From the NCBI GenBank assembly GCA_947302355.1, contig CAMYUU010000004.1, positions 1 through 64,000 of the forward strand: a DNA stretch of 64,000 nt, written 5' to 3'. Position 1 is the stretch's first letter, and each line of letters opens with the position of its first letter. The notes under the pieces were generated by a model. The model saw nothing but the letters and a program-made list of their open reading frames with translations, did no database searches and had not been told where the DNA came from. This document shows positions 1 through 64,000 of this stretch, piece by piece. This DNA is from an uncultured Candidatus Saccharibacteria bacterium. Lineage in GTDB: Bacteria; Patescibacteriota; Saccharimonadia; Saccharimonadales; Saccharimonadaceae. The translations under genes and the position numbers were made by a program.

Positions 1-1
1 T

Positions 2-490
2 TATAATGCTGTGCAAGTGGGCTACGGTCAGGGTAAGAATCTGAGCAAGTCGGTTGCTGGCCACGTTAAGAAGGCCAGTGAAAATACAAATCCTAAGGTT
101 CTAAAGGAATTTCGCGTGGAAGTTGTTCCTGAAGGTATGAAGTTGGGCGATCAGCTTACGGTTGAGAGCTTTAAACTTGGTGACAAAGTTGCAGTGACTG
201 GTACGAGCAAGGGTAAAGGCTATGCTGGTACGGTCAAGCGTTGGAATTTCAACGAATCGCGCAATACGCACGGTTTTAAGGGTAATATTCGTCGTGTTGG
301 TTCGATTGGTTCGATGTATCCACAAAAAGTATTTAAGGGCAAAAAGATGCCTGGCCGGATGGGGCATGATCAAGTGACGGTCAAGAATCTTGTAGTTGCT
401 TATATCGATGCTGAAAATAATTTGATTGGTCTAAAGGGCGCTGTGCCTGGACCACGCAAGGGCATTGTATCGGTGGAGGGAAAGGAGTAA
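2..490 (+). CDS. rplC: 50S ribosomal protein L3 (5' truncated by window edge)
   Basis: Protein shows L3 C-terminal signature (TGTSKGKGYAGTVKRWNF..., MPGRMGHDQVTVKNL); first gene of S10-type cluster; frame open to window start. Confidence 0.97.
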   Translation, partial: YNAVQVGYGQGKNLSKSVAGHVKKASENTNPKVLKEFRVEVVPEGMKLGDQLTVESFKLGDKVAVTGTSKGKGYAGTVKRWNFNESRNTHGFKGNIRRVGSIGSMYPQKVFKGKKMPGRMGHDQVTVKNLVVAYIDAENNLIGLKGAVPGPRKGIVSVEGKE

Positions 491-491
491 T

Positions 492-1091
492 ATGGCTACA
501 CTAAATAAAGACATCTTTGGTCTAGACGTAGAAAATCATGAACTCGTAAAACTCGCTTACGATACTTATCTTGCAAATTCACGTAGTTCACACGCTAAAA
601 CTCTGAAGCGCGGTGAAGTGCGTGGTGGCGGTAAAAAGCCTTGGAAGCAAAAAGGTACTGGTAGAGCACGTTTTGGTTCTACTCGTAACCCAATTTGGCG
701 TCATGGTGGCGTAGCATTTGGCCGCACTGGCAACGAGAACTTTACTAAAAAGATTTCAAAGAGTTCAAAGTTACTCGCTGTGAGGCAAGCTCTTAGCATG
801 AAAAATGCCGATAAAGCAGTATTTGTACTTGATTCAGCGGTTAAACTTGATGGTAAGACTAAGAGCGCAGTTAAAGTTTTGAAAGATATGAAGCTCGAGG
901 GCAAGAATGTGCTTGCCGTAGCGGCTGAAAAAACTCCAGAAGTTTTACGTTCGACCAATAATCTACCTAATGTTAAATTGGTACGTGCTAGCTATTTGAA
1001 TGTATTTGATATTCTAAATGCGGATGCTATAGTATTTAGCCCAGAAGCTTTAAAGGTGACTGAAAAATGGTTGTTAGGAGAGGAGAAGTAA
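492..1091 (+). CDS. rplD: 50S ribosomal protein L4
   Basis: GGGKKPWKQKGTGRARFGSTRNPIWRHGGVAFG motif; ATG at 492 rather than track start 465. Confidence 0.97.
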   Translation: MATLNKDIFGLDVENHELVKLAYDTYLANSRSSHAKTLKRGEVRGGGKKPWKQKGTGRARFGSTRNPIWRHGGVAFGRTGNENFTKKISKSSKLLAVRQALSMKNADKAVFVLDSAVKLDGKTKSAVKVLKDMKLEGKNVLAVAAEKTPEVLRSTNNLPNVKLVRASYLNVFDILNADAIVFSPEALKVTEKWLLGEEK

Positions 1092-1092
1092 A

Positions 1093-1497
1093 ATGGTAAA
1101 AGAAGATAAGACGAACATTGAACTTCATCTCTTGGAGCCACGTGCCACTGAGAAAAGCTATCTTGAGCAGACTAACCGTATTTACGTTTTTCCAGTAAAA
1201 CGTAATATGGGTAAGCAAGAAATTGCTAAGATGGTAGAGAAAGAATTCAACGTAACCGTAACTGATGTGCGTACGTTGATTCGAAAAGGTAAGAAGACTA
1301 AATTCAGCAAGGGTAAGCATGCTTATCCTGGCATTACTTATCGTCAGGACAAGAAATATGCATACGTCAAGTTGAAGAGCGGTGACTCAATTAAGGTATT
1401 TGAAGATAGTGATTCTAACGAATCTAAGAAAAGCAAAGAACCCAGCGCAAAGGATGCCAAGAAGGCAGACAAGAATGCAGGGAAGGAGAAGAAGTAA
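1093..1497 (+). CDS. rplW: 50S ribosomal protein L23
   Basis: Position between L4 and L2; L23 fold-type sequence (EPRATEKSY...VNVTVTDVRT-like); charged C-terminal tail. Confidence 0.95.
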   Translation: MVKEDKTNIELHLLEPRATEKSYLEQTNRIYVFPVKRNMGKQEIAKMVEKEFNVTVTDVRTLIRKGKKTKFSKGKHAYPGITYRQDKKYAYVKLKSGDSIKVFEDSDSNESKKSKEPSAKDAKKADKNAGKEKK

Positions 1498-2333
1498 TGG
1501 CAATTAAAGTATATCGCCCGACGACTCCGGCTCAACGTCAAAAGACGACTGAAGATTACGATCAGATTACGACGAAGAAGCCACTAAAGTCGTTAACGAG
1601 AGCGAAAAAGCAACAAGCTGGTAAGAACAACCAAGGACGAATTACCGTACGCCATCGTGGTGGCGGCGTAAAGCGTCATTATCGTGTTGTAACTTACAAA
1701 CTACCTGAAGATTTAACTCTCACGGTAGAAGAGATTGAATATGATCCGAATCGTTCGGCTCGTATTGCAAGAGTCAAAGACGAAAATGGTACATATTATT
1801 ATGTACTCGCAGATACTAAGATGACAAAGGGTACAGTTTTCAAGTCTGGCAAGAATGCGGAAGTTGAAAATAGTAACCGTTTGCCTTTGGAGAATATTCC
1901 AGTAGGTACTTTTGTTTACGCTATTGAGTTGGCACCTGGTAAAGGAGCTCAAATGGCACGTGCGGCAGGTTCATCGGCGCAGTTGATGGCTAAGGAAAAT
2001 GGCTATGCAACTTTGAAGATGCCTTCTGGTGAGGTTCGCAAGGTATTAATTGGCTGTGAAGCTTCAATTGGTACCGTTTCGAATGTTCAGCATCAGAATG
2101 TGAAGATTGGTGCAGCTGGCCGTCGTCGTCGTAAGGGCATTCGCCCGACCGTGCGTGGTGTAGTAATGAACGCCGCAGATCATCCACATGGTGGTGGTGA
2201 CGGTGGTCGTCACGGTACTGGCAAGGCTCCTCGTACGCCTTGGGGTCAATTGACACTTGGTTACCGTACTCGTCGCAATAAGAAAACTAATAAAATGATC
2301 GTGCGCAGTCGCCACGAAGGAAAGAGGAAATAA
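1497..2333 (+). CDS. rplB: 50S ribosomal protein L2
   Basis: [45 protein letters not shown]. Confidence 0.98.
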
Positions 2334-2626
2334 TGTCTAGGAGCTTGAAAAAAGGTCCGTTCGTGGACTATAAACTCGCAAAGAAAGTCGCTGCTCTCTC
2401 TAGTGAAGATCGCACCGTGATCAAAACTTGGGCGAGACAATCGACAATTTCGCCAGAAATGGTTGGTCGAACGATTGCTGTACATAACGGCAAGGTGCAT
2501 GTTCCAGTATTTATATCAGAGAATATGGTTGGTCATAAGTTAGGCGAATTCGCGCCAACACGTAAATTTAGACGCCATGGTGGTAAGAAGGCTGCTGAAG
2601 CAGCGGCGGCGAAAGGAAAGGGGTAA
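2333..2626 (+). CDS. rpsS: 30S ribosomal protein S19
   Basis: [33 protein letters not shown]. Confidence 0.98.
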
Positions 2627-2629
2627 AAT

Positions 2630-3040
2630 ATGGCAGATACTTATTTTGCACATGCATATGAGAAGGACGTCGATTCATTGCCACGTAAGACTAATATCGT
2701 AGCATCTTTAGTGCGCGATCGTTATGTAGCCGATGCTGTAGTAATTCTCGAACATACCCAGAGACGTGCAGCGCGCGCAGTTCTTAAAGCTATTGAGTCT
2801 GCTAACGCTAATCTATTGAATAATACGAAGGTATCTATTGATCCTAAGACCGTCAGAATTGCAAGAATTATTGTGACGAGTGGTACTAGGATGCGTAGAT
2901 ACAAGCCGGCATCGCGTGGTCGTGCTTTGCCTTATGAGAAAATCAGCAGCAACATCTTTGTCGAAGTGGCTGGTGAAGAAAAAGTTAAGAAGTCTGCATC
3001 TACTAAAAAAACAGAAGCAGATAAGAAGGAGAAAAAGTAA
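2630..3040 (+). CDS. rplV: 50S ribosomal protein L22
   Basis: Position and C-terminal RMRRYKPASRGRALPYEKISSNIFVEV (L22 beta hairpin). Confidence 0.95.
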   Translation: MADTYFAHAYEKDVDSLPRKTNIVASLVRDRYVADAVVILEHTQRRAARAVLKAIESANANLLNNTKVSIDPKTVRIARIIVTSGTRMRRYKPASRGRALPYEKISSNIFVEVAGEEKVKKSASTKKTEADKKEKK

Positions 3041-3041
3041 T

Positions 3042-3668
3042 ATGGGTCAGAAGGTTAATCCCATCTCTTACCGTCTCCAGGTCAGCAAAGATTGGTCTTC
3101 AAAGTGGTTCACCCGTAAGAGCAATTTTAGGCGTTGGCTTTATGAAGACGACAAGATTCGTGCGATTATTGAGGAGCGGTTTAAAGCTCGCCCAACTATT
3201 GCCCGAGTAAATATCGAGCGTTCTGCTAATCTTACTACGATTACAATTGCGACCGCTAAGGCTGGCGCAGTGATTGGTAAGCAGGGTTCAGGCATTAATG
3301 AGCTTAAAAAGCAACTCGAGAAAATAATCGAAGGTCCAATTAGAATAAATGTTGAAGAAGTTAAGAAGCCAGAACTAAGCGCTAAACTTGTTGCGGAAAA
3401 TATCGGTTTTCAACTAGGCAAGCGTATGAACTTCCGTCGCGCCGTAAAGATGGCACTGCAATCAACTATGAATGCAGGCGCCAAGGGTGTACGTATTGAG
3501 GTTGCAGGACGCTTGAATGGCGCTGAAATGAGCCGCCGCGAGAAGTTTATCGAAGGATCGGTACCTCTACATACGCTTAGAGCGGACATAGATTTCTATT
3601 GTCATCATGCTCAGACGATTGCAGGTATTGTTGGCGTAAAAGTTTGGATTTATAAGGGGGAGAAATAA
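3042..3668 (+). CDS. rpsC: 30S ribosomal protein S3
   Basis: [15 protein letters not shown] domain [22 protein letters not shown] at 3042 (track ORF start 2880 is upstream read-through). Confidence 0.97.
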
Positions 3669-3669
3669 A

Positions 3670-4089
3670 ATGGCGATATTAGTTCCTAAAAAAGTTCCGC
3701 ATCGCAAGGTGCGTAAGGGTAAAAATGCAGGTGTTGCGACACGTTGTAATACCGTGGCATTTGGTGATTTTGGCTTGATGTCCCTTGATAATGAGCGCAT
3801 TACGGCGCGTCAGATTGAGGCAGCTCGCCAAGCAATCACTCGTTATGTTAAGCGTGGTGGTAAAATTTGGATTCGAATCTTCCCACATACGCCAGTTTCG
3901 AAGAAACCACTTGATGTAAAGATGGGTTCGGGTAAGGGTGAGCCGCAATTCTATGTTGCAAAGGTAAAAGCAGGTACGGTAATGTTTGAGATTGCCGACG
4001 TGACTGAGGAAAAAGCACGAGAAGCGTTGCGCCTTGCATCACACAAGTTGCCCGTGAAATGTAAAATTATAAAGAAAGAGGAGTTTTAA
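3670..4089 (+). CDS. rplP: 50S ribosomal protein L16
   Basis: [49 protein letters not shown]. Confidence 0.98.
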
Positions 4090-4090
4090 G

Positions 4091-4378
4091 ATGGCACATT
4101 CGCTAATTGGTACAGTGACTTCCGACCAGCGTGATAAGACCATTACCGTCTCCATCACGAGCCGCGAAACTCATCCGCTGTATCGTAAACAATATACGAA
4201 AACTCGTAAATATACTGCACATGACGAAAAAAACCAAGCTAAGCTTGGGGACCGTGTAGAAATCACTATGTGCCGCCCGATGTCAAAGACTAAGGCTTAC
4301 AAGTTAGTGAGAGTTATCGAAAAGTCTCAAGGGACTGTGGAATTGAAGGAGGATGTAGATGATCCAACAAGAGAGTAG
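4091..4378 (+). CDS. rpsQ: 30S ribosomal protein S17
   Basis: [46 protein letters not shown]. Confidence 0.96.
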
Positions 4379-4727
4379 ATTAAAGGTCGCCGACAATAGT
4401 GGCGCGAAGGAGCTTGGAGTAATCCGAGTGCTTGGTGGCACTAGAGCTCGCTATGCCAGAGTAGGTGATATCGTCACCTGTTCGGTTAAGGAAGCGACGC
4501 CAAATGGCAACGTAAAGAAGAAGGCTGTAGTAAAAGCGGTAATCGTGAGAACAAGACAACCAATTCGTCGCCCAGATGGTTCCACCATTCGTTTTGACGA
4601 CAATGCAGCTGTGCTTGTTAACGACGATAAGACCCCAAAGGGTACGCGCGTATTCGGTCCAATCCCTAGGGAATTACGTGATCTTGGCTTTATGAAGATT
4701 GTAAGTTTAGCTCCGGAGGTACTTTAA
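4359..4727 (+). CDS. rplN: 50S ribosomal protein L14
   Basis: [51 protein letters not shown]. Confidence 0.98.
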
Positions 4728-4728
4728 A

Positions 4729-5013
4729 ATGGCACAGAGTTTGAAGATAAATGACAAGGTAAAGGTTATCTCTGGTGATAACAAAGGTAAGGAAGCCAAG
4801 ATTGTTAAGATTGATCGTAAGGCTGGTAAAGCAATGCTAGATGGAATTGGCGTAGTTGAACGTCATATGCGAAAGACGCAATACAATCCAGCAGGTGGCA
4901 AAAAGACTATTCATGTAGGTATTGATTTATCGAACTTGATATTAGTAGAAGCAGCCAGTCACGAGAATAAATCGTCGAAAGCGAATAAAAAGAATAAGAA
5001 AGGAGCTAAGTAA
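4729..5013 (+). CDS. rplX: 50S ribosomal protein L24
   Basis: KOW motif VKVISGDNKGKEAKIVKIDRKAGKAMLDGIGVVERH. Confidence 0.96.
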   Translation: MAQSLKINDKVKVISGDNKGKEAKIVKIDRKAGKAMLDGIGVVERHMRKTQYNPAGGKKTIHVGIDLSNLILVEAASHENKSSKANKKNKKGAK

Positions 5014-5621
5014 TGGCGGAAAATAAGACGACTAGCAAAGCCAAAAAAGCTGAAGCTAAGGCTGAGCCACGCCTAAAGGCTCTTTACAAGAATGAGCTGA
5101 AGGCGAAATTAATGAAGGAATTAGGGTTAAAGAATATTAACCAAGTTCCAGAACTTAAAAAAATCGTAGTTTCTTCGGGTGTAGGTAAGAAACGTGAAGA
5201 TAAAAGATTTACTGAAACGGTAGAGTTGACACTAGCTAAGATTACTGGTCAAGCACCGACTTCAAGATTAGCTAAAAAATCAATTGCTACGTTTAAGATT
5301 CGTAAAGGTATGGGCGCACCAGTAGGTTATTTGACTACTCTTCGTAATGATAAGATGTATGAGTTTGCTGATAGACTACTAAATATTGCACTCCCACACG
5401 TAAGAGATTTTCATGGCGTTTCACGCGAAGCATTTGATGCACAAGGTAATTATAGCTTGGGGCTAAAGGAGCAAACCGTATTCCCAGAGATTACTTTCGA
5501 GGATGCTGCGGCGTTGCATGGTCTTGAAATTACTTTTATTATTAAAAATGGTTCAAAGGAAGGAAGCACAAAATTGCTAGAACTTTTCGGAATGCCGTTT
5601 GAAAAGAAAGGAGATAAGTAA
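5013..5621 (+). CDS. rplE: 50S ribosomal protein L5
   Basis: Position; [60 protein letters not shown]. Confidence 0.96.
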
Positions 5622-5622
5622 G

Positions 5623-5892
5623 ATGGCAAAAAAATCTGCTGTACTCCGAGATGCTAAACGGCGCAAAATGTATGAAAAATACCAAGCCAAAAGGGCTGAA
5701 CTAAAGGCTAATGGGGATTTAGAAGGTTTACAGAAGTTACCTCGAAATAGCTCCCCTACGAGATTAAAAAATCGCGATATGCTAGATGGCCGTCCGAGAG
5801 GTTATATGCGTCAATTTGGGCTTTCTCGTATTAATTTCCGGGAAAAGGCGTCGAAAGGCGAAATTCCTGGTGTAACTAAGAGTAGCTGGTAA
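5623..5892 (+). CDS. rpsN: 30S ribosomal protein S14, long form without zinc cysteines
   Basis: [16 protein letters not shown]...[54 protein letters not shown] at 5623. Confidence 0.96.
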
Positions 5893-5908
5893 GGAGAAAG
5901 GAGAAGAT

Positions 5909-6310
5909 ATGTCTATACAATCAACAGACCAAATTGCAGATCTTATTACGCGTATGCGTAATGCGATTATGGCTGGAAAGAATGAAATACTTGTCCCTAC
6001 CTCAAGACTGAAGACGCAGGTGGTGGAAGTGCTAGAGAAAAATGGCTATATTTCGAGCTTTGAAGTCAAAGATGAAAATCCTCGTGGAATTTTAAGAGTT
6101 ATCATTAATGAAGAAGGTGAAAACCCAAAGATTAATGAGATTACGAAGGTCTCAAAGCCTGGACAGAGAGTTTATTCTGCTGCGAATGATTTGCCAACCG
6201 TTAAATCTGGTCGTGGCATGGTCATTGTGTCCACTTCGAAAGGTTTAATGACGGGACGAGATGCCAAAAAGAATCGTTTAGGTGGTGAAATACTAGTAAA
6301 AGTTTGGTAA
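5909..6310 (+). CDS. rpsH: 30S ribosomal protein S8
   Basis: DQIADLITRMRNAIMAGK; GRGMVIVSTSKGLMTGRDAKKNRLGGEILVKVW. Confidence 0.97.
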   Translation: MSIQSTDQIADLITRMRNAIMAGKNEILVPTSRLKTQVVEVLEKNGYISSFEVKDENPRGILRVIINEEGENPKINEITKVSKPGQRVYSAANDLPTVKSGRGMVIVSTSKGLMTGRDAKKNRLGGEILVKVW

Positions 6311-6314
6311 AAAC

Positions 6315-6343
6315 AAAAAGTGGCCCTTCGGGGCCATTTTTTG
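6315..6343 (+). terminator. Rho-independent terminator after rpsH
   Basis: TGGCCC-TTCG-GGGCCA followed by TTTTTT. Confidence 0.85.
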
Positions 6344-6425
6344 TTGCTAGGGAAAATGCTTATCGTTGACCTCAGTTAATGGGCGTGATAAGATAGGGCA
6401 AAATTATAGAGTGAAGGAGGAGTCT

Positions 6426-9400
6426 ATGAAGTTCAAAAGACTGACTAGTGCATTTCTAGCAGTTGTGATGGTGGGCGCGAATATAATTAATGGTCTTTTG
6501 CCGGCTATGGCAGCGGATGACCCAACGGTGAGAAACCCTAGATCGGTAGAGTTGACTGATGGCGTGGTTTTATCGAAGACGGCAGAGAGTGTACCTGGGT
6601 ACGCGAATATGTGGAGAGTTACACTGAAGATTGAAGCGCCAGTAGTTACGATAACTTCGGATACCGTGCTAGTGATTGACCGTTCTGGTAGCATGAGCGG
6701 TAATCGTATGACTTTAGCTAAGTCGGCGGCTAAGTCTTTGGCTGAAGAACTTTTACCAGAAGGTAATACGGTTAACCGAATTGCGGTTATTTCTTTTGGT
6801 ACTACTATAAATGAGGAGGTTGGTTTTTCTGATGATTACGATACGGTAGCTGATGCAATTGACGATATCCAAGTAGGTGGAGGGACATTTACGCAAGGAG
6901 GATTGCATGCTGCGGCCGAGTTGATTGCGTCCTCTACGGCTACACATAAAAACGTGATTTTGCTTTCTGATGGCTTGCCTAGTTATAGCTACGCAATTAA
7001 TGATGTTGGAGATCATTTAGTGCAGGGCGGCCCTAATTTTCACTCTAATCAATTTGAAACAACAATCATTGATTCAGCGAGCGATTTTGATTATACGCGA
7101 AGAGTAGGTGATGGTGGGACGAGTATGCCAGAAAATTATGAAGTTTGGTATCAGTATTGGCATCAGGGCGATCAATATCGTTACTACAATCATGGCAATT
7201 CAGCGATTTCAGAGGCTAATTTCTTTAAGAGTAGCAACAATGGTGATCTTTGGACGATTGCATTTAATGCTGGTACTACTGGTAATAATGTGCTTGGCCA
7301 AATGGCAAGTACTGGCAAAAACAAGACTGCCAGTGAGAGCGATTTGGAAGCAATTTTTGATGAAATTGCTGGCGAAATCTCTTCATTGATTGGCAACAGC
7401 AGTGTGCATGACGTGATGGGTGAAGGCGTAATTGTGGAGAATCCACAACATTCAACTTCGCTAGATTGGACTCCTGTTTATACCTATGATGCGGCAACTG
7501 GGAAATATGTAGCAACTTATACTTATGAGGTTGAGGCAGGTGAGCATATTTTGGATGAAGATAGCACGGACGGATTTCATCCTTTAAATAAAGAAGCGAC
7601 CATAACTTATAATGGTAAAACCGAGAAGTTTCCGGTGCCATACGTGAAACCGTTTTTCGTTAATGTAGCAAAAGCGGTTGAGGGGCAGGAATGTGATGAA
7701 GGAGAATGCGTATTTGATTTTGAGATTGTGCATCCGAATGGCAATAAAACAAGTTATACGGTTGAAGCTGGCAAGACACATCGAATTATAGAAGCGTTTC
7801 CGGTTGGTGATTACACATTGACGGAAACAGGAACAAATAGTAGTAATCCAGTGGGACTTGAATATTATTTAACGTCTTATAGTGGAAATGTTTTCACAAT
7901 TAATGAGCAGCATGCTGATCATATTGATGTAACAATTAACAATAAGTACGAAACGAAGAATATTACGGCGGAAAAGGAGTGGGATGATGATAATAACCGA
8001 GATGGATTCAGGAGTAATTATGACGATTTGTATTTGGCGGTAAAGGATGGTAATAACTATGTTGCTTTTGAGAAAGTCAATACGGATGGTAGCAGTAATT
8101 CTCAAAGTTTCACGTTTGAGGATTTGCCGAAAAATCGAAATGGGGTAGAGATTAACTATACATTAGTCGAAGCGATAGGTTGTGCTGAGGTGAATAATAC
8201 GATAAGCTGTACAAGCGATTTTTCAAAAGACGATGATTACATTAGTACTGTAAGTGGTACCAAGGTGACTAATTCACATACACCAAAGACTACTACGTTG
8301 ACCATAAAGAAGAAATGGGATGTTTCGGCGGGTAACTTGCCGTCCGTGACGCCTGGATTTGTGACGGTCGAGGTCAGTAATGATAAAAACGACGATGTTG
8401 AAACTGTGACTTTGAGGGGAAATGATTATGAAGAATGGCAAGGTGATTTCGAAGGATATAAATATGAGGACGGCCAAGAGATCACATATACAGTGACGGA
8501 AAAACAAATTGGTAATAATGCTTTTGAAGTTAATAAAAGTACACTTTATATTTATAATGATTCTGTCTTAGAAGGTGAATGGGTGGCAAATTATAATGGC
8601 ACAGAGGTAACGAACGTTTGGACGCCCGCAGAAACGGTTTATTCTGGCAATGGCGAGTTCTACATTGAAAAACTTGATCAGGATGGGCAGCCTTTGCAAG
8701 GCGTAACTTTTACTGTTGGTAATGACACCTACACTACTGAAGCCGACGGAAAAGTAGCAGTAGAGTTTTCGGGAGATGACGTAGAACCGGATGATCGATA
8801 TACATTAACTGTTGAGGAAACTTCAGCTCCCGATTATTATGCACTAATTGATGGAACGGCAACAATTGAGGTAACTACAAAGCTAGATTTAGTAGTTGAT
8901 GAAGAGGGGCTAACCAATACTTATACAAAGAATTTCGAATATGCAGCTGGAACTATGGCGGACGGTTATGTTTGGAGGGCGGATGATAATACTTTGGTGG
9001 CGACAGATCAAGCTTTGGCAAAGGAACTGGAGATTGAAAAATCTTTCGAAGGAATAACTGCGGAAGCGTTTAGTGAGAAAAGCGAGATTGAATTTACGAT
9101 TACTGGGCCGGAAGGTTTTGACGAAATGACGGTTGGAATTGGAGATGATGAGTGTGAGATATCTGATAGCAAGCTAGTATGTGTTATTTCTGGAGATGAT
9201 GTTGTTTTGCCTATTGGCGAATATACGGTGGTCGAGGGTAAAGCAGACATTGAAAACTTTACATATGAAAGTGATCCTGAGAGCGGTGAAGTGTCACAAA
9301 CTGCTAAGTTTGGCGAAACAGTTAAATTTGAGCTGCAAAATACTTATACTCCGGTCAATTCGGCATCATATAAAGTTAAAAAAGTATGGGAAGATGATAA

Positions 9401-10952
9401 TAATAGAGATGGAATTCGCCCGGATGAGCTCGCAGTAACGCTTTATGCGGATGGTGAGGAATACGATTCATCTGTAAAATTGGACGAGGATGGTGAGTGG
9501 ACACACGAGTGGACTAATCTGCCATTAGTAAATGAAAACGCGGAAGAGGTAGAGTATACCGTAAAGGAGGCTGAAGTTGATGGTTATGATTCGGATGATG
9601 GTGTAGTGGAAGATGATGTGTTTGTGTTTACTAATACGCATGAACCTGAACTATATGAAGGAACTGGTGATTTGCAGGCAGAGAAAGCGTGGTCGGGTGA
9701 GGGTAATGAATTGGTAAGACCAGCAACTATTACTTTGGTGCTTTATGGTGAAATAACTGACGATGAAGGCGATGTGAAGACTTGGGTAGTTGGAAATCCG
9801 GTAGAAGTATCCGATGCCAATGAGTGGAAATGGACTTTTGAAGGGTTGTATAAATATGAGAATGGTAAAGAGATTACTTATTCGGTACAAGAGTCGGCGA
9901 TCAATGGAGTAAGCTTTGATGAAAATGAGAGTACGATAATTATTTATGAGGATGATGGTCAAGCCTTGAAGGGTAAATGGACAAGGTCTGTTTCGAACTT
10001 TGAGATAACTAATGCCTGGACGTCTGCGATTAATATTTATAATGGAGAGGACGAATTCACCATTAAGAAGATTAATGAAGGCGGCGAAGTGATGGAAGGT
10101 GTGACGTTTATGGTAGGAACGGAAGAGTATACTACGGATGAAGACGGGTTGATTAAGATTGCTGTTCCAGAAGCGACCGAAGTTGCGGAGGATGATCTTG
10201 AATATGTAATTGAGGAAATCGATACCCTGGATGGATATGATTTGGTTGAAGGTTCGGCAACCGTAGCGGTAAAAAGCGTTAGTGAGTTTGTAGAAGCGGA
10301 TATTGAGAAGTTAGAGAATACTTATAGTAAAACTTATAGTTTTTCTGCAGACGGTGATGATGGGTACGATTGGGATGCGGATGATAAGATTATGATGGTT
10401 GTAAATGAGCGTAGTAAGGCCAAGTCTCTTATGATTGAGAAGACATTTTCGGGGGTTTCAGAATCAGATTTGCAAGGTATAACCTTTACGATAACGGGTC
10501 CAGATGATTTCGGGGTTAATGGTGGAATCACGTTAGTGTTCGGTGAGGATTGTAAAGTTTCTGAAACTGTGGCGATATGTAATGTTAGTGTTGAGATCCC
10601 AACCGGTGAATACACCGTTAAAGAGAATAATGCTGAGATCGAGCATTACATTCTAACCGTTTCTGGTGATAATGGCGCGACTAAGGAAGTTGAAAAAGAT
10701 GACGAAGTTATATTTGAGATTACGAATAACTATGAAGAGATTCAGGAGCCGGAGGATCCGTGTGTAAATGGTGGTGGATGCGGCAACGATGCGCTTATAC
10801 CGACTGCTCCAGATACTGGTTCGTTTACTAAAAGTATTGATAATAGTAATGGTGAAACTAGTAGTATGATTGGTGCTATTGCTATGACTATGCTGGTAAT
10901 GTCTAGTGCGATTATGTTTAGTGTAACTGAACTTGCAAAACGAAAAAAATAA
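6426..10952 (+). CDS. Large surface adhesin: signal peptide, vWFA domain (MIDAS DRSGSMS), multiple Cna_B/SpaA-like repeats, xPDTG sorting signal + TM + KRKK tail
   Basis: MKFKRLTSAFLAVVMVGANIINGLLPAMAADD signal; DTVLVIDRSGSMSGNRM; repeated WEDDNNRDG / FTFEDLP / NTYT modules; C-term PTAPDTG...MTMLVMSSAIMFSVTELAKRKK; SD gaaggagg upstream of ATG 6426. Confidence 0.9.
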   Translation: MKFKRLTSAFLAVVMVGANIINGLLPAMAADDPTVRNPRSVELTDGVVLSKTAESVPGYANMWRVTLKIEAPVVTITSDTVLVIDRSGSMSGNRMTLAKSAAKSLAEELLPEGNTVNRIAVISFGTTINEEVGFSDDYDTVADAIDDIQVGGGTFTQGGLHAAAELIASSTATHKNVILLSDGLPSYSYAINDVGDHLVQGGPNFHSNQFETTIIDSASDFDYTRRVGDGGTSMPENYEVWYQYWHQGDQYRYYNHGNSAISEANFFKSSNNGDLWTIAFNAGTTGNNVLGQMASTGKNKTASESDLEAIFDEIAGEISSLIGNSSVHDVMGEGVIVENPQHSTSLDWTPVYTYDAATGKYVATYTYEVEAGEHILDEDSTDGFHPLNKEATITYNGKTEKFPVPYVKPFFVNVAKAVEGQECDEGECVFDFEIVHPNGNKTSYTVEAGKTHRIIEAFPVGDYTLTETGTNSSNPVGLEYYLTSYSGNVFTINEQHADHIDVTINNKYETKNITAEKEWDDDNNRDGFRSNYDDLYLAVKDGNNYVAFEKVNTDGSSNSQSFTFEDLPKNRNGVEINYTLVEAIGCAEVNNTISCTSDFSKDDDYISTVSGTKVTNSHTPKTTTLTIKKKWDVSAGNLPSVTPGFVTVEVSNDKNDDVETVTLRGNDYEEWQGDFEGYKYEDGQEITYTVTEKQIGNNAFEVNKSTLYIYNDSVLEGEWVANYNGTEVTNVWTPAETVYSGNGEFYIEKLDQDGQPLQGVTFTVGNDTYTTEADGKVAVEFSGDDVEPDDRYTLTVEETSAPDYYALIDGTATIEVTTKLDLVVDEEGLTNTYTKNFEYAAGTMADGYVWRADDNTLVATDQALAKELEIEKSFEGITAEAFSEKSEIEFTITGPEGFDEMTVGIGDDECEISDSKLVCVISGDDVVLPIGEYTVVEGKADIENFTYESDPESGEVSQTAKFGETVKFELQNTYTPVNSASYKVKKVWEDDNNRDGIRPDELAVTLYADGEEYDSSVKLDEDGEWTHEWTNLPLVNENAEEVEYTVKEAEVDGYDSDDGVVEDDVFVFTNTHEPELYEGTGDLQAEKAWSGEGNELVRPATITLVLYGEITDDEGDVKTWVVGNPVEVSDANEWKWTFEGLYKYENGKEITYSVQESAINGVSFDENESTIIIYEDDGQALKGKWTRSVSNFEITNAWTSAINIYNGEDEFTIKKINEGGEVMEGVTFMVGTEEYTTDEDGLIKIAVPEATEVAEDDLEYVIEEIDTLDGYDLVEGSATVAVKSVSEFVEADIEKLENTYSKTYSFSADGDDGYDWDADDKIMMVVNERSKAKSLMIEKTFSGVSESDLQGITFTITGPDDFGVNGGITLVFGEDCKVSETVAICNVSVEIPTGEYTVKENNAEIEHYILTVSGDNGATKEVEKDDEVIFEITNNYEEIQEPEDPCVNGGGCGNDALIPTAPDTGSFTKSIDNSNGETSSMIGAIAMTMLVMSSAIMFSVTELAKRKK

Positions 10953-10959
10953 AGATAAA

Positions 10960-10988
10960 TTGACATATAAACATAAATATGATATAAT
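10960..10988 (+). promoter_or_regulatory. Perfect consensus sigma70-type promoter TTGACA-N17-TATAAT
   Basis: TTGACA at 10960-10965, 17-nt spacer, TATAAT at 10983-10988 with TG extended -10. Confidence 0.8.
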
Positions 10989-11003
10989 TAAAGAGTGAAA
11001 CAT

Positions 11004-11030
11004 TAATCCTCTCTTCGCGAGGGGATTTTT
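11004..11030 (+). terminator. Rho-independent terminator downstream of adhesin
   Basis: AATCCTCTC-ttcg-CGAGGGGATT stem followed by TTTTT. Confidence 0.8.
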
Positions 11031-11075
11031 GTTGTGGAAAACGTTTGTGTTGCTCGAAAATTCTTACTTTTATTA

Positions 11076-11104
11076 TTGACTTAAGGATTTTAAATTAATA
11101 TAAT
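11076..11104 (+). promoter_or_regulatory. Promoter TTGACT-N17-TATAAT for second surface protein
   Basis: TTGACT 11076-11081, 17-nt spacer, TATAAT 11099-11104. Confidence 0.8.
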
Positions 11105-11130
11105 CGTAATTAGGATAAGCGGAGGAAAAA

Positions 11131-12849
11131 ATGAGTTATAAGCGATTAGCTTGTGCTTTATCAGTAGGAACTTTAGCTTTAGGGACGGGGATTATTGCTC
11201 CGTCGGTTTGGGCTGAAGGCGAGTGTGTAGCCTCTAATCTGGAAGGGTTGGAGGTTTGTCTTGCTGATGGAGAAGCAACCTCTATCACTACGACTGACAC
11301 CATCGTGGTGACTGGAGAAGATACCAACAAGACATTAGTAATCAATAAAGACATAACTGGCGCTAGCGGTAAGAATGTATTTAGTATTGAGGATGGCGCC
11401 TCGGTGACGTTGCGCGGTAGTGGTGTAATTACTGCTGGTCGTTATGGGGCTTCCGTGGATGGTGCGGAGCTCATAATTGATGGGGTTACAATTAATGCGA
11501 CAAATCCATCTTCGTACGGCATTTATGCATTAAATAATGGTCGCGTGACGATGCAAAGTGGACAAGTGGTCGCCGATTATGCTGCTTTTGCTGGAAATAA
11601 TACAACTGGAGATATGAATTTTTACATTCGGGGTGGTCAGCTAATTTCCAATAGATACCCAGCAATCTACATGCCTGGTCAGGTTGATTTAGAAATGCGA
11701 GGTGGCACGCTGACTGGTGGTATTGTAGCTAGAATGGGCCAAATTACGATTGAAGGTGGTACTATTAATGCTCAACCTAATCCAGTTTCTGATGACGGCA
11801 TCGATAAAAATTACAGTAGTATGCCTAGTGTTACGGGTGAAGCGATTACTCTTCTCGCCGGGACTTATAAAAGCGCAAATGCTGAGCATGGTAATGACAT
11901 GAATGTGGTTATTAGCGGCGATAACACTCAAATAAATGGCGATGTCGTGCTTTATGATTTAGGCAATACTGCTGCTGGCTATGAGCAAAATGTAAATGTG
12001 AGAATAGAAGATGGTCGTCTGACTGGATTCCAAACTAAGTTTACCGAAGAAGAGATTGGTTTTGCTCTTAAATCTGGTTATACTGCTGGTCTTAATAATG
12101 CGGCTGAGAGAGTCAATGTTGAGATTACTGGTGGTAAGTATATAACAGAACCAGCCGAGGAGGATATTGCTCCGGATTCTGAAGCTGAATATGACGAAGA
12201 TGCCGGTGTTTACGTGATTTGGCCAAAGCGAGTTGATTACTCCAACTGGTATATCGAAACAGATCTTAGCGAAGATCAGTTGCCTGTATTTGTAGAATTT
12301 GGTGATGTTGAGTTTATCGCTGACAGAAAGGCGACCTTATCTGCAACTGAGGTGGATACGGACGAACTCACTTTGACTGGTGAAGGCGAATTGATTGGCG
12401 CTCTAGATTTATCAATGCTTGATCGTGATGGTCATGTGATTAAGGTGAGTAACAATAGCTTGATTGTGCATATCGACTTAGATGAAGATTCTTATAATCT
12501 GTTCTCCGAATACGATAAGCTCTATGCGGTCTATTTCAACGAGGACGGTGAAGAAGTCGAGCGATTCGAGATTAATCTCGAGAGCGAAATTGATGAAGAA
12601 TTCTCTTGGTATTGGCTCTGGTTTGAAACACCACATCTATCAACTTATGGTGTGGTCGGTGTAAATGAGTCTGAGGAAGAGGGCTCGCAAGAGGCCACTG
12701 GGGCATCGACGCCAGATACTGGTACGATGACTATGGCTGGTGCTTCGGCATCAACTGCGGCGATTGTGACTGTTTTGGTAGTTGGTGTATTGACGTCGGT
12801 CGTAAGCTTTGCGTATTTGTTTAAGAAATTGTATCTCAATAGGAAGTAA
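11131..12849 (+). CDS. Secreted cell-wall-anchored protein with beta-helix-like repeats and TPDTG sorting signal
   Basis: Signal peptide MSYKRLACALSVGTLALGTGIIAPSVWA; repetitive VTMQSGQVV/LEMRGGTLTGG/ITIEGGTIN rungs; C-term STPDTG + TM + KKLYLNRK. Confidence 0.85.
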   Translation: MSYKRLACALSVGTLALGTGIIAPSVWAEGECVASNLEGLEVCLADGEATSITTTDTIVVTGEDTNKTLVINKDITGASGKNVFSIEDGASVTLRGSGVITAGRYGASVDGAELIIDGVTINATNPSSYGIYALNNGRVTMQSGQVVADYAAFAGNNTTGDMNFYIRGGQLISNRYPAIYMPGQVDLEMRGGTLTGGIVARMGQITIEGGTINAQPNPVSDDGIDKNYSSMPSVTGEAITLLAGTYKSANAEHGNDMNVVISGDNTQINGDVVLYDLGNTAAGYEQNVNVRIEDGRLTGFQTKFTEEEIGFALKSGYTAGLNNAAERVNVEITGGKYITEPAEEDIAPDSEAEYDEDAGVYVIWPKRVDYSNWYIETDLSEDQLPVFVEFGDVEFIADRKATLSATEVDTDELTLTGEGELIGALDLSMLDRDGHVIKVSNNSLIVHIDLDEDSYNLFSEYDKLYAVYFNEDGEEVERFEINLESEIDEEFSWYWLWFETPHLSTYGVVGVNESEEEGSQEATGASTPDTGTMTMAGASASTAAIVTVLVVGVLTSVVSFAYLFKKLYLNRK

Positions 12850-12873
12850 TTAAGACACATGACGCAAATAAAA

Positions 12874-12898
12874 AGATCCCCCGTAAGGGGGATTTTTT
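12874..12898 (+). terminator. Rho-independent terminator
   Basis: ATCCCCC-gtaa-GGGGGAT followed by TTTTT. Confidence 0.85.
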
Positions 12899-12912
12899 GT
12901 AGGGGTTTTTGC

Positions 12913-12941
12913 TTGAAATTTTATCCATCTCGTGATATAAT
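12913..12941 (+). promoter_or_regulatory. Promoter for rplF segment of spc operon
   Basis: TTGAAA 12913-12918, 17-nt spacer, TGATATAAT with TATAAT 12936-12941. Confidence 0.75.
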
Positions 12942-12972
12942 TGTTTGGATATTAACATAACAGGGGAATAAT

Positions 12973-13509
12973 ATGAGTCGTATCGGAAAACAACCCATCG
13001 AGATTCCGGCGGGAGTGACAATTACGGTCGGCGAGAGTGAGATTACTGTCGCGGGCCCAAAGGGTCAGCTCAACGTCCCAGTGCAACCCAAAACCAAGGT
13101 TAATGTTGATGGCGCAGTGGCTACGGTTACCCGTGAGGATGACGAACCAAAATCCCGTGCTTGGCACGGTTTGCAGCGTGCATTACTCAATAATGCAGTG
13201 CAAGGAGTAACTAAGGGTTACGAAAAGAAACTAGAGATTAATGGCGTAGGCTACCGTCTTTCTGGTGGCGGCCAAGAAATCGAAATGGCGCTTGGATTTT
13301 CGCATCCAGTAAAGTATAAGGCGCCCGAAGGCGTGCAACTTACTACCAACAAAATGGAAATTACCGTTTCTGGTATCGATAAGCAAAAAGTTGGACAAGT
13401 AGCAGCTGAGATTCGTAGCCTCAAGAAACCTGAACCATATAAGGGCAAAGGTATCAAGTATGTTGACGAAGTAATTCTTCGCAAAGCAGGAAAGGCTGGT
13501 AAGAAATAA
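12973..13509 (+). CDS. rplF: 50S ribosomal protein L6
   Basis: MSRIGKQPIEIPAGVTITV; PEPYKGKGIKYVDEVILRKAGKAGKK. Confidence 0.97.
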   Translation: MSRIGKQPIEIPAGVTITVGESEITVAGPKGQLNVPVQPKTKVNVDGAVATVTREDDEPKSRAWHGLQRALLNNAVQGVTKGYEKKLEINGVGYRLSGGGQEIEMALGFSHPVKYKAPEGVQLTTNKMEITVSGIDKQKVGQVAAEIRSLKKPEPYKGKGIKYVDEVILRKAGKAGKK

Positions 13510-13838
13510 TGAATAAGATTTTTAGAGCAAAGAGAACTCGTGCCAAAATCAATGGCACCGCAGAAAGGCCACGTCTTTCGGTACATTTTTCGAATCAGCA
13601 TATTACTGCTCAGATTGTGGATGACGAGAAAAAAGTAACTTTAGCGTATGCCACTACGGTAGGAGCTAAGGTGTCTGGCACGATGACCGAAAAAGCTAGC
13701 AAGATTGGTGAAGAAATTGCGAAGAAAGCTAAAGCTAAGAAGATCAAGAAAGTAGTTTTCGATCGTGGTTCTAAATTATATGCTGGGCGTATGTCGGCAC
13801 TAGCTGATGCTGCCCGTAAAGAAGGATTGGAGTTTTAA
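13509..13838 (+). CDS. rplR: 50S ribosomal protein L18
   Basis: RAKINGTAERPRLSVHFSNQHITAQIVDDEKKVTLAYATT; FDRGSKLYAGRMSALADAARKEGLEF. Confidence 0.96.
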   Translation: MNKIFRAKRTRAKINGTAERPRLSVHFSNQHITAQIVDDEKKVTLAYATTVGAKVSGTMTEKASKIGEEIAKKAKAKKIKKVVFDRGSKLYAGRMSALADAARKEGLEF

Positions 13839-13840
13839 TT

Positions 13841-14695
13841 ATGCCAGAAAATGAGAAAAAAGCCCCAAGAGTAATTAATAAGTCTGGTACACTCAAGATG
13901 GACGACAAAACTGCCGCCACCAAGCAGACTCGCGATATTGCAGGTCGTAGGATGGACAGGCGGAATCGTCGTGATCGTGTGCGCGCAGATGCTGGGCCAA
14001 AAGAATTTGACAGCATTACTATTTCAGTGGATCGTGTATCTCGTACAGTTGCTGGTGGACGCAGAATGCGTTTTAAAGCACTTGTTGCTATTGGTAACCA
14101 CAAGAATAAGGTAGGTATCGGTGTATCTAAAGGTAACGATGTAACGACTGCAGTAGCTAAAGCTACTTCTAAGGCTAAAAAAGCCATGATTGTGTTTAAC
14201 ATGAATGACGAGACGATTTGCCATGAAACTCGTACAAAGGTTACTGGTGCGGATGTTTTGATGAAGCCAGCTGCTCCAGGTACTGGTATTATTGCTGGTG
14301 GTACCGTACGAGCTATTATGGGCCTAACTGGCGTAAAGAATTTGATTTCTAAATCGCTTGGTTCAACTAATAAGGTCAATATCGCCTATGCAGTAATTGA
14401 AGGCCTACGCAGCCAAGTTCCTCGTTCGGAATGGAATAGTACCAAGATGAACGCTGCTAAGTCGAAAGCAGATAAAATTGAAAAAGCTGTGGCAAAGAAA
14501 TCTGAGAAAATAGCTGCCGTCAAGGAAAAAGTTGAAAAGGCGAAAAAAACTGTAGCCAAGAAGACTGAAGCTAAGAAGACTGAAGTTAAAAAGGCTGTAG
14601 CAAAAAAGGTTGAGGCCAAGAAGTCTGAAATTAAGAAAGCTGTAGCCAAGAAGGCTGAAGCTAAGAAGTCCACTGCAAAGAAGGAGGACAAGTAA
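13841..14695 (+). CDS. rpsE: 30S ribosomal protein S5 with long Lys/Ala-rich C-terminal extension
   Basis: SITISVDRVSRTVAGGRRMRFKALVAIGNHKNKVGIGVSKG; tail of about 75 aa of AKK/EAKK repeats. Confidence 0.95.
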   Translation: MPENEKKAPRVINKSGTLKMDDKTAATKQTRDIAGRRMDRRNRRDRVRADAGPKEFDSITISVDRVSRTVAGGRRMRFKALVAIGNHKNKVGIGVSKGNDVTTAVAKATSKAKKAMIVFNMNDETICHETRTKVTGADVLMKPAAPGTGIIAGGTVRAIMGLTGVKNLISKSLGSTNKVNIAYAVIEGLRSQVPRSEWNSTKMNAAKSKADKIEKAVAKKSEKIAAVKEKVEKAKKTVAKKTEAKKTEVKKAVAKKVEAKKSEIKKAVAKKAEAKKSTAKKEDK

Positions 14696-15165
14696 TGAAA
14701 TACAATGATTTAGTGGTAGAGAAAAATACTCGCCCTACCCGTAAGGGCCGTGGTATTGCCGCCGGTCAGGGTAAGACGGCCGGACGTGGTACTAAGGGTC
14801 AGAAGGCTCGAGCAGGCCACAATAAAATGCCAAGAGGCTTTATGGGCGGTCAGCGTGCGATTATGCAGGCAGTGCCGAAGCTAAAAGGTTTCAAATCTTA
14901 TCATGCGAAGGCTGAGGTAGTGTATACCGATCGCTTGAATGAGCTAAAGGGTAAAGTCGATAATTACGCTTTGGCAGAAGCTGGATTGATTACTTCGCCA
15001 TTTGCGAAGGTAAAGATTATTTCTAGGGGTGAATTAACTTCCAAGATTGATTTAGAAACGCAATTCGCTTCAAAGACAGCAGTTGAGGCAATTAAGAAGG
15101 CTGGTGGTTCGTTTAAAAAGGTAAAGATTTTACAAAAGCCTGCAAAAGCCGAAAAGGAGAGCTAG
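14695..15165 (+). CDS. rplO: 50S ribosomal protein L15
   Basis: GRGIAAGQGKTAGRGTKGQKARAGHNKMPRGFMGGQ. Confidence 0.96.
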   Translation: MKYNDLVVEKNTRPTRKGRGIAAGQGKTAGRGTKGQKARAGHNKMPRGFMGGQRAIMQAVPKLKGFKSYHAKAEVVYTDRLNELKGKVDNYALAEAGLITSPFAKVKIISRGELTSKIDLETQFASKTAVEAIKKAGGSFKKVKILQKPAKAEKES

Positions 15166-15185
15166 TTTTTTTAAACTATAGAGAG

Positions 15186-15218
15186 CATAACGACCACGAG
15201 TGGTCGTTATGTTTTTTT
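15186..15218 (+). terminator. Rho-independent terminator after rplO
   Basis: CATAACGACCAC-gag-GTGGTCGTTATG-type stem followed by TTTTTTT. Confidence 0.9.
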
Positions 15219-15298
15219 ATGCTACTGGGGTAAATTTTGGCGTTTTATAAAGCCATATCTTATGATATAATTAGGTAAAATTAAGTGGAGTTATCAAA

Positions 15299-16027
15299 AT
15301 GGACGAAAAAGAATTGAAAACCAGTACTCGACAGCGCGTGGTGATTGCGATAATTGCAGTTTTGATGTTGGGGTCAATTATTGCTGGATATGCTGCGATT
15401 ATATTAAATGGAGGTAACGGTAGTTCAACTGCTTCTGGAGATAGTAAAATCGATGAGGCTAAAGTTGCCGAATACGAGGAAGCTTACAATAAACTACAAG
15501 CCGAATTTTCAGAATCTACGAAAGATGACTATGATCAATTCATAGCTTACAAATCAGAAATAAAGGGCTACAACGAGACTAGTGCCAATGAAGATGGTCT
15601 TCAAACACGAGATTTAAAGAAAGGTTCTGGTGATAAAATTGATGAGAATACAGAGTATTTAGCGTACTACGTAGGTTGGTGTGCTGATGAATCTATTTTC
15701 GATTCTTCGTTTGATGATAAAGATAATCCTACCGCTTTTGCGAAAATCCTTGATGCTTCACTAGGAATGATTGAAGGCTGGAATGAGGGTGTAAAGGGAA
15801 TGAGATTGGATGGTATTCGCGAAATTACGATTCCTGGAGAATTGGCTTATGGCGAATCTATGGAGATATGTGGTGGATACAATAAACCATTGAAATTTAT
15901 AGTGATGGCTAAGGCCAAAGAGGACCCATTGAAGACTTTGGCAAGTGATTTGGATACTGCCTATATGAGATATCAGTATGCTCAGTATGGCGTAGACTAT
16001 GACGAAGTTTCTGGTGGTACGGAATAG
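15299..16027 (+). CDS. Membrane-anchored FKBP-type peptidyl-prolyl cis-trans isomerase
   Basis: N-terminal TM; GLQTRDLKKGSGDKIDENTEYLAYYVGW...GMIEGWNEGVKGMRLDGIREITIPGELAYG FKBP signature. Confidence 0.85.
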   Translation: MDEKELKTSTRQRVVIAIIAVLMLGSIIAGYAAIILNGGNGSSTASGDSKIDEAKVAEYEEAYNKLQAEFSESTKDDYDQFIAYKSEIKGYNETSANEDGLQTRDLKKGSGDKIDENTEYLAYYVGWCADESIFDSSFDDKDNPTAFAKILDASLGMIEGWNEGVKGMRLDGIREITIPGELAYGESMEICGGYNKPLKFIVMAKAKEDPLKTLASDLDTAYMRYQYAQYGVDYDEVSGGTE

Positions 16028-16038
16028 TATCAGTTATC

Positions 16039-16071
16039 AAAAAGCGTCGCGCGTAATAGTGCGACGCTTTT
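16039..16071. terminator. Bidirectional terminator between convergent genes
   Basis: AAAAGCGTCGC...GCGACGCTTTT symmetric hairpin. Confidence 0.75.
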
Positions 16072-16095
16072 AGCTGGTTCTTGAGCTGGTGGGGA

Positions 16096-17070
16096 TTAAT
16101 TCGGGAAGGGGCGGTTCAGGACACTAGTGATGTCGTCGTCGTAGAATACCCTAGTGAAACCAGAAACATCGGCCAGGCCGTGTACTTTAGCTTTGTCGAA
16201 GACTACTGCGTTTTCTCGGATAGTGGCGGAACCGTAGATTTCGGCTTCGCCAAAGACCTTGGCGACTCCCTGAATGTCAGCTTTGCCACTAACCTTGACT
16301 TCATCGAGAATGACGACATGTCCATGGACTGCGGCATTACCCTCAATGATGTTTGCGCTGAAGATTCGGGCGTGTTCGTAGATTTGAGCTCGTCCGGTAA
16401 TGGTGCCACCATAGATTTCGACTTCACCGTGGGCTTTGGCTTCGCCAGTAACAACAGCGGAACCTCCGATTCTTGCATTGCCATAGACTCTGGCTTCGCC
16501 AGAAATTTCGGCGTACCCGAGAATTTGGGCTTGGCCGAAGACATGGGCTTTTCCTTTGATTCTGGCTTCCTGACTCACATGTGCTTCGCTGTCTATGCTG
16601 GCATATTCGCAGACAATGACATCGTCGCCGATTGTGGCCGATCCCATGATTTTGGCGTGGCCACTTACTGAAGCTTTGCCAAAAACTCTTGCATCGTTGC
16701 TAATTTTGGCATATTCTTCAATGATGGCCTCGTTGCAGACGTGTGCTGCGTTACGGATTTCGGCGTATCCCCAGGCTTCAGCATTGTCTTGAATGCTGGC
16801 TGTGCCGGAGATTTCGGCGCAATCGTGTATCGTGGCATCGTTTAAAACAGTCGCTTGTCCGTACGCCTTGGCGTCGTCGAAAACCCAGCAGTTTCCTTTC
16901 TGGCTAAGATTGTTTTTGCTCTCGACCCATCCTCCGTAATCTCCTTTTTTGACAAATGAGCCGATGCTCCTGAGTGCGCGAATACGATGAAGGGTCTTGA
17001 ACTCAAGGTTATCCAAAATCCTAATCGTTTCGCTAGTCAATTCGTACTTTAGCTCTTCCATTCTTATCAC
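16096..17070 (-). CDS. YdcK-like left-handed parallel beta-helix (hexapeptide repeat) protein
   Basis: GGWVESKNNLSQKGNCWVFDDAKAYGQATV N-terminal motif plus about 40 [AV]x[IV]xGxA-type hexapeptide rungs; resembles E. coli YdcK from memory. Confidence 0.75.
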   Translation of the reverse strand: MIRMEELKYELTSETIRILDNLEFKTLHRIRALRSIGSFVKKGDYGGWVESKNNLSQKGNCWVFDDAKAYGQATVLNDATIHDCAEISGTASIQDNAEAWGYAEIRNAAHVCNEAIIEEYAKISNDARVFGKASVSGHAKIMGSATIGDDVIVCEYASIDSEAHVSQEARIKGKAHVFGQAQILGYAEISGEARVYGNARIGGSAVVTGEAKAHGEVEIYGGTITGRAQIYEHARIFSANIIEGNAAVHGHVVILDEVKVSGKADIQGVAKVFGEAEIYGSATIRENAVVFDKAKVHGLADVSGFTRVFYDDDITSVLNRPFPN

Positions 17071-17186
17071 CTCTCAAAAACAACAATTTAAAGAGCTTGT
17101 TGAAATACACATAATTAATATATCATGATGGTGGATAATTGTATAGATGATGAGGGCCTATTAGGGGTAGGGCAAGTCTGTTATGC

Positions 17187-17215
17187 TTGACTTTTTTTAT
17201 TGCTTGTGGTATAAT
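17187..17215 (+). promoter_or_regulatory. Promoter TTGACT-N17-TATAAT
   Basis: TTGACT 17187-17192; TGGTATAAT with TATAAT 17210-17215. Confidence 0.75.
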
Positions 17216-17281
17216 GGGGATGAGGTTTTGGAAAAGCTGGAACCTTGTGCCCATATAATCGAACAAGAAACGGGGGGAATC

Positions 17282-17659
17282 ATGGGCTTTATCAAGTTTA
17301 TCCTTTGCATAATTGCAATTCTTGTGGCGCATCTCGGGTCTAGGCGCGTGCGCGCTCTCGGGAACGATGGCGCTAGCGAGTTTTGGATTGTGGCGCTCAG
17401 TGTCGTGGTGAGTTTTGGCACTGCCTTGTTCATCTATTTGATGAGTGAACAGTGGGTTTATGAGTATTTTTACTCCAGACCTGAGCGCTATGAGACGCCA
17501 TTACGGGCAGGTGGCGATGGACTGAAAATCTATATTGTCATGCTCGTTATTGGCGCCTCGATGTTCTACCATGTAGTGCTGGAAGACGCATTGTCTCGTC
17601 GTTCGGCGACTATTCGTCGTCGTCGGCGTGAGGCTCGCACGAAGCGTCGTGCTATGTAG
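17282..17659 (+). CDS. Small multi-TM membrane protein, unknown function, Arg-rich C-terminus
   Basis: MGFIKFILCIIAILVAHLG...; SD gggggga before ATG 17282; track start 17183 lies inside the promoter. Confidence 0.6.
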   Translation: MGFIKFILCIIAILVAHLGSRRVRALGNDGASEFWIVALSVVVSFGTALFIYLMSEQWVYEYFYSRPERYETPLRAGGDGLKIYIVMLVIGASMFYHVVLEDALSRRSATIRRRRREARTKRRAM

Positions 17660-17667
17660 GGGGGGAG

Positions 17668-17916
17668 ATGAAGCACGTTCTTTTGATTATTTTCCTGTTT
17701 GTCTTCTGCCTCGTGTTGACGCAGGGATCGCGCATGGTGGCGGCGACTTACTGGAATTGTGGTCTCGTTTTGCTTTTTAGCTTGTCGATGACCATAATTG
17801 CCACGCTCTTCCTCGGGTTATTCTTTGAGGCAGGGGCGAGTTGTGGCGTAGCTATCCTGTGCGGGATGATTGGTTACTTCGCTTACGAGGAGGGCATGGA
17901 AGAGATAGGAGGATAA
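17668..17916 (+). CDS. Small membrane protein, unknown function
   Basis: MKHVLLIIFLFVFCLVLTQGSRMVAATYWNCGLVLLFSLSMTIIATLFLGLFF; SD gggggag. Confidence 0.6.
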   Translation: MKHVLLIIFLFVFCLVLTQGSRMVAATYWNCGLVLLFSLSMTIIATLFLGLFFEAGASCGVAILCGMIGYFAYEEGMEEIGG

Positions 17917-17939
17917 ACGTTAGTGTCCCTAGGTAATTC

Positions 17940-17977
17940 TGGGGGCAAGGCCCCCAGGTTTGCCTGGGGGCATTTTC
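17940..17977 (+). terminator. Rho-independent terminator
   Basis: GCCCCCAGG-ttt-g-CCTGGGGGC followed by ATTTTC; alternative upstream pairing GGGGGC/GCCCCC. Confidence 0.75.
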
Positions 17978-18014
17978 GTTGTAGATTTTTGGGTTTGAGT
18001 TATAATAAATAGAT

Positions 18015-19403
18015 ATGGAGGCGAATAGTTTTTTCTTTTATGATTTAGAAACTAGTGGCTTAAATGCGCGCGAGGATCGCATTATGCAATTTGCTGGCCA
18101 AAAGACTAATTTGGATTTGGAGCCAGTCGGTGAGCCGGTTAATATACTGGTAAAATTAACCGATGATGCCCTTCCTAGCCCAGGTGCTATTTTGGTAACT
18201 AAAATTACACCACAAGATACGTTAAGGGATGGCATTAGTGAAGTGGAGTTTGTAAAATATGTTCTAGATGAAATTTTTACTCCTGGTACGGTAGCGGTTG
18301 GTTATAATACTGTGCGTTTTGATGATGAGTTTATGCGGGCGATTTTGTGGCGCAATTTTTGTGATCCATATGAGTGGGAATGGAAGGACGGTCGATCGCG
18401 CTGGGATATGCTAGACGTCGTGAGGTTGACTAGGGCTCTGCGTCCTGAAGGGATTAATTGGCCAGTTACGGAAAAAGGACAACCGACTAATAGACTTGAA
18501 CTCTTAACAAAATTAAATGGATTAGAGCATTCTCATGCACATGATGCGCTTTCTGATGTATTTGCTACTATCGCTGTGGCTAAAATGATACGAAACAAAC
18601 AACCAAAGCTTTTCGAGTATCTCTTTAAGATGCGGAATAAGAATGAAGTAAAGAAGCTAGTGAATCTTGAGGATAAACAACCATTCGTATATGCATCTGG
18701 CAGATATTCGTCGGAATACAATAAAACTACTGTGGCTTTTCCGTTGACGGTGGGTAGGAACGGTAATGTGCTAGTATATGATTTGCGTTATAATCTGGAG
18801 GAGGTGATGGATGCGGTTGAGCTCGGCAAAAAAGATGCGAAAGCAGAGGGGGCTAGAAAATCGTTTTATCCGATTGTGAAGGAATTATGTTTTAATAAAT
18901 GTCCAGCTGTGGCACCTGTTTCAGTACTAAATGGGAATGGATGGGAAAAGATTGGATTGAGTGAGGATGAAGTGAAGAGTAATTTGGATATTCTGTTAAG
19001 ACATCCTGAGTTTGCTGAGCAAATGCGCGAAGAGGTTGAAAAGCTTCCGGAATTTCCGCCGGCGTTGGAGCCAGAAGCGGCACTATATGATGGTTTTTTG
19101 AACGATGCGGATCGCGGTAAAGTGGCAATCGTGCGCAATCTCGAACCTGAGAAGCTTGCGGATTATCATCCTGATTTTATAGATGATAGATTACCCGATT
19201 TGCTATTGCATTATAAAGGACGGAATTTCCCACAGGCTTTATCTGAGGATGAGAGCGCCAAGTGGCAGGAGTACCGTAAACAACGTCTTGAGCGTTTGAC
19301 GCCGAATTTCTTAGCCGAATTAGAGCTTGCTTATAAAAGAGATGAATATGTAGCGGAAGAATTGAAGTTGTATTTTGAATCTTTATTTGATCAAGATTAT
19401 TGA
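18015..19403 (+). CDS. sbcB: Exodeoxyribonuclease I
   Basis: FFFYDLETSGLNAREDRIMQFAGQKTNLDLEPVGEP; VGYNTVRFDDEFMRAILWRNFCDPYEWEW; HSHAHDALSDVFATIAVAKMI (DEDDh exonuclease, ExoI family). Confidence 0.9.
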   Translation: MEANSFFFYDLETSGLNAREDRIMQFAGQKTNLDLEPVGEPVNILVKLTDDALPSPGAILVTKITPQDTLRDGISEVEFVKYVLDEIFTPGTVAVGYNTVRFDDEFMRAILWRNFCDPYEWEWKDGRSRWDMLDVVRLTRALRPEGINWPVTEKGQPTNRLELLTKLNGLEHSHAHDALSDVFATIAVAKMIRNKQPKLFEYLFKMRNKNEVKKLVNLEDKQPFVYASGRYSSEYNKTTVAFPLTVGRNGNVLVYDLRYNLEEVMDAVELGKKDAKAEGARKSFYPIVKELCFNKCPAVAPVSVLNGNGWEKIGLSEDEVKSNLDILLRHPEFAEQMREEVEKLPEFPPALEPEAALYDGFLNDADRGKVAIVRNLEPEKLADYHPDFIDDRLPDLLLHYKGRNFPQALSEDESAKWQEYRKQRLERLTPNFLAELELAYKRDEYVAEELKLYFESLFDQDY

Positions 19404-19488
19404 ATTTTATTGAAATTATGATATAATATTGGTATGAATAAGGTTTAAGAAGGCCTCGTACCCTCACAACTAGTAGAAAGGGAAGAAA

Positions 19489-19758
19489 ATGGGAGCTGTC
19501 AATGTAATCCTGGTGTTTTTTTTCATGGTGTTAGCCTTGGCGTATGTTGGTTGGCTTGGCAAGATCGGGGTTCGTAAGGAGGCTATTGTCGTTGCTTCGG
19601 CGACGTGTGCATTCATCTTTTCTGTGATGTTGAAGATTGTGATGGATGATTTATGTGGCGATTGGCGGTATACTTGGATTACGCTTTTAGGCGTGTTCTG
19701 CGTCTTCTTCTGTGTGTTGCATTGCATTGGAAGTGGCCAGCAAGGAAAGGGGGCGTAG
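19489..19758 (+). CDS. Small membrane protein (3 predicted TM), unknown function
   Basis: Hydrophobic segments; SD gaaagggaag before ATG. Confidence 0.6.
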   Translation: MGAVNVILVFFFMVLALAYVGWLGKIGVRKEAIVVASATCAFIFSVMLKIVMDDLCGDWRYTWITLLGVFCVFFCVLHCIGSGQQGKGA

Positions 19759-19850
19759 TCACGGCATTCCGGTATACTAGAACGACATGAGTCGTATTAA
19801 TGGCATCCATTTATTTTCACTACTAGCAACCCATCTTTTTCAGAGAGGGG

Positions 19851-19877
19851 AGCCCTCGGGTAATACCGAGGGCTTTT
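19851..19877 (+). terminator. Rho-independent terminator
   Basis: AGCCCTCGG-gtaata-CCGAGGGCT followed by TTT. Confidence 0.8.
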
Positions 19878-19914
19878 GCTTGGTTAATGAAAATGGTTAT
19901 GGTATAATATAGGT

Positions 19915-20835
19915 ATGGATAATAATAAAATAATGATTGTAGGGACGGGCAATGTGGGGGCAAGTATAGCCTTTGCGCTTTTGAATCAACGTACAGCGGT
20001 AAATGAAATTGTGTTAACGGATATTGTTGCGCGTGATGCTGAGGGTGAGGCTATGGATTTAAGAGATGCTCTAGCAGTAGCTCCTAGTTATGTTAAAATA
20101 AGCAATGGTACCTATCAAGATGCGAGGGATTGTGATGTAGTAGTGATTGCGGCTGGCGCCAATCAGAAGCCAGGTGAAACCCGCATGCAACTTCTGCGCA
20201 AGAACGTAAATATTTTGCAGGGTATGATTGAACAGATTATGGCCAGTGGGTTTGATGGTATTTTTCTGGTAGTGACTAACCCTATGGATGTATTGACTTA
20301 TTATACGATGAAATTTTCTGGTTTGCCGGCTGAGCGCGTGATTGGCTCTGGCACGGTGCTGGATTCTGCGAGATTGAGACAGCGAATTGCGGGATACATG
20401 AATGTTAATCCGAAATCTGTGCATGCTTATCAAATTGGCGAGCACGGTGATTCGGAGCTTACTTTGTGGTCACTAGCGGATATGGGCGGTCAAAAAATAA
20501 CTGAGTTATTGCCAGAATCTACAAGGAATGATATTTCGGATTTTGTGAAGAAAGAGGCCTACGATATTATCGAGCGTAAAGGTGCGACTTATTATGGCAT
20601 CGCGACTTGCACTGCTCAGATTTTAAATTGTATTCTGAATGACGAAATGCGCGTACTCTCGGTGTCTTCTTTCGATGAGTTTTCTAATACTTCGTTCGGC
20701 TTTCCATCAGTAGTTGGGCGGGCTGGCATTATTCGCCGTCTTGATCTTAAGATTTCGGAAAAAGAGGGAATAGAGCTACAGAAGTCAATTAATGTTCTAA
20801 AAAAAGCTATAGAATCTGCTAAAATAAAGATATGA
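19915..20835 (+). CDS. ldh: L-lactate dehydrogenase (LDH/MDH superfamily)
   Basis: IVGTGNVGASIAFALLNQ; AAGANQKPGETRMQLLRKN (Gln at the LDH-type specificity position); GSGTVLDSARLRQRIA; QIGEHGDSE. Confidence 0.9.
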   Translation: MDNNKIMIVGTGNVGASIAFALLNQRTAVNEIVLTDIVARDAEGEAMDLRDALAVAPSYVKISNGTYQDARDCDVVVIAAGANQKPGETRMQLLRKNVNILQGMIEQIMASGFDGIFLVVTNPMDVLTYYTMKFSGLPAERVIGSGTVLDSARLRQRIAGYMNVNPKSVHAYQIGEHGDSELTLWSLADMGGQKITELLPESTRNDISDFVKKEAYDIIERKGATYYGIATCTAQILNCILNDEMRVLSVSSFDEFSNTSFGFPSVVGRAGIIRRLDLKISEKEGIELQKSINVLKKAIESAKIKI

Positions 20836-22724
20836 GAAAGAATCGTTTATTGATTTGTCGACTTATGTTTTTTGTTTGTTGTTCACTGTTTTTTGGATTA
20901 TTGGTCGACCAAACCGTATTTGCGGGCGTAAATGATTTTTATTTTAGTGATTTTACTGGTGATTATTATTTATCGAAAGACACTGAAGGCGTTTCGCATT
21001 TGAGAGTAGTTGAAAGTGTGACGGCTGAGTTCCCAAATTATAATCAAAATAAAGGTATTTGTCGCCAGATATCTTATACGAATAAAGATAAAACAAATGT
21101 TACTTTGCCGAATTTGAATCGTGGTAATTTGAAATTAACTCGGAATGGCTTAGCTGAGCCTATTTATAGTATTGAGAAAGTAGACAAGTATTACAATGTC
21201 TGCACTGGTACTGAGGAATATCTCCTAGGTAAACAAACATATGTTTTTGAATATGAATTTGAAAAGGTCATAACCGAGTATGATGATAATAAGCATGGTT
21301 ATCAGGAATTGTATTGGGATACGAATGGTAGCGGTTCAATGCAAAGATTTGATTCGGTCACGGCGAGGGTGCACTTTGGAGATGGGGTTGAGTCAGAATT
21401 CACTGGTGATAGTTGGTGTTATGTCGGAGCTTATGGGGTGAGCGGTCAAGATAGGTGTGAGATTTCAAAGATTGATGATGGGGTAGAGTTTCATGCCGAA
21501 GATTTGAGCGCGTATGAGAATTTAACATTTGATATTGAATTTGAAGCTGGAAGCTTCGTGGTGCCTGGACTGGAGGACGACTATACTTATTTCTGGCTTT
21601 TAATAATTTTGAATATTCTATGTATAATTAGTATCATTTTGACAATTAGAAAAACATTGAAGTTGCGCGCTAAGGCTAAGTATTATAAAAGAATCTTTGC
21701 TAAACCTGAATATCAACCAAGCAAAGATTATTCGTTGACCGAGATGGCAGAGGTGTATCTTGGTGAGAAAAAGAGCACAGAGGTGGCAATGTTGCTTGAA
21801 ATGATTGTGCAGCATAAAGTTGATTTAGTGAAATACGAAAAGAAAAAGTGGGGCTTAACCGTCAAGGAAGCGGTGCAAGGTGAATATGAGGACTTGTTGA
21901 CAATTTTAAATAATGGAACTAAGCCCGAGGTGGGTAAAACCATAAAGATAGAAAGTCACTCGGCGACAACAAAGCTAATTGATTTAAGGCACAGCATGGA
22001 AAAGAAAGTTCTGAGTGATATAAAGAGGGATGGTCTAGTGGAAGAGGACTATAAGACTGGGAGCAGTAAAAAACGTGGTTTGCTAAATACGTTTATGATG
22101 ACGATGACATTAATTCCATTTATTTTGATGGCTTTACTGTTTGTCGTAGCAATACTGAGTGGGTGGTTGGGGCTAGATGTTCCATATGGAAAGCGAATGA
22201 TTATCGATGAAGAGGATTTTTTTATAAGTGCTTTGATGGTGATTGTGCCGACAGTAATGATTTGCGTTTTCTGCACAGACAGAGTTGCGCAATATAAGGG
22301 TTTTACTGAAAAAGGACTAAAAGCTTCCAAATACATGGAAGGTCTGAAGCTATATATCGGAATGGCAGAGGCTGACCGAATGAAGATACTACAAAGCGTG
22401 GAGGGCGCAGATGTTTCTGCTGATGGGATCGTAAAATTGTATGAGAAACTTTTGCCATATGCGGCGATATTTGGTTTGGAGAAGAGTTGGATGGATGAGA
22501 TGAAGGAATACTGTAAAGTCGAAGAGATTGAGGAGCCGGATTATTTAATGTCTGGTATTACGGCGATGGAACTTTCGCGCGGATTGCATAATGCGGCTTC
22601 GTATGTGGCTACTTCTACTGCGATGAGTAGTTCTGGTGGTAGTTCATCTTCTGGCTTCTCTGGCGGTGGCGGGGGAGGATTTTCTGGCGGTGGCGGTGGC
22701 GGGGGAGGATTTTCTGGTCGTTGA
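20832..22724 (+). CDS. DUF2207-family membrane protein with Gly-rich C-terminus
   Basis: Signal peptide, N-terminal beta region, two TM segments, C-terminal SSSGFSGGGGGGFSGGGGGGGGFSGR. Confidence 0.75.
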   Translation: MRKNRLLICRLMFFVCCSLFFGLLVDQTVFAGVNDFYFSDFTGDYYLSKDTEGVSHLRVVESVTAEFPNYNQNKGICRQISYTNKDKTNVTLPNLNRGNLKLTRNGLAEPIYSIEKVDKYYNVCTGTEEYLLGKQTYVFEYEFEKVITEYDDNKHGYQELYWDTNGSGSMQRFDSVTARVHFGDGVESEFTGDSWCYVGAYGVSGQDRCEISKIDDGVEFHAEDLSAYENLTFDIEFEAGSFVVPGLEDDYTYFWLLIILNILCIISIILTIRKTLKLRAKAKYYKRIFAKPEYQPSKDYSLTEMAEVYLGEKKSTEVAMLLEMIVQHKVDLVKYEKKKWGLTVKEAVQGEYEDLLTILNNGTKPEVGKTIKIESHSATTKLIDLRHSMEKKVLSDIKRDGLVEEDYKTGSSKKRGLLNTFMMTMTLIPFILMALLFVVAILSGWLGLDVPYGKRMIIDEEDFFISALMVIVPTVMICVFCTDRVAQYKGFTEKGLKASKYMEGLKLYIGMAEADRMKILQSVEGADVSADGIVKLYEKLLPYAAIFGLEKSWMDEMKEYCKVEEIEEPDYLMSGITAMELSRGLHNAASYVATSTAMSSSGGSSSSGFSGGGGGGFSGGGGGGGGFSGR

Positions 22725-22822
22725 TTACATTTTGATTAATCATACTGGTATTGGTTTTTGAATAATTGTGTTATAATAAAGCCATAAGCATGATTACAAA
22801 TTTTAATTTTGAGGAATAAAGA

Positions 22823-23965
22823 ATGGATCCAACAAATAACAACCCAACAATTACACCAGCTTCTTCGCCGGAGCCACAGCTTGGTGGTACAGATCAATCA
22901 AATCCTGTGGCATCGCCTACTTCTGGTCCTACTTTGGAGCCTTTAGCTATACAACCATCAGCGCAGAGTCCTCTTGCTGCGACAGATCAAGCTCAGCCAG
23001 CAATGACATCTCGGATTCAGACGCCTGCATCTAATCCGACTGCGAGTGGGGTGCCGCAAGCGGCTCCATCTCCTGCGTCAATAGCTTCAGTGCCACCAGT
23101 GGCGCCTGCTGGTCCCACAATCGCTGCTCCAGTGAACCCCATTATTAACCCGGGTGTTTCTTCGGCACAGAATGGGGTTGGTGCGACAGATGCAATCTTG
23201 CGGCCTGATCCTATTCCTGAACCAGATCCCGTAGAAGAAGAACTAAAGGCTCCAATGCGAGCAGCTGCGCCTGTGCCAGGTTCGATTGGTTCGGCGGTTT
23301 CTGGACCTACTGGTGATTTAGCTTCTTCCGATGGCCAAACTCCTAGTGTTTCTTTTAATGACCCAGCTACACAACCAATTGCCTCAAGTAGTGATCAATT
23401 ACAGCAGTCTGGCGCTCCGAAAAAGACGGATCGTAAGACTTTGATTGCTTTAATTATTGTGGCGGCTATGGTTGTGATTGTTTTGGGGTTTGTGCTAGTT
23501 ATGCAATTCATTACTCCATCGCCTTCTAGTCCTAGTACGTCTGGTACAACTAATAACTCTAATACGGCTAACAATACGATTTCCGAACCCGAGCAGAAAA
23601 ATATCGATAATGGTAATACGTCGAGTGCTGTGATTTCTAAGATGAGTTGTACTCGTGCCATGACTAGCGCGGAGCTAGAGGACTTCGAAGATGCTGCTTC
23701 TGGTAATGTCAATGTTAGTGCTAAATTTTCGGACGATAAACTCTCTTCAATAACCTTAGTCAAAATGGTAACATACAATAATGAAGATGCTGTCGATAAT
23801 GAGCCGGTCGAAGAGGTGCTAGAAAACGCTAGTAGTGATGACATTTCGGTTGCTACTGCGCCTACTTATTATTTATCCGTTAGTGATGATGGAACTATCG
23901 ATTTGACTAAAACTGGTATCCAAAAGAATTACGAGCTTCTTGACTTCACCTGCGAAGTATTGTAG
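22823..23965 (+). CDS. Pro/Ala/Ser-rich single-TM protein, unknown function
   Basis: Low-complexity N-terminus, TM at LIALIIVAAMVVIVLGFVLVMQFI, extracytoplasmic C-terminus. Confidence 0.6.
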   Translation: MDPTNNNPTITPASSPEPQLGGTDQSNPVASPTSGPTLEPLAIQPSAQSPLAATDQAQPAMTSRIQTPASNPTASGVPQAAPSPASIASVPPVAPAGPTIAAPVNPIINPGVSSAQNGVGATDAILRPDPIPEPDPVEEELKAPMRAAAPVPGSIGSAVSGPTGDLASSDGQTPSVSFNDPATQPIASSSDQLQQSGAPKKTDRKTLIALIIVAAMVVIVLGFVLVMQFITPSPSSPSTSGTTNNSNTANNTISEPEQKNIDNGNTSSAVISKMSCTRAMTSAELEDFEDAASGNVNVSAKFSDDKLSSITLVKMVTYNNEDAVDNEPVEEVLENASSDDISVATAPTYYLSVSDDGTIDLTKTGIQKNYELLDFTCEVL

Positions 23966-23974
23966 AATTTTTTT

Positions 23975-25390
23975 ATGACAAAGAGATATATTACAACGGC
24001 GATTCCTTATGTGAATGGTTTGCCGCATATTGGTCATGCGGTTGACTATTGTTTGGCTGATGTTTGCGCGCGCTATTACAAGTTGCTAGGTGATGAGGTG
24101 AAATTTCAGGCTGGTACCGATGAACATGGTGGCAAAATTTTTCAAAAAGCGAAAGAGCTTAATATACCAGTACAAGAATATGTAGATAGGAATTCGCAGA
24201 AGTTTCGTGATTTTATTGCGGCGCTCGGCGCTCGGTACACTGATTTTATTCGAACCTCCGACCCAGAGCACGAGAAACGTGTCCAGGAGATTTGGCTTAA
24301 ACTGTTTAACCATATTTACAAGGAGAAATATTCTGGGTGGTATTGTACGGGTTGTGAAAGATATGTTACGCAAAAAGAATACGACGAAAATCATGGAGTA
24401 TGTCCGGATCATCAGAAAGCTTACGAGAAATTAGAAGAGGAAAACTATTATTTTCGAATAGCTGATTTTAAAGAGCAGATTCGTCAGGCGATTAAAAGTG
24501 ATGAAATGTTGATCTTGCCAGAGTTTAGAAAAAAAGAGGTTTTGAGATTATTAGAAGAATCTCCTGATGTCTCTATTTCTCGTCCAAAGAGTCAGCTAAC
24601 TTGGGGGATAACTGTCCCTAATGATGAATCTCAAACTATGTATGTATGGCTCGATGCTTTGTCTAATTACATTACAGTCCTTGGATATCCAGATCAAAAT
24701 ATTGAGGATTGGTGGCCAGCTTCGGCTCAATTTGTAGGTAAGGATATTTTGAGATTTCATGCGATTATTTGGCCAGCAATGTTGATTGGGTTGGGTCTGC
24801 CTTTGCCACGAGTGATTGTGTCGCATGGATTTGTTTTGGCAAATGGACAGAAGATGTCGAAATCGATTGGTAATGTAGTAGATCCAGTTGAGGTTTTGGA
24901 TCGCTATGGAGTAGACGCTTTTAGGTATTATTTCTTGCGTCATGTTGATACTTTTGCTGATTCTGATTTTACATGGGATAAATTTATTAGTGCATATAAT
25001 AATGAGCTAGCTAATGATTATGGAAATTTGGTTCAGCGTTTGGCTACTTTGGCGATAAAGAATCAGATCGAGCCTGAAGAGAAACCACACAAACTAGATG
25101 ATTGTTATAGGGGATTGATGTCAGAGTTTAAATATTCAGAAGCTTTTGAATATGTATGGGGAAAGATTCAGGCATTGAACAAGAGAATTGATGATGAAAA
25201 ACCTTGGATGTTGGCAAAGAGTGGTGAGACGTTGAAGTTAAAAGAATGTTTAAATAGCTTGATTTCCGATTTATTAGATTGCAATTATTTATTAGGGCCG
25301 TTTTTACCAAACGCAACTAGTCGAGTAGATAAGATTTTTGACAAAACAATTATTTTACCAGACCGGCCACTGTTTCCTAAAGATAAGTAA
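23975..25390 (+). CDS. metG: Methionyl-tRNA synthetase
   Basis: TTAIPYVNGLPHIGHAVDYCLADV; YCTGCERYVTQKEY; HGFVLANGQKMSKSIGNVVDP (KMSKS). Confidence 0.97.
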   Translation: MTKRYITTAIPYVNGLPHIGHAVDYCLADVCARYYKLLGDEVKFQAGTDEHGGKIFQKAKELNIPVQEYVDRNSQKFRDFIAALGARYTDFIRTSDPEHEKRVQEIWLKLFNHIYKEKYSGWYCTGCERYVTQKEYDENHGVCPDHQKAYEKLEEENYYFRIADFKEQIRQAIKSDEMLILPEFRKKEVLRLLEESPDVSISRPKSQLTWGITVPNDESQTMYVWLDALSNYITVLGYPDQNIEDWWPASAQFVGKDILRFHAIIWPAMLIGLGLPLPRVIVSHGFVLANGQKMSKSIGNVVDPVEVLDRYGVDAFRYYFLRHVDTFADSDFTWDKFISAYNNELANDYGNLVQRLATLAIKNQIEPEEKPHKLDDCYRGLMSEFKYSEAFEYVWGKIQALNKRIDDEKPWMLAKSGETLKLKECLNSLISDLLDCNYLLGPFLPNATSRVDKIFDKTIILPDRPLFPKDK

Positions 25391-25420
25391 AAAAATCACC
25401 CTTCAAAAGGGTGATTTTTT
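25389..25420. terminator. Bidirectional terminator between metG and the MIP-family gene
   Basis: AAAAAATCACCCTT-caa-AAGGGTGATTTTTT. Confidence 0.85.
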
Positions 25421-25433
25421 AGTACTTATATTC

Positions 25434-26351
25434 TTATTCTTCGCATGCGATTTTGTTGGTAAAATCAGCTAGATAGAAGCCAATTACGCCGCCAATCATC
25501 GGTAATAATGCATAGGCTGAAAGTGCTTGGCAGATGCCTCCTAAGATTTCACCGAAGTTTTCGCCAGCGGTAGGGAAGATTTTCATCATCAAGGCTACGG
25601 CTGGGTTGAATATGAAGTTATTGTTTGCGCCAAGGAAAGCGGCCGAAATGACATATCCTACAACTACGGCTAGACAAATACCACCTGCTACGGTTGCCGC
25701 GAAGGTAAATACGCTGCGCTTATAGGCTAATGCACGTGCAAAGAAGAATGCGATGATTGCTGCACCAAGCAATTCAAGCAGTGCGATTGTCCAGAAACCA
25801 CCTTCGGCAATTTCGGTCATTGCAGGTATATCATAGGCGGATTCGCCACCCGCAAGATGGAACCCGTTGAAGATTAGCCAGCCAATCCACGCGCCGACGA
25901 CTTCTGCAATAACATACATCACGCCGCGGATGACTGAAATTCTGCGGCTAGCCATCATACCTACGGCGATTAATGGATTCAGGCAGGCGCCAGAAAAGGC
26001 GTAAACCGCAATCAAGAGAGCAATTATTGCAAAAATGTAGGTTGCAATATTTGCTATACCCATTAGTGAAATTGATAAAAGCAATAGTGCAAGTAGCATA
26101 GTGCCCAGAACTTCACCTAGTAAAGAACCATAGAATTTGCGTGTTTTGAAAATAGTAAGAATGCTTTCTTTTTCTTCGTATTTTGGCGCGAAGAAATCCT
26201 TCCAGCAGCTCTTCTTGGTGGTTGATTTTTTTTCTGATAAGTTGGTTTTTTTGGCCTCGAGATCTGTCTTTTTCGCAGTTTTCGTGGCGGATTTGGGTTT
26301 GGTCGAAGAAGCATTTGTCTTCTTCGGTGTCTTTGACTTTTTAGTCGCCAT
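25434..26351 (-). CDS. MIP/aquaporin-family channel with Lys-rich N-terminal extension
   Basis: Six TM segments; SGACLNPLIAVG and NFIFNPAVALMMKIFP half-helices. Confidence 0.8.
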   Translation of the reverse strand: MATKKSKTPKKTNASSTKPKSATKTAKKTDLEAKKTNLSEKKSTTKKSCWKDFFAPKYEEKESILTIFKTRKFYGSLLGEVLGTMLLALLLLSISLMGIANIATYIFAIIALLIAVYAFSGACLNPLIAVGMMASRRISVIRGVMYVIAEVVGAWIGWLIFNGFHLAGGESAYDIPAMTEIAEGGFWTIALLELLGAAIIAFFFARALAYKRSVFTFAATVAGGICLAVVVGYVISAAFLGANNNFIFNPAVALMMKIFPTAGENFGEILGGICQALSAYALLPMIGGVIGFYLADFTNKIACEE

Positions 26352-26443
26352 TATTGACCTCCTTAAATAATATTTGCTTTATTATATCACATAATTTATA
26401 TGTTATAATGAAAAAGTTATATTAATTTTATTTAGGGAAAAAT

Positions 26444-26677
26444 ATGGGCGTAATAGTAAATAAAGAGAATAATAAAAATGATGAATTGTCGCGACGGATT
26501 GATGCTGATTTGCGGGAGAAACTCAGTGGAAACTCGGAGGTTGTTGGCGATGATCCTGATCTAGCGGAAGATGTAGAGTATTTAAAAGATTTGAAAAAAA
26601 CTGGCAGATTTGCTTGGGTATGGGCGGTATTAATAGTGCTAGCTACAATTTCTTTGATTTTTATTTTTCGTTTTTAA
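26444..26677 (+). CDS. Small single-TM protein, unknown function
   Basis: Soluble N-terminus, C-terminal TM VWAVLIVLATISLIFIFRF; own TGTTATAAT and aggg SD. Confidence 0.55.
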   Translation: MGVIVNKENNKNDELSRRIDADLREKLSGNSEVVGDDPDLAEDVEYLKDLKKTGRFAWVWAVLIVLATISLIFIFRF

Positions 26678-26710
26678 AAAAGTATAAGTGTTATAATATG
26701 AAGTAACATT

Positions 26711-29341
26711 ATGGTAGAAAAGTATGACCCTATAAAAAAAGCTGAAAAAGATAGCATAACTCCGGATTTTTTGAATAGAAAGTCGAGTGGCAAGGATAAA
26801 CGTGAAAATGCTGCGAGTGCTTTGGCGGGAGCTGAAAATGCGGCAGAAAAGTCTTCCGCATTTGGTGGCAAGCCATCTAACAAGAAAGCTTCTGGTGGGT
26901 TGTATATTGGTGGTGGGTTGTCTGGACGATTTGGCAAAAAATCGAAAGGCAAATTGCAGGTTAAGAAAGGGCCGGCTCTGGCGGTTGTGGCTGTAGTCGT
27001 GATTGTGATGTTTGTGATCGTTCCGAGTATTCCTTTTGTTGCTATAGGTACCATTGATTACAATTTACAGAAGAGCTTGGGTTTTTCGGGTACTATAGGA
27101 ATTGTGGAAAAAGCTGCATCTTATGTAGTTTCCGAAATGATGTCGAAGGGTAATTTTCCAAGTAAATTAGCGACAGACTTTGCTGATTCTGGTATTGTAG
27201 TTGGGCAAGTAACGGAATCTGGTGATTTTGTGCGTACAAATCAATATGTGGCGAATATAGATGATACTTTTGAAGTGGCTGCTACGGGCTTTGACTTTCA
27301 TAGATATGGTAGTGAGGGGGAACTGGCAGTGCTTTACAATGGGCGAGTGATTGCCGCGAATGAGTTTGCTGAGGTTTTGGAGTCAGATTCAGAAATGTAT
27401 TTAGATTATACTGAGGCCTTGAAAGCTGGTACGAAACTTATGTACGAAGATAAAGATGTTCAACATCTTTATGACGATGTGATTGAGGCTAATCGGGCCA
27501 GTTTTTACGATTGGACTAATAGCGGGGACAACGAAGAAGATGAAAAGAATTATTATGAAATAATTGATAAAATATTGGAGGATGACGTTTCGGCAACTAT
27601 TGCTGGTTGTGATGATAATAGCGATGATGGTTGCAATGTGGTTGATTTTGATTCTGATCACACTGATAGTATTCTGGATGATGTAAAAAGTGCGACTAAT
27701 GACACGAAGAAATCAGCGCAGCTTCTAAATATGGCCATTTCTTCTACTGAGCCCAAAAAAGCTGCAAAGGCATTTCTGGCGATTGAGGAGCCAATCCAAC
27801 GAGCCAGGATAAATGGAGACGGCCCAATTAATCCAGTAATGAATTCCTTGAATAGAAAAGTCGAGATAAGCTATACAGATGTAAATACTAATGAAGAAGT
27901 AACCGAAAACAAATCTATTCTTGAAACTACTAATTTTGTAGCGGCTATTTCTGAGGGGCATTATTCCACGGAGGAGGCGAATAACTTTTCGCGAGACAGG
28001 GTTTTAGTTGCTACCGATACGCAATCTTACGATGGAATGGGAGACGTAATCAGTGATTCGACATTAGATGATAAGGCTAAGTCTTCGCCGAGTTCCGTTT
28101 TGAAAAAAGGTGGTGATGGCGCGAATGGAGATGTTGTTGATTTAGCTAAAAACAGCATAGGTAACGCGACGATGAAGCTTGATAACGAGAGGTTTACGAG
28201 CATAGTCGGGGCTAATATGGCCATAGCTGGTGGTTCTTATTTGTCAAATGCGATAAGTTCGGCTGCTCTAGGCGCAATGCCGTCTGACGCCGAATATGTT
28301 GCCAGATATCAGCAAGAGGTGGACGAGGTGTTGGCGCGAAAGGCAAATGCGGAACGCGCTACGCTTAGTCCGTTTGATATTTCTTCTCCTAATACTTTTT
28401 TAGGAAATATTGCAAACAAGGTTGCTAGTGCATATTTGAATCATTCATCTAGGAACGATTCTGGGTTTATTTCTGTTGTCGGTACCATGGCAGATTTGAC
28501 CAATAATTCTGCAGGAAACTTGCTTGGTAGTGCAACTGCGGATGGCAGCGATGGGCAGTTTACTACGATTGCGGGTGATTGCTCAACCGTGAAGCAAGCG
28601 GCCAATGTTGAAGGAGACTTATATTGTAATTCCCATAATACAATCACTACTAAGTATATTGATTATACTTGGGAACAGTGGAAGGATGCTCTTGGTGATA
28701 ATATAACCAATGACGGGAGGCCGGAATCTGATACGGATTTTGCTGAATATGTGACTTATGGTACTGATCGTGAGGCTACGGTGGGGGTAAAAAGCGCGAC
28801 AGTGTGTGAGGCTAAAAAAGAGAAAGATGGTGATGGTACAATAATTGAGCAATTTGTGGGATTGGTTAAGGTCTTACTTGGAGCGTATAAGGCGTGTGTC
28901 AATGTTGATGATGATATAGCGACTGGTGCAGCATATACTCTGAGTGAAAGCAACGGTAATGTAGCCGATATCGAATTGTATTCTGGTTATGTGCTTTATG
29001 ATAAGGTGTATGCACTAGTAAATGATTCTCAGAGCAAAGTATCTTTGTTTAGGGAGGAGTATTACAAAGAAAACCCTAAAGATGAATCTCCGGCGGGCAA
29101 GATTGCGCGGATGTCTGGCATGACGAAGGCGGAGGCCGAGGTAGCTTTAGGATACGCTTCATACTTGGCACGGATTAGAAATTACGATCCTTCGCAGAGA
29201 TTTGCATTTGGTGGGTCAACTTTGAAAATAGAACAACCTGAATTGTTAGTAGATGATACAAATATAAAGGAGACCCTGTACTGTTATTGGCAGGGTAAAA
29301 CAGAGTATTCGGATTTAAGAAATCGTAGCCAAATAGCCTAA
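26711..29341 (+). CDS. Large (876 aa) membrane-anchored protein, unknown function
   Basis: Gly-rich basic N-terminus, TM PALAVVAVVVIVMFVIVPSIPFVAIG, long Asp/Ser-rich extracytoplasmic-like region; no recognisable catalytic motif. Confidence 0.7.
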   Translation: MVEKYDPIKKAEKDSITPDFLNRKSSGKDKRENAASALAGAENAAEKSSAFGGKPSNKKASGGLYIGGGLSGRFGKKSKGKLQVKKGPALAVVAVVVIVMFVIVPSIPFVAIGTIDYNLQKSLGFSGTIGIVEKAASYVVSEMMSKGNFPSKLATDFADSGIVVGQVTESGDFVRTNQYVANIDDTFEVAATGFDFHRYGSEGELAVLYNGRVIAANEFAEVLESDSEMYLDYTEALKAGTKLMYEDKDVQHLYDDVIEANRASFYDWTNSGDNEEDEKNYYEIIDKILEDDVSATIAGCDDNSDDGCNVVDFDSDHTDSILDDVKSATNDTKKSAQLLNMAISSTEPKKAAKAFLAIEEPIQRARINGDGPINPVMNSLNRKVEISYTDVNTNEEVTENKSILETTNFVAAISEGHYSTEEANNFSRDRVLVATDTQSYDGMGDVISDSTLDDKAKSSPSSVLKKGGDGANGDVVDLAKNSIGNATMKLDNERFTSIVGANMAIAGGSYLSNAISSAALGAMPSDAEYVARYQQEVDEVLARKANAERATLSPFDISSPNTFLGNIANKVASAYLNHSSRNDSGFISVVGTMADLTNNSAGNLLGSATADGSDGQFTTIAGDCSTVKQAANVEGDLYCNSHNTITTKYIDYTWEQWKDALGDNITNDGRPESDTDFAEYVTYGTDREATVGVKSATVCEAKKEKDGDGTIIEQFVGLVKVLLGAYKACVNVDDDIATGAAYTLSESNGNVADIELYSGYVLYDKVYALVNDSQSKVSLFREEYYKENPKDESPAGKIARMSGMTKAEAEVALGYASYLARIRNYDPSQRFAFGGSTLKIEQPELLVDDTNIKETLYCYWQGKTEYSDLRNRSQIA

Positions 29342-29398
29342 TATTCATATTATATCACACTTTGATAAAATTGTCAATTGGGGGTATAATGGGCTGAT

Positions 29399-30364
29399 AT
29401 GGAACAGTTAGATAAAATCGGTAGGTTAAAGCAAAAACTAAAAGAATTAAATGCCGAATATTCAAATATTGGGAAGTTAAAAGCTGAGAAGCGAGCTGAG
29501 TTTGGTCGTCAACTAAATTTGGCTAAGCAGAAGATTCTACAGGAAATCGCTAAAGCAGAGCAAGAATTAATTGACAAAGATACGGAGCCACTTGATATTA
29601 CTGCTTGGTCTGGCGTAAATGAATCTCTTCCTGAATTTTATCCAGCTACTTCAGGGTCTAAACATCCTTTGATGGCTGAGCTGGATCGGGTGACTAACAT
29701 TTATCAGATGATGGGTTTTGATGTGGTTGAATCGCGTCAATTAGACGATGAATTTCATATGTTTGATAGTTTGAATTTCGTGAAGGAGCATCCGGCGCGT
29801 GATGGTTATGATACGTTCCGGACAGAGGAGGGACTAATTCCTCCTGCGCACACTTCTACGATGCAACATCGTGTTTTGAGGAGCTACAAACATAATTTGG
29901 ACGAGGGAAAGGCAATTGCCGTAGTAGTGCCGGGCCGTGTGTTTAGAAATGAAGATGTAGATGCGACGCACGAACATACTTTTTATCAATGTGAAGGTGT
30001 ATATGTATCTAAGGATTGCACTATGGGCGATATGCTTGGTATCTTGAGAGAGTTTTTCGAAAAATATTATGAGCAGAGATTAAATATTCGGACTCAGCCA
30101 GGATACTTCCCATTCACTGAACCGTCGCTAGAGTTTATGATTGAAAAGCCGAAGTCTCTTGGCGGAAAGAAGGGTGATTTTCTTGAAATGCTTGGTTGCG
30201 GAATGATTCATCCTAATGTACTAAAAATGGCTGGAATTGATCCTAATGAATATCATGGCTTTGCTTGGGGTGGTGGGATTGATCGATTAGTGATGTTACG
30301 CTACGGCTTAAATGACGTGCGTTATTTTGAATCTGGGAACTTAAATTTTTTGAGGGAGTTTTAA
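29399..30364 (+). CDS. pheS: Phenylalanyl-tRNA synthetase alpha subunit
   Basis: SGSKHPLMAELDRVTNIYQMMGFDVVESRQ; AHTSTMQHRVL; GRVFRNEDVDATHEHTFYQCEGV; GFAWGGGIDRLVMLRYGLNDVRYF. Confidence 0.97.
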   Translation: MEQLDKIGRLKQKLKELNAEYSNIGKLKAEKRAEFGRQLNLAKQKILQEIAKAEQELIDKDTEPLDITAWSGVNESLPEFYPATSGSKHPLMAELDRVTNIYQMMGFDVVESRQLDDEFHMFDSLNFVKEHPARDGYDTFRTEEGLIPPAHTSTMQHRVLRSYKHNLDEGKAIAVVVPGRVFRNEDVDATHEHTFYQCEGVYVSKDCTMGDMLGILREFFEKYYEQRLNIRTQPGYFPFTEPSLEFMIEKPKSLGGKKGDFLEMLGCGMIHPNVLKMAGIDPNEYHGFAWGGGIDRLVMLRYGLNDVRYFESGNLNFLREF

Positions 30365-30365
30365 T

Positions 30366-32708
30366 ATGAAGATTTCATTAAATTGGTTAAGAAAATACGT
30401 CGATATAAAAGTTCCGAATGATGAGTTAATCAAATTGATTGGCGCACGATTAGTCGAGGTAGAGGGTGTAATCGATGAAACTCATAAGTATGACAAGATT
30501 TATGTAGTAAAAGTAACGAAAGCTGAGAAAATACCAGATACGCACTTAACTCTTTGTCAAATTGATGTGGGTGAAGATTCTTTGGTGCAAGTAGTGTGTG
30601 GTGCTCCCAATGTGCGTGAGGGGATGATGGCGGTGTGGATAGCGCCAGGTGCAATCGTGCCTGCGTCAGCGAAAGAAGATGCGCCATTTGTGATTGGCAA
30701 ACGAAAAATGCTTGGAAAATATGAGTCTAACGGCATGCTAGCTGGAGCTGATGAGCTTGATTTCGGTGATGATCATAGTGGAATTGTGGAGATGGATCCA
30801 GAATTAGCGAAGCCTGGCGCATTGCTGTCAGAAGTTTTTGATTTGGAAGATTTAATATTAGAAATTGAGAATAAATCCTTGACGCACCGTCCAGATTGTT
30901 TTGGTATTATTGGGTTTGCGCGCGAGGTTGCAGGTATTCTAGGACAGAAATTTAACGATCCAGGATTTCTGTTTGAAGAAAAAGTTTTTCCTAAGGGATT
31001 TTTGCAACGCGTAAATGATGGGTTAAGAAGCAAAGATTCTGATCTAAGTATACAAATATTACGGCCAGAGAATTGCTCGAGATATTCGGCGGCGATACTG
31101 AAGGTGACTGATGCTACCGAAAAAGAAAAATATCTTTCCGAAATGCAAATTCTACTTGCGAAGTCTGGCATGAATAGTATTTCTAGGATTGTGGATATCA
31201 CGAATTATGTGATGCTTTTGACTGGTCAGCCGTTGCATGCTTTTGATTATGATAAGTTTATCGAGGTTGGCAATTCTAAGAAACCAGAAGTAGTGGTTAG
31301 ATTAGCCAAAAAGAATGAGAAGCTGGTTTTGCTTGATGATGCAGAAGTTGAACTAAATGAAAATGATATCATTATTGCTAGTGGACATACTCCGGTAGCT
31401 TTGGCGGGGGCAATGGGCGGAAAGAATACTATGGTCGATGACGACACGAAGAATATTTTGCTAGAGTCTGCTTCGTTTAGTTTGTATAATTTACGTAAAA
31501 CTCAAATGGCGCATGGAATTTTCTCTGAAGCTATCACGAGATTTACTAAAGGTGTGCCGTGCGGAGGTACATTTAATGTGTTGGCGGAAACAGTGAGGGA
31601 GATTGGAGGCAAGACGGTTTCTGTAGTAGATTGTTATCCAAATCCAAAATCGCAACCAACTGTAGAAATATCCGTGCAAGAAATAAATGATTTACTAGGC
31701 ACGAAATATGATGAAAAGCTAATAATTAGTACACTGGAAAATGTTGGGTTTGAAATTGAAGCACGTAAAGCTAAATTGAAGGTTACTCCGAAGTATTGGC
31801 GCACGGATATTCATATAAAAGAAGACATCATTGAAGAAGTCGGTAGACTACTAGGATATGACAATATTGAACCAACTTTGCCGCTGCACGGCACATCAAA
31901 CACGAATCCAATGTTTGAGCTAAAGTATGAAATTCGGGATATTATGGAAAAATTGGGCGCGAATGAATTGCTAACTTATAGTTTTGTTTCTGGGAATTTA
32001 CTAGAGAAAGCTGATCAAGATCCGCGCAATTCATATAAAATTGTCAATTCGATTTCTCCCGAACTGCAATATGTAAGGCAGAGTTTAGTGCCGAGTTTGC
32101 TAGATAAAACGTATATAAATGAGAAGTTGCCAGTAGACTGGTTCGCTATTTATGAGATGAATAAGATTTATCAAAAAGAGTGGGGGCTGGATGATGAGAA
32201 TGTACCAGTAGAGAAGATGTCATTAGGATTCATCGTGGCGGAGCGCAAACAGCGAGAAACCGCATATTACAAAGCTAAAAAGTATGTGGCTGAATTGCTG
32301 TCAGAGCTTAATATTGCACCTGAGTATTTGCCACTCAAAAGTAATGCAGCCAGCTCCAAGCCTTTTGATGAAAAACGGTCGGCCGAAATTAGATTGGATG
32401 GTGAATTAATTGGCGTAGTAGGTGAATTTAAGAATTCTGTGCGTAGTAAGTTTAAGCTGGCGCAATACCTAGCCGGTTTTGAATTAGACCTAGACATTAT
32501 ATTAGGAAAAGCAAACTATAAGAAGAAAATCGAAATGGCTAGACGTAAGTCAGAAGATTTGACGGTCACTACTAACGACACTTATGGTGAGACTCTGAAA
32601 AAGGTACAAGCAGAACATCCTGATGCGAAGATATATCCTGGGACGATTTACCAAGGCGTACATCAGAAAACCAAAAATATCACATTTCATCTTGAGTATG
32701 CAGAATAG
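30366..32708 (+). CDS. pheT: Phenylalanyl-tRNA synthetase beta subunit
   Basis: MKISLNWLRKYVDI; B3/B4 and B5 regions; C-terminal FDX-ACB domain. Confidence 0.97.
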   Translation: MKISLNWLRKYVDIKVPNDELIKLIGARLVEVEGVIDETHKYDKIYVVKVTKAEKIPDTHLTLCQIDVGEDSLVQVVCGAPNVREGMMAVWIAPGAIVPASAKEDAPFVIGKRKMLGKYESNGMLAGADELDFGDDHSGIVEMDPELAKPGALLSEVFDLEDLILEIENKSLTHRPDCFGIIGFAREVAGILGQKFNDPGFLFEEKVFPKGFLQRVNDGLRSKDSDLSIQILRPENCSRYSAAILKVTDATEKEKYLSEMQILLAKSGMNSISRIVDITNYVMLLTGQPLHAFDYDKFIEVGNSKKPEVVVRLAKKNEKLVLLDDAEVELNENDIIIASGHTPVALAGAMGGKNTMVDDDTKNILLESASFSLYNLRKTQMAHGIFSEAITRFTKGVPCGGTFNVLAETVREIGGKTVSVVDCYPNPKSQPTVEISVQEINDLLGTKYDEKLIISTLENVGFEIEARKAKLKVTPKYWRTDIHIKEDIIEEVGRLLGYDNIEPTLPLHGTSNTNPMFELKYEIRDIMEKLGANELLTYSFVSGNLLEKADQDPRNSYKIVNSISPELQYVRQSLVPSLLDKTYINEKLPVDWFAIYEMNKIYQKEWGLDDENVPVEKMSLGFIVAERKQRETAYYKAKKYVAELLSELNIAPEYLPLKSNAASSKPFDEKRSAEIRLDGELIGVVGEFKNSVRSKFKLAQYLAGFELDLDIILGKANYKKKIEMARRKSEDLTVTTNDTYGETLKKVQAEHPDAKIYPGTIYQGVHQKTKNITFHLEYAE

Positions 32709-32754
32709 ATTATTTTGCGGTTGCATCTAACTATGCTTATGTTATAATAGTTAT

Positions 32755-33522
32755 ATGATATTACTTGATTCGGTTACAAAGAAGTATCCCGGAGATAGTG
32801 AGCTTGCACTAGACTCGGTATCTTTGCATATCGAACCGAATGAGTTCGTATTCTTGGTGGGTAAATCTGGTGCTGGTAAATCTACTTTGATGAAAATGAT
32901 AACCAAAGAAGAGGTTCCGGATTCTGGCAAGATTATTATTGGTGGAATTGATCTTGATTATGTGAAGAAGCGTCATATTCCTGGCTATCGTCGTCGACTA
33001 GGGGTGGTATTTCAAGATTTTAAGTTGCTGCCTAGGAGGACGGTTTATGAGAATGTTGCTTTTGCGCTTGAAATTGCCGGGATGAGTAACAAGGAAATTA
33101 GGCGAACCGTACCAAAAGTGCTTGAATTGGTGGATTTATTAGATCAGGCAAATAAGTTTCCAGATCAATTGTCTGGTGGGCAGGCGCAGCGTGTGTCTAT
33201 TGCGCGTTCTGTGGCAAGGCAACCAAAGATTTTAATTGCGGATGAGCCTACAGCCAATTTGGACAAGCTTACCACTAATGAAATCATTGATTTGTTGAAG
33301 AGAATTAATGATTTTGGAACTACTATCCTTGTGACTACACATAATGAGAATATCGTGAATAATCTTCAAAAGCGTGTGGTGACGTTGAAAGATGGTAAGA
33401 TTGTAAGCGATCAGAAGAATAACGGTATTTATAATTTGGGGAATGCTCCAGTGCCGAAGCAACCCGCGCGAAAGGTGCAGACTCCTGGGCATGCGTTAAG
33501 ACCGAGAAGAAAAATAATATAA
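32755..33522 (+). CDS. ftsE: Cell division ATP-binding protein FtsE
   Basis: Walker A GKSGAGKSTLMKMI; LGVVFQDFKLLPRRTVYENVAFALE; LSGGQAQRVSIARSVARQPKILIADEPTANLD. Confidence 0.93.
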   Translation: MILLDSVTKKYPGDSELALDSVSLHIEPNEFVFLVGKSGAGKSTLMKMITKEEVPDSGKIIIGGIDLDYVKKRHIPGYRRRLGVVFQDFKLLPRRTVYENVAFALEIAGMSNKEIRRTVPKVLELVDLLDQANKFPDQLSGGQAQRVSIARSVARQPKILIADEPTANLDKLTTNEIIDLLKRINDFGTTILVTTHNENIVNNLQKRVVTLKDGKIVSDQKNNGIYNLGNAPVPKQPARKVQTPGHALRPRRKII

Positions 33523-33532
33523 GGGTGACGAG

Positions 33533-34567
33533 ATGGCGAACGAAGATAAGGCAGTAAAAACGAAGAAAATAAAGAATGTGTCGAAGAAGAGCTTGCGTAC
33601 GATGCAAAAGAATAAGAATCGACATATTTTGCGCGAGAGAGCGCGTATTGTGAAGTATGGCACTAAGGGCTTTGGTCGTAACATTTGGCTTTCGACGGCT
33701 GCTACTGTAGTTATGGCAATTACTTTGATTATTCTTTTTGTGACGATAGTTGCAAGTGTGATTTTAACAAATACCGCTGAAATGATGAAAGATAAAATAG
33801 ACATCACGATTTATTTTAAGCCTAATACGTCGGCTGAAAATTTGGAGAAACTGACGGAGGAGATAAAGAAAGATCCAAATATTAAAAGCGTTGAAACGTC
33901 TACTTCGGAGGAAGAATACAAGAAGTTTTTGGAGGAGAATGCGGATAGCGATGAAGTCTTGGATATTTTAGATGAAGAAATGACGAAGTTGATGATTGGC
34001 AAGATGCAATCGACGATGAGGATTAAGGTATATAACGTAGACGATTTGACGAGCGTGAAGAGTATCGTCGAGGATGGCGAGTTATTTCAAACTTATACTG
34101 ATAAGGAAAAGGCTCCGACTTACGATGTGAATCGTGCTGAAATTGCCACGATTACGTCTTGGGCTAGAATTGCGCGTACTAGTGGCATTATTCTGGCTGC
34201 AGTTTTCTTGGTAATATCCATTTTGATTATCTTCAGTACGATTAGAATGGCGATCTTTTCTCGTAGGGAAGAAATCTATATGATGAAACTGGTGGGGGCT
34301 GATAAGAGTTTTATTCGTGGACCTTTCCTAGTGGAAGCAGAGATTTGTGGAGTGATTGCTGGAATAGTGTCAGCTACGGCCTCCTATTTTGGTTTCAAAT
34401 TTCTTGCACCTAAGCTAGCTGGATACGGCATCGATGTTAGCTCGATTAGTGATATTCTAGAGTCCAATAAGCTGATAATCGTGTTTTTGATTTTCATAGT
34501 AGCTGGGGCTTTGATTGGTAGGATTTCGGCGAGATTAGCTGTATCTAAATACTTGCACAAGACATAA
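33533..34567 (+). CDS. ftsX: Cell division permease FtsX
   Basis: Adjacent to ftsE; N-terminal TM, ITIYFKPNTSAENLEKLTEEIKKDPNIKSVE extracellular domain, C-terminal FtsX permease TMs. Confidence 0.92.
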   Translation: MANEDKAVKTKKIKNVSKKSLRTMQKNKNRHILRERARIVKYGTKGFGRNIWLSTAATVVMAITLIILFVTIVASVILTNTAEMMKDKIDITIYFKPNTSAENLEKLTEEIKKDPNIKSVETSTSEEEYKKFLEENADSDEVLDILDEEMTKLMIGKMQSTMRIKVYNVDDLTSVKSIVEDGELFQTYTDKEKAPTYDVNRAEIATITSWARIARTSGIILAAVFLVISILIIFSTIRMAIFSRREEIYMMKLVGADKSFIRGPFLVEAEICGVIAGIVSATASYFGFKFLAPKLAGYGIDVSSISDILESNKLIIVFLIFIVAGALIGRISARLAVSKYLHKT

Positions 34568-34588
34568 AACTTATGCTATAATGAAAAT

Positions 34589-35770
34589 ATGAAATATCAA
34601 AACAAAAAGAAGTTTTTGATCTTGGGGGTAGTTTTTACATTAGTGGCTACTCCGGCCGTTAACATGATTTTGAATTCTCAGCGGGTAGATGGGATTTCTA
34701 AGGCTTGCCAAAATTCTGCTGCTTGTCGTGAGGCTGTCGAAAAGGAAAAAGAGGCAACAAACAATGCGGCTTCGGCAGCGAAGACTGCGAATGCTTATCA
34801 AGTAAAGGTGGGTGAGCTTGCGGTAGAAATTGCCAAAAAAGAAGCTGAAATTGCCGAAACAGAAGCTGAAGTTAAAGTTTTAAAAGATCAGATTGCTGAA
34901 ACAGAGAAAAAGTTAGATGAAGAGCAGGAAGCTTTGGCGGAGCTTTTGGTTAACATGCATTTTGAGTCCGATGCTGAACCAATTAAGATTTTAGCTGGAG
35001 CCAGTTCTATTTCTGATTTGGCTGAAAAAGCGGCTCGCGAAGAGGTGGTAAAGGAGCAAATTAGTGTTTCAGCACTAGCGGTGCGTAATACCAAAGAAGA
35101 ATTGGAGGCAGATAAGGCGGAGGTTGAAAAGTTGCTTGAAGAGCAGCAACTAGCCAGGGAATCTCTAGTAGAAAAGAAGGGTGAGCAGCAGGCACTAGTG
35201 GAAAAGTACGAAAATGACGCCGAAGCGTATGCTGAAGTAGCAAAAGCTGCGCAGATTGCTCAACGTGAAGCTGAGAAGGCTGAGCAGGAAGCTCATCCAG
35301 AGTTATATCGCGGTAGTGCGTATACTGGCGCCAATACTTATCCTTGGCAGGCCGATTGTCCTGGTCGTCAGGATGAATACATTACTTATTGGGAAGGTGG
35401 CGATGGTTGGTATAAGATTGGTGGCTATGTTTGTGAATGTGTGAGCTATGCAGGATGGAAAGCATATGAATATTTTGGCGTAGCAGTTGGCTGGGGAAAT
35501 GCTTACTCTTGGGATGACGGAGCGAGAGCTGCTGGTTATTTGGTAGATAAAAATCCAGCGGCGAATACGATTGGACAGGTAGACGGATATCCTTATGGGC
35601 ATGTTTTCTGGGTGGAAAGTGTGAATTCGGACGGTTCCATTAACGTTACGGAGTATAACAATGCATATGCTACATATCTCTATACTGGTAGTATGCATTA
35701 TGGTGATTTTGGATCGCGTACGATTTCGGCTGGTGAAGTATGGCAGTACAATTTTATTCATTTTGAATAA
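34589..35770 (+). CDS. Secreted peptidoglycan hydrolase: coiled-coil + CHAP domain (PcsB/EnvC-like architecture)
   Basis: Signal/TM N-terminus, long Glu/Lys/Ala coiled coil, CECVSYAGWKAYEYFG...GHVFWVESVNSDGSINVTEYN CHAP signature. Confidence 0.85.
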   Translation: MKYQNKKKFLILGVVFTLVATPAVNMILNSQRVDGISKACQNSAACREAVEKEKEATNNAASAAKTANAYQVKVGELAVEIAKKEAEIAETEAEVKVLKDQIAETEKKLDEEQEALAELLVNMHFESDAEPIKILAGASSISDLAEKAAREEVVKEQISVSALAVRNTKEELEADKAEVEKLLEEQQLARESLVEKKGEQQALVEKYENDAEAYAEVAKAAQIAQREAEKAEQEAHPELYRGSAYTGANTYPWQADCPGRQDEYITYWEGGDGWYKIGGYVCECVSYAGWKAYEYFGVAVGWGNAYSWDDGARAAGYLVDKNPAANTIGQVDGYPYGHVFWVESVNSDGSINVTEYNNAYATYLYTGSMHYGDFGSRTISAGEVWQYNFIHFE

Positions 35771-35793
35771 AAGCATGTGCTATAATGAAAGAT

Positions 35794-36990
35794 ATGGTTT
35801 ATAAAAAAGAATGGAAAGAGAAAAAGACTAGCCTCGGTAATGCTATTATTATTGGTGCGGTTTTTGCAGTTTTAGGAATTATTGTAGGGGCAAATTGGAA
35901 TAATTGGGTACATACTTTTGCGCCCTATTTGGGGTTAAGTGGCGTAGTAGAGTCAAGCGCTGATTGGTCTGAACTAAATGAAGTTTATGATAAATTAGTG
36001 AATACCTATAATGGTGAAATGGTGAAGAGCGAAATGATTGAAGGCGCCAAGAAAGGTTTAACTGAGGCTCTTGGAGATGTATATACAGTATATATGGACA
36101 AGGAAGAGACTTCAGATTTTTATGATGATTTGCATGGTAATGTGGGTAGTGGCGTTGGCATTGAAATGGGGCTAAGGGATGGCTATGTCAGGGTACTTCG
36201 GACCCTTCCGGATAATCCTGCGAGGAAAGCGGGAATCTTGGCTGGAGATATTATTTATAAGGTTGATGGGGAAGTAGTTTACGATCTTTCAACGGATGAA
36301 ATATCGAAAAAGGTACGTGGTGAGGACGGAACAGAAGTTACGATTTCGGTAGTGAGAGATGGCGAGGAGAAGACCTTTACGATGAAGCGTGAGGCCATTA
36401 ATAATGTATCGGCTTATGTTGACTATGATGGCAAGACTGCCATCGTGACGGTGACCAGATTTGATAATGACACTGGTACTATGGTTCAGAAGTTTGCCAA
36501 AGAGTTTGCGGATAAGGGGATAGAAAAGGTGATTTTGGATCTTCGTGGTAATGGTGGTGGATATGTTTCGGCAGCACAGGATTTGCTTAGCCTCTGGATT
36601 GATAATAATGACATCTTGATTCAGAAATCAAAACATTTTGGCAATAGCACCACTAAGACTAGCTCTGGTAAGGCAATATTAAAAGATATGGAGACTATAG
36701 TACTCGTAAACGGTTCTTCGGCTTCGGCTTCGGAGATTGTAGCTGGTGCGCTTCAGGATTATGGAAAGGCTAAGATTGTAGGTGAGAAGACTTATGGAAA
36801 GGGTGTGGTACAGCAGCTATTTGACCTTTCGGGAGGTACTGTGCTTAAGGTGACAACGGCGGAGTGGTTCACGCCAAATGAGCGCTCAATCAATGGTGAA
36901 GGAATTAAGCCAGATATCGAAGTCGAACGTACATACGAAGATATAAATTCCATGCGTGACCCGCAAATGGATAAAGCAAAGAGTTTATAG
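35794..36990 (+). CDS. ctpA: S41-family C-terminal processing peptidase (PDZ + protease)
   Basis: GSGVGIEMGLRDGYVRVLRTLPDNPARKAGILAGDIIYKVDG PDZ; LVNGSSASASEIVAGALQDYGKAKIVGEKTYGKGVVQ; start moved to 35794 because ATG 35785 overlaps the -10 box. Confidence 0.92.
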   Translation: MVYKKEWKEKKTSLGNAIIIGAVFAVLGIIVGANWNNWVHTFAPYLGLSGVVESSADWSELNEVYDKLVNTYNGEMVKSEMIEGAKKGLTEALGDVYTVYMDKEETSDFYDDLHGNVGSGVGIEMGLRDGYVRVLRTLPDNPARKAGILAGDIIYKVDGEVVYDLSTDEISKKVRGEDGTEVTISVVRDGEEKTFTMKREAINNVSAYVDYDGKTAIVTVTRFDNDTGTMVQKFAKEFADKGIEKVILDLRGNGGGYVSAAQDLLSLWIDNNDILIQKSKHFGNSTTKTSSGKAILKDMETIVLVNGSSASASEIVAGALQDYGKAKIVGEKTYGKGVVQQLFDLSGGTVLKVTTAEWFTPNERSINGEGIKPDIEVERTYEDINSMRDPQMDKAKSL

Positions 36991-37001
36991 CAACGCGAAT
37001 A

Positions 37002-37086
37002 GTCTTTCTCGGACACACGTCGCTTCGCTCCAGTGTCTCAAAGGTCTTTTGAGACTGCTCGGCCGAGCTTATGGCCCTCGAAAGAC
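37002..37086. repeat. Composite palindromic element (copy A), intergenic
   Basis: Outer GTCTTTC/GAAAGAC; internal GTCTCAAA/TTTGAGAC hairpin and GCTCGGCCGAGC palindrome; shares end motifs with the element inside leuS. Confidence 0.7.
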
Positions 37087-37108
37087 CATTTGTGTTATAA
37101 TAAAAAAT

Positions 37109-38350
37109 ATGCGTATTACCATTGCGACAGCCGTTTATTACCCTCAAATAAATGGGGTGGCGGTATTTTCGCACAATTTAGCGTTGGGTCTTGTAGAGCG
37201 GGGACATGAAGTACTAGTGCTTTGTCCGAGTCAGACTGGTAAAAATTATACTCGTGTTGAGGATGGGGTTAAGGTGAATTATTTAAGATCGGTAGATGTA
37301 AGGGTATATCCAGATCAGATTAATGAGGTGCCGCCTAAGAAAAAAGTCATGGGTGTAGAGTTGCCGCACTTGTTTTATAAAAAAGGGTTGAAAGTCTCAG
37401 CATTTCCAGCGTCTGAAATAAAAAGGGCGCTTGACAAATTTCGCCCTGATGTGGTGCATGTGCAAGTTTCGGATCCGATTGGATTATCCGTGGTGTCATA
37501 TGCTAGAAAAAATCATATTCCAGTAGTTACAACTGAGCATAATCAACCGGAGGTGATTACTGAGCCTCTTAAAGTTCCAGATGTAATTAAAAAACCTGTC
37601 AATGTGCTTCTTTCGTCATATTTTCGTAACCGACAAAGTAAAAGTGATTTTGTGACTATGCCAACTGAACAGGCTATTCGTAATCTATTAAAAAAGCATG
37701 AACTAAATATTCCGGTAGCGGCTGTATCTAATGGAGTAGACTTAACGAATTTTAAACCTGGTAAGGTCAAAAAAGAAGTTTATGAAAAATACGGTATTAC
37801 GTATGGGGTGCCGATTGTGTTATATGTGGGGCGCGTAGATCCGGAAAAACAAGTTGGGACAGTGATTTCGGCATTTAAGGAAGCGCGTAGTCTTGTTCCG
37901 AAAGCAGAGATGGTGATTGTAGGCGATGGGGTAGATAAGTCGAGATTGGAGAAGAAAGTAAAAGAATTAGGTTTAGATGGTAGTGTGAAGTTTTTGGGGC
38001 GGGTATTACCACCAGATTTGTATGAGCTATATAAAGTGGGGACGGTGTTTGCGACGGCAAGCGAGATTGAAACTCAAGGTATTGTATTAATTGAGGCGGC
38101 GGCGACAGGATTACCTTTGATTGCAGTAGACAGGGGTGCGGTTGGTGAGGTTTGTATTGCTGACGAAAATGGATTTCTCTGTGAGCCGGGTAATGTCGAT
38201 GACATAGCAAAGGCGCTAGTAAAGGTACTATCAGATAAGGATTTACAGGAGAAATTCTCTCAGAATTCTATAAAGATAGCGGCAGAGCATGATTTTGAAA
38301 GGACTTTGGATAAGTTTATAAATATTTATCAACACTTGATTCGTGATTAG
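37109..38350 (+). CDS. GT4-family glycosyltransferase
   Basis: MRITIATAVYYPQINGVAVFSHNLALGLVERGHEVLVLCP; VLYVGRVDPEKQVGTVISAF; EIETQGIVLIEAAATGLPLIAVDRGAVGE; ATG at 37109. Confidence 0.9.
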   Translation: MRITIATAVYYPQINGVAVFSHNLALGLVERGHEVLVLCPSQTGKNYTRVEDGVKVNYLRSVDVRVYPDQINEVPPKKKVMGVELPHLFYKKGLKVSAFPASEIKRALDKFRPDVVHVQVSDPIGLSVVSYARKNHIPVVTTEHNQPEVITEPLKVPDVIKKPVNVLLSSYFRNRQSKSDFVTMPTEQAIRNLLKKHELNIPVAAVSNGVDLTNFKPGKVKKEVYEKYGITYGVPIVLYVGRVDPEKQVGTVISAFKEARSLVPKAEMVIVGDGVDKSRLEKKVKELGLDGSVKFLGRVLPPDLYELYKVGTVFATASEIETQGIVLIEAAATGLPLIAVDRGAVGEVCIADENGFLCEPGNVDDIAKALVKVLSDKDLQEKFSQNSIKIAAEHDFERTLDKFINIYQHLIRD

Positions 38351-38383
38351 ATAAACGATGGTTAATATGGTATAATATGGTTC

Positions 38384-40834
38384 ATGGATAGATATGAACC
38401 ACTGAAAATCGAAGAAAAATGGCAAAAAAAATGGGAGAAGGAAAAACCTTTTCGTGCGGTTGAGAAAAAAGGTGTGCCGAAAATGTTTGTGGCTGAGATG
38501 TTTCCTTATCCTTCGGGAGCGGGACTTCATGTGGGGCACGTACGGAATTTTACAATCGTAGATGTGTTGACGCGCTTTTATGAGCAACAGCGCCTCAATG
38601 TAATGCGACCTTTCGGATATGATACGTTTGGCTTGCCTGCTGAAAATTATGCAATCAAGACTGGGATGGCCCCACAGGAGATTACTAAGATAAATATCGA
38701 TAATTTCCGCAAGCAGGCGAAGCGCCTTGGTTATGCAATAGATTGGGATCGCGAGATTAATACTTCCGATCCGGAGTATTACAAATGGACGCAGTGGTGC
38801 TTTTTGCAGTTATATAAGAAGGGTCTAGCTTACCAGAAAGAATCCTATCAGTGGTGGTGTCCAGAAGACGAGACAGTGCTTGCTAATGAACAGGTAGAAA
38901 ACGGCAAATGCTGGCGTTGCGGCCATGAAGTTGAAAAGAAAAAAATGAAGCAGTGGTTCTTCAAGATTACCGAGTACGCGGATGAATTACTTGATGAGAT
39001 CGATGCGCTGGATTGGCCAGACAAAATTAAAACGATGCAAAAGAATTGGATCGGTCGCTCGACTGGTGCGGAGATTGATTTTGAGGTTGTGGCGGAAGGC
39101 GAAGGGCCTTTTTCGGACACGCTCAAGGGCGCTCGCCCAAGCTTACGGTCCTCAAAAGGCCTTCACCCTTCCGCCCAAAACATCAAAGTCTTTACTACGC
39201 GACCTGATACGATTTATGGTGCGACGTTTTTGGTGGTGGCGCCAGAGTATCCGGGGTTAGATTATATTGTTTCGGACGATGCGCGTGATGAGGTGATGGC
39301 TTATAAACGGTCGGCATTATTAAAGTCTGAGGTCGAACGCCAAGAAAATAAAGAAAAAACCGGTGTATTTACCGGGGCTTATGCCATTAACCCAGCCACA
39401 AAGGAAAAGATTCCAATTTGGGTGGCAGATTATGTGCTGGCTGGTTATGGTACGGGTGCAATTATGGCAGTACCCGCCATGGACGAGCGCGACCGTGAAT
39501 TTGCTGAGGCGCATGATTTGCCAATCGTAGAAACCGAGCTTTGCGACTTTGGTCAATTTGGTACTCCTAAAACGACTTACAAAATGCGTGACTGGCTAAT
39601 TAGTCGTCAGAGATATTGGGGTTGTCCGATTCCGATTGCTTACGATAAGGATGGTAATGCACATCCAATACCTGAAGATCAATTGCCGGTAGTGATTCCC
39701 GAGGTGGAGGATTATAAGCCCGATCATACTGGTAAGTCGGCGCTTGCAAAGGCTAAAGACTGGCTAAAGGTTGAGATTCCAGTCAAAGACCCCAAAACTG
39801 GTGAAACGCATATGGAAGAAATGACTCGGGAAACCGACACACTAGATGGCTATGCCTGTTCTTCTTGGTATTTATGGCGCTATGTTTCGCCGCATGACGC
39901 TAAGCACGCTTGGAATCCAGAGGCTATAAAGTATTGGGCACCAACAGATATATATGTGGGTGCCGACCATGCTGTGGCACACTTACTTTACATTAGATTT
40001 TGGTGTAAGTTTTTTGCCGACCAAGGATATTTGCCGTTTAGGGAACCAATTAAGAAATTGATTTATCATGGCTACATCAATGCACCAGACGGTAAAAAGA
40101 TGAGTAAGTCAAAGGGTAACGTGATCGATCCATTAGACGTGATTGATGAGGGTTATGGCGCGGATACTTTACGCACCTATGAAATGTTTATCGGGCCAGT
40201 AGAATTAGATGCAGCATGGGATCCGCGCAGTGTGGGAGGCGTTTATAGGTTCTTGAACCGTTGTTGGAGTTTGTGCTTTGGTAAGGACGGCAGTGTTGCT
40301 TCAATCAAGAGCATTCGCGACAACGGGAGCGAACTAGCGAGTGAGCCCCGTAACGACGGGCGCGAACGAAGCGGCTCGAGAGGGGCGCAAAATGCCGTCG
40401 TTCGAAACAAAGCAATCAAGAAGGTAACAGAAGATATCTACAAATGTAACTTCAACACTGCGGTGGCTGCGTTGATGGAATATGTGAACGAGCTGTATAA
40501 AGTCGGTGCGGATGAAGCGGACTTAGTAGTGTTAGCGAAACTATTAAAGCCATTTGCTCCACATCTGGCAAGTGAGATGCTTGAAAAGTTGGATGTCGAC
40601 GATGAGTGGCCAAAGTGGGACGATAAATACCTAGTTAGTGATACGGCAGAGGTAGTAGTGCAAGTAAATGGTAAATTAAGAGGAAAACTGACGGTCGATG
40701 CAGGAGATCTTAATGAAGAAGAGAAGATTATCGAGATGGCACTAAATGATAAGAAGATAAAGAAATACGTCGAAAGTGGCGTAAAAAAGACAATCTATGT
40801 AAAGCGTGCGAAGCTCTTAAACATTGTAATATGA
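38384..40834 (+). CDS. leuS: Leucyl-tRNA synthetase, with at least two inserted palindrome-derived segments
   Basis: PYPSGAGLHVGHVRNFTIVDVLTRF; FTTRPDTIYGATFLVVAPEY; KKMSKSKGNVIDP. Confidence 0.97.
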   Translation: MDRYEPLKIEEKWQKKWEKEKPFRAVEKKGVPKMFVAEMFPYPSGAGLHVGHVRNFTIVDVLTRFYEQQRLNVMRPFGYDTFGLPAENYAIKTGMAPQEITKINIDNFRKQAKRLGYAIDWDREINTSDPEYYKWTQWCFLQLYKKGLAYQKESYQWWCPEDETVLANEQVENGKCWRCGHEVEKKKMKQWFFKITEYADELLDEIDALDWPDKIKTMQKNWIGRSTGAEIDFEVVAEGEGPFSDTLKGARPSLRSSKGLHPSAQNIKVFTTRPDTIYGATFLVVAPEYPGLDYIVSDDARDEVMAYKRSALLKSEVERQENKEKTGVFTGAYAINPATKEKIPIWVADYVLAGYGTGAIMAVPAMDERDREFAEAHDLPIVETELCDFGQFGTPKTTYKMRDWLISRQRYWGCPIPIAYDKDGNAHPIPEDQLPVVIPEVEDYKPDHTGKSALAKAKDWLKVEIPVKDPKTGETHMEEMTRETDTLDGYACSSWYLWRYVSPHDAKHAWNPEAIKYWAPTDIYVGADHAVAHLLYIRFWCKFFADQGYLPFREPIKKLIYHGYINAPDGKKMSKSKGNVIDPLDVIDEGYGADTLRTYEMFIGPVELDAAWDPRSVGGVYRFLNRCWSLCFGKDGSVASIKSIRDNGSELASEPRNDGRERSGSRGAQNAVVRNKAIKKVTEDIYKCNFNTAVAALMEYVNELYKVGADEADLVVLAKLLKPFAPHLASEMLEKLDVDDEWPKWDDKYLVSDTAEVVVQVNGKLRGKLTVDAGDLNEEEKIIEMALNDKKIKKYVESGVKKTIYVKRAKLLNIVI
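39090..39174. repeat. Composite palindromic element (copy B) inside leuS reading frame
   Basis: GGCGGAAGG...CCTTCCGCC outer arms, GGGCCTTTTTCGGACAC ... GTCCTCAAAAGGCC inner arms, GGGCG-CT-CGCCC centre. Confidence 0.75.
40302..40421. repeat. Inserted repeat inside leuS flanked by 9-bp direct repeats
   Basis: CAATCAAGA at 40302-40310 and 40413-40421; insert is 111 bp (37 codons) of GC-rich palindromic sequence. Confidence 0.7.
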
Positions 40835-41337
40835 AGCTAATTCTAGTTTTAGATAATATTCGTTCTACTTATAACGTGGGAGCAATTTTACGCACCGCGG
40901 AAGGTTTTGGGGCGGAAAAAGTAGTTTTATCTGGCTACACACCGAGAGTACATGACGAAGCTTTATTGCCACATTTAAGGTCAAAGCTTGACCGGGCGAT
41001 TCATAAAACCGCTTTGGGAGCAGAAGATATGTTAGACATTTATTCGTCCCATGACATAATTAACGATTTGAAAGATTTAAAGGAACAGGGGTGGCAAATT
41101 GTAGGGTTAGAGAATAATATCAAGAAAGGTAATTTAATACGATTAGATGATTCTGGGTTGAAAGAAAAACTGTCAGAGAAAGTAGTTTTAATATTGGGCG
41201 AAGAAGTCCAGGGTATAGATTATTCACTGCATGATATGATAGATTTATTTATTGAAATCCCAATGCATGGCAAGAAAGAGTCATTTAATGTATCCGTGGC
41301 GACTGGAATCGCTATGTATGGTATAATGAGTTTATGA
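40831..41337 (+). CDS. SpoU/TrmH-family RNA 2'-O-methyltransferase
   Basis: LDNIRSTYNVGAILRTAEGFG; LILGEEVQGID; IPMHGKKESFNVSVATGIAMYGI. Confidence 0.9.
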   Translation: MKLILVLDNIRSTYNVGAILRTAEGFGAEKVVLSGYTPRVHDEALLPHLRSKLDRAIHKTALGAEDMLDIYSSHDIINDLKDLKEQGWQIVGLENNIKKGNLIRLDDSGLKEKLSEKVVLILGEEVQGIDYSLHDMIDLFIEIPMHGKKESFNVSVATGIAMYGIMSL

Positions 41338-41540
41338 TAAAGATATATACAACACCAACTTGTGCGTATTGTCATGCCTTAATGGATTGGCTTGATCAGC
41401 TGGGCGTGGAATATGCGGAAATGGATGCCACGAAGGAGCCAGACATTACAGCAGTGCCGGTAACTGAAATTAATGGCCAAAGAATTGTAGGGTTTGATCG
41501 TCCAGCTATCAAGAAGGCTTTAAAAAATTTAGAGAAATAA
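41334..41540 (+). CDS. Glutaredoxin-like protein
   Basis: MIKIYTTPTCAYCHALMDWLDQLGVEYAEMD (CxxC); AVPVTEINGQRIVGFD. Confidence 0.9.
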   Translation: MIKIYTTPTCAYCHALMDWLDQLGVEYAEMDATKEPDITAVPVTEINGQRIVGFDRPAIKKALKNLEK

Positions 41541-41552
41541 CTACAAAAAGTA

Positions 41553-41581
41553 TTTACAGCTAGTAATAATTCATATATAAT
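41553..41581 (+). promoter_or_regulatory. Promoter TTTACA-N17-TATAAT, 6 nt from start codon
   Basis: TTTACA 41553-41558, TATAAT 41576-41581, ATG at 41588. Confidence 0.75.
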
Positions 41582-41587
41582 GAGCTT

Positions 41588-43594
41588 ATGCTAAGGTCAT
41601 ACAGTAAAACTAACTTTTCACATATATATGTATTAGTAATTTTAATCAGCCTTGTTTATCTTTCTGGAGTTATACTTAGCTCTAGTATTGCTTCTGCTGA
41701 CGATTCCATAGTAGACCAAGTGACCATCAATGTACCAGTCTCCTGTACTATGACCGGCACTGGTATGAACTCTCATACTGCAGAAATTACTAATGGTACA
41801 TATACTGCAAATATAGGTACTACCACACTTAAAGCTTATTGTAATGATAGTAATGGTTTTTCTATTTATACTATAGGATACACTAATGATACATATGGTA
41901 CTACTACACTAATAGGACAAAGTACTAGTAATACTATAGTTACAGGAACAGCTACATCTGCAGGTAATCCTGACACATCTAACTGGGCTATGAAACTAAC
42001 AGCAGTATCATCTCCAACACCTACATATCCTATTACACTAGACAATGGTTATGGAAGCTATAGTATAGTACCATCTACTTATACTAAAGTAGCACATAGA
42101 GATTCTGGTACTGATATAGGAACCAATGCAGAAGGCTCAACTCTTACTACTACATATGCAGCTTATATATCCAGAACCCAACCTGCTGATACATATGAAG
42201 GTAAAGTTAAATACACACTTGTACATCCAGCGAGTGAAGAACCATTACAACCACAGTCTACCCCTTCAGGATATATAGCTTATTATCCGAATGCCTCAAC
42301 CGCACTTGGTTCGATGAGTGACGCCAATGGTGGACCAGTACAGCAATTGACGAACGATCAAACTTCTGCTACTTTGTTGGCGACTAATTTCAGTAGGGAA
42401 GGTTATGGCTTTGCTGGTTGGTCTGATGCATACGACTGGGCTACTAATGCCGATGCTCATTTTTATGGTCCAAATGAAGACATTTCCTTTGCTGCGGGAC
42501 AATATTATTCACCAAACGAAGGTCTAAGTCTATATGCCGTTTGGATACCATCTGCTGGTTCATTTCAAGATTCTGCCAAAGTTGCAGAGCTTTGTGGTAC
42601 TGGACAAGAAAGTCTTACACAGGCTCCAGCTTCTGGCGTCGTAACACTAGATAGTGTCACCGCATTAACCGATCAGCGAGATAACCAGGTTTATGCTATT
42701 GCTAAACTTGCTGATGGCAATTGTTGGATGATAGAAAACTTGAGACTAGAACATGAAGCTACAGTCGGGAATAATATTAATAACCCTTCTGTTACTAATG
42801 AGTCTCTGGCGCAAGGTTATGGTAAATATTCTGGCACTGGCACTAATTATGGTAATTTTGTGGGTTTGGCCGAAGCCGAAAATGAACGATTTGATAATTC
42901 TTCCACGGGAAATAGCTTATATAGCACCGATGGTAGCAATAACACTGAAAACATAGGGACTAGCAATTCGCCTGGTTACCGCATGCCGCGATATAATCAT
43001 ATCAATACCGATTCCAACCCGTCTACTGGTACAAGGGCTCAAAGCTTAACCGTTAGTACGTCGTATGCCACTCTTGCTAATGCCAGTATTTATGGCTATG
43101 GAAACTATTATAATAGGGCTGCTACTATAGCCGACACAGCCTATGACGGTGGTGGTATTGTTACCTCAACTTCCATCTGCCCGAAGGGCTGGCGGCTCGC
43201 TTCTGGGGGTAACGTGTCGTCTGCCGTCAATGTGCCGGGTGATCCAACTACGTGGCGCGATTATTATATCTTGGGCTATGCGGTTATGGGAAATGTAACG
43301 AACGCTTATCAACCTACCTATGAATATGCGTATTATGATAACAATATTACCAATGCAAATGGTGACACGGCAACGAAAGCCTTTAGAAAGTTTCCATATA
43401 ATTATGTTTATTCTGGTTGGTTCAATATGTCTTCTGTTTATTTAAGAGGAAGATATGGTTACTATCAATCGAGCTACACTTACAATAACCTCACTTTTTA
43501 TGGGCCGCAGTTAGCTTCATCATCCTTTTTCCCTGGCACTTATGGTCACAGTAAACTAACAGGATTTTCTATTAGATGTCTTGCATCTATGTAA
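41588..43594 (+). CDS. Secreted surface protein with InlB_B-type repeat and FISUMP-like C-terminal domain
   Basis: Signal peptide; IAYYPNAS...GYGFAGWSDAYDWATNADAHFYGPNEDISF...LYAVW; YAIAKLADGNCWMIENLRLEHEATV; FSIRCLAS end. Confidence 0.75.
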   Translation: MLRSYSKTNFSHIYVLVILISLVYLSGVILSSSIASADDSIVDQVTINVPVSCTMTGTGMNSHTAEITNGTYTANIGTTTLKAYCNDSNGFSIYTIGYTNDTYGTTTLIGQSTSNTIVTGTATSAGNPDTSNWAMKLTAVSSPTPTYPITLDNGYGSYSIVPSTYTKVAHRDSGTDIGTNAEGSTLTTTYAAYISRTQPADTYEGKVKYTLVHPASEEPLQPQSTPSGYIAYYPNASTALGSMSDANGGPVQQLTNDQTSATLLATNFSREGYGFAGWSDAYDWATNADAHFYGPNEDISFAAGQYYSPNEGLSLYAVWIPSAGSFQDSAKVAELCGTGQESLTQAPASGVVTLDSVTALTDQRDNQVYAIAKLADGNCWMIENLRLEHEATVGNNINNPSVTNESLAQGYGKYSGTGTNYGNFVGLAEAENERFDNSSTGNSLYSTDGSNNTENIGTSNSPGYRMPRYNHINTDSNPSTGTRAQSLTVSTSYATLANASIYGYGNYYNRAATIADTAYDGGGIVTSTSICPKGWRLASGGNVSSAVNVPGDPTTWRDYYILGYAVMGNVTNAYQPTYEYAYYDNNITNANGDTATKAFRKFPYNYVYSGWFNMSSVYLRGRYGYYQSSYTYNNLTFYGPQLASSSFFPGTYGHSKLTGFSIRCLASM

Positions 43595-43831
43595 ATCATT
43601 GACTTTATAATGAAATAGTATATATGCACGATGGATTTAATGCTTGTTTGGGCGGTAAAAAAACTTCGCATTATTCGGGTAGAGAATTCGGATGGGGATT
43701 CTCTTGGTGGAACAATTATGTTTAACTATCTGCTGCTCAATAATTATGTGGGGGTTATATCTCAAAAATATTGTCTAATTTCGCATTTCGTGGTATGATA
43801 AGTAAAATTATATATTAAACTAAGGAGTAAA

Positions 43832-43990
43832 ATGCCTGAACCTAAGAAACAAAGTAGCCCACGCAAAACTGGGCTTCGTAGGAGTCATTTGAGGTTGGAG
43901 CTGGCGCGTAGAGTTAATAAAATTTCTCCCGTCAAGGCTTTTGAGACCAAAAAGCGTACCCCTAATTTAAAAGTTAAAACTAACAAATAA
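43832..43990 (+). CDS. rpmF: 50S ribosomal protein L32, lacking zinc cysteines (not in ORF track)
   Basis: ATG 43832 with SD taaggag; [52 protein letters not shown], 52 aa. Confidence 0.8.
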
Positions 43991-44007
43991 TAAGAGATAT
44001 TAAAAAT

Positions 44008-44538
44008 ATGGCAAGTAATCGACATCTAGGTAGAGTAATAGTGCTACAAAGTTTATACGAGTATGAACTTAGGACTTTGGCGCATGACCCCCAGGTCGAT
44101 CTAAAGATTATTATTGCTAAAAATATCGAGCCGTACGAGAAGGCACTTGGTGACACCGAGTTTGTCTATAATCTCGCACAGAATGTTGCTGATAATTTTG
44201 AGCTTCTCGATAAAGTTTTGGCGCCAATCGCCCCTGAGTGGCCGATTGAGTCAATTGCGGCAATTGATCGAAACATACTTCGGATGGGGCTATATGAGCT
44301 TTCGGAATGTGGTGACACTATTCCTCCGAAAGTCGCAATAAACGAAGCCGTGGAACTAGCAAAGGCGTTTGGGTCGGAGAATTCGTCCAAATTTGTCAAT
44401 GGCGTGCTAGGTACAGCTTATAAAAACTTAGGAATTACTGAATCAAATAATCATGAAACCAAATCACACGCCGTTGGCGGAACCAACGGGGAGAAGGACT
44501 CTAAAGGTACCGGAAGCGCTACCGACGGAAAAGATTAA
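44008..44538 (+). CDS. nusB: Transcription antitermination protein NusB
   Basis: [62 protein letters not shown]. Confidence 0.93.
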
Positions 44539-45031
44539 AGAGTCCGCTCTCGATAAAATTAGATCTGCGGTTTTTCGCAAAAAGACCGCAATTCAGGAAA
44601 TTGTACGTGAGCCGACTTCTGGTGGGATTGTTTTTAGGTTTACTAAAGATAGGAAAGACATTGAGATTCTTTTAATCCAAGACTCTAAGGAGCGTTGGAC
44701 CATACCAAAGGGTCATATTGAGCCGGGTGAGACTGCTAAAATGACTGCTAGGCGCGAGATTGAAGAAGAAACTGGACTAAAGAATGTCTCAGTTCTAGCT
44801 TGGCTCGGCAAGATTCATTTTAAATATCGTAGAATGGATAAGTTGGTGCTCATGACTACTCAGATTTATCTAGTGCAAGCGTTGGACAGTAAAGAAATGC
44901 CTATTCCTGAAAAGTGGATGAAGGGGATAAAGTGGTTTTCGTTTACCGACGCGCTAGATGCAATTGAATATGAAGATATTGAAAAATTAATGCTCGTAGC
45001 CAAAAAGAAAATTCGCGCAGGCGATTATTAA
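44453..45031 (+). CDS. NUDIX hydrolase
   Basis: Nudix box [23 protein letters not shown]; start uncertain because it overlaps nusB by 86 nt. Confidence 0.88.
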
Positions 45032-45068
45032 TTTCTTGGCAGGCATACTAAGGGCAATAAGGAGGAGA

Positions 45069-45779
45069 ATGGAAGAATACCAAAAGTTTGCAAGGGAAAA
45101 ATTGGGGTTTGAATTTCATGATATCAATTTACTCGTGACGGCATTGACGCACCGAAGTTATGTAAATGAGCATAAAGCTGCGCATGAACATAATGAACGA
45201 TTGGAATTCTTGGGAGATGCGGTGCTAGAATTAGTTTCTTCAGATTTTTTGTACCGAAATTACGACGAACCTGAGGGAATTATGACTGCGGTGAGAGCGG
45301 CACTTGTGAGAACCGAGTCAATTGGTGCGGCCGGCATAGAATTGGGCTACGAACCTTTAGTGAGACTATCTAAAGGCGAGGCTCATGGATCTGAGCGGGC
45401 ACATGAGTCGATCCTGGCTGATTGTTTCGAAGCGGTAATTGGTGCAATCTATTTGGATCAGGGGTATGAAGCGGCGAGGGATTTTATCGACAAACATATT
45501 TTAGTGAAAATTGATACCGTCTTAGAGGAAGGTACATGGCGTGATCCGAAGTCGTATGTGCAGGAACTAGCTCAAAAGATTGACGGAGTGACGCCGGTGT
45601 ATAGGACAATGAAAGAGGAGGGTCCAGATCACGATAAGGTGTTTACGGTAGGGATCTATGTTGGTGATTCTTTGAAAGGAACGGGTAAGGGACACTCTAA
45701 GCAAGAGGCGCAGACTAACGCGGCTAGAGAAGGGGTAAAGAAATATCGCTCCGAGAATAAGCTTAAGGGCAAAGGTTGA
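45069..45779 (+). CDS. rnc: Ribonuclease III
   Basis: HNERLEFLGDAVLELVSSDFLY signature; C-terminal dsRBD; ATG 45069 has SD aaggagg (track start is TTG 45036). Confidence 0.95.
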   Translation: MEEYQKFAREKLGFEFHDINLLVTALTHRSYVNEHKAAHEHNERLEFLGDAVLELVSSDFLYRNYDEPEGIMTAVRAALVRTESIGAAGIELGYEPLVRLSKGEAHGSERAHESILADCFEAVIGAIYLDQGYEAARDFIDKHILVKIDTVLEEGTWRDPKSYVQELAQKIDGVTPVYRTMKEEGPDHDKVFTVGIYVGDSLKGTGKGHSKQEAQTNAAREGVKKYRSENKLKGKG

Positions 45780-45904
45780 TTTTTTAGAGATAGTGTGATA
45801 TAATTATAGGAGTGGTACCTTATAGCGAGAGGAGTTCCTCGTGAAAAATGACTCAACGTTGTCGTTTGACGAAATGTATCCTGGTTGGATAGAGAGGGGG
45901 CAGG

Positions 45905-46021
45905 ATGAAGGCGATTGTGATGTCATTGCCGAGGTGGCCGTGGGCGGTAGCGTTTGCATTGGCTGTTGTGGCGGTCATGATTTACCTCGGGAACAACGAT
46001 CCTACGGCTCGACCGTAGTTG
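45905..46021 (+). CDS. Possible small single-TM protein (38 aa)
   Basis: ATG 45905 with purine-rich gagagggggcagg upstream; MKAIVMSLPRWPWAVAFALAVVAVMIYLGNNDPTARP. Confidence 0.4.
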
Positions 46022-46256
46022 AAACGACCATGAGCGCTGCGATGGCTCAGAACGACGATTGCGTTGTCGACGGGAAGGACTTGGACGGTATTGCTGATGG
46101 AGAGGAGAGGTATGATTATGATTTGTGGATAATGTTAAATTAGCCGCAAATTATCTTCTTTCTCGGACGCAAGCAGTTAAGGGGTCGCACTTTGACCCCT
46201 TTTCTAATTCTAAAAATTGTGATATAATTTAAGGGTTAATAATTTAAGGAGAAAAA

Positions 46257-46652
46257 ATGCTAGCGATTCGCATGCAACGTAATGGCCGGTCACATTATCC
46301 AACGTACCGGATAGTCGTCCAAGAATCACAGCGTCATCCACTTTCGGGACGCGTTGTGGCTGAGGTCGGCAACTATAATCCCGCAACTAAAGCTTTGACT
46401 TTAGATAAGGAAACTGTAGAAAAGTATTTGAAGAATGGTGCTCAGCCATCTTCGCGTGTAGCGTTCATCTTGAAGAAGAACGGCGTGAAGTTGCCAAAGT
46501 GGTATAAGGAAGCATCGGTAAAGAAAGCTGTAGCAAAACATGCCGATAAGCTTCGCAAGAATCAGCCTAAGGAAGAAGCTCCGGCCGAAGATTCTGCTGA
46601 GGCTCCGGTTGAAGAAGCTTCTGTCGAGGAAACTCCTGCTGAAGACGCATAG
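46257..46652 (+). CDS. rpsP: 30S ribosomal protein S16 with acidic C-terminal extension
   Basis: MLAIRMQRNGRSHYPTYRIVVQESQRHPLSGRVVAEVGNYNP. Confidence 0.97.
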   Translation: MLAIRMQRNGRSHYPTYRIVVQESQRHPLSGRVVAEVGNYNPATKALTLDKETVEKYLKNGAQPSSRVAFILKKNGVKLPKWYKEASVKKAVAKHADKLRKNQPKEEAPAEDSAEAPVEEASVEETPAEDA

Positions 46653-46660
46653 GCTTTATC

Positions 46661-46689
46661 AAAAAATAGTCCTTATGGGGCTATTTTTT
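46661..46689 (+). terminator. Rho-independent terminator after rpsP
   Basis: AAAAAATAGTCC-ttat-GGGGCTATTTTTT. Confidence 0.8.
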
Positions 46690-46726
46690 GTGTTATAATT
46701 ATAGAAAATTAACTTAAGGAGAAAAT

Positions 46727-47164
46727 ATGGCTACTATCGACCAGCAATTTGTAGAATACATCGTAAAAACCTTAGTCAACAATCCTGAAAAGGTAGCAGT
46801 TGAGCGTAAAATCGACGAAAAGGGTGTGCTCCTTTCGCTTACGGTGGATCCAGAAGATGTGGGACGCGTGATTGGTAAACGCGGTGTGACTGCGCAGGCT
46901 ATCAGAGTACTATTGAGGGCATTAGGAACCAAGCAAGATGCTAGATATAACTTGAAGATAGTTAATACTGATGAGGCTGCTCCTGCGCACAAGGATGATG
47001 AACCTAAAGAAGAAGAGCCGGAAGCAACGGAGGAAGAAGTTGAAGAAGTGGAGGAAGATGTCGAGGAAGAGGGTGATGACGAGGAAGAAGAATCTTCGGC
47101 GACTTCTGATCTAGCGGAGAAAACAAGAGCTGAATTAGCAGATTTAGATGATTTAGATATCTAA
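46727..47164 (+). CDS. khpA: KH-domain RNA-binding protein (KhpA-like) with acidic tail
   Basis: DQQFVEYIVKTLVNNPEKVAVER...VDPEDVGRVIGKRGVTAQAIRVLLRALG; Glu/Asp-rich C-terminus. Confidence 0.88.
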   Translation: MATIDQQFVEYIVKTLVNNPEKVAVERKIDEKGVLLSLTVDPEDVGRVIGKRGVTAQAIRVLLRALGTKQDARYNLKIVNTDEAAPAHKDDEPKEEEPEATEEEVEEVEEDVEEEGDDEEEESSATSDLAEKTRAELADLDDLDI

Positions 47165-47169
47165 ACAAA

Positions 47170-47194
47170 GAATAGCCCTTCGGGGCTATTTTTT
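47170..47194 (+). terminator. Rho-independent terminator
   Basis: AATAGCCC-TTCG-GGGCTATT followed by TTTT. Confidence 0.88.
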
Positions 47195-47206
47195 ATTAAA
47201 AAAGTC

Positions 47207-47235
47207 TTGACTTATTTGGTGGAGTGGTCTATAAT
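47207..47235 (+). promoter_or_regulatory. Promoter TTGACT-N17-TATAAT upstream of rpoB leader/sRNA
   Basis: TTGACT 47207-47212; TATAAT 47230-47235. Confidence 0.8.
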
Positions 47236-47241
47236 TCTTCT

Positions 47242-47330
47242 TAAGCTAACTGCGAGTCGGCTTATACATAAATCAAGTTGAGAGCTTATATATGTCTAGA
47301 AATCCGCTTTTCATGGAAAGCGGTTTTTTG
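47242..47330 (+). ncRNA. Candidate short leader/attenuator or small RNA ending in an intrinsic terminator
   Basis: Starts about 7 nt after a strong -10, no SD-preceded ORF, ends at CCGCTTT-tcatgg-AAAGCGG-TTTTTT. Confidence 0.5.
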
Positions 47331-47348
47331 GATTTTGGTAAAAATATG

Positions 47349-47377
47349 TTTACAAAATATTGTTTCTGTAGTACAAT
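47349..47377 (+). promoter_or_regulatory. Second promoter TTTACA-N17-TACAAT for rpoBC
   Basis: TTTACA 47349-47354; TACAAT 47372-47377. Confidence 0.6.
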
Positions 47378-47531
47378 TCAGTATAAGAAGTAGTGTGCCT
47401 TGTTTTTAATACTTGATGGAAGCTGGCGACTTTCAGGGGGAAAATAAGGCAGTAATCTTCGGCGCTGAGACGAGGATCTTTTAATGTCCTTGTCAAAAAA
47501 GAATACTAATAACACTAATAAAAGAGGTAGA

Positions 47532-50500
47532 ATGGCTACAAAACCAAAGTCTGGTGAAAGAGTATTTTTCACCGAAGGGGACCAAGCGCTGCCAATTCCG
47601 GATCTTACGGCTCACCAAAAAGATTCTTGGGCAGACTTTGTCGATAATGGACTGAGGGAAGTTTTTGACGAGCTAAATCCAATTAAGGATTACACTGGCA
47701 ACAAACTTTCGCTCACCTTTAAAGAACATTATTTTAAAGAACCAAAAGAAACTGATGCTCAGGCGAAATACAATCTCGCCACTTATGAAGCACCGCTTCA
47801 TGTGGTAGTTGAAGTTGAAAATCTTGAGACTCACGCCAAGAAAGAACAAGATATCTATTTTGGCGATTATCCGTGGATGACGGATCGGGCAACTTTCATT
47901 ATCAACGGTACGGAGCGTGTGGTTGTTTCGCAGTTGATTAGGTCGGCTGGTGTCTTCTTTAACGCCGAAACGATTGGTCTTAGACGCTACTATGGAGCAA
48001 AGGTAATTCCTGGCCGTGGCGCATGGCTCGAGTTCGAGACGGCTGCGAATGGTGCAATGTACGTAAAGATTGACCGACGTCGTAAGATTCCAGTAACTAC
48101 GTTCTTAAGAGCTCTTGGGCTTTCAAAATCTGAAATCAAACAAAAGTTCGAGGGTATCGATAACGGCGAGAAGAGCTATATCGATGCAACACTTGAGAAA
48201 GATGTGACTTCTAGTCAGGGTGAGGCTTTACTAGAAGTTTATCGTCGTTTGCGTCCAGGTGATCTTGCTACTGTAGAGAACGCCAAATCAATGATTGAAA
48301 GGACATTCTTTGATCCTAAGCGTTATGATTATTCTAATGTTGGTAGGTTTAAGATTAATCGCAGACTTGGATTCGATACGCCTAACGATCCAGAGCATCG
48401 TACTTTGCAAATTGATGATGTGATTGCGATTATTTCGGAAATGATTCGTTTGAATAATACGCAGGATCCTGCCGATGACATCGATTCACTTTCTAATCGA
48501 CGCGTTAAGCTTGTCGGTGAGCTCGTGCAAAGGCAATTTAGACTAGGCATGCTTCGTTTGCAGAGAAATATTCTAGACCGCATGTCGATGGCAAATCCGG
48601 AAGAAGTTACACCGTCTCAACTACTAAATCCTCGACCTGTAGTGGCTGCCGTAAAAGAATTCTTCGCCACTTCTCAGCTTTCTCAGCTGATGGACGAAGT
48701 GAACCCATTTTCAGAACTAGCGCATAAGAGGCGCCTAAGCTCGATGGGTCCAGGCGGTTTGACTAGGGAACGTGCAGGGTTTGACGTACGTGATGCTCAC
48801 CCTACACATTATGGACGTATTTGTACAGTCGAGACACCAGAAGGTGGTAACGTGGGTCTTGTGCTTAACTTCGCTACTTATGCCAGAATTAACGAATACG
48901 GTTTTATTGAAGCGCCATACCGTGTCGTAAAGAATGGCAAAGTAACTGACGAAGTGGTTTACATGGATGCGGATACCGAGAGAGATAAGGTGATTGCTGA
49001 TGCGTCAGTAAAACTTGATAAAAACGGACATTTTGTAGAAGATTGGGTGTCTGCTCGTGTGCATGGTACGCCTGCCCAGGCGGAAGCTTCGACGGTGACC
49101 CACATTGATGCGGCCCACAAGGAAATTCTTGGTGTATCTGCATCTTTGATTCCGTTTGTAGAGAAAAACCGTGTAGACCGTTCTTTGATGGCCTGCGCCA
49201 TGCAGAAACAGGCTGTGCCTCTTCTTAGAAACGATAATCCAGTAGTGGGCACCGGCATAGAAGCTGAGGTGGCTAGGAATACTTCCCAATTAGTAATGGC
49301 TTCTGGCAAAGGTGTAGTAAAGAAAGCCGATGGCGATTCCGTAATCGTTACATATGATAAAGGTGGCAATATTGAGTATAAGTTGCAGCATTTCGAAAAG
49401 ACTAACGACGACCGTTGTTATAATCAAAGATGTGTTGCTAAGCGTGGCCAGAAGGTCAAGAAGGGTGATATCTTGATTGAGGGTGCATCCGTTAATGACG
49501 GAGAGCTTGCGCTTGGTCGTGATCTTTTGGTCGCATTTATGCCTTGGCGTGGTTATAACATGGACGATGCTATCGTAATCTCGAATCGCCTCGTCGAAGA
49601 TGACACTTTGACCTCTATCAATATTAAAGATTTCGATGTTGAAGTACGCGAAACCAAATTAGGTCCAGAACAAGTGACGAGAGATATTCCTAACGTTTCT
49701 GAACATTCGTTGCGTCATCTTGGTGAAGATGGTATCGTGACTATCGGTTCAGAAGTAAAGAATGGCGATATCTTGGTCGGTAAGATTACGCCTAAGGGCG
49801 AACAAGAGCTAAGCTCCGAGGAGAGGCTTCTTAGGGCGATCTTTGGTGAAAAGGCTAAAGATGTTCGTGATACCTCTATTCGTATGAATGGTTCTTCTAC
49901 TGGAAAGGTAGTCGATGTTCGCGTTTATACCAGAGAACAAGGTCACGAGCTCAAAGCTGGCGTAATTATGCAGATTAAGATTTTTGTAGCAGAAATGCGT
50001 AAGATTGGTGTGGGCGATAAGTTAGCTGGTCGTCATGGTAATAAGGGCGTAGTATCGCGTGTGTTGCCAATTGAAGATATGCCTTTCATGGAAGACGGAA
50101 CACCTGTAGATATCGTTCTTTCACCGATGGGCGTACCATCTCGTATGAATTTGGGCCAGCTATTTGAAACTCACTTGGGCATGGCAGCTCGTGCTTTAGG
50201 TTATAAAGTTGCTACGCCGTCATTTAACGGTGTGCCAGATGAAACAATTTCTTCAGAGCTCAAGAAGGCTGGTTTTTCTGAAGATGGAAGGGTACAACTT
50301 TATGATGGCCTAACTGGTGAACCTTTCAATGAAAGGACTTCGGTAGGTGTGATGCATATGCTCAAGCTTCATCATATGGTAGAAGACAAGATTCACGCTC
50401 GTTCTACGGGGCCTTACACTATGGTTACTCAACAGCCATTAGGTGGTAAGGCGCAGAATGGTGGCCAGAGATTTGGGGAAATGGAGGTCTGGGCACTTGA

Positions 50501-50912
50501 AGCTTACGGTGCCGCTACTACTCTTCAGGAGATGTTAACAATTAAGTCGGATGACGTTTACGGTCGTGCTAAAGCATATGAAGCGATTATCAAACACGAG
50601 CCGATTGAAGGACCTAAGCTTCCAGAAGGCTTCAATGTCTTGGTCAAGGAATTACAAGGTCTTGGACTTAAGGTTGATCTTCTAGACCACGGAGAGTCTG
50701 CTGATGCTGGTGACGTTATAGAACGAACTTCAAAAGAAATTGAAAAATCAAAGGATGATCAATCCATCTATGATCAACACAAGAAAGATACCGAGCCGCA
50801 AATCTACGACCTTGACGAGTCAGAGGCCGAAGCAATGATTGCAGAAGAAGGTATCGAAATAACAGAGGGCGACGAAGATGATGGTACTGTCGACCTCGGA
50901 GAGGAGTTCTAA
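47532..50912 (+). CDS. rpoB: RNA polymerase beta subunit (alternative start 47484)
   Basis: MDEVNPFSELAHKRRLSSMGPGGLTRERAGFDVRDAHPTHYGRICTVETPEG; GRHGNKGVVSRVLPIEDMPFM; GGKAQNGGQRFGEMEVWALEAYGAA. Confidence 0.97.
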   Translation: MATKPKSGERVFFTEGDQALPIPDLTAHQKDSWADFVDNGLREVFDELNPIKDYTGNKLSLTFKEHYFKEPKETDAQAKYNLATYEAPLHVVVEVENLETHAKKEQDIYFGDYPWMTDRATFIINGTERVVVSQLIRSAGVFFNAETIGLRRYYGAKVIPGRGAWLEFETAANGAMYVKIDRRRKIPVTTFLRALGLSKSEIKQKFEGIDNGEKSYIDATLEKDVTSSQGEALLEVYRRLRPGDLATVENAKSMIERTFFDPKRYDYSNVGRFKINRRLGFDTPNDPEHRTLQIDDVIAIISEMIRLNNTQDPADDIDSLSNRRVKLVGELVQRQFRLGMLRLQRNILDRMSMANPEEVTPSQLLNPRPVVAAVKEFFATSQLSQLMDEVNPFSELAHKRRLSSMGPGGLTRERAGFDVRDAHPTHYGRICTVETPEGGNVGLVLNFATYARINEYGFIEAPYRVVKNGKVTDEVVYMDADTERDKVIADASVKLDKNGHFVEDWVSARVHGTPAQAEASTVTHIDAAHKEILGVSASLIPFVEKNRVDRSLMACAMQKQAVPLLRNDNPVVGTGIEAEVARNTSQLVMASGKGVVKKADGDSVIVTYDKGGNIEYKLQHFEKTNDDRCYNQRCVAKRGQKVKKGDILIEGASVNDGELALGRDLLVAFMPWRGYNMDDAIVISNRLVEDDTLTSINIKDFDVEVRETKLGPEQVTRDIPNVSEHSLRHLGEDGIVTIGSEVKNGDILVGKITPKGEQELSSEERLLRAIFGEKAKDVRDTSIRMNGSSTGKVVDVRVYTREQGHELKAGVIMQIKIFVAEMRKIGVGDKLAGRHGNKGVVSRVLPIEDMPFMEDGTPVDIVLSPMGVPSRMNLGQLFETHLGMAARALGYKVATPSFNGVPDETISSELKKAGFSEDGRVQLYDGLTGEPFNERTSVGVMHMLKLHHMVEDKIHARSTGPYTMVTQQPLGGKAQNGGQRFGEMEVWALEAYGAATTLQEMLTIKSDDVYGRAKAYEAIIKHEPIEGPKLPEGFNVLVKELQGLGLKVDLLDHGESADAGDVIERTSKEIEKSKDDQSIYDQHKKDTEPQIYDLDESEAEAMIAEEGIEITEGDEDDGTVDLGEEF

Positions 50913-50913
50913 G

Positions 50914-53900
50914 ATGGCTTGGATGGATAATTTCATAAGCGCATCAGATTTTGACTCTATAAGACTAACTATAGCGAGTCGAGACGATATTTTGAACTGG
51001 AGTTATGGCGAAGTAACTAAGCCAGAGACCATTAATTATCGAACGCAAAAACCAGAGAGGGATGGTCTGTTTTGTGAAAGGATTTTTGGTCCAACGAAGG
51101 ATATTAATCCGCACGACTCAAAACTTAAAGGCGTGCGTTCGCGCGAAGCCGCAGTTGATAAGGAAGGCAATCTAGTTACTAAATCAATCACGCGCCGTGA
51201 ACGTATGGGGCACATTGAGCTAGCGGCTCCTGTGGCGCATATTTGGTTTATGCGCGGTATTCCTTCCGCTTTGAGTTTGTTACTGGATATAACAGTAAAA
51301 AATATTGAGAGAGTGGTTTATTTTGCTACTTATCTCATAACAGATGCTAAGACGGAAGAAATTCAAAAAACTCTAGAAAAGTTAGAGAATCAAACCAAAA
51401 CAGCTGAGCAAGCTATTAAAATTCGTTACGAGAAGGAAGCCAAAAAGAAAGGTGCTGATATCGAGGCGTTAGCTGAAGAAAGAACTAAGGAGTTGGAAGA
51501 ACTAGAAACTAATTATCAGTCCGACAAATCAATCTTGGAGTCCTTCAAGAAAGGTAATACCATTACTGAGGTTCAGTATCGTAGCTTGCCAGAAGAATAC
51601 GAAGATTTAATCACTGTAGAGATGGGCGCAACTGCAATTAAGAAGTTGCTTGACGAAATTGATCTCGACAAGTTGATTGAAGATTTGCATAAAGAAGAAG
51701 AACAAGTTAAGGGTCAAAGAGAAAAGAAGATCCAAAAACGCTTGAAGACGCTAGAAGGAATGCAAGCTGCAGGAATTAGGCCAGAAGATTTGATTTTGAC
51801 TGTAGTTCCGGTTATCCCACCAGATTTAAGGCCAATGATTGCGTTGCCTGGTGGTAGGTTTGCGACTTCTGACCTAAATGACCTTTATCGTCGTGTAATC
51901 AACCGTAACAATCGTCTTAAAAAATTAATGGATCTAAATGCGCCAGAGGTGATTTGTAGAAATGAAATGAGAATGCTGCAAGAGGCTGTCGATGCGTTAA
52001 TCGATAATTCAGCTGCTCATGGCTCTAGGGGTGCAAACTCTACTAATGGTAGGCGTAAATTGAAATCCCTATCTGATTTACTAAAAGGTAAGCAAGGTAG
52101 GTTCCGTCAGAATTTACTAGGTAAGCGTGTAGATTATTCAGGTCGATCCGTTATCGTGGTTGGACCAGAATTGAAGCTCAACGAATGTGGTTTGCCAAAG
52201 CAGATGGCTCTCGAATTGTTTAAGCCCTTTGTAATCTCTTGGTTGATTGGTCATGAGTATGCCAATAACATCAGGGCCGCATCTAGATTGATTGAGGCGA
52301 AGGAGACTGTGGTTTGGGATGCGCTCGATGAAATAATTGAAGGTAAGTATGTATTACTAAATCGTGCACCGTCTCTACATAGATTGTCTGTGCAAGCTTT
52401 CCAGCCTAAATTGATTGATGGCAAGGCGATTAAATTACATCCATTAGTCGCTTCTGGATTTAACGCTGACTACGATGGCGATCAGATGGCGGTTCATCTT
52501 CCACTTTCCGATGCTGCTCAGGCAGAAGCTAAGGAGCTAATGTCTGCTTCAAAGAATCTTTTGAAACCGGCTGATGGTTCTCCAGTGCTAGCTATTTATC
52601 AGGATGTGGTGCTAGGCGCATATTATTTGACATATGATAAGCCTGGTACAGATACGGATAAGCCTAAGGCTTTCTCAAGTGTATATGAAGCCGAAATGGC
52701 TCACGATCAGGGAATAATTGCTCTTCAAACGCCGATTAGGGTATTCGCTAAGAAAGAGATTCGCGATACGACTCTAGGTAGGGTGATTTTCAATGAAATT
52801 TTGCCAAAAGATTATCCATATGACAATTCAGTGCAGACTAAGAAGCATTTATCTAAGGTAATGGCTGATATCTTTGATCTTTATGGATCTGAGGTGATGG
52901 TGAAGACTGCTGATGCCTTGAAAGACTTAGCGTTTGAGTATGAAACTGTGGCTTCGATTTCTACAGCTAAGGATGATTATCCAACTTATGATGAAATCGA
53001 TGACTTTATCGCCGAAGGTGACGCTAAGACAGCTATGATTCAGGAGCAGTTCAATGATGGATTAGTCACTGAAGAAGAGCGTCATAAGCTAACTATCGCA
53101 AACTGGCGCGATATCGATAAAAAGATTTCGGACTTCTTGCAGAGCAAGCTATCTGAGATGGATACCGATATCGCGGTAATGGTGAACTCTGGCGCACGTG
53201 GTAATATTTCGAATATTAAATTGGCCTCTGCCGAAATTGGTATCATGGTTGATATTAATAACAATGAGATTGAATTGCCGGTGAAATCTTCGTACAAGAA
53301 AGGTTTGAATACTTTGGAGTCCTTTATTGCAACACGAGGTGCGCGTCAGGGGCAGGTATCTACCGCTCTTCGTACCGCCGACTCTGGTTATTTGACTCGT
53401 AGATTGGTTGATGTATCACAGGACGTATTTACATCTGATGAAGAAGCAGTCGATCCTGGGTTTACGGTTTATCGCAATGAGACCGAAGCATCTGGTATCG
53501 AGTTTAGTGCTAGACTTAATGGTCGTTATACTGCTGAAGCGGTACCAGGCTACCTAGAAGCTGATGAGCTAATTACTAAGGAAATGGCAGAGCAGATTGA
53601 AGCTGACGAAAAGATACAATCAGTTAAGATTCAATCAATTTTGTCTACTACTGCAGTGGAAGGGATTCCTCGTAAGGCTTATGGTATAGATATGTCTACC
53701 AGAACATTGGTGGCAGCAAATGAGCCAGTTGGCGTAATCGCTGCCCAGTCCTTGGGTGAGCCTGGTACGCAGCTAACGCTTGATACTAAGCATGGTTCTG
53801 GTGTGGCTGGTTCTGGTGCGATTGCAAGAGGTCTTCCTCGTGTAGAAGAGCTTTTAGAGGCGCGTACTCCTAAAGGTCAGGCGTATGTTTCGCCAATCGA

Positions 53901-54747
53901 TGGTGTCGTGAATATGTGGGAAGACAATAATCGCTATATCGTCGAGATTACCCCACAATCTGGTGTAGTTGAGAGGATTGAGCTTGGTGGCCGAAAGCCA
54001 GCGGTAAAAGATGGTGCTAGCGTGAAAGCTGGTGCAACTTTGGTAAAGAAGAGTGGCGATAAACCAGCAATTAAGGCTCCACATGATGGTATCGTAGAGT
54101 TAGTTAAGGATGGCATCGTACTAGTGGCGTCGGCGTCTGCACCTGTTAGAGTTGAAATTCCTGGCGATGCTGAATTAGTTGTTAAAAGCAATGATTCAAT
54201 AGAAGCGGGCGATCGCTTGACTGCTGGCTCCTTGAATCTTCAAGATTTGATGAAGTATAAGGGTGTAGAAGAAACTGAGCGTTATATTATGAACGATGTT
54301 CTCAGCGTTTATGCTGCACAAGGTCATGAGATTTCACCAAAGCATCTAGAGATAATCGTGCATCAGATGTTCTCGCGTGTACAGGTTAACGAGCCTGGCG
54401 ATTCAGAATTCGTATCTGGCGATATCGTTTCTAAGGCTACAGTTTTGACCGAGAATAAAGAGTTGGAGAAAGCAGGTAAAACTCCTGCAACCTATACCAA
54501 TTTGCTTCTAGGTATTACTAAGGTGTCGATCTTCTCTGATTCATTCTTGTCAGCTGCTTCGTTCCAAGACACGACGAGAGTATTGATTAATGCTGCGATT
54601 AATGGTCGCGTTGATCACCTAAAGGGCTTAAAGGAAAATGTTATCATTGGCCGCAAGATTCCTGTAGGTACTGGCGTAGCTCCTTTATCTAGCTTTGAGA
54701 CTTCGGATTCAAAGCTCCCGACCGAAGCGGATCTTGAGAATCTTTAA
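50914..54747 (+). CDS. rpoC: RNA polymerase beta' subunit, zinc-site cysteines absent
   Basis: [60 protein letters not shown]. Confidence 0.98.
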   Translation: [1277 protein letters not shown]

Positions 54748-54776
54748 GATACATAGTTATCTTGGAGTAAAGAAGA

Positions 54777-54806
54777 ATCTCCCTTTCAGAGATAAGGGAG
54801 ATTTTT
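54777..54806 (+). terminator. Rho-independent terminator after rpoC
   Basis: AATCTCCCTT-tcagagat-AAGGGAGATTTTT. Confidence 0.85.
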
Positions 54807-54879
54807 CGTTTATCTTGGTTTTTGGGGTTTCAAAATCTGACGAAGTATGCTAATATATATATAGTTATCAAGAGGTATT

Positions 54880-56313
54880 ATGCATTTCAAGACTATTTTC
54901 AAATCCCTAAAGAATAAAGATATGTTGAAGCGAGTATTTATTATACTCGGTATTATTCTGGCTTATAGATTATTAGCGCAGATTCCTGTACCGATGGGTG
55001 ATGCGTCTACTTTTAAAGAAGCTGTATCAAATCTAATGGAAAAGTCTGATTTTTCGAGTTTCCTAAATTTGATTTCTGGTGGCGGTTTGGCTTCATTTAG
55101 TATTATTTTGGTTGGTTTATCTCCATATATTACTGGCTCAATTGTGATCCAACTTTTAACTAAGGCTATTCCTTCTCTTGAGGAGATTTCGAACGATGGA
55201 GAAACTGGGCGTCGCAAGATTAATCAGTGGACGAGAATTTTGACGGTTCCTCTTGCAATTGTTCAGTCTATCGCCTATATCTTTATTCTTTATCAGTCAA
55301 CTTTGTCAGCAAATATCGCTTCTGATTTTACGCCTACTTTTAATGATTGGGCGCTGTCGGTAACCGCTATGACTGCGGGTTCGGTAATTTTGATGTGGTT
55401 AGGTGAGTTGATTACGGAGCAAGGTATCGGAAATGGTATTTCTATGTTGATTTTTGCTTCTATAATTTCGCAATTGCCGACCACGATGGCTTCTCTTGGT
55501 GCGTCGCTATTTGACACTAGCGAGGGGACGCTTAACCTGTTTGGATGGTTAGATATACCAGTAAATCCGACGACATTTTGGATTCTGCTTGGATTTAGTG
55601 TAGCTATGCTAATAGTTATTTATTTCTTAGTGAAGTTGAATGAGGCACAACGCATTATTACTATTAACTATGCTAAGAGGGTACATGGAAATTCATCCTA
55701 CGGAGGAATTAAGTCGATTTTGCCAATAAAGCTAATTGCAGCTGGCGTAATTCCGGTTATTTTCGCGACTGCCTTCTTGTCGCTTCCAGCGTTGGTGGGT
55801 CAGGTAATCACTTCTATAGATTCGGGGAATGAGTTTGGCCAGTCGTTGATTACTATTTTTTCTGCTCCTTCGGCTAATAATTTTGCGGTTATGTATCCGG
55901 ATGGAATAACTGCACAGTGGTTTGTTTATCCGGCATTATATTTCGTATTGGTATTTATCTTTACGTATTTTTACACCTCTATTATCTTTAACACTAAGGA
56001 AATCGCCGATAATCTACAAAAACAAGGTGGTTTCATTGAGGGTGTGAGGCCGGGTATTACTACGGCAAATTATTTAAGTAAGGTTGTAAATAGACTTGAT
56101 TTGTTTGGGGCATTAGCTTTGGGCTTGATTGCGATGTTGCCATTCATTACTGATTATGTCTTTATTTTGACAACTGGCGCACCAATTGGCTTATCGATTT
56201 CTGGTACTGGTCTTTTGATCGTGGTGACGGTGGCACTTGAGAATCTACGGTCGATAGATTCAAGAGCATTAATGATAACATACGACGATTTTGATAATGA
56301 GTCTAGAGATTAA
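54880..56313 (+). CDS. secY: Protein translocase subunit SecY
   Basis: RVFIILGIILAYRLLAQIPVP; GISMLIFASI; IKLIAAGVIPVIFATAFLSLP; 10 TM segments. Confidence 0.96.
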   Translation: MHFKTIFKSLKNKDMLKRVFIILGIILAYRLLAQIPVPMGDASTFKEAVSNLMEKSDFSSFLNLISGGGLASFSIILVGLSPYITGSIVIQLLTKAIPSLEEISNDGETGRRKINQWTRILTVPLAIVQSIAYIFILYQSTLSANIASDFTPTFNDWALSVTAMTAGSVILMWLGELITEQGIGNGISMLIFASIISQLPTTMASLGASLFDTSEGTLNLFGWLDIPVNPTTFWILLGFSVAMLIVIYFLVKLNEAQRIITINYAKRVHGNSSYGGIKSILPIKLIAAGVIPVIFATAFLSLPALVGQVITSIDSGNEFGQSLITIFSAPSANNFAVMYPDGITAQWFVYPALYFVLVFIFTYFYTSIIFNTKEIADNLQKQGGFIEGVRPGITTANYLSKVVNRLDLFGALALGLIAMLPFITDYVFILTTGAPIGLSISGTGLLIVVTVALENLRSIDSRALMITYDDFDNESRD

Positions 56314-56983
56314 GGGTTGGCGCAAAATTATAAAGTGGGTGGCTTGGTCGATCCTAGCTGGTTTATTCTTGATATTTTTAATTAGGGTTGCGGTTTTTGA
56401 AGGGCAGTATTATAGCGAAAAAGAAGGCAGTGAACGGGTTGTGCTAAATTCTAACGATTCTGGGGAAGAACTAATCGAAGTAGAGCCGACGGAAGAAGAG
56501 GTGAGGGAGTATAAAGTAGCCCCCGACCGTCCACGGTATTTGTCAATTGAAAAACTTGGAATATCGAAGGCTAGGATTCTGGCTATGGGCGTGAATGCCG
56601 CCGGGGAATTGGATACGCCGCAAAATATATTTGATGTAGGATGGTACGAAGCATCTGGTAAGCCTGGTCAGGGCGGCACTATGATTATTGATGGTCATAA
56701 TGGTGGTCCGCATGTGCTCGGAGTTTTCAAGAATACTCCTAAGCTTTCTGAGGGTGACATTGTCACTGTGGAGCGAGGAGATGGCGTGATTTATAATTAT
56801 TCAGTCGTGGAGAATAATTCCGTGCCCTTGGATGAAGCAGATACATATATGGCGACAGCTGCTAAATCACCTGTTTCGGGGAAAGAATCGGTTACTTTGA
56901 TTACGTGTACTGGTGAATGGTCGCAAAGTCAAGGTACTTATTTATCGCGTCAGTTCACGAGAGCTGTACTCGTAGAAGAATAG
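56291..56983 (+). CDS. Sortase (class D/E-like), membrane-anchored
   Basis: N-terminal TM; DGHNGGPHVLGVFKNTPKLSEGDIVTV (His), SVTLITCTGEWSQSQGTYLSRQFTRAVLV (Cys, Arg). Confidence 0.88.
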   Translation: MIMSLEIKGWRKIIKWVAWSILAGLFLIFLIRVAVFEGQYYSEKEGSERVVLNSNDSGEELIEVEPTEEEVREYKVAPDRPRYLSIEKLGISKARILAMGVNAAGELDTPQNIFDVGWYEASGKPGQGGTMIIDGHNGGPHVLGVFKNTPKLSEGDIVTVERGDGVIYNYSVVENNSVPLDEADTYMATAAKSPVSGKESVTLITCTGEWSQSQGTYLSRQFTRAVLVEE

Positions 56984-57027
56984 TGTTTACAAATGTTATT
57001 TCTTGTGTTATACTGGTAGGGTAATTT

Positions 57028-57252
57028 ATGGCTAGTCAAAAGGAAGTGATTAAGCTCACAGGCAGTGTTGTTGAAGCTTTGCCGAATACCCAGTTTCGGG
57101 TTGAACTCGAGAATGGTCATGTTATTGTTGCCCATATGAGTGGGAAGATGCGAAAAAACTACATTCGCCTCGTCCCGGGTGACAGAGTTGAGGTTGAGTT
57201 AACCCCTTATGATCTTACAAAGGGTAGAATCAGTTTTCGACTCAAAGATTAA
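57028..57252 (+). CDS. infA: Translation initiation factor IF-1
   Basis: [60 protein letters not shown]. Confidence 0.97.
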
Positions 57253-57349
57253 TATCAAATGTTGTAATTTTTGCAACATTTTTAGCTTATTTGCAAAAAG
57301 CTAAAAATTTGTACGATTACAGCTTTAATAAGGAAAGGATTTTAACACA

Positions 57350-57466
57350 ATGAAAGTACGTGCAAGTGTTAAAAAAATCTCCCCTGATGACATTATTGTG
57401 CGCCGCAAAGGTGTGCTTAGGGTCATCAATAAGAAAAAACCTAAGAATAAGCAAAGGCAGGGTTAA
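57350..57466 (+). CDS. rpmJ: 50S ribosomal protein L36, zinc cysteines absent (not in ORF track)
   Basis: [38 protein letters not shown], 38 aa, between infA and rpsM. Confidence 0.95.
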
Positions 57467-57469
57467 TAT

Positions 57470-57856
57470 ATGGCTAGAATAGCTAGCGTTGTTATACCTT
57501 CCGATAAACAAGTTTGGATTGCTCTAACTTATGTTTATGGGATTGGACGAACAACAAGCAAAAAAATCCTTGCGGAGGCTAAAATCGAGCCTACCACTCG
57601 GGTGAAAGATCTCACCGAGGCTGACGAACAGAAAATCAACGACATTATTTCCGCGAAATATCATGTTGAAGGTGATCTGAGGCGCCTCGTGAGCAATAAT
57701 ATTAAACGCTTAAAGGATATTAATTCCTACAAGGGTATCCGCCACAAGGCTAAATTACCAGTCAACGGCCAACGTACTCGTACGAATGCACGTACTCGTA
57801 AGGGTAAGGCGATCGCGGTCGGTGGTGCACAACCTAAGGCAGCGAGTAAGACTTAA
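57470..57856 (+). CDS. rpsM: 30S ribosomal protein S13
   Basis: [58 protein letters not shown]. Confidence 0.98.
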
Positions 57857-57865
57857 AGGAGCAAT

Positions 57866-58312
57866 ATGGCAGAAGAAGAAAACATTAAGACAAATGATGC
57901 GGCAGTTGAGTCTGCTGACGTATCTACTGTTTCTAAGGCCAAGTCCAAGAAGGTCAAGCGTATCGTGAATGCTGGTGCTGTTCATATTCAGGCAACATTC
58001 AATAACACGATTATCAGCGTAACTGACAAGCAGGGTGGTGTGTTGTCCGCTTCATCAGCTGGTGCTAATGGTTTTCGCGGATCTAAGAAGGGTACTGCCT
58101 TCGCAGCAGGCGTCGCAGCAGAAAAAGCTTTGGAAATTGCGAAAAAGAATCACGCTTTAAATTCTGTAGACGTCTATGTTTCCGGAATTGGACTTGGGCG
58201 TGATGCTGCTGTTCGTGCAATATCGACTGTTGGCATTAAGATAGATAGCATTACTGATGTAACCCCTATCGCGCATGGTGGTGTGCGACCTAAGGGAGAA
58301 AGGAAACCATAA
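57866..58312 (+). CDS. rpsK: 30S ribosomal protein S11
   Basis: GAVHIQATFNNTIISVTDKQGGVLSASSAGANGFRGSKKGTAFAAGVAAE. Confidence 0.98.
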   Translation: MAEEENIKTNDAAVESADVSTVSKAKSKKVKRIVNAGAVHIQATFNNTIISVTDKQGGVLSASSAGANGFRGSKKGTAFAAGVAAEKALEIAKKNHALNSVDVYVSGIGLGRDAAVRAISTVGIKIDSITDVTPIAHGGVRPKGERKP

Positions 58313-58929
58313 TGGCTAGAGATCATTCTCCAATTGTAAAGCAGAGTCGTCGTGAAGGGTTTGCATTGGCGCCGAAAGCGCACAAAGTAATGGCTAAAAA
58401 ATCTGGTATTCCAGGTGAACACGGTGATATGCGAGTTAGAGGAGGTAGCCTTTACCTCACGCAACTTCGCGAAAAGCAGAAGGTCCGTCGCATGTATGGT
58501 CTTCTTGAAAAGCAATTTGCTAAGTTGATGAAAGAGGCGCAAAAAGCTGAAGGTATGACTGGTCAGAAACTTCTTGAGTTGTTAGAACGCAGAGCCGATA
58601 ACGTTGTATATCGTGCTGGTTTTGCACTCACGCGCCGTCAGGCGAGGCAACTCGTGACGCATGGTCATTTCTTATTGAACGGTAGACGAGTTGATATTCC
58701 TTCAATTCGTTTGAAACCGGGAGACGTTCTAGAAGTTAGACCTAGGTCAGCAAAAACAGAATACTTCAAAAATCTTGCGAATATTATCGGAGCGGCCAAC
58801 GTAACGTCGCTTTCATGGATGAAGGTCGATGCAAAGAAAATGAAGATCGAAATTACAGGTTTGCCAAAACGCGAAGAGGCTGAACCTGGTATTAATGAAC
58901 AATTAATCGTTGAGTATTACTCACGCTAA
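58312..58929 (+). CDS. rpsD: 30S ribosomal protein S4
   Basis: YLTQLREKQKVRRMYGLLEKQF; RRADNVVYRAGFALTRRQARQLVTHGHFLLNGRRVDIPS. Confidence 0.97.
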   Translation: MARDHSPIVKQSRREGFALAPKAHKVMAKKSGIPGEHGDMRVRGGSLYLTQLREKQKVRRMYGLLEKQFAKLMKEAQKAEGMTGQKLLELLERRADNVVYRAGFALTRRQARQLVTHGHFLLNGRRVDIPSIRLKPGDVLEVRPRSAKTEYFKNLANIIGAANVTSLSWMKVDAKKMKIEITGLPKREEAEPGINEQLIVEYYSR

Positions 58930-58941
58930 GGAGAAAAGGAC

Positions 58942-59892
58942 ATGACTACAAAAAACATTCATGAGGCATCGCTTGCTAGCGTAAAAGAGTTAGGCGAAAA
59001 TAGCGCAGAGTTCGTTATTAAACCTCTCTATTATGGGTACGGTAATACGCTTGGTAATTCTTTGCGTCGGGTGCTCTTGTCGAGCGTGAAGGGGGCTGCG
59101 ATTACAGCTTTCTCTATCGAAGGTACGAGCCATGAATATGCAACTATTCCAGGCGTAAAAGAAGACGCAGTTGACATCATGTTGAATCTTAAAAACATTC
59201 GTTTTAAGATGCATACAGATGCTCCAGTTGAGCTAGATTTGGAGATGCGTGGGGATAAACAATCAGAGAAAGATGGCGAAAAACGGGTAGTAGCTGGTGA
59301 CATTAAGCTGCCTGCTGAAGTAGAAATTGCCAACCCGAATCAAGTAATTTGCCATATCGATGATCCTAAAAAGACCATTAAGATGCACTTTGTGGTAGAA
59401 ACCGGTAGGGGTTATCTTACTATCGAGAAGTCAAGTGAAGACAGACTTCACTCTGATATGATTGCAATTGATGCAGTCTTTTCTCCAGTGCTAAGAGTAA
59501 GATATAAAGTAGAGAATACTCGTGTAGGTCAAGATACTAATTTGCAGCAATTAACTATGACGGTTGATACTGATGGCACCATTACGCCACAAGAAGCTTT
59601 CGAAGAAGCTGCTGCTATTTTAGTAAACCAGTATTCAGCATTGGCTGGGAGCACCAGGGTCGAATCAGCTCCAATGCCAGGTACACGTCGTGAGGAAGAA
59701 GATTCAGGCCTTTCTTTGCCAATTGAAGAGCTTGATCTTTCCGCGCGTACCGCTAATGCACTTCTAAACAATGATATCAAGACAATAAGAGATTTGATTA
59801 CTCTATCTGAGACTGATCTCAAAGACTTGAAAGGATTTGGGCAGAAGGCGTTAGATGAAGTAAAAGAAAAGTTAACGGAGTTTAATATTTAA
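58942..59892 (+). CDS. rpoA: RNA polymerase alpha subunit
   Basis: PLYYGYGNTLGNSLRRVLLSSVKGAAITAFSIEGTSHEYATIPGVKEDAVDIMLNLK; C-terminal ELDLSARTANALLNNDIKTIRDLI. Confidence 0.97.
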   Translation: MTTKNIHEASLASVKELGENSAEFVIKPLYYGYGNTLGNSLRRVLLSSVKGAAITAFSIEGTSHEYATIPGVKEDAVDIMLNLKNIRFKMHTDAPVELDLEMRGDKQSEKDGEKRVVAGDIKLPAEVEIANPNQVICHIDDPKKTIKMHFVVETGRGYLTIEKSSEDRLHSDMIAIDAVFSPVLRVRYKVENTRVGQDTNLQQLTMTVDTDGTITPQEAFEEAAAILVNQYSALAGSTRVESAPMPGTRREEEDSGLSLPIEELDLSARTANALLNNDIKTIRDLITLSETDLKDLKGFGQKALDEVKEKLTEFNI

Positions 59893-59893
59893 T

Positions 59894-60310
59894 ATGCATC
59901 GCCACAGTTATAAAGGCCGTAAATTCGGTCGTGAAACTGATCAGAGGTTGGCACTCACTCGTGGGCTGATGTGCTCTCTTATCAGATATCAATCTATTAC
60001 TACTACTCTGGCTCGAGCTAAAGAAATCCGTAGAAAGATGGAAAAACTAATTACGATGGCAAAGAAGGGGGATTTGCATAATCGTAGATTAGTGATTTCA
60101 AGATTGAATGATTTAGAGGCTGCTACGTTATTAGTTGACGTAATTGCACCTCAGATTGAACGAAATTCTGGATATCTTAGGATAGAACGAGCTGGATTTA
60201 GGCGTGGGGATAATTCGGAAATGGCAACCATCAGTTTTGTTGATGAATTGTCCATGGAGGCCCCAGCTGAAGAAAAGCCGGCTAAGAAGGCTAAAAAGGA
60301 GGCTAAGTAA
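59894..60310 (+). CDS. rplQ: 50S ribosomal protein L17
   Basis: MHRHSYKGRKFGRETDQRLALTRGLMCSLIRYQSITTTLARAKEIRRKMEKLIT. Confidence 0.97.
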   Translation: MHRHSYKGRKFGRETDQRLALTRGLMCSLIRYQSITTTLARAKEIRRKMEKLITMAKKGDLHNRRLVISRLNDLEAATLLVDVIAPQIERNSGYLRIERAGFRRGDNSEMATISFVDELSMEAPAEEKPAKKAKKEAK

Positions 60311-60735
60311 TGAAAACTTATAGTCAGAAAGCCTCAGAAATAAAGCGCGAATGGTATCTAGTAGATGCTTCTACTATGCCGCTTGGTAAGCTTGCGGTAA
60401 TTATTGCTGATAAACTAATGGGCAAGTCGAAGGTTACTTATACTCCACACATTGATAATGGCGATTATGTTGTTGTAATCAATGCAAAAGATGTAAAGGT
60501 AACTGGTGACAAAATGATTCAAAAGAAATACTATCGTCACAGTGGATATCCTGGTGGTATTTCCGAGTTGAAGCTTGAGGAAGTAATTGAAAAAGATCCT
60601 ACTCGTGTGATTCGTGAGGCAGTAAAAGGGATGCTCCCAAAGAATAAATTGGCCGCTGACCGTATGAAGAGATTGCGCGTATTCGCTGATTCTGAACATA
60701 CGCATGAGGCGCAAAGCCCAAAGGAGATTAAATAA
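60310..60735 (+). CDS. rplM: 50S ribosomal protein L13
   Basis: EWYLVDASTMPLGKLAVIIADKLMGKSK; DYVVVINAKDVKVTGDKMIQKKYYRHSGYPGG. Confidence 0.97.
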   Translation: MKTYSQKASEIKREWYLVDASTMPLGKLAVIIADKLMGKSKVTYTPHIDNGDYVVVINAKDVKVTGDKMIQKKYYRHSGYPGGISELKLEEVIEKDPTRVIREAVKGMLPKNKLAADRMKRLRVFADSEHTHEAQSPKEIK

Positions 60736-61136
60736 TGGTTGCTACGAAAAAATATGTATATGGGTTGGGCCGTCGTAAGGCTTCTACGGCTACTGCTCGT
60801 CTGTACAAGGGTAAAGGTCAAATAACAATCAATGATAAGCCTGCTCTAGATTATCTTTCTGGAAACAAGACTTATCTTGCCGAAATTACGGATCCTTTAG
60901 CTATTGCGGGAAAGCAGAAAGATTATGATATCACAATCTTGGCCAAAGGTGGTGGTTTGGCTGGCCAAGTAGATGCAATTAAGCTTGCGATTTCTAAAGC
61001 TTTGACCGCTGAGGCTCCAGATCTTCGTCCAGTACTCAAGAAGGCTGGTATGATGAAGCGTGATCCACGCGAAAAAGAACGCAAGAAGTATGGCTTGCGC
61101 TCAGCTCGTCGCAAAGAGCAATTCTCGAAGCGTTAA
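60735..61136 (+). CDS. rpsI: 30S ribosomal protein S9
   Basis: YGLGRRKASTATARLYKGKGQITINDKPALDYL; RDPREKERKKYGLRSARRKEQFSKR. Confidence 0.97.
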   Translation: MVATKKYVYGLGRRKASTATARLYKGKGQITINDKPALDYLSGNKTYLAEITDPLAIAGKQKDYDITILAKGGGLAGQVDAIKLAISKALTAEAPDLRPVLKKAGMMKRDPREKERKKYGLRSARRKEQFSKR

Positions 61137-61140
61137 AGTT

Positions 61141-61305
61141 AAGCAAATTAAAGCATTTTTCTCGACGTTGGAATACGCGCCGTACAAAAATTACAACGGA
61201 TTAGGCGGACTCGTCCCGGTATTTCAGTACCGGCTACTCGTCCGTAACCGTTGTAATTTTATCGGGCGATTCCAAAGTGTCTCGAAAAACTGCTTTAATT
61301 TGCTT
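61141..61305. repeat. 165-bp imperfect inverted repeat (copy D) between rpsI and tRNA-Ala
   Basis: AAGCAAATTAAAGCA (61141-61155) pairs perfectly with TGCTTTAATTTGCTT (61291-61305); internal AAAATTACAACGG/CCGTTGTAATTTT; CCGGTA-tttcag-TACCGG apex. Confidence 0.85.
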
Positions 61306-61324
61306 CCTTGATACGTTTACGTGA

Positions 61325-61330
61325 TATAAT
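61325..61330 (+). promoter_or_regulatory. Extended -10 (TGATATAAT) for tRNA-Ala
   Basis: gtgaTATAAT 8 nt before the tRNA 5' end; no good -35 at 17 nt spacing. Confidence 0.6.
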
Positions 61331-61338
61331 AAAGTTAT

Positions 61339-61414
61339 GGGGTGTTAGCTCAGCTGATAGAGCGCTGCATTCGCATTGCAGAGGTCAGGAGTTTGAATCT
61401 CCTACACTCCACCA
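61339..61414 (+). tRNA. tRNA-Ala(CGC), CCA encoded
   Basis: GGGGTGT/ACACTCC acceptor with G3-U70, TTAGCTCAGCTGATAGAGC D arm, CTGCA-TTCGCAT-TGCAG anticodon arm, AGGAG-TTTGAAT-CTCCT T arm, A-CCA. Confidence 0.96.
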
Positions 61415-61466
61415 AAATCGGAAAGCCAAGAGTTATATAGTCAAACCGTAATTTGAGCATAGGCAA

Positions 61467-61490
61467 AATCCCGCCATTTCTGGCGGGATT
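61467..61490 (-). terminator. Intrinsic terminator for the minus-strand BI-1-family gene
   Basis: AATCCCGCC-atttct-GGCGGGATT; T-run on the minus strand (GGGATTTTGCC). Confidence 0.7.
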
Positions 61491-61504
61491 CGGCTTGTGG
61501 GAGC

Positions 61505-62164
61505 TTAATCACGATCACGGCTCTCTGCGATGGAGAGTGTTCTAAGAAATAGGTTGACGATGTCAAGATATAAGTCTATGCAGGTATCGATGGCGCTGTT
61601 TGCTGTATAAGGTTTGTTCTGGGCTATTGCCCAGTCGTATCCAATGTAACAACAGAAAATCAATGCCACGATGATTTCCCAAATTGTTGGCATGTTCATC
61701 TTAAACATAAGTACGCAGAGAAGTTCTACGACGACAGCGGCAGATAATGCGATAAGAAGTGTGCCCCCCATCGAACGGAAAACCTTTGGGAATAATGTGC
61801 TGGTTGCCATCATAACTACTGTAACGCTAGCAGTTACGAGAATCACATTCTTGATTAAGTTTGGAGACACACCGGCTAGGCAAATACTGAGTACTGCGCC
61901 AGCTGGTACGACTATGAAGTTGTAGCCGATGAAGCTAACAACGAAGCTGTCGCTAATCTTGCTTATGAATATGCCGATGATTGACAGTACCAAGTAGCCG
62001 ATCAGGAGTAGACCGAGATTCCACGCAAGAAAGGCCTCCGTGAAATTCTGGATTACCAGATAGTTGACAACGAATCCATAAAACAGGATTGCGCCAATCA
62101 GGCCATTGTACTGAGCTACGCTGAGCTCTTCTTTTATATGGGCACCATACTTTCTTGATTCCAT
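61505..62164 (-). CDS. Bax inhibitor-1/YccA-family membrane protein
   Basis: Seven hydrophobic segments; GYDWAIAQ...DLYLDIVNLFLRTL C-terminal signature. Confidence 0.82.
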   Translation of the reverse strand: MESRKYGAHIKEELSVAQYNGLIGAILFYGFVVNYLVIQNFTEAFLAWNLGLLLIGYLVLSIIGIFISKISDSFVVSFIGYNFIVVPAGAVLSICLAGVSPNLIKNVILVTASVTVVMMATSTLFPKVFRSMGGTLLIALSAAVVVELLCVLMFKMNMPTIWEIIVALIFCCYIGYDWAIAQNKPYTANSAIDTCIDLYLDIVNLFLRTLSIAESRDRD

Positions 62165-62397
62165 GATTTAACCTCCTTGTAATGAACTTTCCATGCGAAT
62201 CACGACGAGTATCTCGTTTTCGCTCGAACTGTTTTAGTATATCACAAATCGGTTGTTTTGCCTATTGTTGCATTATCGACTTTTTGTTATTTATGCGTCA
62301 TGATGTAAGTATTGTATTTATTTTCGCCCTTTATAGGTCATAGAGATGCCAATGGAAAAGGGAATTACGCTTTTTCCGAGGCGCCCTTTTTCATGTT

Positions 62398-63786
62398 TTA
62401 ATTATGGATGTTAGGGATGGGGAACCGCAAAGCTAGTTTTTTAACTTGGTCTCTGATAATTGCGAATTTTTCTGGTTGGAAAGATTCGATATTTTCGACT
62501 CCGTTTTCGTCCGCTTCTTGACAGAGCTCTGCTATTTCTTTCATCCAATTTGCAAGTTTTTTCATTTCCGCTTCTCCCATTCCGCGAGTGGTGATAGCTG
62601 GTGTACCGAGTCTGACCCCATTTGGTTTGAATGCTCCGCCGGTATCACCGGGAAGGGCGTTAGCATTTAGCGTCAGTCCGACTAGATCCAGGGCTTTTTC
62701 GTACATTTTGCCGTTGATACCGAAACTTTGCATCATGTCGATCAGAATTAGATGATTATCGGTGCCATTACCTTGAAGAATGAAGCCGTGGTTTTTGAGC
62801 TCTTTGGCGAGTGCTTTGGCATTCTTAATGATGTTTTCGGCGTAAGTTTTGAACTCTGGTTGGAGGGCTTCGCCGAATGCTACAGCTTTTGCGGCAATAA
62901 TATGCTCTAGAGGGCCACCTTGGGTGCCAGGGAATACAGCCTTGTCAATCATAGTCGGGATGTTGTTGAGATTTTTTTCTGCTATTTTTTTAAGTGGCGA
63001 GCCGACATTTCCCATACTTAGGATTAAGCCACCCCTAGGACCACGTAAGGTTTTATGGGTGGTGGTAGTCATTACATTGAAACCGTATTTTAAGGGGTTT
63101 GGATGAACTTTGGCGGCGATGAGCCCGGCTACGTGAGCCATATCGGCCATTAGCAGAATTTCGTGCCCCCATTTTTCCTCGGCTTTTTGGCGGATTTTAG
63201 CAACGCGTTCAAAATCCGGTATCTTCATGAAGGCTGAATATCCAATTAAGATAAGTTTGACGTCATTTCCCAATGCCAATTCCTCAATTTGCGCATAGTC
63301 AAGGTCGCCAGTTTCATCGGTGCCATAAGGGATAAAGTTATAGATTTTAGCACTACGCGTAACTGGTGATCCGTGAGTTAAGTGTCCGCCATGGCCTAAA
63401 TTCATTGCGAGAATATTGTCTCCTGGTTCACACCAGGCGAAGTAGACTGCTTCGTTAGCGTTAGCTCCAGAGTGAGGTTGGACATTGGCGTGATCTGCAT
63501 CGAAAAGTCGGCACGCGCGTTCGATTGCTAATCTTTCGATGCGGTCGACATTTTGTTGCCCACCATAGTAGCGATAGTTCGGCAGAATTTCTTGAGAGAT
63601 TTTTTCTTCATCCCAATCTCGCAAACCAGTAAAACTGGGGTACCCTTCGGAGTATTTATTAGTTAAAACTGAACCCATGGCCTCTAGTACGGCTTTTGAA
63701 ACATAGTTTTCGCTAGGGATAAGCTCGAGCCCTTCTACTTGTCGCTTAATTTCATTATCTATCAAATTGAAAACAACATCTTGCAT
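62398..63786 (-). CDS. glyA: Serine hydroxymethyltransferase
   Basis: LIPSENYVSKAVLEAMGSVLTNKYSEGYP; VMTTTTHKTLRGPRGGLIL PLP-lysine motif; PGTQGGPLEHIIAAKAVA. Confidence 0.97.
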   Translation of the reverse strand: MQDVVFNLIDNEIKRQVEGLELIPSENYVSKAVLEAMGSVLTNKYSEGYPSFTGLRDWDEEKISQEILPNYRYYGGQQNVDRIERLAIERACRLFDADHANVQPHSGANANEAVYFAWCEPGDNILAMNLGHGGHLTHGSPVTRSAKIYNFIPYGTDETGDLDYAQIEELALGNDVKLILIGYSAFMKIPDFERVAKIRQKAEEKWGHEILLMADMAHVAGLIAAKVHPNPLKYGFNVMTTTTHKTLRGPRGGLILSMGNVGSPLKKIAEKNLNNIPTMIDKAVFPGTQGGPLEHIIAAKAVAFGEALQPEFKTYAENIIKNAKALAKELKNHGFILQGNGTDNHLILIDMMQSFGINGKMYEKALDLVGLTLNANALPGDTGGAFKPNGVRLGTPAITTRGMGEAEMKKLANWMKEIAELCQEADENGVENIESFQPEKFAIIRDQVKKLALRFPIPNIHN

Positions 63787-63805
63787 GATTTCTCCTTAAT
63801 TTAGT

Positions 63806-64000
63806 TTATGATTTTTCGTATTTGACGATAGTGTAGCCTAGATCATTTTCGCTTCCTTCATGTAGGATTGTTTTATAATATTTCGTTTTGTCGAAATCTG
63901 GGAAAAAGGTAGTTGCTTCGGAATCTGAGGCGTCAATTTCGGTAAGATAAATGGTCTTTGCATAGGGGAGGAATAATTTATAAATCATGCCGCCGCCAAT
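63806..64000 (-). CDS. folA: Dihydrofolate reductase, C-terminal part only (gene runs off window)
   Basis: IGGGMIYKLFLPYAKTIYLTEIDASDSEATTFFPDFDKTKYYK. Confidence 0.85.
   Translation of the reverse strand: MGGGMIYKLFLPYAKTIYLTEIDASDSEATTFFPDFDKTKYYKTILHEGSENDLGYTIVKYEKS

Follow-up and report, generated by a model that had tools for sequence, protein, structure and literature searches.

Ribosomal-protein operons are regarded as among the most stable elements of bacterial gene order, and the locus described here raises the question of why one of them, in a member of the Saccharibacteria, minute cells that live as epibionts of other bacteria, should be opened to admit genes for large surface proteins. 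The window analysed is a stretch of 64,000 nucleotides (contig C4:1-64000) from G000, a 727-kb Saccharibacteria-type genome. The original prediction portrayed the arrangement as a particular event in one genome. Comparison across the genus instead reveals that most species carry cargo at the junction between rpsH and rplF, frequently a homologous adhesin and, in many species, capsule loci. We consider it likely that throughout this genus of gut Saccharibacteria the junction serves as a variable locus for the cell surface, a permissive slot whose content is exchanged.

A split ribosomal-protein operon and its two surface proteins

In the window rpsH and rplF are separated by 6,662 bp (positions 6311-12972) that hold two surface-protein genes, here A1 and A2, in agreement with the original prediction. 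The features of the locus, in which all promoters and terminators are consensus predictions, are as follows.

5909-6310, + strand: rpsH (S8), final gene before the operon is split (PF00410, 1.3e-40)
about 6314-6343, + strand: hairpin of a predicted intrinsic terminator after rpsH (CAAAAAGTGGCCCTTCGGGGCCATTTTTTG), consensus match
6358-6394, + strand: predicted adhesin promoter block (GCTTATCGTTGACC...TGATAAGAT), 9/12 with TG extension, putative function
6426-10952, + strand: A1 gene, 1508 aa, ATG at 6426 with a Shine-Dalgarno sequence
10960-11027, + strand: predicted perfect promoter (TTGACA-N17-TATAAT, 12/12), then an immediate terminator hairpin
11076-11104, + strand: predicted A2 promoter (TTGACT-N17-TATAAT, 11/12)
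11131-12849, + strand: A2 gene, 572 aa
12877-12891, + strand: predicted terminator stem-loop after A2, consensus match
12913-12941, + strand: predicted dedicated rplF promoter (TTGAAA-N17-TATAAT, 11/12 consensus) with extended -10 (TG)
12973-13509, + strand: rplF (L6), opening the downstream half (TIGR03654, 2.6e-69)
to 15165, + strand: downstream half, rplF-rplR-rpsE-rplO
56291-56983, + strand: sortase (PF04203), candidate for the anchoring of A1 and A2

A1 has the organization of a sortase-anchored adhesin. Its Pfam domains comprise a VWA domain (PF13519, 2e-16; PF00092, 4e-14), four Cna_B stretches that form stalk repeats (PF05738, 6.2e-47) and two SpaA stretches, and a DRSGS sequence agrees with the MIDAS DxSxS pattern. 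The N-terminus resembles a signal peptide, and the C-terminus combines APDTG, a variant of LPXTG, with a transmembrane helix and KRKK. Sequence comparison with the PDB matches A1 to the B-repeats of the Staphylococcus aureus collagen adhesin CNA (1d2p, 5.4e-42) and to the VWA region of Porphyromonas gingivalis Mfa5 (6to1, 1.8e-23). A2 ends in a comparable tail (TPDTG, transmembrane segment, basic residues) and matches no family in Pfam or NCBIfam. As to the expectation that A2 is beta-helix-like, the AlphaFold model is mostly beta with a solenoid-like N-terminal half (mean pLDDT 64), and its PDB matches include solenoid proteins (tailspikes, dextranase, Limosilactobacillus reuteri SRRP and PfbA), none of them at E<=0.001, so that a beta-helix-like fold is plausible, not proven. 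Paralogs of A1 and A2 were not detectable elsewhere in G000, which encodes two sortases (PF04203), the second at contig C3:70405-70809. One of the two probably anchors A1 and A2 to the wall, where they probably establish contact with a host bacterium or a gut surface.

The signals that bound the insert also conform to what was originally proposed, namely terminators after rpsH and after A2 and a new promoter for rplF, each present as a consensus match. The score of the rplF promoter was equalled in 0 of 200 shuffles. Block 6358-6394 (GCTTATCGTTG) has similar copies 5′ of A1-type adhesins in G222, G282, G273, G062, G142 and L007, making seven genomes with the window; in the G062 copy the spacer contains CCTGT-TTG-ACAGG, a possible operator. 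At the window site no tRNA was found and nearby sequence gave no Rfam match. Just past the end of the operon (16096-17070, - strand) lies a gene for a 324-aa protein of degenerate hexapeptide-like repeats (EIYGSATIRENAVVFDKAKVHG...).

Size, cargo and boundary signals of the slot across the genus

The genus set consists of the window and 37 further members in which rpsH and rplF lie on one contig (n=38), one genome per species and mostly metagenome-type draft assemblies. The gap ranges from 18 to 29,347 bp and exceeds 500 bp in 31 of the 38, a sample in which large inserts are possibly under-counted because both genes had to lie on one contig; the shortest gaps are 18, 35, 38, 53 and 59 bp. Public relatives span a similar range (L005, from goat duodenum, 5,406 bp; L007, 6,667 bp; L009, 3,132 bp; L010, 8,599 bp; L011, 59 bp). 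Thirteen other ribosomal-protein junctions in the same genus genomes measure 272 bp or less throughout, and general operon breakage was rejected because these junctions are intact. The median gap is 40 bp in other genera of the family, where gaps above 500 bp occur in 16 of 65 genomes, by inspection mostly with non-surface cargo, and among the fetched loci of more distant taxa the gap is 5-252 bp. Genus g60 (G060, L129-L130) has 35 kb between rpsH and rplF that include elongation-factor-like and rpoB/rpoC-like genes (N-terminal residues only), a split more suggestive of a rearrangement than of inserted cargo.

The cargo, with insert open reading frames called by a simple script, falls into a small number of kinds. 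Surface proteins with sorting-type tails occupy the slot in G228, G237, G249, G233, G175, G222, G266, G282, G271, G230, L005, L007 and the window. Capsule or exopolysaccharide loci, some of them preceded by an adhesin, are found in G062, G142, G150, G163, G219, G241, G244, G247, G259, G261, G273, G290 and G293, and remnants of capsule loci in G272 and G292. Other cargo is present in G278 (an arginine deiminase set), G267, G286, G201, L009 and L010; since such non-surface genes, which include hypothetical proteins, make up 6 of the 34 classed insert-bearing members, the slot is not exclusively for surface genes. The Pfam content of the capsule cargo includes Wzz with a kinase-type ATPase, CpsB_CapC, LytR-CpsA-Psr (LCP), a priming sugar transferase, UDP-sugar dehydrogenase, Wzy_C/EpsG and glycosyltransferases. 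These Wzx/Wzy-type loci finish with LCP-Wzz/kinase-CpsB adjoining rplF. Such a capsule locus was recognized in relatives such as G062, G142 and G247 and not in the window genome, in which neither Wzz-kinase nor CpsB was found.

The A1 family occurs in 31 genomes, in 28 of which it lies beside rpsH or upstream of rplF by contig coordinates; the exceptions are G291, which has an empty rpsH-rplF site and its A1 copy on another contig, and two genomes without an assigned position (G310, G378). Wzz-kinase (>=49% identity) was detected in 61 of 174 genomes. Among the 56 of these in which rplF was located it lies directly upstream of that gene in 33, and the remainder are mostly on another contig, with rplF at a contig start in several. 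Sampling of 61 genera found CpsB in just 2. In G237 (L226, C2:96500-113500) an LCP-Wzz-CpsB capsule end stands directly upstream of rplC and an adhesin at rpsH-rplF, so that the rplC site is a second address within ribosomal-protein operons.

A common frame of predicted signals surrounds this varied content. An extended -10 promoter is situated about 20-35 nt 5′ of rplF in 42 of 43 genus members, namely all that bear inserts and 5 of 6 empty sites (<60 bp); G265 is the member without it, and the scores of G255 and G267 rise only weakly over those of shuffles. No significant promoter was detected at this position in 11 outgroup loci. A terminator follows rpsH at 36 of 37 filled sites (versus 12% of shuffles), and one precedes rplF at 19 of 37 (versus 11%), mainly in the surface-protein class. 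Most capsule-type inserts have no terminator before rplF, and read-through into rplF is possible there. Taken together, the operon halves look insulated, as the original prediction argued, to the extent that boundary sequences can be read as working signals. In G235 an A2-like gene still follows rpsH, and the rplF unit stands behind rpsB-tsf at a distance of about 72 kb, which agrees with autonomy of the downstream half. Most empty sites still have the promoter, which suggests that many of them were emptied secondarily; parsimony leaves the root state unsettled (8 versus 9 changes).

The same insulation bears on the proposal that surface genes benefit from adjacency to highly expressed genes. 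That advantage is unsupported, since the predicted terminators and separate promoters appear to wall the slot off, and the observations agree better with a permissive slot between conserved flanks than with shared expression.

Two further elements were noted. A perfect or near-perfect predicted sigma-70 promoter that leads directly into a terminator hairpin recurs after surface genes in the window (10960-11027), G222, G282, G271 and L005 (6329-6398); five such modules occur in inserts, none in a local shuffle and one in the 64-kb window. At most these would yield a very short transcript, and the module may represent a tiny RNA or an older rplF promoter that has been orphaned. In other genera (L137, L138, L143, L141, L142) rplF is preceded by a similar leader (TTGCGAGTGAAATC...GATTTTGCGC...) without an Rfam match, possibly a ribosomal-protein leader RNA.

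Turnover of content and how it may arise

The content of the slot changes between species to a degree that the flanking genes do not. On a tree built from 15 ribosomal-protein genes the cargo class requires at least 18 changes, compared with 25.3 +/- 1.9 when shuffled, and thus shows some inheritance and much change; the filled or empty state requires at least 8. Sister species provide examples. G265 has a gap of 18 bp and its sister G228 one of 1,619 bp. G247 and G219 have rpsH, rplF and the LCP-Wzz-CpsB end in common around a middle without clear orthologs. The middle has likewise been replaced between G150 and G241, which agree in the adhesin (88%), in the early enzymes (about 80%) and at the locus end. 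G089 retains 76 aa in which a signal peptide is fused to a transmembrane tail, and we read G089, G272 and G292 as decay relics. With one genome per species, these comparisons show turnover between species.

How far can simple descent, error or chance account for these patterns? One reading is that the genus ancestor possessed the A1-A2 pair and that species have since diverged from it or lost it. The order rpsH-A1-A2-rplF is also found in G300 (L223; A1 74% and A2 68% identical), the nearest match to the window, and in G282, rpsH-A1-A2 occurs in G116 (L229), and the position is common across the genus; an ordinary ancestral arrangement shared by all relatives thus holds for the position and fails for the contents. 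Cargo differs between sister species, and A1 similarity is independent of ribosomal-protein distance (rho = -0.05, p = 0.68, over 66 non-independent pairs), making static ancestry very unlikely. The same three assemblies dispose of the suspicion that unrelated contigs were joined by chimeric assembly or misbinning. The assemblies are drafts, and G300, listed as 5% contaminated, shows strain mixing, with two rplF copies of which the second has a different adhesin tail upstream; the junction type is nevertheless found again in dozens of independent assemblies, in many of them deep within contigs of 100-300 kb, and with matching boundary signals. Assembly error was accordingly rejected, and we give it virtually no weight.

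Explanations that invoke the site itself demand more attention. After gain of the rplF promoter the junction may simply tolerate DNA, with surface genes present by chance, which would explain the mostly non-surface inserts of other genera and the minority of other cargo within the genus. We regard such a neutral slot as unlikely, since the placement of A1 (28 of 31) and of Wzz-kinase beside rplF (33 of 56) is far above random landing and the order adhesin, glycan genes, LCP-Wzz-CpsB recurs. Alternatively, an integrase or conjugative element could target the 3′ end of rpsH, in the manner of streptococcal ICEs and IMEs, for which rpsI, rpmG and rplL are reportedly treated as sites. Variation of cargo at one exact site and this precedent of ribosomal-protein genes speak for a site-specific mobile element; the 30 inserts searched contain no tyrosine integrase (PF00589, the only recombinase class searched systematically), and neither flanking direct repeats nor a tRNA mark the window site. 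An integrase island was rejected on these grounds, and we judge a mobile element of this type to be improbable.

The variable surface locus that we favor can be described as a sequence of steps. The rpsH terminator and the dedicated extended -10 rplF promoter would render the operon halves independent, and with independent halves the junction becomes a permissive slot. Species would then fill it with sortase-type adhesins, capsule or exopolysaccharide loci, or both; in G000 the slot holds A1, with its VWA head on Cna_B stalk repeats, together with A2, each under its own predicted promoter. Contents would be swapped as the flanking ribosomal genes stay in place, most simply by homologous recombination through the conserved flanks after natural transformation. 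Another Saccharibacterium, Southlakia, is naturally competent and recombines through flanks of about 1 kb (PMC10633639); from this competence, the lack of tyrosine integrases and the lack of bracketing repeats we infer exchange by homologous recombination. Upstream and downstream flank distances correlate (rho 0.91), and their comparison gave no clear sign of co-transferred flanks. Between L005 and the window S8 identity is low and L6 identity high.

Epibiotic growth of Southlakia needed adhesin-like proteins, exopolysaccharide genes and an arginine deiminase system (PMC10633639), the same kinds of genes that occur as slot cargo. It is tempting, and for now speculative, to view the junction as a dedicated surface-switching locus, in which competent epibionts use the standing frame of rpsH terminator and rplF promoter to replace the entire set of host-contact genes, whether adhesin, capsule or the two together, via the ribosomal flanks and thereby alter which host can be ridden. 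In sum, the operon may double as the surface-identity locus of the genus. If so, the surfaces of uncultured gut Saccharibacteria could be typed at one readily amplified locus that lies between two universal genes, and the link between surface type and host choice, an open question for the phylum, would become testable. The locus also illustrates how an essential operon may be opened safely, by providing each half with its own predicted start and stop.

Relation to known variable loci

Capsule (cps/K) loci such as pneumococcal cps sit between fixed housekeeping genes, and the slot resembles loci of this type in its fixed flanks, in the Wzz, kinase, CpsB and LCP genes at one end, in a variable middle of glycosyltransferase, polymerase and flippase genes, and in the differences between close relatives. 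It departs from them in that both flanks belong to one ribosomal-protein operon, in that it may hold adhesins alone (as in the window), capsule genes or both, and in that its owner is a Patescibacterium. A1 is similar by sequence to MSCRAMM-type sortase-anchored adhesins (CNA) in its B-repeats and to Mfa5 in its VWA domain, and differs from MSCRAMMs in having APDTG in place of LPXTG and in its chromosomal setting. With streptococcal ICEs and IMEs, the subject of PMC4701971 and PMC5357655, the slot shares a ribosomal-protein gene boundary as the insertion point; unlike them, its inserts are without tyrosine integrase, no transfer module was noticed in them, and the cargo is mainly for the surface.

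Insertions into translation operons have precedents. In the str-S10-spc cluster of Bacilli and Gammaproteobacteria there are few of them, they consist of metabolic genes placed mainly between operons, and they show no sign of long-distance transfer (PMC8046335), and the spc operon is only listed as conserved in PMC1924603. Those cases and the present one have in common that genes are placed within or between conserved translation operons; the genus described here differs by its single junction, repeated turnover and surface cargo. A literature search with little coverage of subscription journals found no published report of a genus whose most variable surface genes lie inside a ribosomal-protein operon. 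The architecture works like a capsule or serotype locus, and what appears to be new is the address, the adhesin-only versions and the group of organisms in which it is found.
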